Origin: Leptolyngbya sp. 'hensonii'
Lineage (GTDB): Bacteria > Cyanobacteriota > Cyanobacteriia > GCF-001939115
Assembly: GCF_001939115.1 (NCBI RefSeq)
Contig: NZ_MQTZ01000058.1
Location: 1 to 52,780, forward strand
Direction: 5' to 3'
Length of the DNA: 52,780 nt
The position numbers were made by a program, and so were the translations under genes. The notes below the pieces were generated by a model. The model ran no database searches. It was not told the origin of the DNA and saw only the letters and a program-made list of their open reading frames with translations. Positions 1 through 52,780 of this stretch are shown here, in pieces. Within the stretch, counting starts at the first letter, position 1. Every line of letters starts with the position of its first letter.

Positions 1-117
1 TTCAACCAAGAGGAGGTTCATATCCATCACCAAGTGCCACGCCGTCAAGGGGGGACAAATCATGCTTCTAATTTAATGGCTGTCCATATGGTCTGCCATT
101 TACAATTGCATCGGTAA
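1..117 (+). CDS. Group II intron-encoded protein, C-terminal HNH domain (5' end outside window)
   Basis: The reading frame is open from base 1 and stops at TAA 115-117, leaving 38 residues and no start codon. It reads EVHIHHQVPRRQGG, then a conserved asparagine (ASNL), then H-x3-CH-x3-LH. This is the pattern of the HNH endonuclease domain that ends many bacterial group II intron maturases. In a complete protein the reverse transcriptase and maturase domains precede it, and the nuclease nicks the second target strand during retrohoming. A group II intron domain V begins 16 bases after the stop, which is where the intron-encoded gene normally ends relative to the ribozyme. What is seen: the HNH pattern and the adjacency. 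What is inferred: the missing upstream reverse transcriptase. Confidence 0.85.
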   Translation, partial: FNQEEVHIHHQVPRRQGGTNHASNLMAVHMVCHLQLHR

Positions 118-213
118 GCGTAGAGATTGCTTGAGCCGTGTACAGTGAAAGTTGTAAGCACGGTTCTGAGGGGAGGGAGGGGGCTATATCTGAAACCCCT
201 TCCTTTACCCGAC
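118..213 (+). ncRNA. Group II intron 3' end (domains V and VI)
   Basis: Domain V is legible at 133-166. It is a 34-nt hairpin starting GAGCCGTG and closing CACGGTTC, with the AGC catalytic triad at the base, a GAAA tetraloop at 147-150 and a two-base AG bulge on the 3' side. Domain VI follows at about 172-213: a G-rich strand pairs with CCCCTTCC, and an A at 207 is placed like the branch point, seven bases from a GAC 3' end. The 34-nt domain V and the HNH-bearing protein argue against class IIC. The exact 3' splice site is inferred from the branch-point distance. The flanking exon (214-420) shows no gene I recognise. Confidence 0.8.
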
Positions 214-420
214 CCCTCTAGTTTCTGGTTGGGGCGTACTTTGAAAATTGTTGGTGTGACACAGCACTTCACGAGCCACCTAATGCTTGACTACAAAACA
301 CAGCCTTGTTTGGCAGCCGGAGCGCTTATATAGGCAAGTTGCCCATACCATTTTGCCTTCGCTTTGATTTATGAGGCGAACTTGACTATACTAATCAGGC
401 TAGGCTAGAGTTATGAGTTT

Positions 421-1266
421 ATGCCTTGGTTGGGTAAGTGGAGCGGTATAGCCGAAAGTGGGGTTCTATGGAGCGTTTTCCAAGGGAATGCTCACTCGGT
501 TCTTTTGGATTTACCAAGTAAGCATTTCAATTGCGTGATCACATCCCCTCCGTATTACTGGCTACGTGATTATGGAGTTGAGGAACAAATCGGGCAAGAG
601 ACAACTGTTGAAGGCTACGTCGATGCAATCGCTTCTGTTATGGACGAAGTGAAGAGAGTACTGAAAGATGACGGTGTACTCTTTCTAAATTTAGGAGATA
701 CTTACTATTCAGGTAAAGGAAAATCGCATGGAAAGGATCTTAAGAGTAGTAAACGCCGATTTGGTTTGAGAGAAGTCGATAAAAGTGGTGGCTTAGGAAT
801 TGGATTAAAACCTAAGTCCATTATTGGAATTCCTTGGCGGGTTGCCATCGAAATGACACTGCGAGGTTGGGTTTTACGCAGTCCAATAATCTGGCACCGA
901 GAACACTGTCTTCCCGAAGCTGTTAAAGATAGACCTCGACGTAGTTATGAGTACGTCTTTATGTTTACCCAAAACAGACGTTACTACTTTGATAGATCAA
1001 TCCTTGAAACAGAAGATGTCGAAGATATGTGGACTATTGCTGCACGTCCTAAACCAACTAATGGCATTGATACTGCACCATTCCCTGATGAGCTAGTTCA
1101 GAGATGTCTTAATATTGGATGTCCAGCAGATGGAAGTGTCCTAGACCCATTTGCTGGAAGTGGAACTACTCTTAGGGTGGCATTGCAATCAGGAAGATCT
1201 GCAACTGGGATAGACTTAAATCCTGATTTTTGCAGTTACATGGTTAATACTTTATGTGTTCTCTGA
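421..1266 (+). CDS. Beta-class site-specific DNA methyltransferase (N4-cytosine type likely)
   Basis: This is a 281-residue protein. The catalytic motif IV, TSPPYYWLRDYG, lies at about residues 41-52. The SAM-binding motif I, DPFAGSGTT, lies near the C terminus (about 242-250), with the target-recognition region between. That IV-TRD-I order defines the beta class. SPPY with the following W-LRDYG is typical of enzymes that methylate the exocyclic amino group of cytosine, although adenine cannot be excluded. The protein is full length for the family. The start is the ATG at 421; an ATG at 414 is out of frame. It heads a tight same-strand run with an ATPase (7-bp gap) and an HNH nuclease, so it is probably the self-protection or tagging arm of a restriction-like system. 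Target sequence unknown. Confidence 0.88.
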   Translation: MPWLGKWSGIAESGVLWSVFQGNAHSVLLDLPSKHFNCVITSPPYYWLRDYGVEEQIGQETTVEGYVDAIASVMDEVKRVLKDDGVLFLNLGDTYYSGKGKSHGKDLKSSKRRFGLREVDKSGGLGIGLKPKSIIGIPWRVAIEMTLRGWVLRSPIIWHREHCLPEAVKDRPRRSYEYVFMFTQNRRYYFDRSILETEDVEDMWTIAARPKPTNGIDTAPFPDELVQRCLNIGCPADGSVLDPFAGSGTTLRVALQSGRSATGIDLNPDFCSYMVNTLCVL

Positions 1267-1273
1267 GGGCTTT

Positions 1274-3208
1274 ATGTTTCTCAAAACAGAGCAGATAAGA
1301 GAATCTCTTGAGCATTTAAGGACTCTTCATCCCTTCTATGGGATCACGTTTTTAGTATGCAAAAAAGCACCTTTACCTATTGGTAGTACAATTCAGTATC
1401 CTATCAATTCAAAAGAAACAGAATTTCTTGAGGAGTACTTTAAGCCCGATCAAAGTTCACAACATTTCTATCAGGTGTTCAAAACATCTAATCCAAGCAA
1501 AAGATGGCTTTCACCGAGATACGCTAGTACAAGCTCACAAAGTACAAGAACAAGAAATGATGTAGCTAAGGCTTTTATTCATCCTAAAAGGACTGATAGA
1601 TGGGGGTGGCAAAGTAATTACGTTGAGATACTACGTGAACATTTAACTCAAGAAAGAATAGATTTAGTCCCAACTTTTCATGTGGCGGTTTGGTTGTATA
1701 GAGAACGAAATTGGGAAGCTGGTGCAACTGCTCAGGATATAGTTGCAACTTTCTTAGAAGAGTTTTCGATCTCGCATGAGGAGGAAAACCTTTTCGATTC
1801 TTCGGTTCCAGAAAGTAATGTGCTAGAGGAGCTATTTCAGGATGATAGAATATCTTTAAGAGATTTGCAGTCAATTATCGGTAAAGCTCCTGACTCAACT
1901 CCAGAAGAAGGCGGAACATTGCGTCTTTTAGAAATTCAAGGAGTAGGGCCAGCAAAGAATATAGTTTTCCAGCCAGGAGAAAGGCTTACTTTAATTACTG
2001 GGGATAACGGGCTAGGAAAAACTTTCCTACTTGATTGTGCTTGGTGGGCTTTAACTGGAAAGTGGGCTGGTTTGCAGGCATATCCAATGACAAATACCAG
2101 GAGAAATGAACCTACCATAGGATTTCAAATTTCAGGAGATTCTGATTCCGAAAAAATAAAAGTATCTTACGATTGGCAAACCCAAAGTTGGAAACCACCT
2201 AAAAAACGACCTACAATTCCTGGCTTGTTAGTGTATGCAAAGGTAGATGGATCTTTTGCAATTTGGGACCCTGCTAAAGAATATCTAGCTACTCAAGAAC
2301 TTGGGGAAAGTGATTTAACTCCACGCCCATTTGTTTTTACTAGAGATGAGGTTTGGGATGGACGGGACATTGAAATTGGAGGTCGAAAAACTACTTTCAT
2401 TAATGGTTTACTTCAAGATTGGATTCAATGGCAAAGTAGACCAGAAAGTTCTCCTTTCGATACTTTGGAGAAAGTACTTGAACGGTTATCTCCTCCTTCA
2501 CAGAGCGACCTGGGATTTTTAAGACCAGGAGAACCTGTAAGGATTCCATATGACGTTAGATCTATGCCAACAATTGAGCATTCCTACGGAAGGGTTCCAA
2601 TAGTGTACACTTCCGCCGGAGTTCGCCGTATTATAACGCTTGCTTACCTTATTGTCTGGGCATGGGAAGAACATAAAATCCAATCAAAACTGATTCACAA
2701 AAAGCCTCAAAAAAGGATGGTCATCCTAATTGACGAATTAGAAGCTCACCTACATCCACAATGGCAAAGAGTGATTTTATCTGCTTTGTTAGATGTTAGA
2801 GAAGATTTAGCATCTGATTTGCAAGTGCAATTGATGGTTGCTACGCACTCTCCAATGATAATGGCATCTGTAGAGTCTAGATTTGATGAAAAGTTAGACA
2901 AGTTATTTCTTCTAGACCTTGCCAAGAGTGACTTACTTACCAATGAAATAGAACTGCTGCAATTACCCTTTATTCGACAAGGACGTATTGATGCTTGGCT
3001 CACATCAGACGTTTTTGGTTTAGGACAACCTCGTTCAATTGAAGGTGAACAGGCTATTCAGGCAGCAAAAAAATTACAAGAAGAAGATAACCCTAATTCA
3101 GAGGATGTACAAAATATCTCAGATGAACTGAGAAAGTACTTAGCCGAGGACGATGAGTTTTGGTCTCGGTGGTTATTTTTTGCAAGGCAACATGGAGCAT
3201 CCTTGTGA
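1274..3208 (+). CDS. ABC/AAA-type ATPase of a methyltransferase-ATPase-HNH cassette
   Basis: The protein has 644 residues. A Walker A motif GDNGLGKT lies at about 243-250, a signature-like TSAGVRRI near 446, Walker B ILIDELEAHLHP near 484-495 and a His-switch ATHSP near 523. This is the P-loop layout of RecF/Rad50-like and PtuA-like defence ATPases. The first 230 residues form a separate, unrecognised domain containing an FIHPKR...WGW...NYVE segment; it may sense or bind DNA, but that is a guess. The ATG at 1274 is preferred over GTG 1256 because GAGGG sits four bases upstream and the overlap with the methyltransferase disappears. The stop overlaps the GTG of the HNH gene by four bases, which suggests translational coupling. 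An ATPase plus HNH pair resembles Septu; a dedicated methyltransferase does not belong to that system as I know it. Confidence 0.8.
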   Translation: MFLKTEQIRESLEHLRTLHPFYGITFLVCKKAPLPIGSTIQYPINSKETEFLEEYFKPDQSSQHFYQVFKTSNPSKRWLSPRYASTSSQSTRTRNDVAKAFIHPKRTDRWGWQSNYVEILREHLTQERIDLVPTFHVAVWLYRERNWEAGATAQDIVATFLEEFSISHEEENLFDSSVPESNVLEELFQDDRISLRDLQSIIGKAPDSTPEEGGTLRLLEIQGVGPAKNIVFQPGERLTLITGDNGLGKTFLLDCAWWALTGKWAGLQAYPMTNTRRNEPTIGFQISGDSDSEKIKVSYDWQTQSWKPPKKRPTIPGLLVYAKVDGSFAIWDPAKEYLATQELGESDLTPRPFVFTRDEVWDGRDIEIGGRKTTFINGLLQDWIQWQSRPESSPFDTLEKVLERLSPPSQSDLGFLRPGEPVRIPYDVRSMPTIEHSYGRVPIVYTSAGVRRIITLAYLIVWAWEEHKIQSKLIHKKPQKRMVILIDELEAHLHPQWQRVILSALLDVREDLASDLQVQLMVATHSPMIMASVESRFDEKLDKLFLLDLAKSDLLTNEIELLQLPFIRQGRIDAWLTSDVFGLGQPRSIEGEQAIQAAKKLQEEDNPNSEDVQNISDELRKYLAEDDEFWSRWLFFARQHGASL

Positions 3209-3819
3209 TTCCCGTTAGACAACAACCTGAACCAACAGACTTTGAGAGTAAAGTGAGATCGAAGGGAGGAACTTTTCTACAGATGGTTCCTCGACCAAAG
3301 GCTTGGGATAATCGTGAATATTGGAGAGAATCCTTGAAAGATTTGTATGGAGCTTACAATCAAGTTTGTGCTTACTCTGCTCAATGGATTCCGTGGATTG
3401 AAGGTAGCCCTACTGTCGATCACTTTATCCCTAAATCTGTGAAACCAGAACTGGCGTATGAGTGGAACAACTTCCGCTTGTCTTGTTTAAAGATGAACGC
3501 CAGAAAACGAGATTTTCAAGATGTTTTAGATCCCTTTCAAGTAGAACCTGGATGGTTTACATTGGATTTTCCTTCTTTACTTATTAAAGTAAATCCAGAT
3601 ATAGACGAACCGATTAAAAGCCAAGTAAGAAGTACTATTAAGCGACTAAAGTTAAACGATGATGACGATTGTGTGAAACATCGACAGGACTGGCTTATGC
3701 AATATTGTAAAGGGAGAATTACATTTGAATTTCTGAAAGAGACAGCTCCATTTATTGCATATGAATTGGAGCGACAGAATCTTGTTGAATCTATTGCTTT
3801 TATTATGTCAGTTACTTAA
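3205..3819 (+). CDS. HNH endonuclease paired with the upstream ATPase (PtuB/TIGR02646-like)
   Basis: The protein has 204 residues from a GTG at 3205 that shares GTGA with the ATPase stop. GGAG at 3194-3197 gives a good ribosome-binding site; the ATG at 3160 lies deep inside the ATPase and lacks one. Early residues MIPVRQQPEP resemble the start of small HNH proteins that accompany ATPases. The nuclease core reads CAYS near 55, VDHFIPKS near 71-78, and WNNFRLSC...NARK near 87-100, giving the D-H, N and N/K positions of an HNH fold. The usual pair of CxxC zinc knuckles is not evident, so the fold may be zinc-free or use other ligands. It is probably the effector nuclease, licensed by the ATPase and restrained by methylation; this role is inferred from context. 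Confidence 0.75.
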   Translation: MIPVRQQPEPTDFESKVRSKGGTFLQMVPRPKAWDNREYWRESLKDLYGAYNQVCAYSAQWIPWIEGSPTVDHFIPKSVKPELAYEWNNFRLSCLKMNARKRDFQDVLDPFQVEPGWFTLDFPSLLIKVNPDIDEPIKSQVRSTIKRLKLNDDDDCVKHRQDWLMQYCKGRITFEFLKETAPFIAYELERQNLVESIAFIMSVT

Positions 3820-3900
3820 AGTTGGAAGAGTTGAGGTAACTTTATTTTAGGTAGAAAAGTAGTTGCTTACCCTGTACAAAGTCTTAGTATAAATGCCGGG

Positions 3901-3987
3901 GTCTAACAACCGTGTTGCAGCGGACGGTATTGAAATTTCGGTGGTGATACAAAGGTTGCTAGCCGCCGCTGAACACGAACGTTACCC
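3901..3987 (+). other. attC-like integron recombination site, solitary
   Basis: GTCTAAC (3901-3907) matches the RYYYAAC box. GTTACCC (3981-3987) matches only the GTT of GTTRRRY. TAAC pairs with GTTA. Then three unpaired bases face each other (AAC 3908-3910, AAC 3978-3980). Then CGTGTT (3911-3916) pairs with AACACG (3972-3977), CAGCGG (3918-3923) with CCGCTG (3966-3971), and CGG (3925-3927) with CCG (3963-3965). G3917 and A3924 stay unpaired on the same strand. R box, unpaired central spacer, L box and extrahelical bases on one strand are the hallmarks of attC. It lies 82 bases after the HNH stop in the orientation expected for a cassette. No integrase or second attC was found in the window. 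Confidence 0.6.
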
Positions 3988-4149
3988 AATCCAATTTTCT
4001 TAGGCAAAGTAAAAATATTTTGCTGTGCCAAGTATATTAATGCCATAAATTTTACTGAAGCTTTACAGCGATCAGAGCTATTTAAAGATCAGCTCACCCT
4101 GGGACTGTGGCCTCTAATTTCCCTGAATTCCAGCCCAAGCCAGTGAGGG

Positions 4150-4254
4150 CAGATTTTCTGCATGGTTAAAATTTTAATAATCCAGAAAATCTGTGACGCA
4201 TTGACATGGTACCCAAAATTCTGCATCATTAAAATATGAGCCACGCAGAATTTT
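4150..4254. repeat. Two tandem long inverted repeats abutting a start codon
   Basis: The first dyad has 11-bp arms, CAGATTTTCTG (4150-4160) and CAGAAAATCTG (4183-4193). The second has 10-bp arms, AAAATTCTGC (4215-4224) and GCAGAATTTT (4245-4254), and ends on the base before the ATG at 4255. The arms share the core TTCTG/CAGAA. They could be hairpins that control translation, binding sites, or the remains of a small palindromic repeat. The rest of 3988-4149 shows nothing recognisable. Confidence 0.6.
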
Positions 4255-4620
4255 ATGGCTAGTCCATTTTTAGAGGCCGAGCAGGAGAGGCTCTTGCAGT
4301 TGATCCACCAACTGCGCAATTTGGGTCCTGTTGCGCCAGCCTATTGCTGGTTGACCGAAACCAGTTCAACCAAAGGGTTAAAAACCTACACCTATATCCT
4401 GCTCGTGACCCAGAGGCCAGATAGCAGACCCAGAAGCCAATCCCTGGGCAGGCCGGGCAGTTCAAAACATCAGCACTGGCGGGATGCGATCGCTCGCCGG
4501 GAAGCTATCGTAGAGCTGGAGCAACAATTGACCCTGATACAAGCCCTGATCGAAAGACAGGCCGACGCCCAGGTGGAATTGCGGATGGGGGATTTGATCA
4601 GGGCAGACCACCTGACCTGA
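4255..4620 (+). CDS. Conserved hypothetical protein, 121 aa
   Basis: I do not recognise the family with confidence. A hydrophilic N terminus is followed by a TYTYILLVTQ strand, then a short SQSLGRPGSSKHQHWRDAIARREAIVELEQQL stretch split between a basic loop and a long helix. The C-terminal half should be mostly coiled or helical. The loop resembles small proteins of cyanobacterial mobile or recombination-associated loci. There is no Shine-Dalgarno sequence: the ATG is immediately preceded by the second inverted repeat. Two further unknown genes on the same strand follow after 55 bases, so the three may be co-transcribed. No function is proposed. Confidence 0.6.
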   Translation: MASPFLEAEQERLLQLIHQLRNLGPVAPAYCWLTETSSTKGLKTYTYILLVTQRPDSRPRSQSLGRPGSSKHQHWRDAIARREAIVELEQQLTLIQALIERQADAQVELRMGDLIRADHLT

Positions 4621-4675
4621 TCGAAATATCATTCTGATGCTCCTAGAATAGTTCGATGACCAGAGGGATGATTCC

Positions 4676-5185
4676 ATGCCTCGCTCCTTGAGTGAAAAAT
4701 GTCGTCTTTGTGCCAAGCTCGTTCCGGAACAGGCCCGTCAACTCCACGGCCCTGAAGGAGATGGGTGCTGGAATGATAAACGCTGTCACGATCGTCGGTC
4801 TTACTACCGCCATCGGGGAGTCAAAATCCACAACCAGCGGCAGCGGCGGCAGTCTAAACAACCGATCGATCTGGACCCATTAACCACCCTGGCGATACCA
4901 GTGCCTGCCCTGCCTGCTGCTGTGATTCACTGGTATCGCCAGACTAAAGATTCGCCGCTCCATGCGATTGGTGCGGAGCTGTGGATAGGCAACGATCGGG
5001 TCGCCAAGATTGAACCAGTGCATTGCCTGGGGCTGACCGAAACTCAAGTGAAAACCCTGCTGGTGCGAATTCTGGAAGGTTTTTCCCAGCATAGTGGTCT
5101 GCAAGTGACACGCTTCCGTTCAGCGGTGGAGCTCCATCCCCTCAACTGTCCAATTGTGCCCTGCCCCCTCCATCCCCACACCTGA
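4676..5185 (+). CDS. Hypothetical protein with Cys-rich N terminus, 169 aa
   Basis: The first 40 residues contain CRLCAKL, CW and KRCHDRRSYYRHR, giving four cysteines and a histidine spaced like a small zinc ribbon, followed by a run rich in arginine and glutamine (about 45-62). The remainder (about 70-165) is mixed alpha/beta with a TETQVKTLLVRILEGF helix and no motif I know. A nucleic-acid-binding role would fit the basic, zinc-like N terminus but is inference. The gene stops three bases before the ATG of the next one, so the two are almost certainly translationally coupled. It is paired with the 121-aa gene upstream. Confidence 0.6.
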   Translation: MPRSLSEKCRLCAKLVPEQARQLHGPEGDGCWNDKRCHDRRSYYRHRGVKIHNQRQRRQSKQPIDLDPLTTLAIPVPALPAAVIHWYRQTKDSPLHAIGAELWIGNDRVAKIEPVHCLGLTETQVKTLLVRILEGFSQHSGLQVTRFRSAVELHPLNCPIVPCPLHPHT

Positions 5186-5188
5186 TGT

Positions 5189-5929
5189 ATGGATCTGCAA
5201 CAGCTTGAGCTTGACCTCTGGCAATCCCTGGCGACGGCGACCCAGTTTCCTGAGCGGGCTAACCTGCGATCGTTGTGCGATGTGCTGGAACAGGCGATCG
5301 CAGAGCAGCCTCTGCCGGAACAGTTGCAGATTGTGGCCACAGCTCTGACCCAATTGTCTGACCTCTGTGCGGTTCGCGCCGACCTGCTGTTGTCCGACTG
5401 GGAATATCGCCACGATCCTCAAGAACCGGTTGTTGACCTGGACTCTTGCGTAGAACTGTTTGTCCAGTCGTTACACCTGGATCTAACCGATCTGATGGCA
5501 GAGCCAGACCCAGATCAATATTCGCGGCAGAACCGGAACAGGTGCCAGGCAGGTGATTCTGTGGTTGGAGAATTGGATCAGGGTCAGTTGTTGGCCGCCC
5601 TGGACAAACAGTTAAACCAGCACCCCGAAATCACGGAAGCGGAAGCCTTTAATCAGGCAGTTGGGGTAGCCCACGGAGAGGATATTGGGGACTGGGTGGA
5701 GAGGATTCTCGCCTATCTGCACCACTACCCAGGTCAAGCCATCCCCTTAATGGACCTGGTCCAGGATGTGCAGTTTGCGGATGAAGGGGAGGGGCAGCAG
5801 TCTGTAACTCACCTGGTCAAAACCTGGCTGACGCTACTGCTGGGAGGCTTTACGCTGGAACAGCGGGGAGCGTTTTACAGCACCAACATCTGGGTTTCCT
5901 CCCCACCAGAAACTATAGGATTGGGATAA
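5189..5929 (+). CDS. Hypothetical acidic protein, 246 aa
   Basis: This is a strongly acidic protein that should be almost entirely helical, with leucine- and glutamine-rich segments at residues 1-80 and 130-235. No catalytic motif, signal peptide or membrane segment is visible. The first base of its ATG is the fourth after the upstream stop, so it is the last gene of the three-gene unit 4255-5929. The acidic protein may bind the basic Cys-rich partner, by analogy with many coupled basic/acidic pairs; this is only a suggestion. About 125 bases separate it from the next gene, with no clear terminator. Confidence 0.6.
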   Translation: MDLQQLELDLWQSLATATQFPERANLRSLCDVLEQAIAEQPLPEQLQIVATALTQLSDLCAVRADLLLSDWEYRHDPQEPVVDLDSCVELFVQSLHLDLTDLMAEPDPDQYSRQNRNRCQAGDSVVGELDQGQLLAALDKQLNQHPEITEAEAFNQAVGVAHGEDIGDWVERILAYLHHYPGQAIPLMDLVQDVQFADEGEGQQSVTHLVKTWLTLLLGGFTLEQRGAFYSTNIWVSSPPETIGLG

Positions 5930-6054
5930 CGGGTAGGGTGGACTATGATTGGTGCATCCCTCGCCATGACTGAGAGAGCACTTGCTTAACTTTCACGAAT
6001 TGTTTGCCCAAAGAATTGAAACACGGATCTCGATGATGTAAAGAAGGTCTAAAC

Positions 6055-7716
6055 ATGGCGAAACCTGTAATTTTCACTGTTGATGATGATCCTGATGTAT
6101 TGCAAGCGGTAGCAAGAGACTTGCGGCATCAGTATGGCGATCGTTTCCGGGTTATTCGGGCTGACTCTGGGCAATCGGCATTGGATGCCTTACAACAGCT
6201 AAAATTGCGCAATGAATGGGTCGCACTGTTCCTGGTCGATCAACGCATGCCCCAAATGAGCGGAGTGGAATTTCTGGAACAAGCCCTAACCCTTTACCCT
6301 GGGGCGAAACGGGCATTGCTAACAGCCTATGCTGACACAGATGCTGCTATTCGTGCTATCAACACCACCCGCATCGACTATTACTTGCTCAAACCCTGGG
6401 ATCCCCCAGAGGAGCGACTCTATCCAGTATTAGATGATTTACTCGATGATTGGTTCGCATCATTTCGTCCTCCCTTTGAAGGCATACGGGTCATTGGCAA
6501 CCGCTGGTCCCCTTTCTCCCATCAGGTAAAGGACTTCCTGGCCCGCAATCAGATTCCTTACCAGTGGTTAGATATCGAACTGGATCCTGAAGCGGCTCAA
6601 CTGGTAGAATGCGCCGGAATCGAAGGCAGACAACAGTTGCCCCTGGTCCTCTTTCCCGATGGCTCCTGCTTAGTTCAGCCATCCAATTTAGCGATCGCTG
6701 AGAAGATTGGACTACAAACCCAGGCAGACCGTCCCTTCTACGACCTGGCAATTATCGGTGGAGGCCCAGCCGGACTCGCTGCCGCCGTCTATGGTGCATC
6801 CGAAGGTCTCACGACCGTCATGATCGAGCGGGAAGCACCCGGTGGTCAGGCGGGTTCCAGCTCCCGCATCGAGAATTACCTGGGATTTCCAGTGGGTTTG
6901 AGTGGGGCTGATTTAGCCCGTCGAGCTGTAACCCAGGCTCGACGATTTGGGGTGGAAATTCTCACCCCTCAAGCTGTCATTGGCATGCGTATGGCTGACC
7001 CCTATCGAATTCTGCAACTGGCAGATGGCAACGAAATCAGTTGTCATGCTTTGTTAGTGGCAACAGGGGTGTCCTATCGCAAGCTGGATGTGCCAGGTAT
7101 GGACAAACTCAATGGGGCGGGGGTTTACTACGGAGCCGCCATGACTGAAGCGATCGCCTGTCAGGGCGAAACGGTCTATGTTGTCGGTGGTGCCAACTCG
7201 GCTGGACAAGCGGCAATGCACTTCTCCAAGTATGCTCATGAAGTGGTGATGCTGGTGCGATCGCCACTCACGAAGAGTATGTCTCAATATTTGATTGAGC
7301 AAATTGCGGCGACTGAGAATATCAAGGTTTGTACAGGTTGTGTTGTTGAAGAAGTCAAAGGTGAAACTAATTTGAACGCCATTGTGATTAGAAATACAAT
7401 CACAGGCGCAGTCGAAACCGTGAATGCCACTTCCCTGTTCATCTTCATTGGAGCTATGCCTCAAACTGATTGGCTCAATGGCAGGGTGGAGCGAGATGAA
7501 CGCGGGTTTATTCTGACTGGACCTGACTTAATTCGTGAGAATAAACCACCCAAAGGCTGGAACCTCGATCGGCCACCATTTCTACTTGAAACTAGCGTTC
7601 CCGGCATTTTTGCCGCCGGGGATGTACGATACAACTCGATCAAACGGGTTGCATCGGGTGTTGGAGAAGGCGCGATCGCAGTTCAATTCATCCATCGCTA
7701 TCTCAGTCAGGTGTAG
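6055..7716 (+). CDS. Receiver domain fused to a thioredoxin-reductase-like flavoprotein
   Basis: The protein has 553 residues. Residues 1-130 are a receiver domain with the DDD acidic cluster at 10-12, phosphoacceptor D62 (LVDQRMP) and K113 (LLKPWD). Residues 143-215 form a thioredoxin/glutaredoxin-like domain whose active site reads WSPFS, with no cysteine. Residues 230-553 form an FAD/NAD(P)H fold with GGGPAG at 235-240 and a second nucleotide-binding GGANSAG near 378. The redox CxxC of true thioredoxin reductase (usually CATC) is replaced by YGAA. A good AAGAAGG lies upstream of ATG 6055. The next gene, a cNMP-binding histidine kinase, begins four bases after the stop, so kinase and receiver are probably partners. 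The family is often annotated as fused response regulator/thioredoxin-disulfide reductase, but disulfide chemistry looks unlikely here. Confidence 0.88.
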   Translation: MAKPVIFTVDDDPDVLQAVARDLRHQYGDRFRVIRADSGQSALDALQQLKLRNEWVALFLVDQRMPQMSGVEFLEQALTLYPGAKRALLTAYADTDAAIRAINTTRIDYYLLKPWDPPEERLYPVLDDLLDDWFASFRPPFEGIRVIGNRWSPFSHQVKDFLARNQIPYQWLDIELDPEAAQLVECAGIEGRQQLPLVLFPDGSCLVQPSNLAIAEKIGLQTQADRPFYDLAIIGGGPAGLAAAVYGASEGLTTVMIEREAPGGQAGSSSRIENYLGFPVGLSGADLARRAVTQARRFGVEILTPQAVIGMRMADPYRILQLADGNEISCHALLVATGVSYRKLDVPGMDKLNGAGVYYGAAMTEAIACQGETVYVVGGANSAGQAAMHFSKYAHEVVMLVRSPLTKSMSQYLIEQIAATENIKVCTGCVVEEVKGETNLNAIVIRNTITGAVETVNATSLFIFIGAMPQTDWLNGRVERDERGFILTGPDLIRENKPPKGWNLDRPPFLLETSVPGIFAAGDVRYNSIKRVASGVGEGAIAVQFIHRYLSQV

Positions 7717-7720
7717 TGCC

Positions 7721-9127
7721 ATGGGAAACTCGTTGTGCATCGAAGATTTACTCACATTGGAGCCTTTTCAAAAACTCCCGCAGGAGCGATTGGAATGGTT
7801 GTGCGATCGGGCTCAGAGGGTTGAACTATCCACTGGAGAGACCTTGATCAATGAAGGAGATCCCCATCGCGGGGTGTTCATTTTGGGCAAAGGTGAGATG
7901 GTGATTACTCGTCGCAGTGAAGGCATCGAAGTTCCTCTGGGACGACATGGTGCCCCTGCTTTTTTTGGTGAAATTCAAGTGCTCACCGATGACCCAGCTC
8001 CCGTAACATTGCGAGCCCTGGCAGATTGCCTCCTGCATGAGATAGAGGCAGGGGACTTTCACACCCTGCTGCACGGCTATCGTGATTTTGAACGCATTGT
8101 CTTTCGCACCGTTGAGCGCCGACTGCGTGGGCTAGAGTCTTTCATTCGCAGCCGAGAAAAAATGGCAGCATTGGGGACTCTGGCAGCGGGGCTGGCCCAT
8201 GAGCTGAATAATCCAGCTGCTGCCCTGGTTCGATCTTTGAAAGAGATGCCAACCGCCATTCTGGAACTGCAACGGATGAATCTGGTCTACGGGCAGCGCC
8301 AGGTTGAGCCAGAGCATACCCAGCAGTGGTTGCAGGTACGAGATGCGGGCCATGAGGCAATTCTTCACGATCGCTGCAATCCGGTCACCTTAACCGATCG
8401 GGAAGAGACGGTCCTAACGTGGTTAGAAGATTACGGTGTAGACCAGGCGTGGAAACTCGCCGAACCCCTGGCAGCCGGAGGGATTGAGATTGCGACCCTG
8501 GAGCAACTCATGGAGCGCTGGCGAGATGATCCAACCGAGCTGCGAGAAATGGGATTGCACTGGTTAGCCCTCTCTTTTGAGGTGATGACTATGATTAAAC
8601 ATGGGTTACGCGGGGCTGAACGAATTTCTGAACTGGTGCAGGCGATGAAATCCTACTCCTATCTGGATCAGGGAGTTCAGCAGGAGGTAGATGTGCATCA
8701 AGGACTGGAAGACACCCTGCGATTATTTGGTCACAAACTCAAACAGGGCATTCAAGTTAAACGGAATTACGATCCACATCTGCCCAAAGTGTTTGCTTAT
8801 GGGAGCGAGTTAAATCAGGTGTGGACAAACCTGATCGATAATGCGATCGAGGCCATGGACGGCAGAGGCTTGCTGGAAATTACCACGCATCATAAAGGCG
8901 ATTCTATTCGGGTTGACATCATAGATTCAGGTAGCGGAATTCCACCTGAAATTCAATTGCGCATTTTTGAGCCCTTTTTCACGACAAAACCGGTGGGCAA
9001 AGGATCGGGCTTGGGGTTGGAAACTGTGCGACGAATTGTGGAGAACCGCCATCAGGGTACAATTCTGTTTGACTCGAAGCCAGGAAAAACCTGTTTTACC
9101 ATTTGCTTGCCAGGGGGCAGGCAGTGA
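7721..9127 (+). CDS. Cyclic-nucleotide-binding sensor histidine kinase
   Basis: The protein has 468 residues. Residues about 10-125 form a CRP-type cyclic nucleotide-binding domain with the GEMVITRR beta roll and FFGEIQVL phosphate-binding cassette. The HisKA region carries GLAHELNNP with phosphoacceptor H160, and the HATPase domain at about 345-465 shows N, G1 (DSGSGIPP), F (FEPFFTTK) and G2 (GSGLGLE) boxes. It is cytosolic, with no membrane segment. The ATG at 7721 is chosen, not the upstream in-frame ATG at 7535, because the latter lies inside the previous gene. The four-base gap links it to the receiver-flavoprotein, which is the likely phosphorylation target. A 150-residue insert separates HisKA and HATPase and is unassigned. 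Confidence 0.88.
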   Translation: MGNSLCIEDLLTLEPFQKLPQERLEWLCDRAQRVELSTGETLINEGDPHRGVFILGKGEMVITRRSEGIEVPLGRHGAPAFFGEIQVLTDDPAPVTLRALADCLLHEIEAGDFHTLLHGYRDFERIVFRTVERRLRGLESFIRSREKMAALGTLAAGLAHELNNPAAALVRSLKEMPTAILELQRMNLVYGQRQVEPEHTQQWLQVRDAGHEAILHDRCNPVTLTDREETVLTWLEDYGVDQAWKLAEPLAAGGIEIATLEQLMERWRDDPTELREMGLHWLALSFEVMTMIKHGLRGAERISELVQAMKSYSYLDQGVQQEVDVHQGLEDTLRLFGHKLKQGIQVKRNYDPHLPKVFAYGSELNQVWTNLIDNAIEAMDGRGLLEITTHHKGDSIRVDIIDSGSGIPPEIQLRIFEPFFTTKPVGKGSGLGLETVRRIVENRHQGTILFDSKPGKTCFTICLPGGRQ

Positions 9128-9157
9128 TCATCACCCCAGCGAAGCCACATAAAGTTA

Positions 9158-9191
9158 AATCGCACCCTTTGACTCTGCTCAGGGTGCGATT
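9158..9191 (-). terminator. Hairpin terminator of the HU gene
   Basis: AATCGCACCCT (9158-9168) and AGGGTGCGATT (9181-9191) form a perfect 11-bp stem. On the minus strand it is followed by a T-rich TTTAACTTTATG, so it suits the HU gene, whose stop is 27 bases upstream. It also lies 31 bases after the histidine kinase stop and may act in both directions. Confidence 0.75.
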
Positions 9192-9217
9192 GGATTGGGT
9201 CAAGAACTATGCCAGGT

Positions 9218-9505
9218 TCAAGTCTCAGCGTCTGGAGACACTCTTTCCTTGAATTGCTTTCCGGCAGAGAAGGCAGGTACTTTGGTCTCAGGGATCTTGA
9301 TGACCTCTCCCGTGCGGGGATTGCGCCCATCCCTGGCCTGCCGGGTCCGCACCTCAAAAGTGCCAAATCCCACCAGCGTTACTTTATCCCCTTCCGAAAC
9401 CGTCTCCACGATCGTCTCCAGGATTGCCGTCAGAATTGCATCCGCGTCCTTCTTGGTTACGTTTGCTTTAGCTGCGATCTCGTCCACTAATTCACCCTTA
9501 TTCAT
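9218..9505 (-). CDS. hup: DNA-binding protein HU
   Basis: This is a 95-residue full-length HU/IHF family protein. It begins MNKGELVDEIA with the dimerising helices, carries the GFGTFEVR saddle strand, and has the DNA-embracing arm around RNPRTGEVIKIP with the conserved RNP tip whose proline kinks DNA. HU is a dimeric nucleoid protein that bends and coats DNA. The gene lies 13 bases downstream of the basic HTH protein on the same strand, so the two chromosome-associated proteins probably share a transcript that ends at the 9158-9191 hairpin. The start ATG is unambiguous. Confidence 0.95.
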   Translation of the reverse strand: MNKGELVDEIAAKANVTKKDADAILTAILETIVETVSEGDKVTLVGFGTFEVRTRQARDGRNPRTGEVIKIPETKVPAFSAGKQFKERVSPDAET

Positions 9506-9518
9506 GAATAAGCCTCAA

Positions 9519-10112
9519 TTATTTTCCTTTGGTGGTTTTGCGCTGGGTGCCGCCGGGCCGGGTACTACTGCTCCGAGTGGTTTTGGCAGTAGCTGTGGAC
9601 CGGCGTTGGGGTTTTGCCGTTGCTGACTCCGTCGCTTTGTTGGTGCGGCTCTGCCCAGCTCTGGTGCGTCCGGTGGTGGGAATTTCAGTCTCAATCACAG
9701 GGATGACCGCACTGATCTCAGGTTGTTCCAGCGCAACCTGTTGTGCTGCAATGGCCTCAACCGCTGCGATCGAGGCATCGCCATTGCCATCTTCCTGTTT
9801 TTTCCGGCGGGGGCGCTTAGGAACTGCTTCCGCCGCCTCGCTTTGCTTGCCTCGTCTGCCAGAGGGCACATAGCGCCGGAGAGACCAGGCACTCACACTA
9901 ATGCCTAACTGTTCTGAGAGTAGGGCTGCCACCTCTGTGTAACTGTATCCCTTTGCCAGTGCTGCTCTTACAGAAGGGGCGACCTGGTTAATGGCTTCGA
10001 CGATCGGCAGATGATCTTTTTCCTTTTTCGGCAAGTCTTTAAGGAAAGATTCAGCCTGTTCCAGGGTGGAACGGTGAACAGCCCTGGATTTGGAGCGGGT
10101 AACGGTAGACAT
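9519..10112 (-). CDS. HTH protein with a long Lys/Arg-rich tail, nucleoid-like
   Basis: The protein has 197 residues from ATG 10112; an in-frame start at 10208 would add 32 residues of no evident conservation. Residues about 20-75 contain a helix-turn-helix-like stretch, GYSYTEVAALLSEQLGISVS followed by WSLRRYVPSG, a pattern also seen in plasmid-mobilisation and resolvase-associated proteins. The C-terminal 90 residues are low complexity, rich in K, R, T, S and A, and resemble histone-H1-like tails. Its position directly upstream of HU supports a role in DNA architecture, but that is inferred from composition and context. No catalytic motif is visible. Confidence 0.75.
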   Translation of the reverse strand: MSTVTRSKSRAVHRSTLEQAESFLKDLPKKEKDHLPIVEAINQVAPSVRAALAKGYSYTEVAALLSEQLGISVSAWSLRRYVPSGRRGKQSEAAEAVPKRPRRKKQEDGNGDASIAAVEAIAAQQVALEQPEISAVIPVIETEIPTTGRTRAGQSRTNKATESATAKPQRRSTATAKTTRSSSTRPGGTQRKTTKGK

Positions 10113-10530
10113 GGTTATTGTTCCATAGAAGAATTTACTCGGAAAACCAGTTGGAGAAATTACCGGATTGAAAGCGACAGTAGAAGTAAGTGGATCAATT
10201 TGTCGCAATTTTTAAATGTTGCAGTTAAGATTTTTTTAAGTAGCAACTTTATAGCACAAATTTGCAGTGATGCAAGCGATTTGGAACAGAAATTAAGTTG
10301 AATAGCTGTTGCAGAGGAGATCAATGTTGATCTTCAGGCATAATTTTTGAAATGGGCCGTAGGGATTAGCGGGTAGGGCTTTGTTCGACTATCGCACGGC
10401 AGATCAGCTCCCACCGCTTCTGGCTTCTCCCAGAAGGGAATGGGGGTCGTAAGAACAGATGAACGCCTTCTACCATTTTTTGGGTCGTTCAGAGCTTAAC
10501 CCCCGGTCCAATTTTTGGGCACCACCTCAC
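10113..10530. other. Gene-free stretch upstream of the HTH gene
   Basis: This stretch of about 420 bases contains AT-rich sequence at 10205-10310, likely the promoter region for the leftward HTH-HU unit. No convincing ORF or RNA was seen. The decayed EAL remnant begins at its right edge. Confidence 0.4.
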
Positions 10531-10656
10531 TCCTCTCTCAGTCGATTGCATGAATTCCCTATGGATACTTTGAAAATTGACTGGACCTTTGTGCATCGCC
10601 TGCGATCGAATTCCAGTGAAACCGTACAGATGATTGTGACCAAACTAGGTTTTTAG
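10531..10656 (+). pseudogene. Remnant of an EAL-domain (c-di-GMP phosphodiesterase) gene
   Basis: The frame reads SSLSRLHEFPMDTLKIDWTF followed by VHRL and then ETVQMIVTKLGF. This matches the SSL-YLHxFPIDxLKIDRSFV...IV segment found late in EAL domains; the 1283-aa GGDEF-EAL protein in this window carries the same segment intact. The catalytic EAL and DDFGTGY parts are missing on the 5' side. The R of KIDRSFV is W here, and the frame stops after 42 matching codons. It is a short decayed fragment, not a functional gene. Confidence 0.7.
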
Positions 10657-10846
10657 GTGCCAGGGCTACCAGAATCTAGGCTTTGCAACCATCCTCTAAA
10701 ATTCTGAATCCTCATAGATTGCTCATTGAACTCTCATCTTTCCACTCCTGAAGACTGCCAGAATCTGGTCAGCATAGTTTTTGCCAGCATTACAACTGTC
10801 AATTTCCCTGGTGGGAAACATGAACGCCGGATTCAGGAGGGGCAAC

Positions 10847-11677
10847 ATGAACACGTTCAGACAACACCTGCCAGAATACCTGATGGAAGCAGCACTGTTG
10901 GGGTTATTCATGATCTCTGCAGGGGTATTTACCATTTTCTTAGAGTATCCTGACTCACCTGTACATCAGGCCATTGCGAATGGAGATGTGCGGCGGTTTT
11001 TAATCGGGATCGCCATGGGAGTAACCGCGATCGCCCTGATCTATTCTCCCTGGGGTCAACAATCCGGTGCCCACATGAATCCAGCCGTAACGCTGACGTT
11101 CTACCGTTTGGGTAAAATCAAGGCTTGGGATGCCTGGTTTTATCTTCTATTTCAATGCCTGGGTGGATTAACCGGTGTTTACTTGGTCGCTTTGGGATTT
11201 GGCCAGGTCTTTACCCAACCCCCTGTCAGCTATGTCGTTACCGTTCCTGGTCCTGCCGGTTGGATGGCAGCTTTGCTAGGTGAGTTGTTGATTGCTTTTT
11301 TAATGATGAGCACCGTATTGGTGATTAGTAATCATAAAAAACTGCATCGCTTCACTGGATTATTTGCTGGATGTCTGGTGATGCTCTATGTAACTTTTGA
11401 AGCTCCTTTTTCTGGTTTTGGCATGAATCCGGCCCGGAGTCTTGCCTCCGCCCTGCCTGCTAATGTTTGGACTGCATTTTGGCTATATGTCATCGTGCCA
11501 CCGATCGGCATGTTTCTGGCAGCAGGTTTATATTCCTATTGGTTTGGCGATCGGGCAGTTAAATGTGCCAAATTGCACCACAACAATCAAAAACGCTGCA
11601 TCTTCCGCTGCAACTATAACCGGAACGGAAAGATTGATCTGAGTGATAACCTGCCAATCAAAGGACAGCACCTATGA
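10847..11677 (+). CDS. Aquaporin / glycerol-facilitator family channel (MIP)
   Basis: This 276-residue inner-membrane channel has six predicted helices and both pore signatures: MNPAVT (first half) and MNPARS (second half), each at the start of a half-helix. AGGAGG at 10835-10840, six bases before ATG 10847, decides that start over an in-frame ATG at 10820. The C-terminal tail (about 45 residues) is hydrophilic and unusual, with a C-IFRC and an NRNGKIDLSDN stretch. Its last codons overlap the GMC oxidoreductase by ATGA, so the channel and the oxidase are made together. Water, glycerol or another small polyol could be the substrate; the pairing suggests a polyol or sugar, but sequence alone cannot say which. 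Confidence 0.88.
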   Translation: MNTFRQHLPEYLMEAALLGLFMISAGVFTIFLEYPDSPVHQAIANGDVRRFLIGIAMGVTAIALIYSPWGQQSGAHMNPAVTLTFYRLGKIKAWDAWFYLLFQCLGGLTGVYLVALGFGQVFTQPPVSYVVTVPGPAGWMAALLGELLIAFLMMSTVLVISNHKKLHRFTGLFAGCLVMLYVTFEAPFSGFGMNPARSLASALPANVWTAFWLYVIVPPIGMFLAAGLYSYWFGDRAVKCAKLHHNNQKRCIFRCNYNRNGKIDLSDNLPIKGQHL

Positions 11678-13239
11678 CAACCCATTCACACTACGACATC
11701 ATCATCATCGGCACAGGTGCTGGGGGAGGCACTCTGGCTTACCATCTAGCATCCAGTGGCAAAAAGATTTTGATTCTGGAACGGGGCACTTTTTTGCCTA
11801 GAGAGAAAGAAAACTGGAGTGCCCTGGAAGTCTACCAGCGAGAACGCTATCACACCCAGGAGCAGTGGTTTGATGCCAATCACAACGCCTTCCGTCCCGG
11901 CATGAATTACTGGGTGGGTGGCAATACCAAAGTCTATGGTGCTGCACTGTTGCGGATGCGAGCACGGGACTTTGAAAGGGTAGAACACAAAGATGGCATT
12001 TCTCCAGAATGGGGGTTAAAGTACCAGGACTTTGCCCCCTACTACACTCAGGCAGAACAACTCTACGATGTGCATGGTCAGGCAGGGCTTGATCCCACTG
12101 AACCACCACGCACTCTACCCTATCCCTATGCCCCTGTGAGCCACGAGCCCTACATGCAGGAGCTTGCCCATGCCTTCACTAGAACTGGTCTACACCCCTT
12201 CAACCTACCCCTGGGCTTGAAACTCAATGAAGTGGACAAAAGCCTGGGCAACTGTATTCGCTGCAATACCTGTGATGGCTTTCCCTGTCTCACCAATGGT
12301 AAAGCTGATGCGGATGTGAACTGTATCATGCCGATTCGGCAAACCAGCCATGTCACCCTGCTGACCAGCGCAAAAGTCACTCGCCTGCACACCAGTCCCT
12401 CCGGACAAACCGTGACCAGGGTAGAAGCGGAGATCCATGGAGAACCACAATCGTTTACAGGCGATATTGTCGTCGTAGCTTGCGGAGCCATTAACTCGGC
12501 GGCGTTGCTGCTGCGATCGTATAACGACCAGCACCCTAAAGGATTGGCAAATCGTTCTGATCAGGTGGGCCGTAACCTGATGAAACATATTTGTACGGCT
12601 CTGGTACAACTGAGTACCAGCTTGAATCCTGCGGTGTATCAAAAGACCATTGGCATTAGTGATTTCTATTGGGGGGAACCTGACTTTCCCTACCCCATGG
12701 GGTTAGTGCAGAACACAGGGAATGTCCTGGCGGACATGTTGCCTGCGGAAGCCCCCGCCTTACTCGCGCCATTGCTGAAACTACGACCAGATGCGGAATT
12801 AAAAGCCGTTGCAGATCATGCGGTTGGCTGGTGGTTACAGACGGAAGACCTGCCAGATGCTGAAAATCGAGTTCGGGTGGATGGAGATCGTCTGCTCCTC
12901 GAATACAAACCCAACAATTTGGTAGCCAGCGATCGACTGGTGAACCGTTGGGTTGAGATCCTCAAGCAGGTCGATCGGGCAGAACATATGCTCCCTTTCA
13001 GCCTCTATCCGCGTAATCGGATGACCCTACAATCGGTTGGGCATCAGTGCGGTACCTGTCGCTTTGGGGAAGACCCAGCCCTGTCGGTGTTGGATCTGAA
13101 CTGTCGCACCCATGATGTCGATAATCTTTATGTGGTGGATGGTAGCTTCTTTCCTTCCAGTTCAGCCGTCAATCCTACCCTGACCATCATTGCCAATGCC
13201 CTGCGGGTGGGCGACCATTTGCTGCAACGATTGAAGTAA
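11674..13239 (+). CDS. GMC-family FAD-dependent oxidoreductase
   Basis: The protein has 521 residues. The FAD dinucleotide fold is at the N terminus (IIIGTGAGGG, about residues 10-19), with the GMC signature region NYWVGGNTKVYGA near 78-90. The C-terminal catalytic region has VGHQCGTCRFGED and VVDGSFFPSSSAVNPT, supplying the His and Asn that deprotonate the alcohol substrate. An insertion holds C194-x2-C197-x2-C200-x4-C205, which looks like a metal or Fe-S knot. The enzyme should oxidise an alcohol, polyol or sugar. No Tat or Sec signal is visible, so it is probably cytosolic. ATGA overlap with the aquaporin gene couples the two. A promoter-like sequence and a new module start just downstream. 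Confidence 0.88.
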   Translation: MTTHSHYDIIIIGTGAGGGTLAYHLASSGKKILILERGTFLPREKENWSALEVYQRERYHTQEQWFDANHNAFRPGMNYWVGGNTKVYGAALLRMRARDFERVEHKDGISPEWGLKYQDFAPYYTQAEQLYDVHGQAGLDPTEPPRTLPYPYAPVSHEPYMQELAHAFTRTGLHPFNLPLGLKLNEVDKSLGNCIRCNTCDGFPCLTNGKADADVNCIMPIRQTSHVTLLTSAKVTRLHTSPSGQTVTRVEAEIHGEPQSFTGDIVVVACGAINSAALLLRSYNDQHPKGLANRSDQVGRNLMKHICTALVQLSTSLNPAVYQKTIGISDFYWGEPDFPYPMGLVQNTGNVLADMLPAEAPALLAPLLKLRPDAELKAVADHAVGWWLQTEDLPDAENRVRVDGDRLLLEYKPNNLVASDRLVNRWVEILKQVDRAEHMLPFSLYPRNRMTLQSVGHQCGTCRFGEDPALSVLDLNCRTHDVDNLYVVDGSFFPSSSAVNPTLTIIANALRVGDHLLQRLK

Positions 13240-13355
13240 GGACGAAGTTTCCTTACCCCCGTCCCTATCCAGAAGACTACTACGATATATTTCCGGATTG
13301 GGGGATGGTTGCGATGTAGTCGCCATAGTCAACCCCCCAATCCATGACCAAAGGG

Positions 13356-13384
13356 TAGACAAAGTCATACTACGTCTGTAGTAT
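13356..13384 (+). promoter_or_regulatory. Sigma70-like promoter with a GTAGTAT dyad operator
   Basis: TAGACA (13356-13361) and TAGTAT (13379-13384) are 17 bases apart. A perfect 7-bp dyad, ATACTAC-gtct-GTAGTAT (13367-13384), covers the spacer and -10. It resembles the TACTAC...GTAGTA operators of BlaI/MecI-type repressors. The same GTAGTAT half-site occurs twice in the promoter of the tRNA-like cluster at 14746-14763. Confidence 0.55.
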
Positions 13385-13454
13385 ATGAATAGCAAACTTG
13401 GAGATCTGACTTCCATGATATCCATTCTTTCTCTCCTCCTATGCAGCGCAACCT

Positions 13455-13652
13455 ATGGCCAATCCAGAACTATCTGGTTGGCAACCGTTGTGCTGTTTGG
13501 CGATGAGGGCATGGATACAAGCATTTCAAGTAAAGGCATATCTGAACTTGCCGAACTCGCCGATCGTCGGGGCGGGTTTAATCCAGAACAAAGCATCACG
13601 AGCGGAAGGAGCAGGTACATCCCTGCGCCAATCTAGGGCAAAGCGTAACTAA
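13455..13652 (+). CDS. Possible small protein, 65 aa
   Basis: A 65-codon frame starts at ATG 13455 and ends nine bases before a strong terminator, about 70 bases after the promoter with the GTAGTAT dyad. It is rich in A, L, Q and R and ends in a basic RAEGAG...SRAKRN tail. I do not recognise it, and no good ribosome-binding site precedes it. An overlapping frame (13385-13636) is an alternative. The position between promoter and terminator is the only positive evidence. The stretch could instead be an untranslated leader or a small RNA. The sequence 13240-13355 shows no gene. Confidence 0.3.
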   Translation: MANPELSGWQPLCCLAMRAWIQAFQVKAYLNLPNSPIVGAGLIQNKASRAEGAGTSLRQSRAKRN

Positions 13653-13660
13653 CCCTCGCA

Positions 13661-13698
13661 CCCCCGCTCCTGAGTATCAGAAGCGGGGGTCATTTTTT
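13661..13698 (+). terminator. Rho-independent terminator before the HNH gene
   Basis: CCCCCGCT pairs with AGCGGGGG (8 bp), with an inner CTGA/TCAG stem closing a GTA loop, followed by TCATTTTTT. It sits 15 bases before the HNH ATG, between the dyad promoter and the gene, so it may be an attenuator and not simply the end of an upstream transcript. Confidence 0.85.
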
Positions 13699-13713
13699 AG
13701 AGGAGTGAAAACC

Positions 13714-14241
13714 ATGGAACCAGACCAGCAACGGCCACCCTCGGTGTTACAGAAATCGGTGGTGGTGTTCTCGAAGAACTACCTGCCCGTCAGTCGGGTC
13801 AACATCCGACGCGCTGTCACCCTTCTGGTAGCCGGACAGGCAGAGCCATTGGGTTTCATTGAGGGTGCGATCTGGCAGGTTCGTTCTCCCAGTTTCGTCC
13901 TACAAGTGCCTGAACACATCCGGTTGACAGTTTCGAACCCAGAGCGGTTATGGAAGGTGCCTCCCGTCAACCGACGGGAAGTGCTGAGACGAGATGGTCA
14001 TGCCTGCCAGTACTGTGGTAGCACCCGCAAGTTAACCCTGGACCATGTCATCCCCAAATCGAAGGGGGGGCCTCACACCTGGGATAACGTGGTCACCGCC
14101 TGTGAGCCTTGCAACCTGAAGAAGGGCAACCAACTGTTGCATGAGGTGGGCCTGGTGTTGAAGAGCAAACCCAAAGCCCCAACTCACCCTGCCGTTGCCT
14201 TCGCTGAGCAGTTCTGGAAAGAGCACCCCTCTGTCAGTTAA
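13714..14241 (+). CDS. HNH endonuclease (cyanobacterial zinc-knuckle type)
   Basis: The protein has 175 residues. The N-terminal half (about 15-80) is an NYLPVSRVNIRRAVTLL...G domain shared by many cyanobacterial HNH proteins. The nuclease core at about 88-140 shows CQYCG, LDHVIPKSKGG, WDNVV and CEPCN, so both CxxC zinc knuckles and the D-H, N and N residues of HNH are intact. AGGAG (13701-13705) eight bases before ATG 13714 fits better than GTG 13705. It probably nicks or cleaves DNA; the target is unknown. It sits between a strong terminator and a 128-aa gene 30 bases downstream, just before the tRNA-like run. HNH proteins beside tRNA arrays are known from mobile elements, so it may belong to that module. 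Confidence 0.88.
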   Translation: MEPDQQRPPSVLQKSVVVFSKNYLPVSRVNIRRAVTLLVAGQAEPLGFIEGAIWQVRSPSFVLQVPEHIRLTVSNPERLWKVPPVNRREVLRRDGHACQYCGSTRKLTLDHVIPKSKGGPHTWDNVVTACEPCNLKKGNQLLHEVGLVLKSKPKAPTHPAVAFAEQFWKEHPSVS

Positions 14242-14271
14242 GTCCGTCCAGCCCTACAGGAGGCTCCACCC

Positions 14272-14658
14272 ATGTTGAAGTTGCAATACACCGAAAACGG
14301 ACTGTTCATGGAACGGGTCAGTGGCTCTGTTGAAACCATGGTGGCTCAGCGAACTGCTCTGGTGTTACGGGCAGGCCGATCGCTCCATCTGCAACTGGGG
14401 CGGGCCTCCTTCCTGCTCCCTGCGGATATGCCCACCCTGGCCGAACTGGAGGTCCTGATCTGGATGGAGCAGTCCTCACAGATCACGATTTGTCTCGTTG
14501 ATCTGGACACCGTGGAAGTGAGTGTTGCTGGGATTTGGGTGACGGAGCAGGTGGATGCGGAAGACGGCATCTTTCTGGCAACGACACCGATCGCGATCGA
14601 GGCCCTGATTGAACAACTCTGGCAACAAGCCCAGAAAGCAATCTCTTCCACGGCCTGA
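14272..14658 (+). CDS. Conserved cyanobacterial hypothetical protein, 128 aa
   Basis: I recognise the overall pattern as a cyanobacteria-restricted family but know no function. It starts MLKLQYTENGLFMERV, has a central ASFLLPADMPTLAELE segment, and ends with a long helix (ALIEQLWQQAQKAISS). It has no signal peptide or membrane segment. AGGAGG lies before ATG 14272, giving a strong start. It follows the HNH gene by 30 bases on the same strand and ends ten bases before a perfect hairpin, so the pair forms a two-gene unit immediately upstream of the promoter for the tRNA-like genes. Confidence 0.75.
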   Translation: MLKLQYTENGLFMERVSGSVETMVAQRTALVLRAGRSLHLQLGRASFLLPADMPTLAELEVLIWMEQSSQITICLVDLDTVEVSVAGIWVTEQVDAEDGIFLATTPIAIEALIEQLWQQAQKAISSTA

Positions 14659-14667
14659 AACCAAAAT

Positions 14668-14698
14668 GGAGAGGACAATCTGGGGGTTTGTCCTCTCC
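14668..14698 (+). terminator. Terminator-like hairpin
   Basis: GGAGAGGACAA (14668-14678) and TTGTCCTCTCC (14688-14698) make a perfect 11-bp stem directly after the 128-aa gene. No T run follows, so termination is probable but not of the classic form. Confidence 0.6.
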
Positions 14699-14736
14699 CC
14701 TCAAAAGCAAAATTCCAGAAAAGTTGTGGGATCTCC

Positions 14737-14766
14737 TTGACAATTGTAGTATATTAGTAGTATGTA
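14737..14766 (+). promoter_or_regulatory. Promoter of the tRNA-like cluster with two GTAGTAT half-sites
   Basis: A consensus -35 TTGACA (14737-14742) is followed after 18 bases by TATGTA (14761-14766). Between and into the -10 lie two direct GTAGTAT copies (14746-14752, 14757-14763), 11 bp apart, that is one helical turn. The same heptamer forms the dyad at 13367-13384. Confidence 0.65.
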
Positions 14767-14788
14767 TGTAATACAGTATCGATATCTA

Positions 14789-14860
14789 AGTTTGGTCGAA
14801 GCAAGCCGTCTGTAAAACGGATGTCCCCCTGTCCCGTAGGTTCAAATCCTACCCAGTTCT
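14789..14860 (+). tRNA. Degenerate tRNA-like gene, Tyr(GTA) anticodon arm
   Basis: The anticodon arm CCGT-CTGTAAA-ACGG (14806-14820) has anticodon GTA. The T arm GTAGG-TTCAAAT-CCTAC (14836-14852) is perfect. The D arm is missing: only about ten bases separate the weak acceptor strand (14789-14795) from the anticodon arm. The acceptor stem pairs at only about four positions, and no long variable arm typical of bacterial tRNA-Tyr is seen. It is probably a pseudo-tRNA or a highly reduced one. Confidence 0.45.
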
Positions 14861-14872
14861 CCCGGCCCTTAT

Positions 14873-14957
14873 GGAGAGATGGCCATTGGCAACGCAAGCT
14901 GTTTGCTAAACAGTCGTGGATGAAGGTCCACTGTGGGTTCGACTCCCACTCTCTCCG
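14873..14957 (+). tRNA. tRNA-Ser(GCT), shortened D arm
   Basis: The acceptor GGAGAGA pairs perfectly with TCTCTCC (14950-14956), with discriminator G. Anticodon stem CTGT/ACAG plus a G-T pair closes a TTGCTAA loop with anticodon GCT (14905-14907). The variable arm GTGGA...TCCAC identifies a class II tRNA, and the T arm carries TTCGACT. The D arm is reduced to GCC-ATT-GGC, several bases shorter than usual. No CCA is encoded. Confidence 0.8.
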
Positions 14958-14962
14958 CCTTT

Positions 14963-15061
14963 GAGGACGTGGTGTAACTGGATGAACCCATCAGTCTCGG
15001 AAACCGAAAAGTGGGGATATTGCCTGTGGCAACACTCCCCAAACAAATCCCTCCGTTCTCG
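14963..15061 (+). tRNA. tRNA-like gene, Pro(CGG) anticodon loop, expanded core
   Basis: GAGGACG (14963-14969) and CGTTCTC (15054-15060) give a complete 7-bp acceptor stem (one G-T pair) with discriminator G. TCAGT-CTCGGAA-ACCGA (14991-15007) is an anticodon arm with one A-C mismatch and anticodon CGG. Where the variable and T arms should be there is a nested hairpin, TGGGGA...TCCCCA enclosing TTGCC-TGT-GGCAA (15012-15041), then AACAAAT. No normal T stem forms. The intact acceptor contrasts with the disordered core. Confidence 0.45.
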
Positions 15062-15114
15062 CCCATTGTCGAGGCTGTCCGGCATGGACGAAGAAAGTGT
15101 CTTCAAAAAATCAT

Positions 15115-15279
15115 GGGTCTGTAGCTCTAGTGGCAGAGCACCTAAACCACCTTGTACCCTAACCGGCAAAGCTTACATACTAACTTCCTTTTAAGAAGCA
15201 AAAGCAGCTTTGTGTACTTGTACGAGGGATGAGTGCAATTCTCATCAGGAGGAGATCGGTTCGACTCCGACCAGATCCA
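15115..15279 (+). tRNA. tRNA-like gene, Lys(TTT) type, with large insertions
   Basis: GGGTCTG (15115-15121) pairs with CAGATCC (15272-15278). The D arm GCTC...GAGC (15124-15139) and a T arm with TTCGACT (15255-15271) are good. A CTTC-CTTTTAA-GAAG arm with anticodon TTT lies at 15184-15198. About 44 extra bases separate the D and anticodon arms, and about 50 extra bases lie before the T arm, including the stem GATGAG/CTCATC. The insertions are too short for a known group I intron. It is either a decayed gene or an unusual precursor that needs excision. Confidence 0.45.
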
Positions 15280-15510
15280 CTACAAATGATCTATTTTTTA
15301 TACAGATTTTTATATAGGTCTGCTTCCCCAGATCGAACGTGAGACAATATGATCGTTGGGTTCAAGACTCAGAGGCAGATTGACAAAAGGTTTCATCCGA
15401 ACTGGCTGACAAAAAGATCTTTGCATCCAGGCTAAAAAACATGGCCACTTGAATGCTCTGGAAGTTTAAAGGCGATTGATCTTCCAAGAGAGCCGTCTTG
15501 ATTTAGAAAA

Positions 15511-15667
15511 GGCGTTGCTGAATAGAAGTATGATTTTCGTGCTTGAGCCTTATGCAGCCCTCACCCTAGCCCTCTCCCAAAGGAGAGGGAACAAGAGTTT
15601 TAGCTCCCTTCTCCTGCGGGAGAAGGGTTGGGGATGAGGGTAATTCATATTTGCATTCAGCAAAGCC
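15511..15667 (+). repeat. MITE-1 copy 1 (157 bp)
   Basis: Terminal inverted repeats are GGCGTTGCTGAAT and the complement of GGCTTTGCTGAAT. By eye it differs at two positions from the inverted copy at 47248-47404. The interior has a strong CCCTTCTCC...GGAGAAGGG hairpin. ATTTAGAA occurs on both sides (offset by two bases on the left), a likely degraded target duplication. It ends 17 bases before the start of the pyruvate-kinase-like gene. The 231 bases 15280-15510 before it show no gene. Confidence 0.85.
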
Positions 15668-15684
15668 ATTTAGAAGGTTTTAAT

Positions 15685-17250
15685 ATGATGAGCGCCAGGT
15701 CAGAACTAGGCATCGAGCAGCCTGATCTTTCCAGCCCAGAGGCCCTGTTATTGACTTTGCAAGAACTTCGCCAGAACGTTGAATGCGAAGGGCAAGCTCT
15801 CTTTAACCAGTGGCGATCGCAGATTCAACGACCTGAATTTCTTGCCAGTGCCCTTAATTTGGCTCAATATCTGGCATTACGACGGCACGACCTGCGCAAC
15901 CTCCAAGCCGCCCTCATGCCCTGGGGGCTATCCTCGTTAGGGCGGATTGAAGCGCGCGTCATGCCCAATCTGGATGCCGTTATTACCACCCTGGAAGTCC
16001 TTTGCGGCTCTGAGTCTGCTCAGCACCGAAACCGTCCCCCGATCGAGTTCTTTTTTGAGGGCAATCGTTTACTCCAACAGCATACAGAAGAACTGTTCGG
16101 CCAACCTCTACCTCAGCGTCGAGTCAGGATTATGGTCACCCTCCCCAGCGAAGCCGCTACAGACTATGAGAGGGTACGAGAAATCATCCAACGGGGGGCA
16201 ACCTGTGTGCGAATTAACTGTGCCCACGATGCCCCAGCAAGTTGGGAGTGCATGATCAACCATATCCGCCGAGCAGAACAGGAGACAGGAACATCCTGTA
16301 GAGTCATGATGGACTTAGGCGGTCCCAAAATTCGTACCGGTTCTGTGTTTGCCCCCTGCGATCGCAAAAGGGTCTTTCGGGGAGATTACCTCTTGCTCTC
16401 CCGGCGAACTCCTGAACGCAACAGTGAAATTGGGGCAGGAGAGTCCATCCCAGCCCCAGTAGACCATTTCCAAATTTCCTGTACCGTTCCCGAAATTCTC
16501 GATTTACTGACAGTGGGCACACCCGTGTATATCGATGATGGCAAGATTCGGACTCGCGTTGTTGACACCCAATACTTATTCCCCGATGGAGAATTGGGAC
16601 TGTTGTTGCAGGTAACCCATGCCAGCCCCAAAGGAGTCAAACTCCGGCCTGAAAAAGGGCTGAATTTTCCAAATACGGTCTTGCCACTCAATCCCCTGAC
16701 TGAGAAAGATCTGTCCGACCTGGATTTTGTCGCTACCCATGCAGATATTATTGGCTACTCTTTTGTTCAACGATCGGCTGATATTCAGTTACTACAAAAG
16801 GAATTAGATCAGCGCTCCGGAGATCGACCGGTTCCACCTGCAATCGTGGCAAAAATTGAAACTGCGATCGCGGTGAGCAACCTGCCAGAATTAATCATTC
16901 ATGCAGCAGGGAAGCAGTCATTTGGTGTCATGATCGCGAGGGGCGACTTAGCTGTTGAAATTGGATACCAGCGGTTAACTGAGATCCAGGAAGAAATTCT
17001 CTGGCTTTGCGAAGCGGCTCATGTTCCTGTGATTTGGGCCACGCAAGTTCTAGAAAGTTTGGTAAAAGATGGTGCACCCTCTCGGGGAGAGATGACCGAT
17101 GCAGCTATGGCTGAACGGGCAGAGTGCGTCATGCTCAACAAAGGCCCGTTCATTGCCGAAGCTATCACTATTCTGGATGATGTACTAACGCGCATGGAAG
17201 CCCACCAGTTGAAAAAAACACCCCAGTTACGAGCCCTCCATTCCTGGTAA
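15685..17250 (+). CDS. Atypical pyruvate kinase-like protein
   Basis: The protein has 521 residues. The first 130 or so form a helical N-terminal extension not found in ordinary pyruvate kinase. The barrel follows with VRINCAHD, MMDLGGPKIRTG (substrate/K+ site), KGLNFP, VAKIET (catalytic Lys and metal-binding Glu), MIARGDLAVE (metal-binding Asp) and PVIWATQVLESLVKDGAPSRGE. A B-domain insert is present. The chain ends soon after the barrel, so the allosteric C-terminal domain is absent. AGAAGG seven bases before ATG 15685 sets the start; earlier in-frame codons (from 15628) lie inside MITE-1. Phosphotransfer from phosphoenolpyruvate to ADP is plausible, but such forms may act on other substrates. 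MITE-1 may have displaced its promoter. Confidence 0.8.
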   Translation: MMSARSELGIEQPDLSSPEALLLTLQELRQNVECEGQALFNQWRSQIQRPEFLASALNLAQYLALRRHDLRNLQAALMPWGLSSLGRIEARVMPNLDAVITTLEVLCGSESAQHRNRPPIEFFFEGNRLLQQHTEELFGQPLPQRRVRIMVTLPSEAATDYERVREIIQRGATCVRINCAHDAPASWECMINHIRRAEQETGTSCRVMMDLGGPKIRTGSVFAPCDRKRVFRGDYLLLSRRTPERNSEIGAGESIPAPVDHFQISCTVPEILDLLTVGTPVYIDDGKIRTRVVDTQYLFPDGELGLLLQVTHASPKGVKLRPEKGLNFPNTVLPLNPLTEKDLSDLDFVATHADIIGYSFVQRSADIQLLQKELDQRSGDRPVPPAIVAKIETAIAVSNLPELIIHAAGKQSFGVMIARGDLAVEIGYQRLTEIQEEILWLCEAAHVPVIWATQVLESLVKDGAPSRGEMTDAAMAERAECVMLNKGPFIAEAITILDDVLTRMEAHQLKKTPQLRALHSW

Positions 17251-17319
17251 ACAAAAATGGAGGCGAATGGCTTCGCCCCCACAGGTTACCTGGCTCATAA
17301 CTCCAGATCAATGTCCATC

Positions 17320-18444
17320 TCAGGCAGGTACGGCCTGGGTACGACGCTGCAACAGCCTGATGACGGCAGATTTTTCCAGCAACCCAACCAAACTGTTATT
17401 GCTCTGAATCACGGTCAGACTGGAAAGATGTTTTTCTTCCAGGTACTTGATCACCTCCAGAAGCGGTTGCTGGGCTGTCACTGTTCTGGATGCCTCGATC
17501 GGTTGCATCAGTTCACTCACCTGCACCAAGGACCAGCGATCGGTCGGGACTGAGGTCAATGCATCCACTGCAATTTCCCCTAACAATTCATTGGCTTCGT
17601 TCGTCACGAGAAATTTACGCCATTGATTCGGGCTCAGGATCAGTTGATCGGCAAATTCTCTCAAAGATGTGTGAGCCGAGACGATCGGGCTGTTGAGAGC
17701 AACGGCGTCAGCAGCGGTCAGCCCCACAAGCTGTTCTTGCACCGTGGCAAACTGGGCCGCCTGACCCGCATTCTGGAGCAAGAACCAGCCCACCAGTATG
17801 TTCCAGAAGTTGACTGAGCTACCGAACAATAGCAGGGGCAGAACACCTGAGCCGATCGCGACCCAGCCAAAAGCCTGACCAACGCGACCAGCAAATTGAA
17901 CCCCCCGGTAAGGGTTACCGGTAATTTTCCAGACGATCGCCTTGAGAATATTCCCCCCATCCAGAGGCAGACCCGGGATCAGGTTGAAGAAGGCTAGGGC
18001 CAGATTAACGGAAGCCAGGACACCCAGGACCGCTGCGATCGGGCCAGAGACAGCAGTCCCTACCCCAATCAGCATCATTAGACCGGCCAGGACCAGACTC
18101 ACCAGAGGACCTGCGATCGCCACCCAGAAGGCTGCAGCAGGGGTTTCAGATTCTTTTTCCAGGTTGGCTAATCCCCCGAACAGGAACAGGGTAATGGATT
18201 TCACCCCGATCCCCTGCCGCAAAGCCACAGCACTATGTCCCAACTCATGGGCCAGCACAGAGGCAAACAGGAGTAAGGCCGTCATCAGCCCCAAAAGCAG
18301 AGGCACCCCTGCCGATAGCCCCGGAAACTGAGCTGCCAGACCACTGCTGTAAGACCAGGTTACCAGGGCCAGGACAAAGAACCAGGACGGATTGACATAG
18401 AAGGGAATGCCGAATAAATTACCGACACGAATGCTGCCATTCAT
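17320..18444 (-). CDS. Site-2 protease family (M50) membrane metalloprotease with CBS pair
   Basis: The protein has 374 residues from ATG 18444, preceded by AAGGTGG; an in-frame start at 18522 adds an unlikely leader. Zinc-binding HELGH lies at about 66-70 in a membrane helix, and the second metal motif is in NLIPGLPLDGG. Six or so hydrophobic segments fill residues 10-235, and residues about 245-370 form two CBS domains that may bind adenine nucleotides. The family cuts transmembrane substrates such as anti-sigma factors; the substrate here is unknown. The gene converges with the pyruvate-kinase-like gene (69-bp gap containing a small GGCGAA/TTCGCC hairpin) and diverges from the SDR gene. 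Confidence 0.9.
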   Translation of the reverse strand: MNGSIRVGNLFGIPFYVNPSWFFVLALVTWSYSSGLAAQFPGLSAGVPLLLGLMTALLLFASVLAHELGHSAVALRQGIGVKSITLFLFGGLANLEKESETPAAAFWVAIAGPLVSLVLAGLMMLIGVGTAVSGPIAAVLGVLASVNLALAFFNLIPGLPLDGGNILKAIVWKITGNPYRGVQFAGRVGQAFGWVAIGSGVLPLLLFGSSVNFWNILVGWFLLQNAGQAAQFATVQEQLVGLTAADAVALNSPIVSAHTSLREFADQLILSPNQWRKFLVTNEANELLGEIAVDALTSVPTDRWSLVQVSELMQPIEASRTVTAQQPLLEVIKYLEEKHLSSLTVIQSNNSLVGLLEKSAVIRLLQRRTQAVPA

Positions 18445-18676
18445 AAACCACCTTGCTTGGCGTGAGGAGCATGGGCTCCAGGTCATGCTCCAATTGTAAC
18501 GAAGTGTTAAGAGTGTTCTCATCCTGCAGGATGGGGGGATAGCCGTCTAAAATGTGACGGTTCAGGTAGGGTTGAGTGAGCGGCTGTCCCCCTCCAACAG
18601 ACAATGCCTGGGCAGGAAAGATCGGTCCCACACCATTCAAATGGATCTTAGATACCTTGCAAACGCAATCTGTCCT

Positions 18677-19531
18677 ATGTCGATGAGCTTTTCCCAACAG
18701 ACCCTGATTCTGACTGGGGCATCCACAGGAATTGGCCGATCGCTGGCGATCGCCCTGGCCCAGAAGGGAGCCCGTCTGGTTCTGGCCGCTCGTAATCAGC
18801 CCGCCTTGGCAGAGACTGCTGCGGCCTGTATGGAGCAGGGGGGTGAGGCCATTGCGGTCCCGACGGATGTGACCAGATCGGAGGACTGCCAGCAGTTGGT
18901 TGCCGCTGCGATCGATCGGTTTGGTTGCCTTGATGCACTGATCAACAATGCGGGGACTTCCATGCTGGCCCGGTTCGATACCGTGACCGATCTCTCGATC
19001 TTTGAACAGATCATGCGGGTTAACTATCTGGGCGCAGTATATTGCACCCACTACGCCCTGCCCTATCTGAAAACCAGTCAGGGGCTGCTGGTGGCCATTT
19101 CATCGTTATGTGGCAAAACGGCAGTCCCGACCCGATCGGGCTATGTGGCCAGTAAACATGCCCTGCAGGGTTTTTTTGATACCCTGCGGATTGAGCTACA
19201 GGAGAGCGGGGTCGATGTCCTGGTCGTGTCCCCCGGTTTTGTGGCAACGGATATCCGGCAACGGGCCTTGGGCGCTGATGGCCACAGCTTGGGGCAGAGT
19301 CCCCGAGATGAGAGTAAAAATACAATGTCGGTTGAATTGTGCGTGGCCCAGATCATGCGGGCCATGGAGCGACGCCAGCGTGAACAGGTGATGACGCTAA
19401 AAGGGAAGTTGATTCCCTGGGTGAAGTTAGTGGCTCCTGGCCTGGTCGATCGGTGGTCACTGCGTGCAGCCCAAACCAAGTCCCCATCAATTCAGGGGGC
19501 TGCTGCTGCTGATGAGATGACTTCAAAATGA
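18677..19531 (+). CDS. Short-chain dehydrogenase/reductase (SDR)
   Basis: The protein has 284 residues with a classical SDR layout: nucleotide-binding TGASTGIG at residues 12-19, NNAG near 90, catalytic Ser in AISSLCGK, and Tyr-x3-Lys in SGYVASKHAL. VVSPGFVATDI follows as usual. AARN after the second strand is compatible with NADP(H) preference. The C-terminal extension resembles membrane-associated SDRs that reduce lipids or ketones; no substrate can be named. ATG 18677 is used; ATG 18683 is an alternative, and neither has a clear ribosome-binding site. The 3' end overlaps the convergent 155-aa gene by nine bases. Confidence 0.9.
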   Translation: MSMSFSQQTLILTGASTGIGRSLAIALAQKGARLVLAARNQPALAETAAACMEQGGEAIAVPTDVTRSEDCQQLVAAAIDRFGCLDALINNAGTSMLARFDTVTDLSIFEQIMRVNYLGAVYCTHYALPYLKTSQGLLVAISSLCGKTAVPTRSGYVASKHALQGFFDTLRIELQESGVDVLVVSPGFVATDIRQRALGADGHSLGQSPRDESKNTMSVELCVAQIMRAMERRQREQVMTLKGKLIPWVKLVAPGLVDRWSLRAAQTKSPSIQGAAAADEMTSK

Positions 19532-19990
19532 AGGATTGTGATCGTAGTCCAGGCAGCGATCGTTCAGCCAAGTTCTGCCTGTTTGTTCGCAGTCCCGCTG
19601 ATTCTTCAGCCAGGGGATGGCAGCGGGATGAACCTTATTCCCAGCAATAGGGAGGTTAAAGACACCCGCAACGACAACCGTACTGGCAGCCAGAAAAAGG
19701 CCCAGCATGACGGTCATAAAGAGGACATTAGCAGGGGTTAGAAGAGGATGGGACGCCCTTTCCATCCGACGACGGTCTACCGAGCGCCGCTCTTCCCCAA
19801 TTAACAAAACCAGGTAGAACCAGTTTCGGAAAAAAGGAAGGGATAATCGCAGGTCGATCGTATGCTTTCGGGGCTCCCGGAAGGCCCTTCGAAGAGCCTC
19901 AATCTGAGCAGGAGTAAACGTGACGGCAATTTCCGGTGGGATTCGGGATAGCCATGCTTCTGCAGCATTGGAATGGGAGGATGGTTTCAC
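19523..19990 (-). CDS. Hypothetical membrane protein, 155 aa
   Basis: A GTG start gives a 155-residue protein. Residues about 18-65 hold IPPEIAVTFTPAQIEALRRAF and a DLRLSLPFFRNWFYLVLLIGEERRS segment that could form a re-entrant or first membrane helix. A clear membrane helix (VLFMTVMLGLFLAASTVVVAG) lies at about 88-108. The tail has two cysteines (DCEQTG, RCLDYDHNPSF) that could form a disulfide outside the membrane. I know similar short proteins in cyanobacteria and proteobacteria but no function. It converges on the SDR gene. Confidence 0.7.
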   Translation of the reverse strand: MKPSSHSNAAEAWLSRIPPEIAVTFTPAQIEALRRAFREPRKHTIDLRLSLPFFRNWFYLVLLIGEERRSVDRRRMERASHPLLTPANVLFMTVMLGLFLAASTVVVAGVFNLPIAGNKVHPAAIPWLKNQRDCEQTGRTWLNDRCLDYDHNPSF

Positions 19991-20055
19991 AGGAAAACGG
20001 TTCGAAACAGGCAGAACTTGCTCTCTATGTTCAACGCAACCTGGGAAATCAATAT

Positions 20056-20125
20056 CAGTCCAATTGCGGATATTTGGTTAAATTTCAATGGCAATAGATC
20101 AGGATACCAGTTCAATTGCGGATAT
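20056..20125 (+). promoter_or_regulatory. Pair of 18-bp direct repeats upstream of the adenylate cyclase
   Basis: CAGTCCAATTGCGGATAT (20056-20073) and CAGTTCAATTGCGGATAT (20108-20125) match at 17 of 18 positions and start 52 bp apart, about five helical turns. They lie 100-230 bases before the cyclase gene. Two binding sites for one regulator on the same DNA face is the simplest reading. Confidence 0.5.
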
Positions 20126-20281
20126 AAGATTTCCAAATTATCCGTGAACATCCAGAGCTTCGATTTCTTCAAGAAGTCAGAGATCTATATCTGACAGGAA
20201 GTCCAGGAAGAACAGTCTTGAGGAGATTTGTATTCTAAGCTACCCCCAGCTTCTCAGTTCCCATGGATCAGACCTTTATCT

Positions 20282-22414
20282 ATGTCCTTTTTCCGGCATC
20301 TCAGTATCAAATCCAAGCTGATTGTCATGTTACTGGCAGTGAGTGGCTGTTCCATTCTGGTAACGGCATACATTGGGTATCAGAGCGGCAAATCAAACTT
20401 GACCGATCGGGTGTTCAATCAGTTGACCAGTCTGCGAGCTTCCAAGGCTTATCAGGTCGAATCTTACTTTAAGACCATCCGTAACCACATTCAGACCCTC
20501 AGCAATGATCTGACTGTAACCTTAGCCATGCAGGAATTTGCAGCAACCTACCAGGACATGGGAGCTGTTCAATTACCCCCATCCCTAGACCCCCCCCTGA
20601 CAAGCTATTATCGTCAGGAGTTTCTTACCCGCCTGGCCAAGGTTGAAAAAGGGATCCCTGTCCTTGATGCCTATCTTCCCAAAGACGCCGCATCCCGCTA
20701 TTTACAGTACCAGTACATTGCCGCCAATCCTCACCCTGTAGGCAAAAAGCATCTCCTGACTCAGGCAAAAGATGGTAGCGCCTATAGTCGCATCCACGCC
20801 CGCTACCACCCCATTTTTCGAGAAATTATCGAAAAATTTGGCTATTACGATCTGTTTTTGATCAACCTGGAAGGAACGATTGTTTACACCGTCTATAAAG
20901 AAACGGACTTCACCACAAACCTCACAACGGGTCCCTACAGCGACAGCAATTTAGCGCGTCTGGTGGCGGAAGTCCGTCGGGCGAAGGAACAAGGATATGC
21001 TCGCATCATTGACTTTGAGCCTTACGCACCCTCCTATCAAGCGCCAGCAGCCTTTATTGCTGCTCCCATTTTTCACCAATCGAAGTTAGTCGGAATGCTG
21101 GCAATTCAACTGCCTGTGAACGAGATGAACACAGTGATGACGGGAAACCGGAATTGGGAAAGGGATGGTCTGGGTAAAACTGGCGAGACCTATTTGGTAG
21201 GCCGAGATTACCGAATGCGAACGGTTTCCCGCTTTCTCGAAGAAGATCCAGAAGGATATGCTAAAACATTACGCACTCTGGGAGTCAGTGAAACAACCAT
21301 CAAGCGAATTCGTCAGTATGGAACATCCATTTTGCAACAGGAAGTCCGGACGATCGCAGTCGAGAAAGCCCTGGCTGGCCAGCAAGGCACCCAGATCATC
21401 CAAGACTATCGCGGCATTCCCGTTTTGAGTTCCTATGCCCCACTCCGAATTGATGACCTGGAATGGGTCATTCTGTCTGAAATGGACCTCGCAGAAGCCT
21501 ACGCCCCCATCTATGGATTTGGGCATCAGGTTCTCGTTTCAGCAACCCTGCTGATGCTATTGGTCACCTTGCTGGCCATGGGGTTAGCCTATCTCTTTGT
21601 TAAACCCGTTAATCAGATTATTGCCACCGCCCGTCAGGTCGAAGCGGGTCATCTGGATGCGATCACATTCTTCGAAACTGAGGATGAACTGGGAGAACTG
21701 GCTCGATCGTTCAACAGCATGGTGGAAAATTTGCGCGCACAAACCCAATTCGTCGAAGAGAAGCGGCAGGAAAATGAAAAGCTCCTTCTCAGTTTATTCC
21801 CCGCTGCGATCGCCAGACGATTGCAGCGGGGAGAGAAAGAGATTGCCGAAAATGTTCCTAATGTGACTATTTTGTTCGCTGACTTAACTGGGTTTTCCAG
21901 GCTTTCGGCAGCCCTCCCAGCAGAGGAAGTTGTTGCGATTCTGAATGATATTGTGACGGCTTTTGATGAGGCTGCTGAACGCTATGGCGTTGAGAAAATT
22001 AAGACAATTGGGGATAGTTACATGGCAATTTGTGGGCTCTCGATCCCCTATCTGGATCACGATCGGCGAGCTATTGACTTTGCTGCGGAGATCTTATTGA
22101 TTACGCGCCGGTTCAGCCATGAGCGAGGGCTGTCATTGAATATTCAAATTGGGATTAATTCTGGGGATATTGTGGCCGGATTGATTGGGAGAAGTAGAGT
22201 TCTCTACGATGTTTGGGGCGATGCCGTGAATATTGCCAGCGCTCTGCGGGAAACCTGCCCTGCTGGAGCCATTCTCGCCTCCGACAAGGTTTATAATCGG
22301 TTGCACGACCTCTACGAATTTGAACCCGCTGGGGAGGTGGATACCCATGGGAAAGCCAAAATCAAAGCCTGGAAATTGAAGAATGTACAGTATTCTCTTC
22401 GAGTAGAGAGTTAA
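20282..22414 (+). CDS. Membrane class III adenylate cyclase, dCache-HAMP-CHD
   Basis: The protein has 710 residues from ATG 20282; TTG 20228 in the same frame has AGGAG only two bases away and is less likely. A membrane helix (about 12-34), a double-Cache-like extracytoplasmic sensor to about 410, a second helix (about 418-440) and a HAMP segment precede the cyclase domain (about 525-710). Metal-binding D534 (FADLTGF) and D578 (TIGDSYM), and adenine-specifying K574 and D643 (YDVWGDAVN), are present, as is N650. The transition-state arginine expected four residues later is Ala654 (NIASALR). So ATP is the likely substrate, but activity may be low or need another arginine. It converges with the GGDEF-EAL gene. 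Confidence 0.88.
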   Translation: MSFFRHLSIKSKLIVMLLAVSGCSILVTAYIGYQSGKSNLTDRVFNQLTSLRASKAYQVESYFKTIRNHIQTLSNDLTVTLAMQEFAATYQDMGAVQLPPSLDPPLTSYYRQEFLTRLAKVEKGIPVLDAYLPKDAASRYLQYQYIAANPHPVGKKHLLTQAKDGSAYSRIHARYHPIFREIIEKFGYYDLFLINLEGTIVYTVYKETDFTTNLTTGPYSDSNLARLVAEVRRAKEQGYARIIDFEPYAPSYQAPAAFIAAPIFHQSKLVGMLAIQLPVNEMNTVMTGNRNWERDGLGKTGETYLVGRDYRMRTVSRFLEEDPEGYAKTLRTLGVSETTIKRIRQYGTSILQQEVRTIAVEKALAGQQGTQIIQDYRGIPVLSSYAPLRIDDLEWVILSEMDLAEAYAPIYGFGHQVLVSATLLMLLVTLLAMGLAYLFVKPVNQIIATARQVEAGHLDAITFFETEDELGELARSFNSMVENLRAQTQFVEEKRQENEKLLLSLFPAAIARRLQRGEKEIAENVPNVTILFADLTGFSRLSAALPAEEVVAILNDIVTAFDEAAERYGVEKIKTIGDSYMAICGLSIPYLDHDRRAIDFAAEILLITRRFSHERGLSLNIQIGINSGDIVAGLIGRSRVLYDVWGDAVNIASALRETCPAGAILASDKVYNRLHDLYEFEPAGEVDTHGKAKIKAWKLKNVQYSLRVES

Positions 22415-22454
22415 TGAATTTTCCTGTCTCGCCGGAGCAGTCACCCATCCCCAT

Positions 22455-25400
22455 CTACAGCGGTTGGTTGGTTGTCATCAGGATTTCTGCGGCCTGACGG
22501 TTTAAAGGTTTGGAGAAAAAGTATCCCTGTGCCTGCTCACAGTTGAGGGATCTCAACTGGGATACCTGCTCCATCGTTTCAACCCCTTCTGCAACCACAC
22601 TCATCCCCAGATTCCAGGCCAGGGTGACGATGGCGCGAACGATCGCCAGTTGTTCATCATCCCCATTCATCCGATTCACAAAAGACCGATCGATTTTCAA
22701 GACATCAATGGGGAAGCGATGTAAATAGGCCAGGGAAGAATATCCAGTCCCAAAGTCGTCGATACAGAGTTGAATGCCCAGGTCCTTTAACTGCTGCAGC
22801 ACGATCTCCGCCGTCTCAGGATTGCGCATAATGGCACTTTCCGTAATCTCCAGTTTCAGACTTTGGGGACTTAAGCCTTCTTCCTGCAGCGTTTGAGCAA
22901 TCTGCTCCACTAAATTGAGTTGGGAAAACTGTCGCCCCGATAGATTCACATTGACCGTCAGGGGAGAACAGGCGGGAAATTTCTCTTGCCAGCGCCGCAG
23001 ATGCTGACAGGCTTCCCGTAAAACCCATTGTCCGATCGGAATGATCAGCCCTGTCTCTTCTGCGACTGGAATAAACTCTGTGGGAGAAATCAGCCCCCGC
23101 TCTGGGTGTTGCCAGCGAACCAACGCCTCAAAGCCAGTGATTTGGCCTGTTTCCAGAGACACGATCGATTGATAGTAAACTCGCAACTCCTGACGCTCGA
23201 TCGCCCAGCGCAAATCTGTCTCCAATTGCAGCAGGGCCACAGCCCGGTCATACATGGAGGTATCAAAAACACTGTGCCACGCCTTGCCCCGTTCCTTGGC
23301 ATGATACAACGCCGTATCTGCATCCCGGAGAAAATCGGCGGCTTCCTGATAGTTGGCAGTGCTAAAGGCAATTCCAATACTGGCAGTGGTAAACACTTCA
23401 TACCCACTCAGGTTGAAAGGAGACTTCAACACCTCATGAATTCGTTCTGCCACCGTGGTCACTTCATCCACAGATTGCACATGGTTTAGCAGAATCGTAA
23501 ACTCATCCCCTCCCAAACGAGCTACGGTATCATCTGCCCGTAAGCAAGTCTGCAACCGCTGGGCAATGGCGATCAGCAATTGATCTCCCACCAGATGTCC
23601 CAGGCTATCATTCACTACTTTAAACCGATCCAGATCCAGGAACAGCACCGCAAACTGATCATCGGAGTAACGCTTCACCCGGGCAATGGCCTGTTCCAGC
23701 CGGTTCACAAACAGAGCCCGATTCGGTAATCCGGTCAGGGCATCGTAGAAAGCATCATGGACCAGTTTTTCCTCCATGGTCTTCCGCTCTGTGATATCCG
23801 TTGCAATCCCTTCAATCCGCACGGCTTCTCCAACCGCATTGTAAATCAAGTGACTGCGATTACAGAGCCAGCGTACCTGGCCATCAGGCCGGATAATGCG
23901 GTATTCCAGTTCCTGATTGCCATTCTGGAGCAGGGGCTGAATGGCTGCCTGCACCCGCTCTCGATCGTCGGGATGAATCATCTCAAACCAGAGATTCGAG
24001 TTCTCAAAGAATGCGGTAGCAGAACAGCCATAGATCTTTTCCACAGCCGGATTCAGATATAGGGTTTTAAAGGTATCGACGGCAATGGACCAGACCACAT
24101 CTTCTAAAGAAGACAGAATTTCATCCAACCGTTGTTCACTCTGTCGCAGAGCCGCTTCAGCCTGTTTGCGATCGGTGATATCCGTAATCATGCCCAGGGT
24201 TCCCGTGTAGTTCCCTTGAAGGTCAAACAGGGGCGATGCTGACACAATTGTCCACAGATCAGAGCCATCCTTCCGGCGGAACTTAAAGTCATGGGCTTCA
24301 TTGATACCCTGATGTCGCCGTTCAATCTGAGCCTGGGCGATCGCCACACCCTCTTCATCCATGAACGAGAACAGCGTTTCCCCCAACATTTCATCAATGG
24401 TATAACCCAGCATGGTGGCCATCTGCTGGTTGACAAAACTGGTCTGGTGATCGCGGTTCAGCACCCAAATCCCCTCTGTCGCGGTTTCCACAATCCGGCG
24501 GTATTGCTCTTCCCGCTCCCGCAGGGCTTCCTCAGCTTGCTTGCGCTGGGTAATATCCGTTTGGATCCCGACAAAATGGGTCACCAGTCCCTCACTGTCA
24601 AAGACCGGTGCAACATAGAGCTCATTCCAGAAGGGAGTACCGTCTTTGCGATAGTTCCGTAAGGTCACATGGCACTCCCGGTGTTCCTGGAGTGCTGCCC
24701 GCAACTCAAGCAGATGCGGCTGTTTGACATCCACCCCCTGGAGAAAACGGCAGTTACGCCCATTCACTTCTTCCGCCGTATAGCCGGTAATGCTCTCAAA
24801 CGCCGGATTGACATAAATAATAGGACAATCGGGCTGATTGGCATCTGTGAGCACAATGCCATTGCTACTGGCCGAGATGGCCCGCTCCAGTAACCGCAAT
24901 CGGGCCTCAGATTGCTGCCGCTCGATCGCAGTCGCCAGTACGTTCGCGATCGCCTGGAGGAAATAGCTGTCATCCTGGGTAAAGTGCCGTTGTTGGGTCG
25001 CATAAACCCCCAGAATGCCAAAGGGTTGGGTCTGACCAGGAATAGCCACAGTAATGCCGCTGACCACCCGATGGTTATGCAGTAGCGGTGATCCGCCAAA
25101 ACGACGATCGATCCGCAAATCTTCCACAATCACCGGCTTGGTAGCCAGCAGGGCATATCCAGCATGGGAGCTGGCCTGAGTCCCCATCATGGCTACGCCC
25201 ACCAGGCCCTGTTGCCAACCGACCCCAGATTGCAACAACAGGGCATTGCCACCGGGTAGGAGTTGCCAGATGCCACAGAGTTCAAGATCAAGCACTTGAG
25301 CCACCAGGGTGACTGCATCCTGCATCAGCAGGGCCAGATCCATACCAGCGAGGGCCCGTTGTCCCAGTTCAGCAACGGTAGCTTGCTGCCGGGCATGAGC

Positions 25401-26306
25401 TTTCAATGCCCTTTCTGCTTGCTTTTGTGCTGTGATATTACGCTGGATGGTGGCCAAACAAAGGGCATCCCCTGTTTGGGGATGCCTGACGGTAAAACAA
25501 CTTCGATGCATATCCACGCAATCCCCTGTTTTGAAGTGGCGCAACTGGCCTTCCCCTTCATGGCGTCCTGTCGATTGCAGGGTTGGTAGGGTCACCTCGC
25601 AAAAGTGGACTAAGTCTGCTTGCGGCAGGTACTCTCCAATATTTTTCTCTACAGCTGCCTCCAGACTGTCTAGACCCACCAGATGACGACCCGCTTCATT
25701 GACATAGAACACTTCGCCTTCAAAGGAAGACATGGCAATGAAGTCTGTGCTGTTCTCCACCAGGGCAACAAACTTCTGCCATTCTGCCTCTGTCTTCTGG
25801 ACCTGCTTTTGTTGCGTCACATCCATCAGTGTCATCAGGACAGCAGATTGCCCTTTGTGGGGAATCAGCTTAGCCGAAATAACTACATCAAGCACTTTAC
25901 CAGTGACCTGTTTGAGGGACAATTCATAGTTGGTGAGACGCCCGCCCAGCCGCAGGATATCCATCATCTGCCTCAGGGCAACAGGTGTCACGAACAGGTC
26001 AACCGATAAGGCATCCAGTGGCGCATCATCCGCACCAAAAAAAGGTTTGACCAGTTCATTCTGAAATAGAATCCCATAACTTTCTGGGCAAACGACCAGG
26101 ATGGGGAGCGGAATCAATTGGACGATCGCATCCAGAAATTCTTGTAATTCGGCTGCCGCCAGCTCATAGAGTTTAGCTGACGGATATAGTTTGGCTGCCG
26201 ATTCTTTACGCATAGGCGATGAGGTTCTGGCCAAACTTTTGAGTCTTTGCCTGGAAGCATCTAAAGATTGCTTCTTATAGTTTGGGTAGCGATGGATAGG
26301 GGCCAT
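22455..26306 (-). CDS. LOV-containing multi-PAS/GAF GGDEF-EAL protein (c-di-GMP synthesis/breakdown)
   Basis: The protein has 1283 residues from ATG 26306. Order: PAS (about 50-170), PAS (175-300), GAF (310-465), LOV (470-590), PAS (600-715), PAS (725-845), GGDEF (850-1010), EAL (1025-1283). The LOV core reads GRNCRFLQG with photoactive Cys at about 519, then LRNYRKDG and FWN, the flavin-binding signature. The cyclase site is intact (GGDEF about 932-936) with an inhibitory RADD five residues before it. The EAL domain keeps EALVRW, DDFGTGYSSL and KIDRSFV. It has no membrane segment. It should make and/or degrade c-di-GMP under blue-light control; which activity dominates cannot be read. TTG 26312 is an alternative start. 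Confidence 0.92.
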   Translation of the reverse strand: MAPIHRYPNYKKQSLDASRQRLKSLARTSSPMRKESAAKLYPSAKLYELAAAELQEFLDAIVQLIPLPILVVCPESYGILFQNELVKPFFGADDAPLDALSVDLFVTPVALRQMMDILRLGGRLTNYELSLKQVTGKVLDVVISAKLIPHKGQSAVLMTLMDVTQQKQVQKTEAEWQKFVALVENSTDFIAMSSFEGEVFYVNEAGRHLVGLDSLEAAVEKNIGEYLPQADLVHFCEVTLPTLQSTGRHEGEGQLRHFKTGDCVDMHRSCFTVRHPQTGDALCLATIQRNITAQKQAERALKAHARQQATVAELGQRALAGMDLALLMQDAVTLVAQVLDLELCGIWQLLPGGNALLLQSGVGWQQGLVGVAMMGTQASSHAGYALLATKPVIVEDLRIDRRFGGSPLLHNHRVVSGITVAIPGQTQPFGILGVYATQQRHFTQDDSYFLQAIANVLATAIERQQSEARLRLLERAISASSNGIVLTDANQPDCPIIYVNPAFESITGYTAEEVNGRNCRFLQGVDVKQPHLLELRAALQEHRECHVTLRNYRKDGTPFWNELYVAPVFDSEGLVTHFVGIQTDITQRKQAEEALREREEQYRRIVETATEGIWVLNRDHQTSFVNQQMATMLGYTIDEMLGETLFSFMDEEGVAIAQAQIERRHQGINEAHDFKFRRKDGSDLWTIVSASPLFDLQGNYTGTLGMITDITDRKQAEAALRQSEQRLDEILSSLEDVVWSIAVDTFKTLYLNPAVEKIYGCSATAFFENSNLWFEMIHPDDRERVQAAIQPLLQNGNQELEYRIIRPDGQVRWLCNRSHLIYNAVGEAVRIEGIATDITERKTMEEKLVHDAFYDALTGLPNRALFVNRLEQAIARVKRYSDDQFAVLFLDLDRFKVVNDSLGHLVGDQLLIAIAQRLQTCLRADDTVARLGGDEFTILLNHVQSVDEVTTVAERIHEVLKSPFNLSGYEVFTTASIGIAFSTANYQEAADFLRDADTALYHAKERGKAWHSVFDTSMYDRAVALLQLETDLRWAIERQELRVYYQSIVSLETGQITGFEALVRWQHPERGLISPTEFIPVAEETGLIIPIGQWVLREACQHLRRWQEKFPACSPLTVNVNLSGRQFSQLNLVEQIAQTLQEEGLSPQSLKLEITESAIMRNPETAEIVLQQLKDLGIQLCIDDFGTGYSSLAYLHRFPIDVLKIDRSFVNRMNGDDEQLAIVRAIVTLAWNLGMSVVAEGVETMEQVSQLRSLNCEQAQGYFFSKPLNRQAAEILMTTNQPL

Positions 26307-26904
26307 TTTCAAAATTGCAGAGAGTACTAAGAAGCAGCACGATCTGATTTTTAGAGCAAGTAAAATAGCTTAAGATCACTACGACAACCTGATAGAAAAA
26401 TGTGATAGCAAAGCCTCAATTAATTCAGAAAAAAGCTTGATTTGTTCAAGGCTAAAGAAGCTCTAACCTCCGAGGAACTGTCCTCGACGGAAGAGACAAA
26501 AATCACTTTTTATTATAAAGACAAGCGAATCATATATCTGGACAGAACCCGTAAATCTGCCTCTCTAGAGATTGATCTGTCAATCAAAATTTTTTTCTCT
26601 TTTTGGTGACTTAGAATATGTGTATTGGAACAGGCTTTTTTTATCATGGTTTCCAATAGATACTTTGTAGTAGATAGGTCGTAAAAGATAGCATCAATTA
26701 GGCTGTTGATTGACTGATCGAACTTGCCTAGGAAAAAGGAGTTTAAGATATTATTAAACTACCCCATTTGAGTGCAAATAGTAACTTTCGTCACAAAAAC
26801 TTCATGTATTACCCAGTCAATAAAGAAGGAGATTCTCTCCCTCAGAATTTCTTTAAAGGGAGTAGTTTCAAGGAGTTTATATTCCGGGTTTTTACAGTTG
26901 ACTT
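26307..26904. other. AT-rich divergent intergenic region
   Basis: About 600 bases lie between the divergent GGDEF-EAL and MscS-type genes. I see a GAGGA/TCCTC dyad near 26470-26485 and several A/T runs, but no ORF, RNA or clear promoter. It must hold both promoters. Confidence 0.4.
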
Positions 26905-28374
26905 ATGGGTAACATAGTCATGATAGAAAGCAATGTTCTGATCTGGTCGATCGGGCTAACCATAGGATTTCCAATGCTGGTCATCCTACTGGGAGAACTC
27001 ATTCATTGGCTACAGCGGCGCGGTAGACCCCTGGCAGCAACATTACGGGCGATTCGAAATCAGGTCCTGCCCGTTCTGGTCGTCTTACTGTTCATGCAGC
27101 ATGTTTTGGAACTAGATGCAGATGGCAGATTACTCAAAAGTATTGGGACACTTTTCTGGATTTGCGTGATTGATGCCTCCCTATCCTTACTGAACTCCCT
27201 CTTTTTCGAACAAGCAGAAGCCGATACCTGGCGAGCCAGAGTTCCCAAATTGTTGATCGACCTCTCCCGTCTTCTGCTGGTCCTGTTAGGTACTGCAATT
27301 GTGTTGGCAGTCGTATGGAAAGCGGATCTGGCTGGAGTGGTGACTGCCCTGGGGGTCAGTTCCCTGGTCATTGGTCTGGCCCTCCAGGATACCCTGGGCA
27401 GTGTGATGTCTGGAATAGCCCTGCTCTTTGAACGTCCCTTTACTGTTGGGGATTGGTTGCGGGTTGGTGATCTGGTGGGGCAGGTAATCGATATTAACTG
27501 GCGAGCCGTGCGGTTGCAGACCCTGCAGCGGGAGATGGTCATCATTCCCCATAAGGTGATTAGTGGGGAAATTATCCGTAATTTCAGCAGGCCACTCCGG
27601 CTCCATGCAGAGCGGATCCAGATTGGGTTTTCCTACAATGACCCTCCCAACTTGGCCATACAGGTTTTACGCAGTACCGCCCTCTCAACCCAGGGCATTC
27701 TGAATGATCCAGAACCTCAAATCTTTACCCTTTCTTACGATGATTCGGCAATTACTTACGAGGTGAAATTTTTTATTGAAGACTATAGCGACCTGGAAGA
27801 AATTCGCAGTCGATTTATGACAAGGGTTTGGTATGCTGCTCAGCGAAGCAACCTGACCATTCCTTTTCCCATTCGCACGCTGTACCATTTTCATGGCCCC
27901 ACCTCGAAGGCCGAGAAAACAAGCAAGAAGTTTGCCGAAAGTTTGCAATCCGTTCCCCCCTTTGTTCCCCTGGGGCGAAAGGAAGATCTGGGAGGATTAG
28001 CAGAAGAAATTATCCTGCAACATTTTGGCCGGGGCGAAAAAGCTTTGACTGAGGGAAATCCTGGCAATGCGCTATACATTATTCTGTCGGGACAAGCCAT
28101 GATCACCGCCAGGGATGAGATCGGGCAAGAGCAGGATGTGCTCCCTTTAAAGGCAGGAGAATTTTTTGGGGAGATGGCCCTGTTCTCTGGCGAACCCAGT
28201 ACTATTTCAGTGACGGCTACCGATGATCTGGAGGTGATGATGATCTCAGCCAGTGTCGTGAATCAAATGATTGAACGGCAACCCAGCTTTGCTCGTGAAA
28301 TTGGGCAAATTCTGGAGATTCGCAGACGGGCGGTCCAGGCGGTCAAACAAATTCGTACTGGAGGCTTGCAATGA
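26905..28374 (+). CDS. Cyclic-nucleotide-gated MscS-family channel
   Basis: The protein has 489 residues. Three or four membrane helices lie within 1-165. The pore-lining MscS helix is seen in VVTALGVSSLVIGLALQDTLGS (split around residue 155), followed by the MscS beta domain (FERPFTVGDWLRVG, IPHKVI). Residues about 365-470 form a cyclic nucleotide-binding domain with GNALYIILSG, GEFFGEMALFSGEPS and a C-terminal helix. This is the layout of bacterial CNG (bCNG) channels of the MscS superfamily, which lost much mechanosensitivity and open with cAMP. The S4 protein gene overlaps its stop by ATGA. An adenylate cyclase lies 4.5 kb away in the same window. Confidence 0.9.
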   Translation: MGNIVMIESNVLIWSIGLTIGFPMLVILLGELIHWLQRRGRPLAATLRAIRNQVLPVLVVLLFMQHVLELDADGRLLKSIGTLFWICVIDASLSLLNSLFFEQAEADTWRARVPKLLIDLSRLLLVLLGTAIVLAVVWKADLAGVVTALGVSSLVIGLALQDTLGSVMSGIALLFERPFTVGDWLRVGDLVGQVIDINWRAVRLQTLQREMVIIPHKVISGEIIRNFSRPLRLHAERIQIGFSYNDPPNLAIQVLRSTALSTQGILNDPEPQIFTLSYDDSAITYEVKFFIEDYSDLEEIRSRFMTRVWYAAQRSNLTIPFPIRTLYHFHGPTSKAEKTSKKFAESLQSVPPFVPLGRKEDLGGLAEEIILQHFGRGEKALTEGNPGNALYIILSGQAMITARDEIGQEQDVLPLKAGEFFGEMALFSGEPSTISVTATDDLEVMMISASVVNQMIERQPSFAREIGQILEIRRRAVQAVKQIRTGGLQ

Positions 28375-28589
28375 CTGTTAACGAGACCGTAACCATTAAG
28401 CTGGATCAGTTCCTCAAGTTAGTAGGTGCTGTGCAAACGGGTGGAGAAGCCAAGCTCATCATTCAGACTGGGGAAGTGCGGGTGAATGGGGAGATTGAAA
28501 CCCGCCGAGGACGGAAACTGGTCACGGGCGATCGTATTTTGGCCCGAGGACAGGCTTTTTTTGTAGACCTGTCCGAAGCAGAACTGTAA
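28371..28589 (+). CDS. S4-domain RNA-binding protein (YbcJ-like)
   Basis: This is a 72-residue single S4 domain: the KLDQFLKLVGAVQTGGEAK helix pair, then IIQTGEVRVNGEIETRRGRKL and a final GQAFFVDL strand. It matches the small YbcJ/RNA-binding S4 family, which contacts structured RNA, often ribosomal. The ATG overlaps the channel stop (ATGA), so it is translated from the same transcript. A functional link between the channel and this protein is not obvious. Confidence 0.88.
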   Translation: MTVNETVTIKLDQFLKLVGAVQTGGEAKLIIQTGEVRVNGEIETRRGRKLVTGDRILARGQAFFVDLSEAEL

Positions 28590-28632
28590 GCCTAAATCTT
28601 GAACCATACAAAATTAAACTGCCCATTAAAAT

Positions 28633-28656
28633 ACCCTGGTAGAAGGCTACCAGGGT
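28633..28656 (+). terminator. Terminator-like hairpin after the S4 gene
   Basis: ACCCTGGTAG-AAGG-CTACCAGGGT is a perfect 10-bp stem with a tetraloop, 43 bases after the S4 stop. Only a short TT follows, so termination is probable, not certain. Confidence 0.6.
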
Positions 28657-28747
28657 TAGATGGTTAGATGAAACAATGAGTTATTCCACTAAGGTTTACA
28701 GTTCCTTACAGTTCCTACTCCGTCAGTAACGTGCATTGGGTTGTGCA

Positions 28748-29248
28748 TCAAATAATTGTTGGATAAGTTGCGAAGTCTTGCCAAGTCCAAGGCTCTGCTG
28801 CCAAGTTTGCTCGTTGAGATGCTGTGGTTTTGAATCGGCTATGCCGCCAAATCCAATTGAAATAACTGACAACCAATCGTGTAGTCACCTTCGTTTGCTC
28901 CCACACCTTGCCAAACTTGTTTTGCCGTCGATGCCACCGTCCTGTTTGTTGCCGGATAATACCATTGGTTCTCTCTAATCGTTGGGTTTTATCCTTACCA
29001 ATGTGATGATGAATTTCTGGTGGAAGGACTCGTTCATACCCTCCCCAATCATCGCTATTCCACTGTTTGCACTCCGTTTTTCCTTCCGTTGTGACCATCA
29101 GTTCTTCAATCAACTCATCCGTATGCTTTCCCACACGGGCCGCCAAGATCAGCCCACTGCTATTGGCTAAACTCAACCCCACCCAACAGTCTCCCAGGTC
29201 TAATTCTAGGGGCAGACATTGCTTCTGTTTTTTTGCACAAAGGACCAC
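28748..29248 (-). CDS. insB: IS1-type InsB frame (catalytic part, expressed by -1 frameshift)
   Basis: After the A-run the -1 frame continues QKQCLPLELDLGDCWVGLSL and later carries WNSDDWGGYERVLP, HHIGKDKTQRLERTNG and RWHRRQNKFGK, which match the DDE region of IS1 transposases (the N...R-K C-terminal block). It has 166 residues if read from its own start, but the natural product is InsAB' of about 280 residues. No stop or frameshift interrupts it, so the element could still be active. Its end reaches into the left inverted repeat. Confidence 0.85.
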   Translation of the reverse strand: MVLCAKKQKQCLPLELDLGDCWVGLSLANSSGLILAARVGKHTDELIEELMVTTEGKTECKQWNSDDWGGYERVLPPEIHHHIGKDKTQRLERTNGIIRQQTGRWHRRQNKFGKVWEQTKVTTRLVVSYFNWIWRHSRFKTTASQRANLAAEPWTWQDFATYPTII

Positions 29249-29577
29249 ATCTCATCAGCACTCACCTCCTCGGTTTCAACTTGAGCCACCTCCTGATTGT
29301 GGATGAGTTGAGCTTTGCTACTCGCTCGTCGAATAATACTCACTACCGTGTTATAAGCTAACCCGCTAATCCGACTAATCCCTCGTAAACTGGTGCCCTC
29401 ACTGTGAGCTTGCAGGACTTGTTGAATTTGCTCTGGACTGACGTGACGGTAGTAGTAGAGGGTGTCAAAACTCTCTGAGAAGGTTTGTTGGCACCCCAGG
29501 CAAAAGTAGCGTTGATGCCCATTCGGCATCTTGCCATGCTTGTGAGTCTTAGAATGACCGCAGAGCTTACATTCCAT
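29206..29577 (-). CDS. insA: IS1-type InsA (DNA-binding part of the transposase)
   Basis: The protein has 123 residues. A zinc-finger-like N terminus reads CKLCGH...RYFCLGC, followed by the helix-turn-helix of the IS1 family (GTSLRGISRISGLAYNTVVSIIRR) split over residues 62-85. InsA alone represses the element. In IS1 the active enzyme is made by a -1 frameshift near its end, and here the codons CAA AAA AAC near residue 115 supply the heptamer. The ATG at 29577 is 64 bases inside the right inverted repeat. Confidence 0.85.
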   Translation of the reverse strand: MECKLCGHSKTHKHGKMPNGHQRYFCLGCQQTFSESFDTLYYYRHVSPEQIQQVLQAHSEGTSLRGISRISGLAYNTVVSIIRRASSKAQLIHNQEVAQVETEEVSADEMWSFVQKNRSNVCP

Positions 29578-29604
29578 AGCTTGAGTAGGTGAATCGTTGA
29601 TTCC

Positions 29605-32331
29605 TTACTCTACCAGACCCACATCAGTTTGACGCACTACCGTACTGAATACTACAACTTCATGGGTTACGTCCATCTGTTGCGTCTGCTCGCGGCTGAC
29701 CTTCAAGGTGACCGTGCCCCCCTCAGGGGTGAATTTGATGGCATTACTGAGCAGGTTGATGAGTATCTGACGCAGGCGACGATCGTCAGCCTGAATCAAG
29801 CCAATATCTTCTGGAATCTGGCTACTGAGCTGAACCCCCTTTTTCAATGCCATCTGCTGAACAAAGGTGAGACTCATGTCACAGAGGTTGCGGATGGAAA
29901 CATCATTGGTTTCCAACTCCAGTTTGCCCGACTCAATTTTAGAGAGATCGAGAATGTCATTAATCAGCTCTAGCAGATGCTTACCACTCCTTTCAACCGT
30001 TGCAATAACCTTGCGCTGCCGTTCATTAATGGAACCAAACACCCCATCTTGGAGCCCCTCAGACATCCCCAGGATGGCATTGAGGGGCGTCCGGAGTTCA
30101 TGGCTCATGTTGGCCAGGAATTCGTCTTTCATGCGGGTGGCCTGGGCCAGTTCAAGGTTGGCCTGCAGCAGTTGCTGGTTCATTTGGCGCAATTGCAGTT
30201 CTGCCTGCTTACGATCGCGCACATCAAACAGGGTGGACCGGCTATGAAGATAGGTGCCATCCGCACTCTTGACGGCTGTTGCACTGATCAGGACTGGGAA
30301 AAGCGTTCCATCTTGACCAATCAAATCAAATTCCAGATCTTTCACCCAGCCCTGGGCCTTAAAGATGGGATAGGTCGCCTGGAAAAGCTGTTTACTTTTG
30401 TTGGTCATGAAGCGAGTAATGGACTGGCCCATCACTTCTTCCCGACTGTATCCCAACCATTGTAGTTCTGTGTCATTAATGTTGATAATGCGCCCGTCAG
30501 CATCAAGGGAATGGTAGCCGCAGGGGGCATTGTTATAGAGATCTTGAATTTCATTAGCATAGGCAGTCAGGGCTTCTTCTGCCTGTTTGCGTTTGGTGAT
30601 GTCAATGTGGCAGCCAATCATCCGGAGCGGATTGCCATCTGGATCCCAGGCAATCACCCGCCCGGTACACATGACCCAGACCGTAGAACCATCCTTATGG
30701 CGATATCTCAACTCATTGTAGTAAGGCACCTGACCATGGCTCTGGACGTGACGTTGAAAGCTGGCGAGGGCACCCGGTAGATCTTCAGGAAAAACCAGTT
30801 GCTTCCAGGTTTCTGGAGAATTCTCTAATTCGTGATCCGCATAGCCAAACATGCGTTTGAAGCCTGGACTGATGTATTGCTGATTGTTAAGCAGATCCCC
30901 ATCCCAGTACCCAGCCAGAATGATGTCGAGGATACTGTCCAGGAGTTTCAATTCCTGACGCACTTTTTCTGCCTGCAAACGTTCTGCTTCCGTTTGCTTG
31001 CGCAGGGTAATATCTTCGATCACCGAAATGAAATACTTCGATTCTCCGTTCCGATCGCGGACCAGGGACTTGGTCAGGTTGACCCAGATGAGGGAGCGAT
31101 TCTTGCGAATATATCGTTTTTCGGTCGAGTAAGTCTGGATTGTCCTGGCCAGCAGCCTTTGCATCTGGCTCAAATCGGAGAGCAGATCATCCGGGTGGGT
31201 AATTTCCTGGAAGGTGAGAGACTGGAGTTCGGTGGGCGTATAACCCGTAATGTCACAAAACCGCTGGTTGAGGCGAAGAAACTGCCCCTCCGGGGACACA
31301 TGGGCCAACCCAACTGCCACCTGCTCAAAGGTGCTCCGAAACCTTTCTTCACTCTCCCGCAGAGTCTGCTCCACCTGAATGCGTTCTGCTAGTTCGGCTT
31401 TGGCCTGCTCATAGGCAATGGCCTGTTGAATCGCGATCGCAATCTGCACCGCCAGGTGTTCCAGGAGATCCACCTCTTCCAACTGCCATTGCCGGGGAGC
31501 GGTACAGTGATGGGCCACCAGCAACCCCCAAAGTTGATCCTGCACCAGAATGGGCACGACCAGAATTGCCTTCACCTCAAATTCTTGGAGGAACTTGACA
31601 TGACAGTCCGCCAAACCAGCCTGAAGAATATTCGCAACAATTTGTCTGCGCCCTTGCTGATAGGAAATGGCCCCTTCCTGTTGAAAGTACGTGTCCTGAA
31701 CCTGGGCCCCCAAAGTCACCGTCCAACCGGGCAACACCGATTCTGCGACGACCATCCCACTCATATCAGGATGAAACTGATAGACCAGCACCCGATCGGT
31801 CTTGAGAAACTGGCGCACTTCCTCGGTTGTAGTGGTCAGAATTTTATCCAACTGCAGGGATTGGCGAATGTGCAGGGCGATCGTCGCAATCAGTTGCTGT
31901 TGTTGCTGCTGATGGGCCACCAGTTGCTGGGTGTGATCGCGTTGATGCAGAGCATCCTCGATCGCCTGATTCAGAATGCCAGGGGTGAGATCACTTTTGC
32001 TGAGATAATCCTGGGCACCTCTTTTCATCGCCTGGACTGCAGCCTGGATGTTTTCCTCTCCCGTGAGCATGATCACGACCATGCGAGTTGGAGGGATATG
32101 GCTTCTGACCTGTTGCAGCACTTCCAGGCCACCCCCATCCGGCAGATTCATAGCCAGCAACAGAACATCGGGCACCTCTTGCTGACACCATTGGATGGCT
32201 GCTGCTGCGGTTTCACACTCTACAATTCGATAAGTATAGGATCTGTTTTGTTGTAAGAAGCGACGATAGATGCTCCGATCCTCTGCACAATCATCAATGA
32301 GTAAAAGGGTGAGAGAAGATCGATCGCACAT
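29605..32331 (-). pseudogene. Histidine kinase with bilin-type GAF, truncated by the IS1-like element
   Basis: The remaining frame has 908 residues. Order: receiver-like domain (1-120) with Ala60 where the phosphoacceptor Asp should be (LLLAMNLPDG); GAF (about 150-300) of the cyanobacteriochrome kind, with ADCHVKFLQEF placing Cys243-His244 at the bilin attachment site; PAS (325-445); PAS (465-580); PAS (590-705); HisKA with H744 (NMSHELRTP); HATPase start with the N box (LLSNAIKF, N863). The frame crosses into the IS at 29642 after residue 896 and stops at 29605. G1, F and G2 boxes are gone, and the missing 3' part is not found beyond the IS. ATP binding must be lost, so the kinase is dead, although a light-sensing fragment could be made. 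Confidence 0.88.
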
Positions 32332-32345
32332 AGAACAGTTCCCTT

Positions 32346-32381
32346 ATTCTGACAAGGTTCGGGATTCTGACAAGGTTCGGG
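32346..32381. repeat. Perfect tandem 18-bp direct repeat
   Basis: ATTCTGACAAGGTTCGGG occurs twice without a gap (32346-32363, 32364-32381), directly upstream of the truncated kinase gene (start at 32331). It may be a slippage product or a double binding site. Nothing else stands out in 32382-32480. Confidence 0.7.
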
Positions 32382-32480
32382 TAACCGGACCAGATTCTAT
32401 TGTATGACATCACCCCCGCCTGCTGGCTGAGCGGAACTATGGGCTGGTTTCGGCTTCGCTCAGGGAGCGATCGGTTCGCA

Positions 32481-35400
32481 TCAGGATGATGCCTTCAGGT
32501 CTGATAAGACTACTTTGAGCTGTGCATACTCTGACTCAATTTGGGCTATCGAGGCTTCGAAGAGCTCCGATGAATTTTGTCGCGTCAGCTCTTCCAGTTG
32601 AAGACAAAGTTCAGCTAATTGGTGAGCGCCTAGAGACGCACTACTGGATTTCAGCGTATGGGCAGCTCGGTGGAGCGCCTTGATATCGGCCTGCTGTCGA
32701 GCTGTAATCATCTGCTGGATCAGATGGGCGCTGTTTTCCAGATAGGTGGAGACAAACTCCACTAAAAAGCGATTTTCCGCTTCAGGCCCCTCCGTAACCA
32801 ACTGACTCACCAGCTCTCGCAGTTGGTTTAAATCAATGGCACTGGAACCTGGAACCGGATCTGGGTCGGGCAACCGCGCCTGACAATCCTCTAAGACTCG
32901 GATCAACTCTTCCATGCGAATGGGCTTGGCAATGTAATCATCCATCCCCGCAGCCAGACAGGTTTCCCGATCGCCTTTCATGGCATTGGCCGTCATCGCA
33001 ATAATCCGAGGACGATCGCCTGCGGCCCAGGTCTGGCAGATCTGGCGAGTTGCAGTCAGACCATCCATCTCCGGCATTTGCACATCCATAAACACCACAT
33101 CATAGGGTTGACGACGCAGGGCTTCAATGGCCTCCAGCCCATTACCGGCGATATCTGCCCGATACCCCAAACGCTCCAGCATCAGGGAGGCCAGTTTCTG
33201 GTTCACCATATTGTCTTCAACCAGGAGAACACGCAGAGGCCGCTGTTCGGCCCGATCGAGATGGCGATGCATTTCCGCCGTAGCCTGTTTTGCAGGCAGG
33301 AGTTGCTGAGCCCCGACCACTTCCAGGAGGATGTTGTAGAACTGAGACTGCTTGATCGATCGGGCGATTCCGGCGGCAAAGCCTGCGGTCAAGATGTCGG
33401 CTGCTGGGGGCAGGCAATACCCGGAAGAGAGCAGGATCAGAACAACCGGCGCAGACTGGAGTTGCTGGCAAATCTCAGCCATTGACTGGGCGTTGGGGGC
33501 CGAATTGCAGGGCTGCTCGATCACCAGAATGTCGTAGGGAGCCTGACCTAACTGACGCAACAGATCTTCCCTGGACGCAACCGCATCAACCTGGAGACCC
33601 CAGGATTCTGCCTGCCAGACCAGGTTTTGCCGACTGATCGGATGGCTATCCAAAAGCAGCAGCCGTTTACCGGTGAGGGGAGAGTCTGAAATGGGGGAGG
33701 CCACTGGTTCCGGCTCAGCCTGCACCACGATCGAAAAATGGAAGGTGGAACCCTGTCCGACCTCACTTTCAACCCAGATGCGCCCCCCCATCATCTCAGC
33801 TAGCCGCTGACAGATCACCAAACCCAGGCCAGTTCCACCATAGGTTCGATTGATCGATGCATCCACCTGGCTGAAGGGTTGGAACAGCCGATCCAGACGA
33901 TCGGGCGGAATCCCGACCCCGGTATCCTGAATCGTGAAGCGAATGGCGTAGCGGAGGTTGGCGTCTGGCGGGGAAGGTTGCCTGAGGAGCCGAGAGATCG
34001 CAGTAACGGTGATTTCCCCGGTGTGGGTAAATTTGATCGCATTGCCCACCAGGTTGACCAGAATCTGGCGTAGGCGAGTGCTATCTCCAATTACCTGCAG
34101 GGGAGTTTGAGGCTCAATCAGGTAGGTCAGTTCTAAATGCTTTTCAGTGGCTTTAGGAGCTAGTAATTCCAGGCATTCTTCCACACAGGTTCGGAGATTA
34201 AACGGATATTGCTCCAGTTCCAGCTTGCCCGATTCGATTTTGGAGAAATCCAGAATGTCATTAATGATGGTCAATAACACTTCGCCGCTGGCCCGGACTG
34301 TTTCTACAAAATCTCGCTGTTGAGCAGTGAGTTTGGTGTCCAGCAAGAGTCCCGTCATTCCAATCACGGCATTCATGGGGGTGCGAATCTCGTGACTCAT
34401 CATAGCCAGAAATTCACTCTTGGCCTGAGTTGCAGCTTCTGCCTGACGGCGGGCTTGCTCTAAGGCAAAGTTTTTGAGCGTTAGTTCTTCCCGTTGCTGG
34501 GTTTCTTGTCCCAATAACTGTTGCAGGGTTTCTTCTGCTTTTCTGCGATCGGTGATATCGATCGCGACCCCACCCACCAACCGTTGCTCCAACGCCGATG
34601 GAATCGGAAACTTGTACACTAGAAAATCTCCTGTAGTGCCATCTATCCGGGGAGCTGACTCGATATCCTCCACCACCTGACCTGTGGCGGCAACCTGCTG
34701 GATATTTTGAAAAAAATGGTGCGCGAATTCTGCCGGGTAAACCTCAAAGATGGTTTTGCCCGTCAAATTCTCAGCAGCAACCTGAAACATCCGATAGTAG
34801 GTGCCACTGACGTAGAGAATCTGCCCCTGGTCATCCGTAATCCAGGCTGCTGCTGGGCTGTGATCCATAAATGCCTGGAATCGTTTCTCACTTTCCTGCA
34901 AGGCCAGTTCTGTTTGCTTGCGTTTAGTAATATCCCGCACAATCACCAGAGCTTCATCATCCCCGCAGGGCATCAGTCGGACTTCTTCGTGGCAGGGTTC
35001 ACCGTTTTTGATAAATTGATGTTCCCAAACTTGTAATTCCCCTGTCATCAGGGCCTGCTCCATCCGTTCTAACTGATGTTGGAGCAGTTCTGGGGGCAAT
35101 ACTTCCGAGAGATGAAGCTGAATCGGTGTAAACTGCCCTGCCTCTGCAGCGGTGGGGGGAATAAAATCCAGGCAGGAGCCATCCCGTTTGATGCGCACCA
35201 GCAAATCAGGGATTGCCGCTAACATGGCCCGGTTTTTGGCTTCACTCTGCTTCAGGGCTTGTTCCGCCTGCTGCTGTTCATCTTCCGCTCGTTTGCGAGC
35301 AGTGATATCGGTTTGAATGCCCACCAGATGGGTCAGGGTGCCCTCGGTATTGTAGATTGGGGAGATACTGAGTTCATTCCAGAACAGGGAACCATCCTTA

Positions 35401-37010
35401 CGGTAGTTGCGGAGCGTGGCGGTACAGGGCTGTCGGGCTGAGAGCGCCCGTCGGAGTTCCTGCAATCCGGGCTGATCCCTATCCTGTCCCTGCAGAAAGC
35501 GACAGTTCCGCCCAATAACTTCCGGAAGAGGATAGCCTGTGATTTGTTCAAAGGCCGGATTGGCATAGATAATCGGCATGCCTGGTTGACGGGCATCGAC
35601 AATCACCATGCCATTTTGACTGACCGCGATCGCCCGCTCCTGCAAGCGCAACTGTTCCTCCGCTTGTTTCAGTTCACTGATATCGAACATGAAGCCACGA
35701 ATGGCGGTTGGGCGACCATTTTCCCACTCGATCCCAACAATATCCCGCAGCCAGATGATGCGACCATCGGCAGCGATCATGCGATATTCCAGAACATAGT
35801 CCTCGCCTCTGGCAACGGCCTCGCGACAGTGACGAACCGCATAGGCTCGATCGTCTGGATGCAAATGCTCGGCCCAAAAATCCTCCTGAAACCAGTGGGA
35901 TAGGGGATAGCCTAACAGGGCTTCAACCTGGAATCCCATATAGGTACACCGCCAGGAGTCCAGGTTGACTTCCCAGGGAATGACATTAGCAGTTGTGAGC
36001 AAGAGTTGTAATTGGCGCTGCTTAGATTGAAGAATGGTTTCTGTTTCAAGTTGTTCGGTAATCTTTGAATCTAGCGTTTTGTTTAACTGGATGAGATGAC
36101 GGGTTTTTGCCCTGGCAGAGCGGTTGTAGTGTAGGGCTAGGGTGAGAAATCCAGTGGATAGAAAACCTGCAATCAGAATAATGTTAGGTGTCAGAGACTG
36201 ATGTTCTTGAAGGACTGTCTGTGATGGAACGACTTGCAGGTTCCAGAAAATCCCATACAAACTCACAGTCAGTTCCTGTTGCCAATCCGGAGCAACCTGC
36301 AAATCTTCTCCATAGCTGTAAATAGACTGGTATTCAGATGTGATTTTTACCCGATAGCGATGGGTTATATTAACCGGCAAGAGATCATCAATCAGCGCCC
36401 GGAGCTGAAAGATCCCAATCAGGTAGCCATCCAATTTTGCCCCTATCTGTAAGGGGACAATCACCAGAAAGCCCTTTCCGCCCTGATCCAAATCAATAAT
36501 GCGAGAAATGCTGGTTTGACGGAGTGAACGGGCCACATCCAGGGCCGCCTGCTTGCGGCGATCTTGCCTGAGATCCAGGTTGAGTAGGGACTCATTGCCA
36601 GCCAGGGGAATGACCCAACGAACATCTGCCATGGCATCTGCCCGCACGATCGCCTGATAGCCAGGATAGTCCCTCATGTAAGCCATCGCATCAGCTTGCC
36701 ACACCTGGTAAGAGGTACCATTGCCCACATCCCATCGCTTAGCCATGCGTTCCAGAACCCGAATACGAGCATCCAGATTGCGTGTTAATTCGATTTTGAG
36801 CAGGTTACTGTCAAGGGTGATCGCTCGCTTGAGCTCCAGACGCTCATAGGCCAGACTTCCCTGCCAGATGCAAAGAACAACAACCGAGAACAGCAGGCCC
36901 ATGAGCAGTGGAAAGCCCCTGTCTCCAAGACTCCAGGGGAAGGTGCGGCCCATGGCTTGGAAACGAGATTGAATGACAGTGATCCAGCGAGTCAATCTTG
37001 GGATATCCAC
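32481..37010 (-). CDS. CHASE-PAS-LOV hybrid histidine kinase with receiver and Hpt domains
   Basis: The protein has 1509 residues from GTG 37010 with GGAGG just upstream. A membrane helix (about 33-50), a CHASE sensor (about 75-270, YPGYQAIVRADAMADVRWVIP split region), a second helix (275-295), PAS (335-450), LOV (455-572, RNCRFLQG with Cys503, NYRKDG), PAS (590-700), PAS (705-825), HisKA with H873, HATPase with N, DTGVGIP and GGTGLGL boxes (to 1095), a degenerate receiver (1115-1235, Glu1165 at the phosphosite), a true receiver (1258-1380, D1309) and Hpt with H1451. It should combine an external ligand and blue light in one phosphorelay. It ends 47 bases before the RsbW-like gene, so the two could share control. 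Confidence 0.92.
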   Translation of the reverse strand: MDIPRLTRWITVIQSRFQAMGRTFPWSLGDRGFPLLMGLLFSVVVLCIWQGSLAYERLELKRAITLDSNLLKIELTRNLDARIRVLERMAKRWDVGNGTSYQVWQADAMAYMRDYPGYQAIVRADAMADVRWVIPLAGNESLLNLDLRQDRRKQAALDVARSLRQTSISRIIDLDQGGKGFLVIVPLQIGAKLDGYLIGIFQLRALIDDLLPVNITHRYRVKITSEYQSIYSYGEDLQVAPDWQQELTVSLYGIFWNLQVVPSQTVLQEHQSLTPNIILIAGFLSTGFLTLALHYNRSARAKTRHLIQLNKTLDSKITEQLETETILQSKQRQLQLLLTTANVIPWEVNLDSWRCTYMGFQVEALLGYPLSHWFQEDFWAEHLHPDDRAYAVRHCREAVARGEDYVLEYRMIAADGRIIWLRDIVGIEWENGRPTAIRGFMFDISELKQAEEQLRLQERAIAVSQNGMVIVDARQPGMPIIYANPAFEQITGYPLPEVIGRNCRFLQGQDRDQPGLQELRRALSARQPCTATLRNYRKDGSLFWNELSISPIYNTEGTLTHLVGIQTDITARKRAEDEQQQAEQALKQSEAKNRAMLAAIPDLLVRIKRDGSCLDFIPPTAAEAGQFTPIQLHLSEVLPPELLQHQLERMEQALMTGELQVWEHQFIKNGEPCHEEVRLMPCGDDEALVIVRDITKRKQTELALQESEKRFQAFMDHSPAAAWITDDQGQILYVSGTYYRMFQVAAENLTGKTIFEVYPAEFAHHFFQNIQQVAATGQVVEDIESAPRIDGTTGDFLVYKFPIPSALEQRLVGGVAIDITDRRKAEETLQQLLGQETQQREELTLKNFALEQARRQAEAATQAKSEFLAMMSHEIRTPMNAVIGMTGLLLDTKLTAQQRDFVETVRASGEVLLTIINDILDFSKIESGKLELEQYPFNLRTCVEECLELLAPKATEKHLELTYLIEPQTPLQVIGDSTRLRQILVNLVGNAIKFTHTGEITVTAISRLLRQPSPPDANLRYAIRFTIQDTGVGIPPDRLDRLFQPFSQVDASINRTYGGTGLGLVICQRLAEMMGGRIWVESEVGQGSTFHFSIVVQAEPEPVASPISDSPLTGKRLLLLDSHPISRQNLVWQAESWGLQVDAVASREDLLRQLGQAPYDILVIEQPCNSAPNAQSMAEICQQLQSAPVVLILLSSGYCLPPAADILTAGFAAGIARSIKQSQFYNILLEVVGAQQLLPAKQATAEMHRHLDRAEQRPLRVLLVEDNMVNQKLASLMLERLGYRADIAGNGLEAIEALRRQPYDVVFMDVQMPEMDGLTATRQICQTWAAGDRPRIIAMTANAMKGDRETCLAAGMDDYIAKPIRMEELIRVLEDCQARLPDPDPVPGSSAIDLNQLRELVSQLVTEGPEAENRFLVEFVSTYLENSAHLIQQMITARQQADIKALHRAAHTLKSSSASLGAHQLAELCLQLEELTRQNSSELFEASIAQIESEYAQLKVVLSDLKASS

Positions 37011-37056
37011 TCCCGCCTCCGTACCTTCTTACCATTGTTGTCGGATGGGTCCCAGT

Positions 37057-37470
37057 TCAGTACTGTTTAATCAGGGTCAGGCAGTTTTGCCCCTCTGGAG
37101 TCCTGGAGTAATCCAGGAAATCCATAATGTCATGCATGATCAGTAACCCACGACCGCTCGTATTCTGTTCGCTGTTGTTCTGTTTGGCTTTTTGTAGACG
37201 TTGTTCCAGGTTAAAACCTGGTCCCTGATCCCAAATTTTGATTTCCAGCCCCTGATCCTGTATAGAAACTTCAATCTGAACGGGGGTTTCCGGAGGGTAC
37301 CCCCGATGAGCGTGGCGGACCACATTGATAAACCCTTCCGCCAGCGCTGTTTGACATTCCAGCCAGGTGCGCTGGGGGATAGAGGGGTGATAGAGTTGCT
37401 CAAACCATTGCAGAACCTCAGATAAAAGATCTGCATCTGATTTGATCCGGAGTTGCTGCGTGCGTTTCAC
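37057..37470 (-). CDS. RsbW-like anti-sigma factor / serine-protein kinase
   Basis: This 137-residue single HATPase_c_2 domain begins from a GTG. The N box reads ALAEGFINVVRHAH (the catalytic EGFxNxxRHA pattern), followed by IWDQGPGF (G1) and SGRGLLIMHDIMD (G2). Such proteins bind a sigma factor or another partner and phosphorylate a STAS antagonist on serine. A STAS protein and a SpoIIE-type phosphatase are encoded within 1.7 kb, which completes a partner-switching set. It is divergent from the phosphatase gene, with a 171-bp AT-rich shared promoter region. Confidence 0.9.
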   Translation of the reverse strand: MKRTQQLRIKSDADLLSEVLQWFEQLYHPSIPQRTWLECQTALAEGFINVVRHAHRGYPPETPVQIEVSIQDQGLEIKIWDQGPGFNLEQRLQKAKQNNSEQNTSGRGLLIMHDIMDFLDYSRTPEGQNCLTLIKQY

Positions 37471-37641
37471 TAGAGGTTTTAAGAATTAATGCTGAGATAA
37501 TTCAAAGCTTAATATATATGGAAACCTAGCAGATTCCTTTCACAGTCGGCCTGAGAGAAATGCTTAAATTAAGGGGTCTCTGCCCCTTCAAATTAACATC
37601 AATTAATTCTTTTTTGTTTTGAAAAACATTAATAGTCCAGG

Positions 37642-38817
37642 ATGGCTCAAATTCTTGTCATTGATGATGACCCTGTAATTCAGCTTGTGCTCAAGCAGAT
37701 TCTGCAGAATCAGGGATATGAGGTTGCCTTTGCCTCCACAGGAGAGTTGGGGCTGACATTGGCGCGTGAAACACAGCCAGAATTGATTATTTGCGACTGG
37801 ATGCTCCCCGGGATTGATGGCCTGGAAGTCTGTCAGCAAATCCGGCAAGATCCACTCCTGACCTCCGTATTTTTCATTCTCTTGACCGCTCGGGGTACGG
37901 TCGCGGCCCTGGTCCAGGCCCTGGATGCCGGAGCGGATGAATTTTTATCCAAACCGATCGATCAGAATGAGTTGAAAGCCAGAGTTAGGGCTGGCCTGCG
38001 ATTGTACCAATCGAATCAGGTGCTGCAATTACAGAAGCAACAGCTTTCAGAGTTGAATCAGGTGCTGCAGACTCAAAAGCAATTGCTGGAGCAGCAGTTA
38101 TCGGAAGCAGCAAACTATGTACAATCCATTCTGCCGCGCCCGATCGAAACGCCCCTTAAAATTGAATCCCGCTATGTTCCATCCATGCAGTTGGGTGGGG
38201 ATTGCTTTGATTATTTCTGGCTCGATCCAGATTTTCTGGCGATCTATCTGCTAGATACCTCTGGTCATGGAGTAGGGTCTGCCTTACTCTCCATCTCCGT
38301 GTTCAACCTGATTCGCTCCCAATCTCTGGATGAAGTGAATTTTTATCACCCCAGTACGGTGCTGACTAAGCTCAACCAGAATTTTCGGATGAGCGAACAG
38401 GGATTTAAGTACTTTACCCTCTGGTATGGAGTCTATGACCTGGTTAATCGGCAACTGATTTACGCCGGTGGGGGGCATCCCCCAGCTCTCCTGTTAACGG
38501 GAACCGAAGCAGAAACCCAGGTGGTGGAATTGAAATCCCAAAGTATGCCTGTGGGTCTTTTCACAGACACTCAGTTCACCAATAGCTACTGCAAAGTGGA
38601 GCCGGGAAGTGAGTTGTACATTTTCAGTGATGGTATTTATGAAGTGAAACAGTCGGATGGGAATCTGGTTGGGCTTCCATCCTTCGTCGATCTGGTACGA
38701 AAATTGCGATCAGATTCCAGCCTCAATCTCGACTGGTTATTAAACCAGATTCAGGATCTGGGTGAAAAACCAGGTTATGAAGATGATGTGTCTCTGCTGA
38801 AAATCAGCTTTGATTAA
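37642..38817 (+). CDS. Receiver-regulated PP2C-type phosphatase (RsbU/SpoIIE-like)
   Basis: The protein has 391 residues. The receiver domain (1-120) has DDDP, phosphoacceptor D52 (LIICDWMLPG) and K102 (LSKPID). A coiled coil (about 125-160) rich in Q and L leads to the phosphatase domain, with metal-binding GGDCFDYF, LLDTSGHGVGSAL, FSDGIYE and GYEDDVSLLKI motifs intact. It should dephosphorylate the STAS protein encoded by the convergent gene, whose 3' end it overlaps by 14 bp, under control of an unknown histidine kinase. The neighbouring hybrid kinase is a candidate. Similar receiver-phosphatases act in cyanobacterial Icf and Hmp partner switches. Confidence 0.92.
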   Translation: MAQILVIDDDPVIQLVLKQILQNQGYEVAFASTGELGLTLARETQPELIICDWMLPGIDGLEVCQQIRQDPLLTSVFFILLTARGTVAALVQALDAGADEFLSKPIDQNELKARVRAGLRLYQSNQVLQLQKQQLSELNQVLQTQKQLLEQQLSEAANYVQSILPRPIETPLKIESRYVPSMQLGGDCFDYFWLDPDFLAIYLLDTSGHGVGSALLSISVFNLIRSQSLDEVNFYHPSTVLTKLNQNFRMSEQGFKYFTLWYGVYDLVNRQLIYAGGGHPPALLLTGTEAETQVVELKSQSMPVGLFTDTQFTNSYCKVEPGSELYIFSDGIYEVKQSDGNLVGLPSFVDLVRKLRSDSSLNLDWLLNQIQDLGEKPGYEDDVSLLKISFD

Positions 38818-39136
38818 TGGGGGCTACAGCCGCTTCAAAGGCCGATCGATCGGGGAACATTTCAAATACCTGATCCAGACGGGTCAGCTCCATTACCATC
38901 CGGACCTGGGTATTCAGGGAGCAGAGGTAGAGTCTGGCATTGTCCGCTCGCACCCGTTGCAGGGAGGCAACCAGGGCTCCCAAGCCAGAACTATCCATAA
39001 AAGTCACCTGCTCGAAATCGATCAGGACAGTTTTAGTGCCTGACTCCAGGAGATTGATAATTTTGTGCCTCAGGTCTATTCCTCCTTTCGTATCCATCAT
39101 CCCGGAAGGCTGCAACACTTTAACTTGAGCACTCAT
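38804..39136 (-). CDS. STAS-domain anti-anti-sigma factor (RsbV/SpoIIAA-like)
   Basis: This 110-residue single STAS domain carries the phosphorylatable serine in VTFMDSSGLGALVA, following FEQ, and a final helix ending AVAPINQS. It would be phosphorylated by the RsbW-like kinase (37057-37470) and dephosphorylated by the receiver-phosphatase (37642-38817), switching which partner the kinase holds. The ATG at 39136 is clear. Convergent overlap with the phosphatase gene means the two mRNAs are complementary at their ends. Confidence 0.93.
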   Translation of the reverse strand: MSAQVKVLQPSGMMDTKGGIDLRHKIINLLESGTKTVLIDFEQVTFMDSSGLGALVASLQRVRADNARLYLCSLNTQVRMVMELTRLDQVFEMFPDRSAFEAAVAPINQS

Positions 39137-39172
39137 AGAAAACCCTGTCGTTTTAGCTAAACTTTCGTCATC

Positions 39173-39266
39173 TTAATAAGTAGGTCGGCACAATTAAATT
39201 AAGGATGAGAGTCGGGGTGAAGGGGGCGTGCCCCCTTCTTATAATTAATCTCACCCGATTACTTAA
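39173..39266. repeat. MITE-3 copy A (about 94 bp)
   Basis: The ends are TTAATAAGTAGGTCGGCAC and the complement of TAAGTAATCGGGTGAG. The interior has AGGGGGC-GTG-CCCCCTT-like pairing. The same ends and core recur inverted and longer at 48941-49081. It lies between the STAS and PPK2 genes. The remaining 39267-39354 shows nothing recognisable. Confidence 0.75.
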
Positions 39267-39354
39267 TGGTGTTTCGAGAACCGGTCAAAGTCACCGATGA
39301 GGTGGAAGGGCTGAACGCCAACCCAAGCGTTCCCAAGATTACCAACAGGTCAAC

Positions 39355-40845
39355 TTATAGCTTTTTTGCATCATCCAGTGCCGCTTGCAGTCGATCGCAA
39401 AAAATCTTTAAGACCTTGATGCGGGCAAATTTCTTATCATTGGCTTCAATTAAGGACCAGGGGGCAAAGGACGTTCCAGTGCGTTCAATCATCTCATTGG
39501 CGGCCAGTTCATAGTCATGCCAGCGGGCCCGATTCCGAAAGTCTTCTTCGGTAATTTTATAGTGCTTATAAGGTGTGGATTGTCTCTCCTCAAAACGGCA
39601 CATTTGCTCATCGGCATCGATATGAACCCAGAACTTGAGCAAGAGGATACCATGCTCATGCAGTTGCTGCTCAAAATCGACAATCTCAGTATAGGCCCGC
39701 ATCCATTCCGCTTCGGTGGCAAAGCCTTCGATCCGCTCAACCAGCACCCGGCCATACCAACTGCGATCGAAAATGGTGATTCGTCCAGCTCTGGGGAGAT
39801 GCCGCCAGAAGCGCCAGAGATAGTGGTGACTGCGCTCCTCATCGGTGGGGGCTGCAATCGGAATCACCTGGTAGCCCCGGGCATCGATCGCCGACGTGAT
39901 CCGTCGGATAATCCCCCCTTTGCCCGCCGCATCCCAGCCTTCAAACACTAGGATGGCAGAACGTCCGGCTGCTTTGGCTTGTCGGTAGAGTAGATTTAAT
40001 TGCCCCTGATATTTTTCCAGTTTTTGTTTATACGCTTCGTCGCTCAAGCTTTGGGAGAGATCCAGGGTGTCCAACAGGGTGTAGGGATCCTGAAGGACGG
40101 TGGTGGGACTGGAGACCGGCGAGATCGCTGGAGGAATTCCGGCTAGGCGTTTTGAAATCAGCTTGAGAATGGAGGTCCCAACGGTAATACTGCGATAGCG
40201 CTTGTCTGTGCCTTCGATCACCATCCAGGGTGCTTCCCCAGTGCTGGTCATCCGCAGGGCATGCTCCGAAATGCGCCGAAACTTATTGTAAAGCTTGAAA
40301 TGTTGCCAGTCGGTTTCGGTGACTCGCCAGCGGGTGGCGGGATTTTTCATCAGGGCATTGAGCCGCTTTTCCTGGGCGTCTTTGCTGAGATGAAACCAGA
40401 ATTTAATGATCAAGGCCCCATCATCCACCAAGGCTTTTTCAAAAGCATTAATTCGCACCATGGCGGCTTCCAGATCGCCATCTTTGGTTTTGCCATAGAC
40501 CCGATCGATAATCGGACGGGTATACCAGGAGCCGAAGAAAATGCCGATTCGGCCTTTGGGGGGTAGAACCCGCCAGAACCGCCAGGCTTCGGGTCGCTCC
40601 TGTTCTTCGTCAGAAGGGGGACCAAAGGCATGGGTCTGGAGGTAGCGGGGGTCCATCCATTCATGCAGCAGGTTAACGGTTTCTCCCTTTCCGGCCCCAT
40701 CGACCCCACCAATCAAAATAATCACTGGAAAGGGGGCTTGCTTCAGATCCTCCTGCATTTCGAGGAGTTGAATCCGCAGGTCCGGTTCCTGGGCTTCATA
40801 CTTTTCCTTACTGAGCTTGTGGCCGATTTCAGCAGATTCAAACAT
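39355..40845 (-). CDS. pap: Tandem PPK2 polyphosphate kinase (polyphosphate:AMP phosphotransferase type)
   Basis: The protein has 496 residues from ATG 40845, where GAGGAGG precedes the start; an in-frame start at 40989 would add 48 residues. Two PPK2 domains are fused. Domain 1 has a Walker A-like GGVDGAGKGE and later FGSWYTRP. Domain 2 has FEGWDAAGKGG and the lid-region DRSWYGRVLVERI with the conserved DRSWYGR. Two-domain PPK2 proteins (class II) transfer phosphate from polyphosphate to AMP, making ADP, so the enzyme links polyphosphate stores to the adenylate pool. The first domain has a degenerate lid motif (GSWYTRP instead of DRSWYGR), as usual in this class. It is cytosolic. Confidence 0.9.
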   Translation of the reverse strand: MFESAEIGHKLSKEKYEAQEPDLRIQLLEMQEDLKQAPFPVIILIGGVDGAGKGETVNLLHEWMDPRYLQTHAFGPPSDEEQERPEAWRFWRVLPPKGRIGIFFGSWYTRPIIDRVYGKTKDGDLEAAMVRINAFEKALVDDGALIIKFWFHLSKDAQEKRLNALMKNPATRWRVTETDWQHFKLYNKFRRISEHALRMTSTGEAPWMVIEGTDKRYRSITVGTSILKLISKRLAGIPPAISPVSSPTTVLQDPYTLLDTLDLSQSLSDEAYKQKLEKYQGQLNLLYRQAKAAGRSAILVFEGWDAAGKGGIIRRITSAIDARGYQVIPIAAPTDEERSHHYLWRFWRHLPRAGRITIFDRSWYGRVLVERIEGFATEAEWMRAYTEIVDFEQQLHEHGILLLKFWVHIDADEQMCRFEERQSTPYKHYKITEEDFRNRARWHDYELAANEMIERTGTSFAPWSLIEANDKKFARIKVLKIFCDRLQAALDDAKKL

Positions 40846-41050
40846 CGGGGGTTCCTCCTCTGAATTCTTCTGATGAATGTCTTCTGACAGCCACTGTTCT
40901 ACCTGGAGGAAACCTCTGCCTCCCGAGATCGCCACGATCGTGGGGGAGCAGGGCAGTTGCCTGCGTCTGTCTAGAGGCATTGCATACAACCCGATCGGAT
41001 CAGGGATTTGCCCCCATCTCCGATCCGGTTGGGACGGGTTTCAGTTCAGG

Positions 41051-41188
41051 TTAGAGGGCAACGGGAGACATGACCAGCAGCCAACATAAGAGGACCAGGA
41101 GCACGATTAAAAACTCGGCGTAGGTGAGTGCTAAAGCATCGATAACCTGGTAAATCAGTTTTTGGGGTGACAGGATAAAGCGCCTCAT
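41051..41188 (-). CDS. Small single-pass membrane protein, 45 aa
   Basis: A frame of 45 codons starts at ATG 41188 with GGAGAGGGGG just upstream and ends at TAA (41051-41053). It reads MRRFILSPQKLIYQVIDALA followed by a strongly hydrophobic helix AEFLIVLLVLLCWLLVM (about residues 24-40). The good ribosome-binding site, basic N terminus and single helix fit a real small membrane protein. I know no homologue. A CRP-like site lies about 75 bases upstream. It could be a regulator of a membrane complex, but nothing in the sequence says which. Confidence 0.55.
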   Translation of the reverse strand: MRRFILSPQKLIYQVIDALALTYAEFLIVLLVLLCWLLVMSPVAL

Positions 41189-41264
41189 ACCCCCTCTCCT
41201 ATTAAGATTCGCTGCTTCTATATTGCGCTTAACTCCCGGAATTGAGTGCTATGGGGTAATGAAG

Positions 41265-41280
41265 TGTTACACAGGTCACA
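41265..41280 (-). promoter_or_regulatory. CRP-like site
   Basis: TGTTA-CACAGG-TCACA differs by one base from the TGTGA-N6-TCACA consensus of CRP/SyCRP1. It lies 77-92 bases before the start codon of the 45-aa membrane protein. Only this good match was noticed, and no exhaustive scan was possible. Confidence 0.45.
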
Positions 41281-41333
41281 TCAATCAAGGATGAAACCCG
41301 GTGGCTGAGTAGGGTCGAAGTCAATTGTGCTAG

Positions 41334-41371
41334 CCCCTCGCACCCTGGGCGGAGTCGAAAGGCGCGAGGGG
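41334..41371 (-). terminator. Hairpin after the GDSL esterase gene
   Basis: CCCCTCGC (41334-41341) and GCGAGGGG (41364-41371) form an 8-bp stem 32 bases past the esterase stop. There is no T run, so it may be a terminator or part of a small repeat. Confidence 0.35.
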
Positions 41372-41402
41372 ATTTGGAAGCAACCAGGGCGATCGCCTGA
41401 GC

Positions 41403-42455
41403 CTAAGCCGCCCGTTTCCGACGACGACTGGCCAACAAACCGGTACCTCCGATCGTCAGCAATCCAAGGACGGTAGCGGGTTCAGGTACGGAAAGGGTCT
41501 TCAAAGCCAGGTCAGCGATCTGCTGGTGTGCCACCGTGGTGGGGTGAATGCTATCCCAGAACAGATAGCTATTCTGAACCGCCGGATCAAAGGAACAGAG
41601 GGAGGGAGGGAAGGCTTGCAGGTCAACACAGGGGGTTGTAACATTGCTGTATTGAGGACTTACGATCGCAGCCTTAAATAGGGAATTGATATCCAAAGAG
41701 AGGATATTGGTATCTGGATTAGCTTGCCCCAAGCTACTCAAGAGTTGGCTCAAGTTCTGGTTGTAATCCTGGGTTAATGGGTTCAGGGTCTGGCTGTTGG
41801 CTGCCCCTGCGGGAGCACTCCCCAGATCGGGTAAGTTGGCCACCAGGAAATTCTTGGCCCCAGCCTGAATCAAGCTGTTTAAGACAAAACTCACGTTGTT
41901 TAGGGTGGGTTGATCATCCGTGAAGGGCGTGAAAAATGGACTTTGGCTGGGGAGAAAATCATTCCCTCCGGCCCAAATCACGTAAAGGGCGTTGGGATTT
42001 GCTTTTGGGATCGGTTGTTGGGCCAGAGAACTTAAGAAGAACTGGAGTTGGGTTTGAAGACCAGGCAGGGTGGGGTCGATCGTGTTTTGCACGCCGGTGA
42101 TTGGATCCGGACCCGTGGTGGCTCCCCCAAAAGCGTAATTGACCCCCTGGGTTGGAATTGCCCCCTGGAAAAGCACGTTCGCCAACGGCGTCGGCGTTAC
42201 ATTTAGATCCTGGGAAAGGTAATCGATCCAGTTGGGGCCATTGGAAAAGCGGCCCTGAAAATAAGGAAAGGGCGGAAACGTATTGCCGGAAAAGCCATAG
42301 ACATTCCCGCTGTCAGAGAGGCTATCCCCAAAGACGAAGATCTGATCCACGTTGAGCGTGGCGGCAATCGCAGTGGAACCCAGGGTAGACCCCAGGGCGA
42401 TCGCGCTTCCTACCGCCACGAGAGAGAGTTTGGTGAAAGATTGAAGGAGTTTCAT
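41403..42455 (-). CDS. Exported GDSL/SGNH esterase with PEP-CTERM anchor
   Basis: The protein has 350 residues. A signal peptide covers residues 1-32 (cleavage probably after AIA). Catalytic blocks are FVFGDSLSDSGN (Ser), a Gly in YAFGGA, WAGGNDF (Asn) and FWDSIHPT (Asp and His), so the SGNH set is complete. The last 27 residues are a PEP-CTERM signal: VPEPATVLGLL, a hydrophobic helix and a basic RRRKRAA end, recognised by an exosortase. It is secreted and probably processed at the surface, acting on an ester such as a lipid or acylated polysaccharide. No exosortase gene is in the window. Confidence 0.93.
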   Translation of the reverse strand: MKLLQSFTKLSLVAVGSAIALGSTLGSTAIAATLNVDQIFVFGDSLSDSGNVYGFSGNTFPPFPYFQGRFSNGPNWIDYLSQDLNVTPTPLANVLFQGAIPTQGVNYAFGGATTGPDPITGVQNTIDPTLPGLQTQLQFFLSSLAQQPIPKANPNALYVIWAGGNDFLPSQSPFFTPFTDDQPTLNNVSFVLNSLIQAGAKNFLVANLPDLGSAPAGAANSQTLNPLTQDYNQNLSQLLSSLGQANPDTNILSLDINSLFKAAIVSPQYSNVTTPCVDLQAFPPSLCSFDPAVQNSYLFWDSIHPTTVAHQQIADLALKTLSVPEPATVLGLLTIGGTGLLASRRRKRAA

Positions 42456-42843
42456 AAGGAGAAAATGCTAAAGGGTTAACCAGGAGTCATGCCAAAGGTT
42501 GCGGTGTCTGTCCATGCCATGCTGGGTCGAACTTCTGCTGGATAGACCGGGAAACCTTCGGATGGCCAGGGCAGGGAGTTTGGTGGGGAATGGACCCCCT
42601 CTCGATCGATCTCAACCCTAGACCCAATGGTGATGGCAAGATCTAAAAAAGGTATATTTACAATCAACGAAAAACCGGTGAACAGCAACGTCAGATCCTG
42701 CTGCTTTACCGAAACTTATTGGAGAACCAGTGCAAAGTCGGCTTCCTTCATGAAGACTTTACGGTTAGTCTCCGTAATTCCATCAGTCTCACGGCCTGAG
42801 CCTCCTAATTCTCCCTGAGCAGGAGGATAGGGAGGAGGCATCC
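42456..42843. other. Gene-free region between the GDSL and CBS genes
   Basis: This stretch of 388 bases holds the promoter of the leftward esterase. ORFs here are short and of mixed frame. No RNA, repeat or clear operator was seen. Confidence 0.4.
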
Positions 42844-44010
42844 TTACCGCATTAGGGTCGTTAGCTGATCTCTGATTTGCTGGAGTTGCGATCGGGTGTC
42901 TGGGGTTTGTAAATCGGACTGTTCGAGCAACCGATTCAGGATCACCAACATCTGCTGAAGGGCTTGGGAGGTTTTTCCCTTAAGAGTAGCAAGGCTCTGC
43001 TGGAGTTCTTTCTCGGTTTCGAGTTGCTGAATTGTTTGTTGCAGGTTTTTAATCACACTGTACATTTCAACGGGATCAAACACCCGCAGCAGACTGGTTT
43101 GAGTCAAAATCCCCATTTTTCGCCCCCAGTTCCAGGACACCACCAGACGCCCAACATGGCGTTTTTGCATCTCCTGTTGAGCCGTCCAGAGAGAATCCTC
43201 CGGGTTCAAGAGAAACAGGGGGGTACTCATTACTCTCTCGGCCATTGTATGACTCAGGTCAATTTGCAGGGCTTGAAACTGGACAATATCTCGTTCAGTT
43301 ACAATCCCCACGGGACGGGAGTTATTCTCGTCGTCGAACTGGGTGATCACCACACAACTGACTCGCTGGGTGGCCATTAATTGGGCTACCTGCAAGACGG
43401 GAGTGCTCAGGGGAGCCTGCACAACCTGAGTCGTCATCACATCGGCTACCCGATATAGCCGCAGGAGGTTGGCCGGACGCAGGGCCTGCCGCAAGCTGGA
43501 GTGGGAAATCACCCCAATTACTCTTTCCGTGTCATCGACCACAGGCACATTGCGAATCCGATAGCGGCGAAACAAAAAGAGTACGGCAAAAATATCCTGG
43601 AGCGATCGCTGCGATACTGTAATCACGGGGTGGACCATAACTTTCGATACTTGGACCCCCGCAAAATTCATGCCTGTTGCCGTCCATCGCACCACATCCC
43701 GTTCAGTGAGGATACCTTTGAGTTGCCCGTCCTGAATTACCAGGACACAGCCAGCCTGTCTCTTGAAATTATCTGAGAGCGGATCGGAATGGGTTGACTG
43801 TTCTACTCCATCAAGGGTACAAGTCCGATGATGGGTCTGGCTAATCAGGGTAATCACATCCACCAGCAAGGTCTCAGGTGAAACGATAAGGGGCGTTCTC
43901 TCGATCGCAGCATTCAGGTCAGGAGCCCACCGCAACGGGCTATCCAGTTGGCTTGCTTCTGGTGGGAATGGGGGTGATTGTTCAGGCGCACCTTCGGACG
44001 GATGTAACAA
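42844..44010 (-). CDS. Protein with four CBS domains and a coiled-coil end
   Basis: The protein has 388 residues from a TTG with AGGA upstream. Residues about 35-320 form four CBS motifs in two Bateman pairs: GILTERDVVRW, GVISHSSLRQAL, GIVTERDIVQF and GILTQTSLLRV each close one. The tail (about 325-388) is a coiled coil. In cyanobacteria the same front end often precedes PAS domains and a histidine kinase; here nothing follows, so it is either a stand-alone nucleotide sensor or the severed N terminus of a larger protein. Adenosine nucleotides are the usual ligands. It is cytosolic. Confidence 0.88.
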   Translation of the reverse strand: MLHPSEGAPEQSPPFPPEASQLDSPLRWAPDLNAAIERTPLIVSPETLLVDVITLISQTHHRTCTLDGVEQSTHSDPLSDNFKRQAGCVLVIQDGQLKGILTERDVVRWTATGMNFAGVQVSKVMVHPVITVSQRSLQDIFAVLFLFRRYRIRNVPVVDDTERVIGVISHSSLRQALRPANLLRLYRVADVMTTQVVQAPLSTPVLQVAQLMATQRVSCVVITQFDDENNSRPVGIVTERDIVQFQALQIDLSHTMAERVMSTPLFLLNPEDSLWTAQQEMQKRHVGRLVVSWNWGRKMGILTQTSLLRVFDPVEMYSVIKNLQQTIQQLETEKELQQSLATLKGKTSQALQQMLVILNRLLEQSDLQTPDTRSQLQQIRDQLTTLMR

Positions 44011-44058
44011 TTTTTCCTGTATACCCAGCTAAAAACAGGTGGTTTAACGTACTTTAGT

Positions 44059-44090
44059 GTAACATAGAGGGATGTTACGAAAAAAAAAAA
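44059..44090 (-). promoter_or_regulatory. Operator-like dyad with an 11-base A run
   Basis: GTAACAT-agaggg-ATGTTAC (44059-44078) is a perfect 7-bp dyad, followed on the plus strand by GA and then A's at 44080-44090. It lies about 50 bases before the CBS gene start, where a repressor or activator site would sit. Confidence 0.5.
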
Positions 44091-44164
44091 CAGACCTCTT
44101 CTTTGGCAAGCTTTAGCTCTGTATTTGGTTTCCCTGGGGTGTGCGGGAAACAGGATTCTTTGCT

Positions 44165-44530
44165 TTATGGATCAGACTCTGGTTCACACTTGGGCTCTGA
44201 GAGCCGAGCTGTTTTTCCATAGAGCCGATCAAGAACCCGTTTGACTGAGATCCGCTGCCACCCTTTCCCGCGTTTTGTTTGATATCCCTGTTGATTGAGC
44301 CAATCTGCAATTTTTTGCAAAGACTTGCCAGATTTATGATGACGACGAATCAATTCCACGACTTCGGCCTCGGCGGGGTCGTCCTTTAGTTCACCATCCA
44401 CCGATCGTTGCCCGAATGCGGGTGAGCCATACCCGACATACCCTCCCCTAGCAGCTTTGGCCTGCCGCCCTAGCACCAGCCTTGCCCAGGCATCTTGTAC
44501 ATTGGGGATGTCTGAATGGTCTGCTGACAT
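44165..44530 (-). CDS. Isolated recombinase-domain protein (serine recombinase family, no catalytic domain)
   Basis: The protein has 121 residues from ATG 44530 with an AAGAAGAG ribosome-binding site. It matches the Recombinase domain that follows the catalytic part in large serine recombinases: RGGYVGYGSPAFGQRSVDGE, then DPAEAEVVELIRRHHKSGKS and LQKIADWLNQQGYQTKRGKGW with VKRVLDRLYG. The N-terminal resolvase domain with its active serine is absent. Short proteins of exactly this kind recur in cyanobacteria, so it is probably a DNA-binding protein in its own right and not a fresh truncation. Target unknown. Confidence 0.75.
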   Translation of the reverse strand: MSADHSDIPNVQDAWARLVLGRQAKAARGGYVGYGSPAFGQRSVDGELKDDPAEAEVVELIRRHHKSGKSLQKIADWLNQQGYQTKRGKGWQRISVKRVLDRLYGKTARLSEPKCEPESDP

Positions 44531-44722
44531 GACTCTTCTTGCTTTGGAAGCTGAGGCTAATGCTAATGATTTTAGCCCCAATTATCTGGTAGCGATAGGG
44601 ATGCAATGGTTGCTTTCGGTGTACTGCGTGGGTCGGCAGGATGAAATCTTAAATGCTTTTGTAGCTCAGTCCCTGCCAGCCCGAATCACCCGATAACCTT
44701 ATCCTTGTGATCTTCAACCTGC

Positions 44723-45019
44723 ATGGAAATCTACAGAATTCGCCTTCTGAATCATCGAGATTTAGATATGACCATCCCTGTATCCCATGAAGCGGATATT
44801 CTGAGTGCGCTGAAAGCCCACGGAATGGAGTTGCCTGACAGCCTCTGTCATCAAGGGAACTGTTTATCCTGTATTGGGCAACTTCTAGCCGGTGACGTTA
44901 ACCAGGCCACTTCTTCCTTCTATCCGGCACATAATGGCCCTGTAGCCACAAAGTTTATCCTGCTTTGTCGGGCGTTTCCCTGTTCAGATTGCACAATTAA
45001 GACCTATCTTTTGAACTGA
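44723..45019 (+). CDS. Plant-type [2Fe-2S] ferredoxin
   Basis: The protein has 98 residues. Cluster ligands follow C-x4-C-x2-C (LCHQGNCLSCIG, about residues 42-50) and, 31 residues later, a fourth Cys in FILLC. Two extra cysteines follow (PCSDC). The sequence around the first three cysteines lacks the usual SCRAG, so it is divergent from photosynthetic PetF and is probably an electron donor for another partner. It stands alone between the recombinase-domain gene (divergent) and the transketolase-like gene. Upstream 44531-44722 has no gene. Confidence 0.88.
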   Translation: MEIYRIRLLNHRDLDMTIPVSHEADILSALKAHGMELPDSLCHQGNCLSCIGQLLAGDVNQATSSFYPAHNGPVATKFILLCRAFPCSDCTIKTYLLN

Positions 45020-45277
45020 GAGGACCCAGTTTCAGCATAAATTACTCGCTAATCTCTGCACCAGTCCTGGTAGTATCAGCGTGGATAGAGTCAGCAGTCC
45101 CAACCTTTGGTGATGTCAATTTAAATTTTTAATGGTGATTCCCATACCTGCTTGCCTCACAGATGTTGCATAATGCCCAGATTTAGCATGCTACACCTCT
45201 AATCAGGCACAGGATGAAAACTCATTTTGAATTGGTATGACTCTCCTGTATCCCCTTAATTTTTGCCGGACAAACCC

Positions 45278-47185
<1,908 letters not shown>

Positions 47186-47247
47186 CGTCTTCTGCAGAAT
47201 GGCCTACAGGTTTTCAGTTGGGCCAGCACCTTAGAGCAAGAATTTTG

Positions 47248-47404
47248 GGCTTTGCTGAATGCAAATATGAATTACCCTCATCCCCAACCCTTCTCCCGCA
47301 GGAGAAGGGAGCTAAAACTCTTGTTCCCTCTCCTTTGGGAGAGGGCTAGGGTGAGGGCTGCATAAGGCTTAAGCACGAAAATCATCCTTCTATTCAGCAA
47401 CGCC
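47248..47404 (-). repeat. MITE-1 copy 2 (157 bp) with 8-bp target duplication
   Basis: It has the same element and length as 15511-15667 in the opposite orientation, with two differences seen by eye. The ends are GGCTTTGCTGAAT and ATTCAGCAACGCC. GAATTTTG lies on both sides (47240-47247, 47405-47412), an exact 8-bp target-site duplication that proves transposition into this spot. Confidence 0.9.
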
Positions 47405-47717
47405 GAATTTTGCATTCTTGATCGCATAAATCAGAACCTCTGAGATTACCGGAATGGATATGTCCTTCCAGTCTCAGGGGTTTTTCATTAATAGGGGCGA
47501 GAGCCTGAGTAATATTCGGTTCAGGGATATTTTGCGATCGTGTTTTTTGGCAGGACCTGCAGGGGCGATCGACCTTCCTTTGGCTAATCAGTTTTTGGAG
47601 GTCAACCACGATATGGGTAGTGCTGCTGATCGCTTTGTTTGGGGCTGCACAATAGCTCTCTTTTCAATTCAACAGTTCTAGATGACTCCCTTCAACAGGT
47701 CCAGGACACGACCTTAT
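47405..47717. other. Gene-free spacer between two repeats
   Basis: Frames of 71-75 codons occur on both strands but have no ribosome-binding site or recognisable family. Nothing else was seen. With the flanking elements this is a repeat landing zone. Confidence 0.35.
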
Positions 47718-47826
47718 CTAGTGGTAAGTCAATCAATGATTGACGGGCAGCCAAAATCCAGGTTGTTGATTGGGGTTAAATTTTGCGGGTCTTCGACCCG
47801 TCAAAATTTTCCTGACGGAACACTAG
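47718..47826 (+). repeat. MITE-2 copy A (109 bp)
   Basis: CTAGTGGTAAGTCA at the left and TGACGGAACACTAG at the right are imperfect inverted ends. The interior carries TCAATCA/TGATTGA and a CGGGTC-TTC-GACCCG hairpin. A near-identical copy in the same orientation sits inside MITE-1 copy 3 at 49248-49356. CTAG borders both ends in both copies and may be the target. The remaining 47827-48053 holds only the cupin upstream region. Confidence 0.85.
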
Positions 47827-48053
47827 CACCGCACAAGTTGGGTGTTAGCTTGCCAGCCCACCGCCTCTTTCCAACAGCCAATTCATCCATTCTTGATAAT
47901 TTGCGGAGAGACCATAAAGACTAGACTGTAGCCGCCTGGTAATAACTTTGGAAACCAGAGATCCAGCTTAAATGTTTGCCCGTACATAGAAGCATCAGCT
48001 TTAGCAACAACATTTTGCTAGAGCAACCAAAACCCTAAAGCAGGAATAGGAAT

Positions 48054-48500
48054 ATGCTGATATTAAAACGTGAAGAAGGTCAGAGGGTACAAGTTTTGAG
48101 TGATCGGGTGTGCATCAAATTAAAGTCTGCCCACTCGTTCAATAGCATGACAGTTGCGACTGTTGATGTTCCTCCAAATGGTTATGTGCCTCCCCATACG
48201 CATACCAAAGAAGAAGAAAGCTTCTATATGCTAGAAGGTTCAATGGTGATGTATTTGAATGGTGAAGAGTTTACGATCGAGCCAGGTGACTTTGTACATG
48301 TGCCTGCAAAAACACCCCACGGCTATAAGAACAATTCCAACCAAGCCGTCAAGTTTCTGGCATGGACGATCGGAGGCGCAATTGACGAGTTTTTCATCGA
48401 AATGTCAGATAAAGTTAGAGATTTACCTGACGATCTATCTAAAATTTCTGCAATTCTTGAGAAGCATGGTATTCAAATGAATGAACCACTTGAGATGTAG
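48054..48500 (+). CDS. Single-domain cupin
   Basis: The protein has 148 residues. Cupin motif 1 reads PPHTHTKEEESFYMLEG, with two His and Glu metal ligands, and motif 2 reads PGDFVHVPAKTPHGYKN, with the third His. A 35-residue helical tail follows. Small cupins of this kind can be dioxygenases, isomerases or sensors; the reaction is not readable. It ends 27 bases before the SnoaL-like gene, so they are likely one transcript. Codon and base use are AT-richer than in the transketolase region, and repeats flank the pair, suggesting later acquisition. Confidence 0.88.
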   Translation: MLILKREEGQRVQVLSDRVCIKLKSAHSFNSMTVATVDVPPNGYVPPHTHTKEEESFYMLEGSMVMYLNGEEFTIEPGDFVHVPAKTPHGYKNNSNQAVKFLAWTIGGAIDEFFIEMSDKVRDLPDDLSKISAILEKHGIQMNEPLEM

Positions 48501-48527
48501 TTTTCCTGCTTGACTTTGGATAAGCAA

Positions 48528-48929
48528 ATGACAAATCAAGAGAGCAATAAAAATCTCATAAGGCATTGGCTTGCCAATGGCAATAATGGATTTTCTGCTG
48601 GCTTTAAAGATTATATATCTTTAGATTTTGTTGGCCACAGTCGAGACGGCGTGATTGATTTTCATGAGCTTCAGCGATTGGAGTTGGCATTCGTAGAAGC
48701 GTTTCCAGACTCTCATTATTCAGTAGAAGATTTGATCGCTGAGAATGATAGAGTTGTTCTTCGTGTCACAACAAGAGGAACTCACAGAAAAGAGTTTCAC
48801 GGTATCGCCCCTACGAATCGAAAAGTAGAGTTTACCGGCATCGTTATCTACAGAATTCAGGATGGCAAAATTGTGGAGTGTTGGGATGAAATAAACTTTG
48901 CTCATTTATGGAAGCAAATAACTGAGTAA
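48528..48929 (+). CDS. SnoaL-like ester cyclase / NTF2-fold protein
   Basis: The protein has 133 residues from ATG 48528 (TTG 48510 is an alternative). It shows the SnoaL/ester-cyclase pattern: NKNLIRHWL, a VGHSRDG segment, FPDSHYSVEDLIAENDRVVLRVTTRGTH in two pieces, FTGIVIYRIQDGKIVECWDE and a final LW. The fold is a small cone with an internal pocket, used for aldol cyclisation in polyketide pathways or for unknown small molecules. No polyketide synthase is nearby. Pairing with a cupin suggests they act on the same small compound; that is inference. Confidence 0.85.
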   Translation: MTNQESNKNLIRHWLANGNNGFSAGFKDYISLDFVGHSRDGVIDFHELQRLELAFVEAFPDSHYSVEDLIAENDRVVLRVTTRGTHRKEFHGIAPTNRKVEFTGIVIYRIQDGKIVECWDEINFAHLWKQITE

Positions 48930-48940
48930 GAGCTGCTTTA

Positions 48941-49081
48941 TAAGTAATCGGGTGAGATTAATTATAAAAATGGGGGTCTGGGGGCTTTTGCTGGCGCAAC
49001 GCTTCGCGAACGTCCCCAGGAATGGGGCGTGCCCCCTTCACCCCTACACCTATCCTCGATTTAATTGTGCCGAGTTACTTA
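48941..49081 (+). repeat. MITE-3 copy B (about 141 bp)
   Basis: It starts TAAGTAATCGGGTGAGATTA and ends CGAGTTACTTA, the same ends as 39173-39266 but inverted. It has a longer interior that includes GCAACGCTTCGCGAACGT. It lies 12 bases after the SnoaL-like stop. The 90 bases to the next repeat show nothing. Confidence 0.75.
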
Positions 49082-49171
49082 AAGAGAAGCCTGATTGACT
49101 AACAAAACTTTTCCCGTAGTAGCACGGCAAGCTTAAACTGTAGGTATATTCAAAGGCGAGTGAAGCCATGA

Positions 49172-49409
49172 GGCGTTGCTGAATCACGGTATGATTTGCC
49201 CGATCTGAACGTGAGGGAGACGCTCCCACTCCCCATCAATGACAACTCTAGTGGTCAGTCAATCAATGATTGACGGGCAGCCAAAATCCAGGTTGTTGAT
49301 TGGGGTTAAATTTTGCGGGTCTTCGACCCGTCAAAATTTTCCTGACGGAACACTAGTAGTATGAGCATCTTCCTCACGCTCCTGATTCATTCCTTCATTC
49401 AGCAACGCC
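49172..49409 (+). repeat. MITE-1 copy 3, interrupted by MITE-2
   Basis: The ends are GGCGTTGCTGAAT and ATTCAGCAACGCC, as in the other MITE-1 copies, but the interior differs after about 25 bases and holds GTGAGG...CCTCAC-type pairing. A complete MITE-2 (49248-49356) sits inside, so MITE-2 inserted later. No target duplication is evident. Confidence 0.8.
49248..49356 (+). repeat. MITE-2 copy B (109 bp), nested
   Basis: It is the same 109-bp element as 47718-47826; by eye only the GGTCAG/GGTAAG position near the left end differs. CTAG lies at both ends. It is inserted within MITE-1 copy 3, which dates it as the younger event. Confidence 0.88.
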
Positions 49410-49528
49410 CACGGTCGTTGTTTAGCATAACAAACCTGTTTGAGGGAACTATCAGAAGATCTGGGTATGGACACAAGGGTCACTAACAGCCACTCAGCAG
49501 GAACGTTAGCTAGAAAAAAGGGGGGACG

Positions 49529-50515
49529 GTGGCTATCTCAATTCAGGTTCTTCTGTTAGTTGCTACAACATCTTATCAAGCGATCGCTAGCTGGCTCGAA
49601 GATCGCCCACCCCCACCCGGTCAATTGTTTGATGTCGGTTCATATCGACTCCATCTTTACACTGTGGGAGAATCTAGTCCAACCATTGTCCTGGATCATA
49701 GTTTAGGAGGAATAGAGGGCTACTTCCTAATTCAGGAATTATCAAAATTAGCCCGAGTTTGTATCTACGATCGAGCTGGATATGGATGGAGTGATCACAG
49801 CCCATATCCTCGAACCAGCCATCAAATTGTGAAGGAATTAGATACTCTCCTCGAACAAGCGGCCATCAAACCACCCTACATTTTGGTAGGTAATTCGTTT
49901 GGTAGCTATAATGTACGGCTCTATGCTCATCTGTTTCCTGAGAAAGTTGTAGGTATTGTACTCACAGATGCACTACATGAAACAGGAATGCTCAGGATGT
50001 CTATTCCATTACAGGCTTTGAAACTCTTTTTCATCTCAGGCTTTGTGATGTCCATTTTAGGTTCAATGCTTGGGATTATCCGACTTCTAAGAGTTTTTGG
50101 AATATTTGAGTTGTTAAAGCCTGAATTACGCCGCTTTTCTCAAGCTTCTCTCAATGGGGTGAAACGTTCCTTCTGTCGTGCCAAACATTGGATTACGATG
50201 AGTCGAGAGATGATAAATTTAGACAAAAGTGCGTGTCAGGTTAGTGTAGCCAAACATTTTGGCACAGTTCCCATCGCAAGCATTAAAGCCAATTCATTCT
50301 TCAAACCTTCCTTTTGGACTATCTTTATTCCCCTAAAAGATGCTAATAAGTTGCGGGAGAAGATGCACTTGGATTTATGCAACCTATCAACTAATTGTCT
50401 TCAAGTTGAAGCGGGTGAAAGTGGTCATTTTGTGTGGATAGATCAACCTGATGTCATTGTGGATGCCGTGAAAACTGTACTCAACAAAATCGACTCTTCT
50501 AGTCGTCTTCAGTAA
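49529..50515 (+). CDS. Alpha/beta hydrolase, probably membrane-associated
   Basis: The protein has 328 residues from a GTG with GGGGGG upstream. A short hydrophobic N terminus (about 1-20) could anchor it. The oxyanion loop HSLGGIEG (about 56-63), YDRAGYGWSD, and the nucleophile elbow GNSFGS (Ser near 122) are clear. The late His is in ESGHFVWIDQP, and the acid is not certain. A hydrophobic stretch at about 170-205 may be a lid or a second membrane segment. Esterase, lipase or haloperoxidase-like activity is possible; the substrate is unknown. A strong hairpin follows the stop by nine bases. Confidence 0.85.
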   Translation: MAISIQVLLLVATTSYQAIASWLEDRPPPPGQLFDVGSYRLHLYTVGESSPTIVLDHSLGGIEGYFLIQELSKLARVCIYDRAGYGWSDHSPYPRTSHQIVKELDTLLEQAAIKPPYILVGNSFGSYNVRLYAHLFPEKVVGIVLTDALHETGMLRMSIPLQALKLFFISGFVMSILGSMLGIIRLLRVFGIFELLKPELRRFSQASLNGVKRSFCRAKHWITMSREMINLDKSACQVSVAKHFGTVPIASIKANSFFKPSFWTIFIPLKDANKLREKMHLDLCNLSTNCLQVEAGESGHFVWIDQPDVIVDAVKTVLNKIDSSSRLQ

Positions 50516-50524
50516 AGCTTGGCT

Positions 50525-50551
50525 CCCCTTCTCCCTTTTTGGGAGAAGGGG
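50525..50551. terminator. Perfect hairpin after the hydrolase gene
   Basis: CCCCTTCTCCC-TTTTT-GGGAGAAGGGG is an 11-bp stem with a five-T loop. It could end transcription from the hydrolase gene or from the opposite strand. The same CTTCTCC/GGAGAAG core occurs inside MITE-1, so it may be a repeat remnant. Confidence 0.5.
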
Positions 50552-50630
50552 CTGGAGGATGTAGACGCGCAGCGGCTTCCCCTTGGGTGGGCAACCTTGC
50601 AAAACTGGGATGCTCTCGATGCAGTTAGAC

Positions 50631-51044
50631 TTAACCCCGGCCCGGCTTAAATTGTTTAAAATAAGGCTTGGCAGATTTCAAACACAAGGTTCCTTCAGGG
50701 ATGATGGCATCCTGAGAACTGGATGGGTCCAGTTGATAGTCACTCCACATCTGATCTTTGCCGAACCGTAAAACCTGATCAGACTGTTGCATAATCAGCA
50801 CGCCTTCAAAGGTATGCACACGATAGACATTAGGTTGTTTCAAAACAGGTAGTAAGGAAGCAATGCTCACTCCATATTTGGAATAACCGATATAACAAAA
50901 CTTATTTTCACTCCCAATGATCCTGATCGATTTACTTGTTCCCAGCCAGTAGGTTCCTGGTTGGAGGGGGATCTGGGCGATCGCAGCTTCACCTGACCAT
51001 AAAGCTGCAGACAGAACTAATACGGACAAAGCCTGCAATTTCAT
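50631..51044 (-). CDS. Exported hypothetical protein, 137 aa
   Basis: A signal peptide covers residues 1-23 (cleavage after AIA). The mature part begins QIPLQPGTYWLG and is mostly beta strands, with two cysteines (FCYIGYS, LCLKSAK) that may form a disulfide in the periplasm. LQPGTYWLG-type starts occur in several small exported cyanobacterial proteins of unknown role. No catalytic motif is visible. It lies 43 bases downstream of the methyltransferase gene on the same strand and may share its transcript. Confidence 0.75.
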   Translation of the reverse strand: MKLQALSVLVLSAALWSGEAAIAQIPLQPGTYWLGTSKSIRIIGSENKFCYIGYSKYGVSIASLLPVLKQPNVYRVHTFEGVLIMQQSDQVLRFGKDQMWSDYQLDPSSSQDAIIPEGTLCLKSAKPYFKQFKPGRG

Positions 51045-51087
51045 GATTGTCTACCTCATCTCAGCCAAAAGAATCTCAGCCAATTAC

Positions 51088-51720
51088 TTATACCGATGCA
51101 GAAAAAGCAGGGTCCGGAACAAATAGGGTTAACAGAACAGGTCCTAGAAGGTAATGATGCCCCAGGCAACGTAATCCAGCCTGTGCCCCAAGCTGCTCCC
51201 GCGATTGAGGACTATAAAACTGGATATTACCGGGTAAGCTGGCCCGAAATGAAGGCTGGGTCAGGCAACTGGGGGTAAAATCAGCCAAATAAAAGCGACC
51301 CTCCGGTTTCAGAACCCGTCGCACCTCTGTGAGAACCCGTTCCGGGTGGGGGTAATGGAGAAAACTGATCGTGTTGAAAACGGCCTCAAACTGCTCTTCG
51401 GTAAAGGGCAGCGCTTCCCCATTCCCCTGGACAAAAATCAGCCGGGGGCGATGGCGGTTGGAGCGTCGGGCCTGACGGATCATCTCTGGAGACAGATCAA
51501 ACCCCGTTCCCTGTAGATCGGGATAGTGGGCTGCTAACCGATTCAGTAGACGACCTGTACCACAACCCAGATCCAGTACCTGGGGACGATCGGAGAATTG
51601 GACGTAGGTCAACAACCGCTGGTGGATGGCCTGATAGAACACCGATGGAAACAGCCAATCATATCGGGGAGCCCAGCGATCGAACACCCACTGTTTCTGT
51701 TGCAGGATGGGATTGGTCAT
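51088..51720 (-). CDS. Class I SAM-dependent methyltransferase (UbiE-like)
   Basis: The protein has 210 residues. Motif I is VLDLGCGTGRLL (about 48-59), with the acidic end of strand 2 in GTGFDLSPEMI, motif II-like GNGEALPF, and LKPEGRFYLADF as motif III. The N terminus WAPRYDWLFPSVFYQAIHQR resembles UbiE/COQ5 and related small-molecule methyltransferases, but specificity cannot be read. It is cytosolic, and the ATG is clear. Confidence 0.9.
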   Translation of the reverse strand: MTNPILQQKQWVFDRWAPRYDWLFPSVFYQAIHQRLLTYVQFSDRPQVLDLGCGTGRLLNRLAAHYPDLQGTGFDLSPEMIRQARRSNRHRPRLIFVQGNGEALPFTEEQFEAVFNTISFLHYPHPERVLTEVRRVLKPEGRFYLADFTPSCLTQPSFRASLPGNIQFYSPQSREQLGAQAGLRCLGHHYLLGPVLLTLFVPDPAFSASV

Positions 51721-52252
51721 AGCAAGTTTTAGCAGGAAACCCAGTTTAATACCGATACCTGATCACGCTCAAGCCAATTGCCGTATTTTTTGCATAATTC
51801 CTGAATCGGCAGACATATTAATTCAGCAGGTGACCATTAATTTGAGGCTGAACCGTCATTATGTCAAATGCTGCTTCAAAACAGATGCTTGACTTTCAGG
51901 CAATTCGTTCAATCACAGTCTATCAATATTGGCGTTGCAACGCTTGCATTGCAAGGTACGAGAGGAGGCAAACCGATAGTGAAGAATTTAGACTTCTGGA
52001 GTATAACTGGACACCTAATTTCCGTTGGGATCTGAGTGAATGCACAGACAAAGAATATAACCACAAATCTCGGAAGGATTTTGGGCTCTCTCCAGAAGAT
52101 ATTGCCACCAGAGAAGATCTAATCGTTGCGGGAAGGTATTTCCAAAGTTTTGGAGGAGGGTGGGGGCAGGAAAGAAGTAATGCCAGACCCGATTGCAGCG
52201 GGGGAATAGTTCCATTTCTACAACAATTCTTTTTGTCAGAGAGGATTTTCTA
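51721..52252. other. Region with only a doubtful ORF
   Basis: A 130-codon frame (51861-52253, plus) has no recognisable family and no ribosome-binding site. It contains two Cys-rich bits (WRCNACIARYERR) that look like chance. I do not call it a gene. No repeat or RNA was seen. Confidence 0.35.
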
Positions 52253-52582
52253 ATGGTAGACAAAACCTGTTTAGAAATGGCTAGGCAGGGCAATCCACAA
52301 GCAATTGCTACTTTAATTAGCCAGCGCCTCCAACCAAGGGGAATTACAACCAAGGCACTCCTAAAAGATAGTTGTCTACAGATTTTACTGGAGTCTAAAG
52401 ACATTCCTGATCCGCAGATTGTTGCTTTTATTCAGAAGGGAATAGCAAGCCTAAACCTTCGATCTGTGACACGTTTAAGAGTTTATGGTCGCCAAATTGG
52501 GCAGCAGCGATTGAGTGCATCCCACTTTTGCGATGAGTATAAGTGCTTAGAGCTGTGTTTGAAAGAGCGCGCTAAACTTTGA
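52253..52582 (+). CDS. Conserved cyanobacterial domain of unknown function, 109 aa
   Basis: The protein reads LEMARQGNPQAIATLISQRL, then PRGITTKALLKDSCLQILLE, then DIPDPQIVAFIQKGIASLNL and VTRLRVYGRQIGQQ. This is a cyanobacteria-typical small domain (often QAIATLxNRxLQPKGI...LKDxCLxVxLES) that also occurs fused to longer proteins. Its function is unknown to me. ATG 52253 is used; upstream in-frame codons from 52193 lack the family pattern. The C-terminal 20 residues (HFCDEYKCLELC) are atypical and may reflect a frameshift from the usual end. Confidence 0.7.
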   Translation: MVDKTCLEMARQGNPQAIATLISQRLQPRGITTKALLKDSCLQILLESKDIPDPQIVAFIQKGIASLNLRSVTRLRVYGRQIGQQRLSASHFCDEYKCLELCLKERAKL

Positions 52583-52609
52583 GCATTCCTGCTTTGGTCA
52601 ACCACGCTT

Positions 52610-52780
52610 ATGGACCCTGAGAAAAAAGCCCAAATTCAAGCCCACGCCCGTGCCCTTGCCGCCTTGCTATACGAGGAAACCGACCCGGAGCAAGTGAAAA
52701 CATTGGCAGGGATTGAGGCAGCAGTGAGAGGGCATCTGCTGGAACACGTCGGTCCAGAGATCGGGGATTTTTTATTGCAA
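52610..52780 (+). CDS. ISKra4-type transposase, N-terminal part (runs off the window)
   Basis: The frame is open from ATG 52610 to the window edge (57 codons). It reads MDPEKKAQIQAHARALAALL, then YEETDPEQVKTLAGIEAAVR and GHLLEHVGPEIGDFLLQ. This is the characteristic start of ISKra4-family transposases in cyanobacteria, with the TLxGIE...VRxxLLExVGPEI block. The catalytic DDE region lies outside. The left inverted repeat should be between 52583 and 52609 or slightly upstream; none was recognised. Confidence 0.75.
   Translation, partial: MDPEKKAQIQAHARALAALLYEETDPEQVKTLAGIEAAVRGHLLEHVGPEIGDFLLQ

Follow-up and report, generated by a model that had tools for sequence, protein, structure and literature searches.

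That bacterial Y RNAs mimic tRNAs is already known. One described system is the Y RNA YrlA with Rsr/Ro60. PMC7790460 suggests the Salmonella YrlA head as a possible inhibitor of an anticodon nuclease, reports that the nuclease examined did not cleave the tRNA-like domain, and states that in Deinococcus a Y RNA tethers Rsr to PNPase. A second relevant system is the 26-gene trn operon of Anabaena sp. PCC 7120. According to PMC10272220, the repressor TrcR protects TGTAGTAT, which overlaps the -10 box of the operon; without TrcR, alr0856 (HNH), alr0857 and trn are all upregulated, and trn is induced by antibiotics against translation.

We examined a 52,780-nucleotide stretch (the window), which is the whole contig C58 of the 5.94-Mb, 77-contig genome of Leptolyngbya sp. 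'hensonii'. Like the trn operon of PCC 7120 and plasmid tRNA arrays, it combines HNH and alr0857-family genes, a putative TrcR operator (TGTAGTAT) and tandem tRNAs in the same unit order; unlike them, it holds four units only, the last one a chimera. The features are as follows.

13377..13384, +, TGTAGTAT, TrcR-operator-like site 328 nt upstream of the HNH gene (motif from PMC10272220)
13705..14241, +, HNH endonuclease gene, alr0856-like, of the kind adjoining trn arrays (Pfam HNH, 3.4e-16)
14272..14658, +, alr0857-family gene (NCBIfam NF045647, 5e-40, above cut-off)
14737..14763, +, promoter-like sequence, read from the sequence: TTGACA at 14737-14742, -10-like TAGTAT at 14758-14763, 15-nt spacer
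14745-14752, +, TGTAGTAT within the promoter-like sequence, read from the sequence
14776..14860, +, tRNA-Tyr-like unit, eroded acceptor, D region present, from alignment (Rfam tRNA 18.4 bits, below gathering 29)
14873..14959, +, tRNA-Ser(GCT), near normal, from ARAGORN (Rfam tRNA 37.1 bits, over gathering 29)
14963..15061, +, unit derived from tRNA-Arg(ACG), 24-nt T-arm insert, triplet CGG, from alignment (Rfam tRNA 28.0 bits, gathering 29)
15115..15279, +, chimera with tRNA-Ala-like shell, 165 nt (23 copies aligned; 10-copy consensus fold)
15115-15121/15272-15278, +, chimera acceptor with G3:U70; A73 at 15279
15124-15139, +, chimera D arm
15149..15228, +, Y-RNA-type frame in the chimera: P1, CCTAAC, P2, TTACATACT ... 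AGCTTTG, TACTTG, P1'
15184..15198, +, frame cargo, anticodon-type hairpin CTTC-CTTTTAA-GAAG with U33 and triplet UUU (sequence and homologues)
15228..15246, +, extra hairpin of the chimera, GATGAG-TGCAATT-CTCATC, covarying in 10 copies
15255-15271, +, chimera T arm

The initial annotation, made from the sequence, had described a run of four tRNA-like units behind a single strong promoter. The tandem run is real (14776-15279, +), and of the promoter it is a promoter-like sequence that can be read upstream of the units. TGTAGTAT occurs three times in the window (+ 13377, + 14745 and - 29656), the two plus-strand sites preceding the HNH gene and the array. Among NCBIfam families the HNH gene comes closest to the HNH part of IscB, though it stays below cut-off. 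The proposed link between this HNH neighbour and cyanobacterial plasmid tRNA arrays was borne out: 15 plasmid records from Nostoc, Tolypothrix, Calothrix and Kovacikia contain array-like DNA, with long tRNA arrays in those inspected, and the window's own genes match the HNH and alr0857 families. The same genome carries more array pieces on contigs C68, C37 and C30, including a C68 stretch with 28 ARAGORN genes. As fuller arrays exist elsewhere in the genome, the array in the window is a reduced copy. Judged by its genes and its predicted TrcR site, it is a shrunken version of the TrcR-controlled, stress-induced cyanobacterial trn operon.

Across the whole window, ARAGORN reports one tRNA, the Ser(GCT) unit. 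Covariance scoring, which had been proposed as a check, agrees: Ser reaches the Rfam gathering score for tRNA, Tyr and Arg miss it, and the chimera has no tRNA match. Ser had been called nearly normal with a shortened D arm; both points hold, but the short arm is not peculiar to the window and, being common to the plasmid arrays L010 and L011 (L numbers denote our loci), it is a lineage trait. The Tyr unit was said to lack a D arm, yet it retains a stretch resembling a D arm, which can be aligned with a relative; it is the acceptor that is eroded, and the unit starts at about 14776, before the start first assigned. The supposed Pro unit turned out on alignment to be related to the array tRNA-Arg(ACG), with an 87% match to the array Arg on C68. 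Its core and that of the supposed Lys unit are indeed enlarged, and the acceptors of both, described as perfect, keep their 7-bp stems (GAGGACG/CGTTCTC and GGGTCTG/CAGATCC) but with one G:U each. Arg units with an insert are also present in L009 and L012, though at a different place: there the array tRNA-Arg(ACG) measures 97-100 nt, and its variable region holds the repeat-like insert TTCGCGTAGCG.

We infer that the Tyr and Arg units, with their scores below gathering, are decaying. Decay had been offered for the whole run; on that reading an old mobile element would carry all four units as degenerating tRNA genes, and the loss of most array units, which leaves only four, would fit this, as would the ending of the window chimera, which reads ACTA (no encoded CCA) where several homologues encode ACCA. 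For the fourth unit this reading is refuted, since the unit is conserved, keeps its acceptor and covaries; as an account of all four units it is improbable. Homologous loci of this unit, at which simple decay had been expected to reveal intact tRNAs, carry the same swollen RNA.

The fourth unit is, as far as alignment and predicted folding can tell, a conserved chimera, in which a Y-RNA-type module stands in for the anticodon arm of a tRNA-Ala-like shell. It matches 24 of 388 genomes (blastn, E<=0.001), other genera included, 15 of them with one piece of at least 120 bases and 3 more in two pieces, the remainder being fragments. The 10-copy consensus contains the acceptor, both the D and the T arm, the extra hairpin and two inner helices; of its 45 pairs, 12 show two-sided changes. 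The acceptor is unchanged in 10/10 copies, while overall identity falls to about 75%; its pairs are invariant and therefore show conservation, not covariation. Single-copy folding z-scores are weak (-1.76 and -2.84), and the structural case rests on covariation. In 14 of 18 homologous loci scanned at least five ARAGORN tRNAs surround the chimera, and in 10 it stands directly after Ala(UGC).

G3:U70 and A73 are determinants for AlaRS. Both were found by eye in 21 of the 23 aligned chimera copies, and in 10/10 of the fold set; the two exceptions are damaged copies, one without the 3' acceptor (G303b) and one internally deleted (G137). The chimera RNA may be chargeable by AlaRS. A G3:U70 acceptor of the alanine type joined to an additional domain recalls tmRNA, and the chimera could be a small tmRNA-like rescue or alanine-tailing RNA, with an alanine-accepting end and a functional domain. 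The retained G3:U70 and A73 speak for such a role, as does a weak match to tmRNA of 13.4 bits (E 0.0035, 801 bases searched). That score is far under the gathering value of 47, leaving no match above cut-off, and tmRNA itself was rejected; ARAGORN reports no tmRNA, and the sister modules are without such a shell, so that we consider a tmRNA-like function very improbable.

In the chimera, the loop of the inner hairpin is 7 nt long and includes U33. The triplet at its apex is UUU in the window copy, GUU in most homologues and GCU in one (G189); the C37 copy is without a 7-nt U33 loop, and in G288, G335 and G211 a whole tRNA-like sequence takes the place of the hairpin. The identification as Lys thus falls, and a tRNA-Lys with an intron is also out, because the triplet is not conserved and the insert is a widespread frame.

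This frame has the layout P1, CCYAAC, P2, YTACATACT, cargo, P2', AACTTG, P1'. With one mismatch allowed, the pattern of its 5' half is present in 34/388 genomes and the reversed control pattern in 0/388. A chance motif is out on the basis of this control; the reversed loci gave 7 matches at up to 4 mismatches. The exact motif was found in at least 111 stretches of genome contigs, mostly cyanobacteria among those listed, and had 0 matches in viral contigs; blastn against phages also gave no match, and a phage origin of chimera or frame was discarded. A local finder based on pairing counted 459 modules in the collected loci (a redundant count); copies of the frame that lie outside arrays number in the hundreds. 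From 239 distinct 5' motifs we obtained 202 distinct frames, the 3' side anchored by sequence alone. In these, P1 positions form standard pairs at a mean of 0.947 (highest value among 300 shuffles 0.803), and two-sided changes are frequent there; P2 reaches 0.821 vs at most 0.767 and is largely invariant, its last tested pair failing (0.38). The pairing statistics show the module to be a covarying, predicted two-helix frame. Frames outside cyanobacteria were seen in Parabeggiatoa (with an H69-71 head), Thiomargarita and a Bacteroidia MAG (with tRNA and permuted heads; L106, L147, L161).

The frame is linked to a 477-aa protein family, encoded within 2.5 kb of modules in 63/112 loci. By sequence the family has a weak match to PDB TROVE chains (phmmer 6e-4) and does not reach Pfam TROVE (PF05731). 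An AlphaFold model (36 sequences, pLDDT 84) has as its top Foldseek match Ro60 with RNA (1yvp, 3.7e-12, TM 0.68), with Deinococcus Rsr at rank 8 (2nvo, 1.4e-10). The modelled fold identifies the neighbour as Ro60-like, with a predicted TROVE HEAT-repeat ring and vWA domain. Such genes occur in 38/388 genomes, frames in 34 and both in 30 (Fisher p 3.8e-33, genomes treated as independent); 4 genomes have a frame without Ro60, and 8 have Ro60 without a strict frame. In the 56 loci with a long Ro60 gene, 193 modules lie on the same strand as the gene and 0 on the opposite one. The window contains no Ro60 gene, and its unit is not adjacent to one; the intact copy of this genome is on contig C43 with two modules upstream, and the stretches read hold ten modules in total. 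Two C-terminal Ro60 remnants adjoin array and modules on C68 (L006 3579-4505).

Taken together, the frame, the Ro60 link and the cargo types lead us to classify the module as of Y-RNA type, an assignment that we consider very probable. Shared with YrlA are a permuted tRNA-like head, an outer stem, the 3' AAcUuG loop, an adjoining Ro60 gene and a link to RNA damage. The frame family differs in its many-module arrays, in its plain tRNA, anticodon-hairpin and 23S heads, in being nested in a tRNA-Ala-like shell, and in having TrcR-like sites where the YrlA system has RtcR. Searched with Rfam YrlA (RF02553), 12 loci gave five modules at 29.6-39.3 bits, below gathering 69, all with permuted-tRNA heads; the alignment runs from T arm through closed acceptor to D arm and includes the 3' AAcUuG. 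The window unit had no match at E<=5; we therefore do not claim YrlA membership, and "Y-RNA-type" refers to the shared frame. In the literature searched, nothing emerged on rRNA-headed frame RNAs or cyanobacterial Y-RNA arrays.

A related unit was seen in the plasmid arrays L010, L011 and L012 near 4640-4800, where ARAGORN calls a tRNA-Pyl(CTA) or Lys(CTT) between Trp and Glu that is in fact a frame-borne tRNA head; at least 80% of it is covered by 10/12 plasmid records. Together with the window chimera, this unit shows that Y-RNA-type modules stand within trn arrays.

What the frames carry is diverse. Our own regex rules sorted the heads of 348 nonredundant modules from 106 named loci into tRNA (152), tRNA without a clear D arm (26) or T arm (12), permuted tRNA (65), 23S H69-71 (29), mini (28), SRL+GAC (12), GGTGCGTA type (7), T-arm types (6) and other (11); tRNA-like heads are thus permuted in 65/348 and of other tRNA types in 190/348. 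At least two main classes share a locus in 75/106 loci. By blastn, the 23S heads correspond to positions 1909-1941 and 1055-1114 of E. coli 23S, and the SRL motif AGTACGAGAGGAA was found by pattern. As rRNA references we used E. coli and three other genomes, because the assembly of this genome, rated 99.98% complete, gave no match when searched for 16S and 23S rRNA; several hits that fell on tRNA genes of the rRNA operon were left out of the rRNA-head count. Several H69-71 cargos begin with one strand of H69 and finish with the other, so in our reading the frame would take the place of the H69 loop. The GGTGCGTA...GCAAGCC heads (L009:9257, L055:297, L213:5728-5877), often with an outer GGCAGTTGTTGC stem, had no match among the rRNA or Rfam families tried.

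Among 51 distinct short cargos, 32 contain a hairpin with a 7-nt loop, 29 of these with T at loop position 2 (shuffles 7.9 and 2.0), counts made with head classes that preceded the 348-module table; 14 of the 29 are chimera-type copies with GTT. In the tRNA heads, 127 close pairs (at most 8 differences) differ at a rate of 0.40 at positions 34-36, 0.20 at the remaining loop positions, 0.02 in the stem and 0.06 outside these, with pairs that are not independent and a search rule that favours the stem and U33 but not the triplet. U33 is kept more than the neighbouring loop positions. Among the tRNA heads nearest Ro60, some with mis-assigned anticodon loops (e.g. L123, L085), 53 distinct heads show 20 triplets, and 51 close pairs, likewise not independent, give 0.405 for the triplet window vs 0.078 for the median window and 0.157 at loop position 33. 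Such hypervariability fits baits that change their loop, and also a loop without constraint. The heads have no free acceptor, and decoding is not expected.

What, then, could these heads be for? New roles for the units, decoys among them, had been suggested at the outset. The former suits the supposed Lys unit, which is conserved and holds a Ro60-linked RNA module, though the units cannot be taken as four altered tRNAs of one kind; a decoy is what we favour, by inference, for the module inside it. Ro60 would bind the frame, and the heads shown on the Ro60 RNPs would serve as baits or decoys, drawing enzymes, toxins or antibiotics directed against tRNA and the A site. By sequence, the exchangeable heads imitate tRNAs and the 23S elements that meet tRNA and factors at the A site: tRNA bodies, permuted elbows, anticodon stem-loops, SRL+GAC and H69-71. 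A TrcR-type repressor, released by translational stress, could have the baits made together with spare tRNAs, and in the chimera one anticodon-hairpin bait would sit on an RNA possibly charged by AlaRS. In support of such control, TGTAGTAT occurs 175 times in 111 loci vs a mean of 47.6 (rank 1 of 150 permuted 8-mers), and TGTAGTA[TC] lies 22-26 nt upstream of the SRL+GAC module in 7/8 such loci among the matches listed (45 of 56).

The main rival is that the RNAs are tethers for RNA quality control, their heads docking Ro60 (with an exonuclease such as PNPase) on enzymes that handle tRNA or rRNA, or gating the RNA channel of Ro60. The heads would then be handles, with an anticodon loop that is simply unconstrained and whose variability could be drift. 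The Deinococcus tether of Rsr and PNPase (PMC7790460) is a precedent, the modelled Ro60 fold of the 477-aa neighbour suits it, and a bL12 (L7/L12) paralog near modules in 34/112 loci (e.g. L134:2319-2711, TIGR00855 over cut-off) could bind the GAC head; the paralog might be a partner of GAC-type heads. Tethering does not readily explain why tRNA and 23S pieces sit on one frame, nor the mini anticodon hairpins with their T at loop position 2, and we hold it to be rather unlikely.

The TGTAGTAT enrichment, the TGTAGTA[TC] sites and the variable loops together lead us to favour baits under TrcR-type control. Some known toxin sites are absent from the heads, which counts against baits. The overall explanation is also weakened by the YrlA scores below gathering, by the lack of a Ro60 gene in the window and by the ACTA ending of the window copy. 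That the YrlA head is left uncut by the Salmonella nuclease, as PMC7790460 reports, allows for competitive inhibition and does not prove baiting. A bait function of the heads, judged by sequence, is hence a reading that we put forward tentatively, at somewhat less than an even chance. The fuller proposal is more speculative still: a Ro60-bound RNA library with a common frame and exchangeable A-site mimics, its loops diversifying in an arms race, would be induced by translational stress along with spare tRNAs and would soak up RNA-cutting toxins and A-site drugs, and the window chimera would graft one such bait onto its alanine-tRNA shell. The best overall explanation, to which we give about an even chance, combines a reduced trn array, a chimera with a Y-RNA-type module and Ro60 RNP baits. 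It would connect Ro60 RNPs with the response to translation inhibitors in which spare tRNAs are made under TrcR control. A frame family with many mimics also makes the question of why Ro60 partner RNAs imitate tRNA directly testable, because the heads name likely targets.

Two further observations concern the surroundings of these elements. Near modules in 81/112 loci (e.g. L192:4478-4687) lies a gene for a conserved 69-aa protein that ends in RPEAVYG and has no Pfam or NCBIfam match. In the window, positions 131-213 match a Group II intron domain (RF00029, 60.7 bits).
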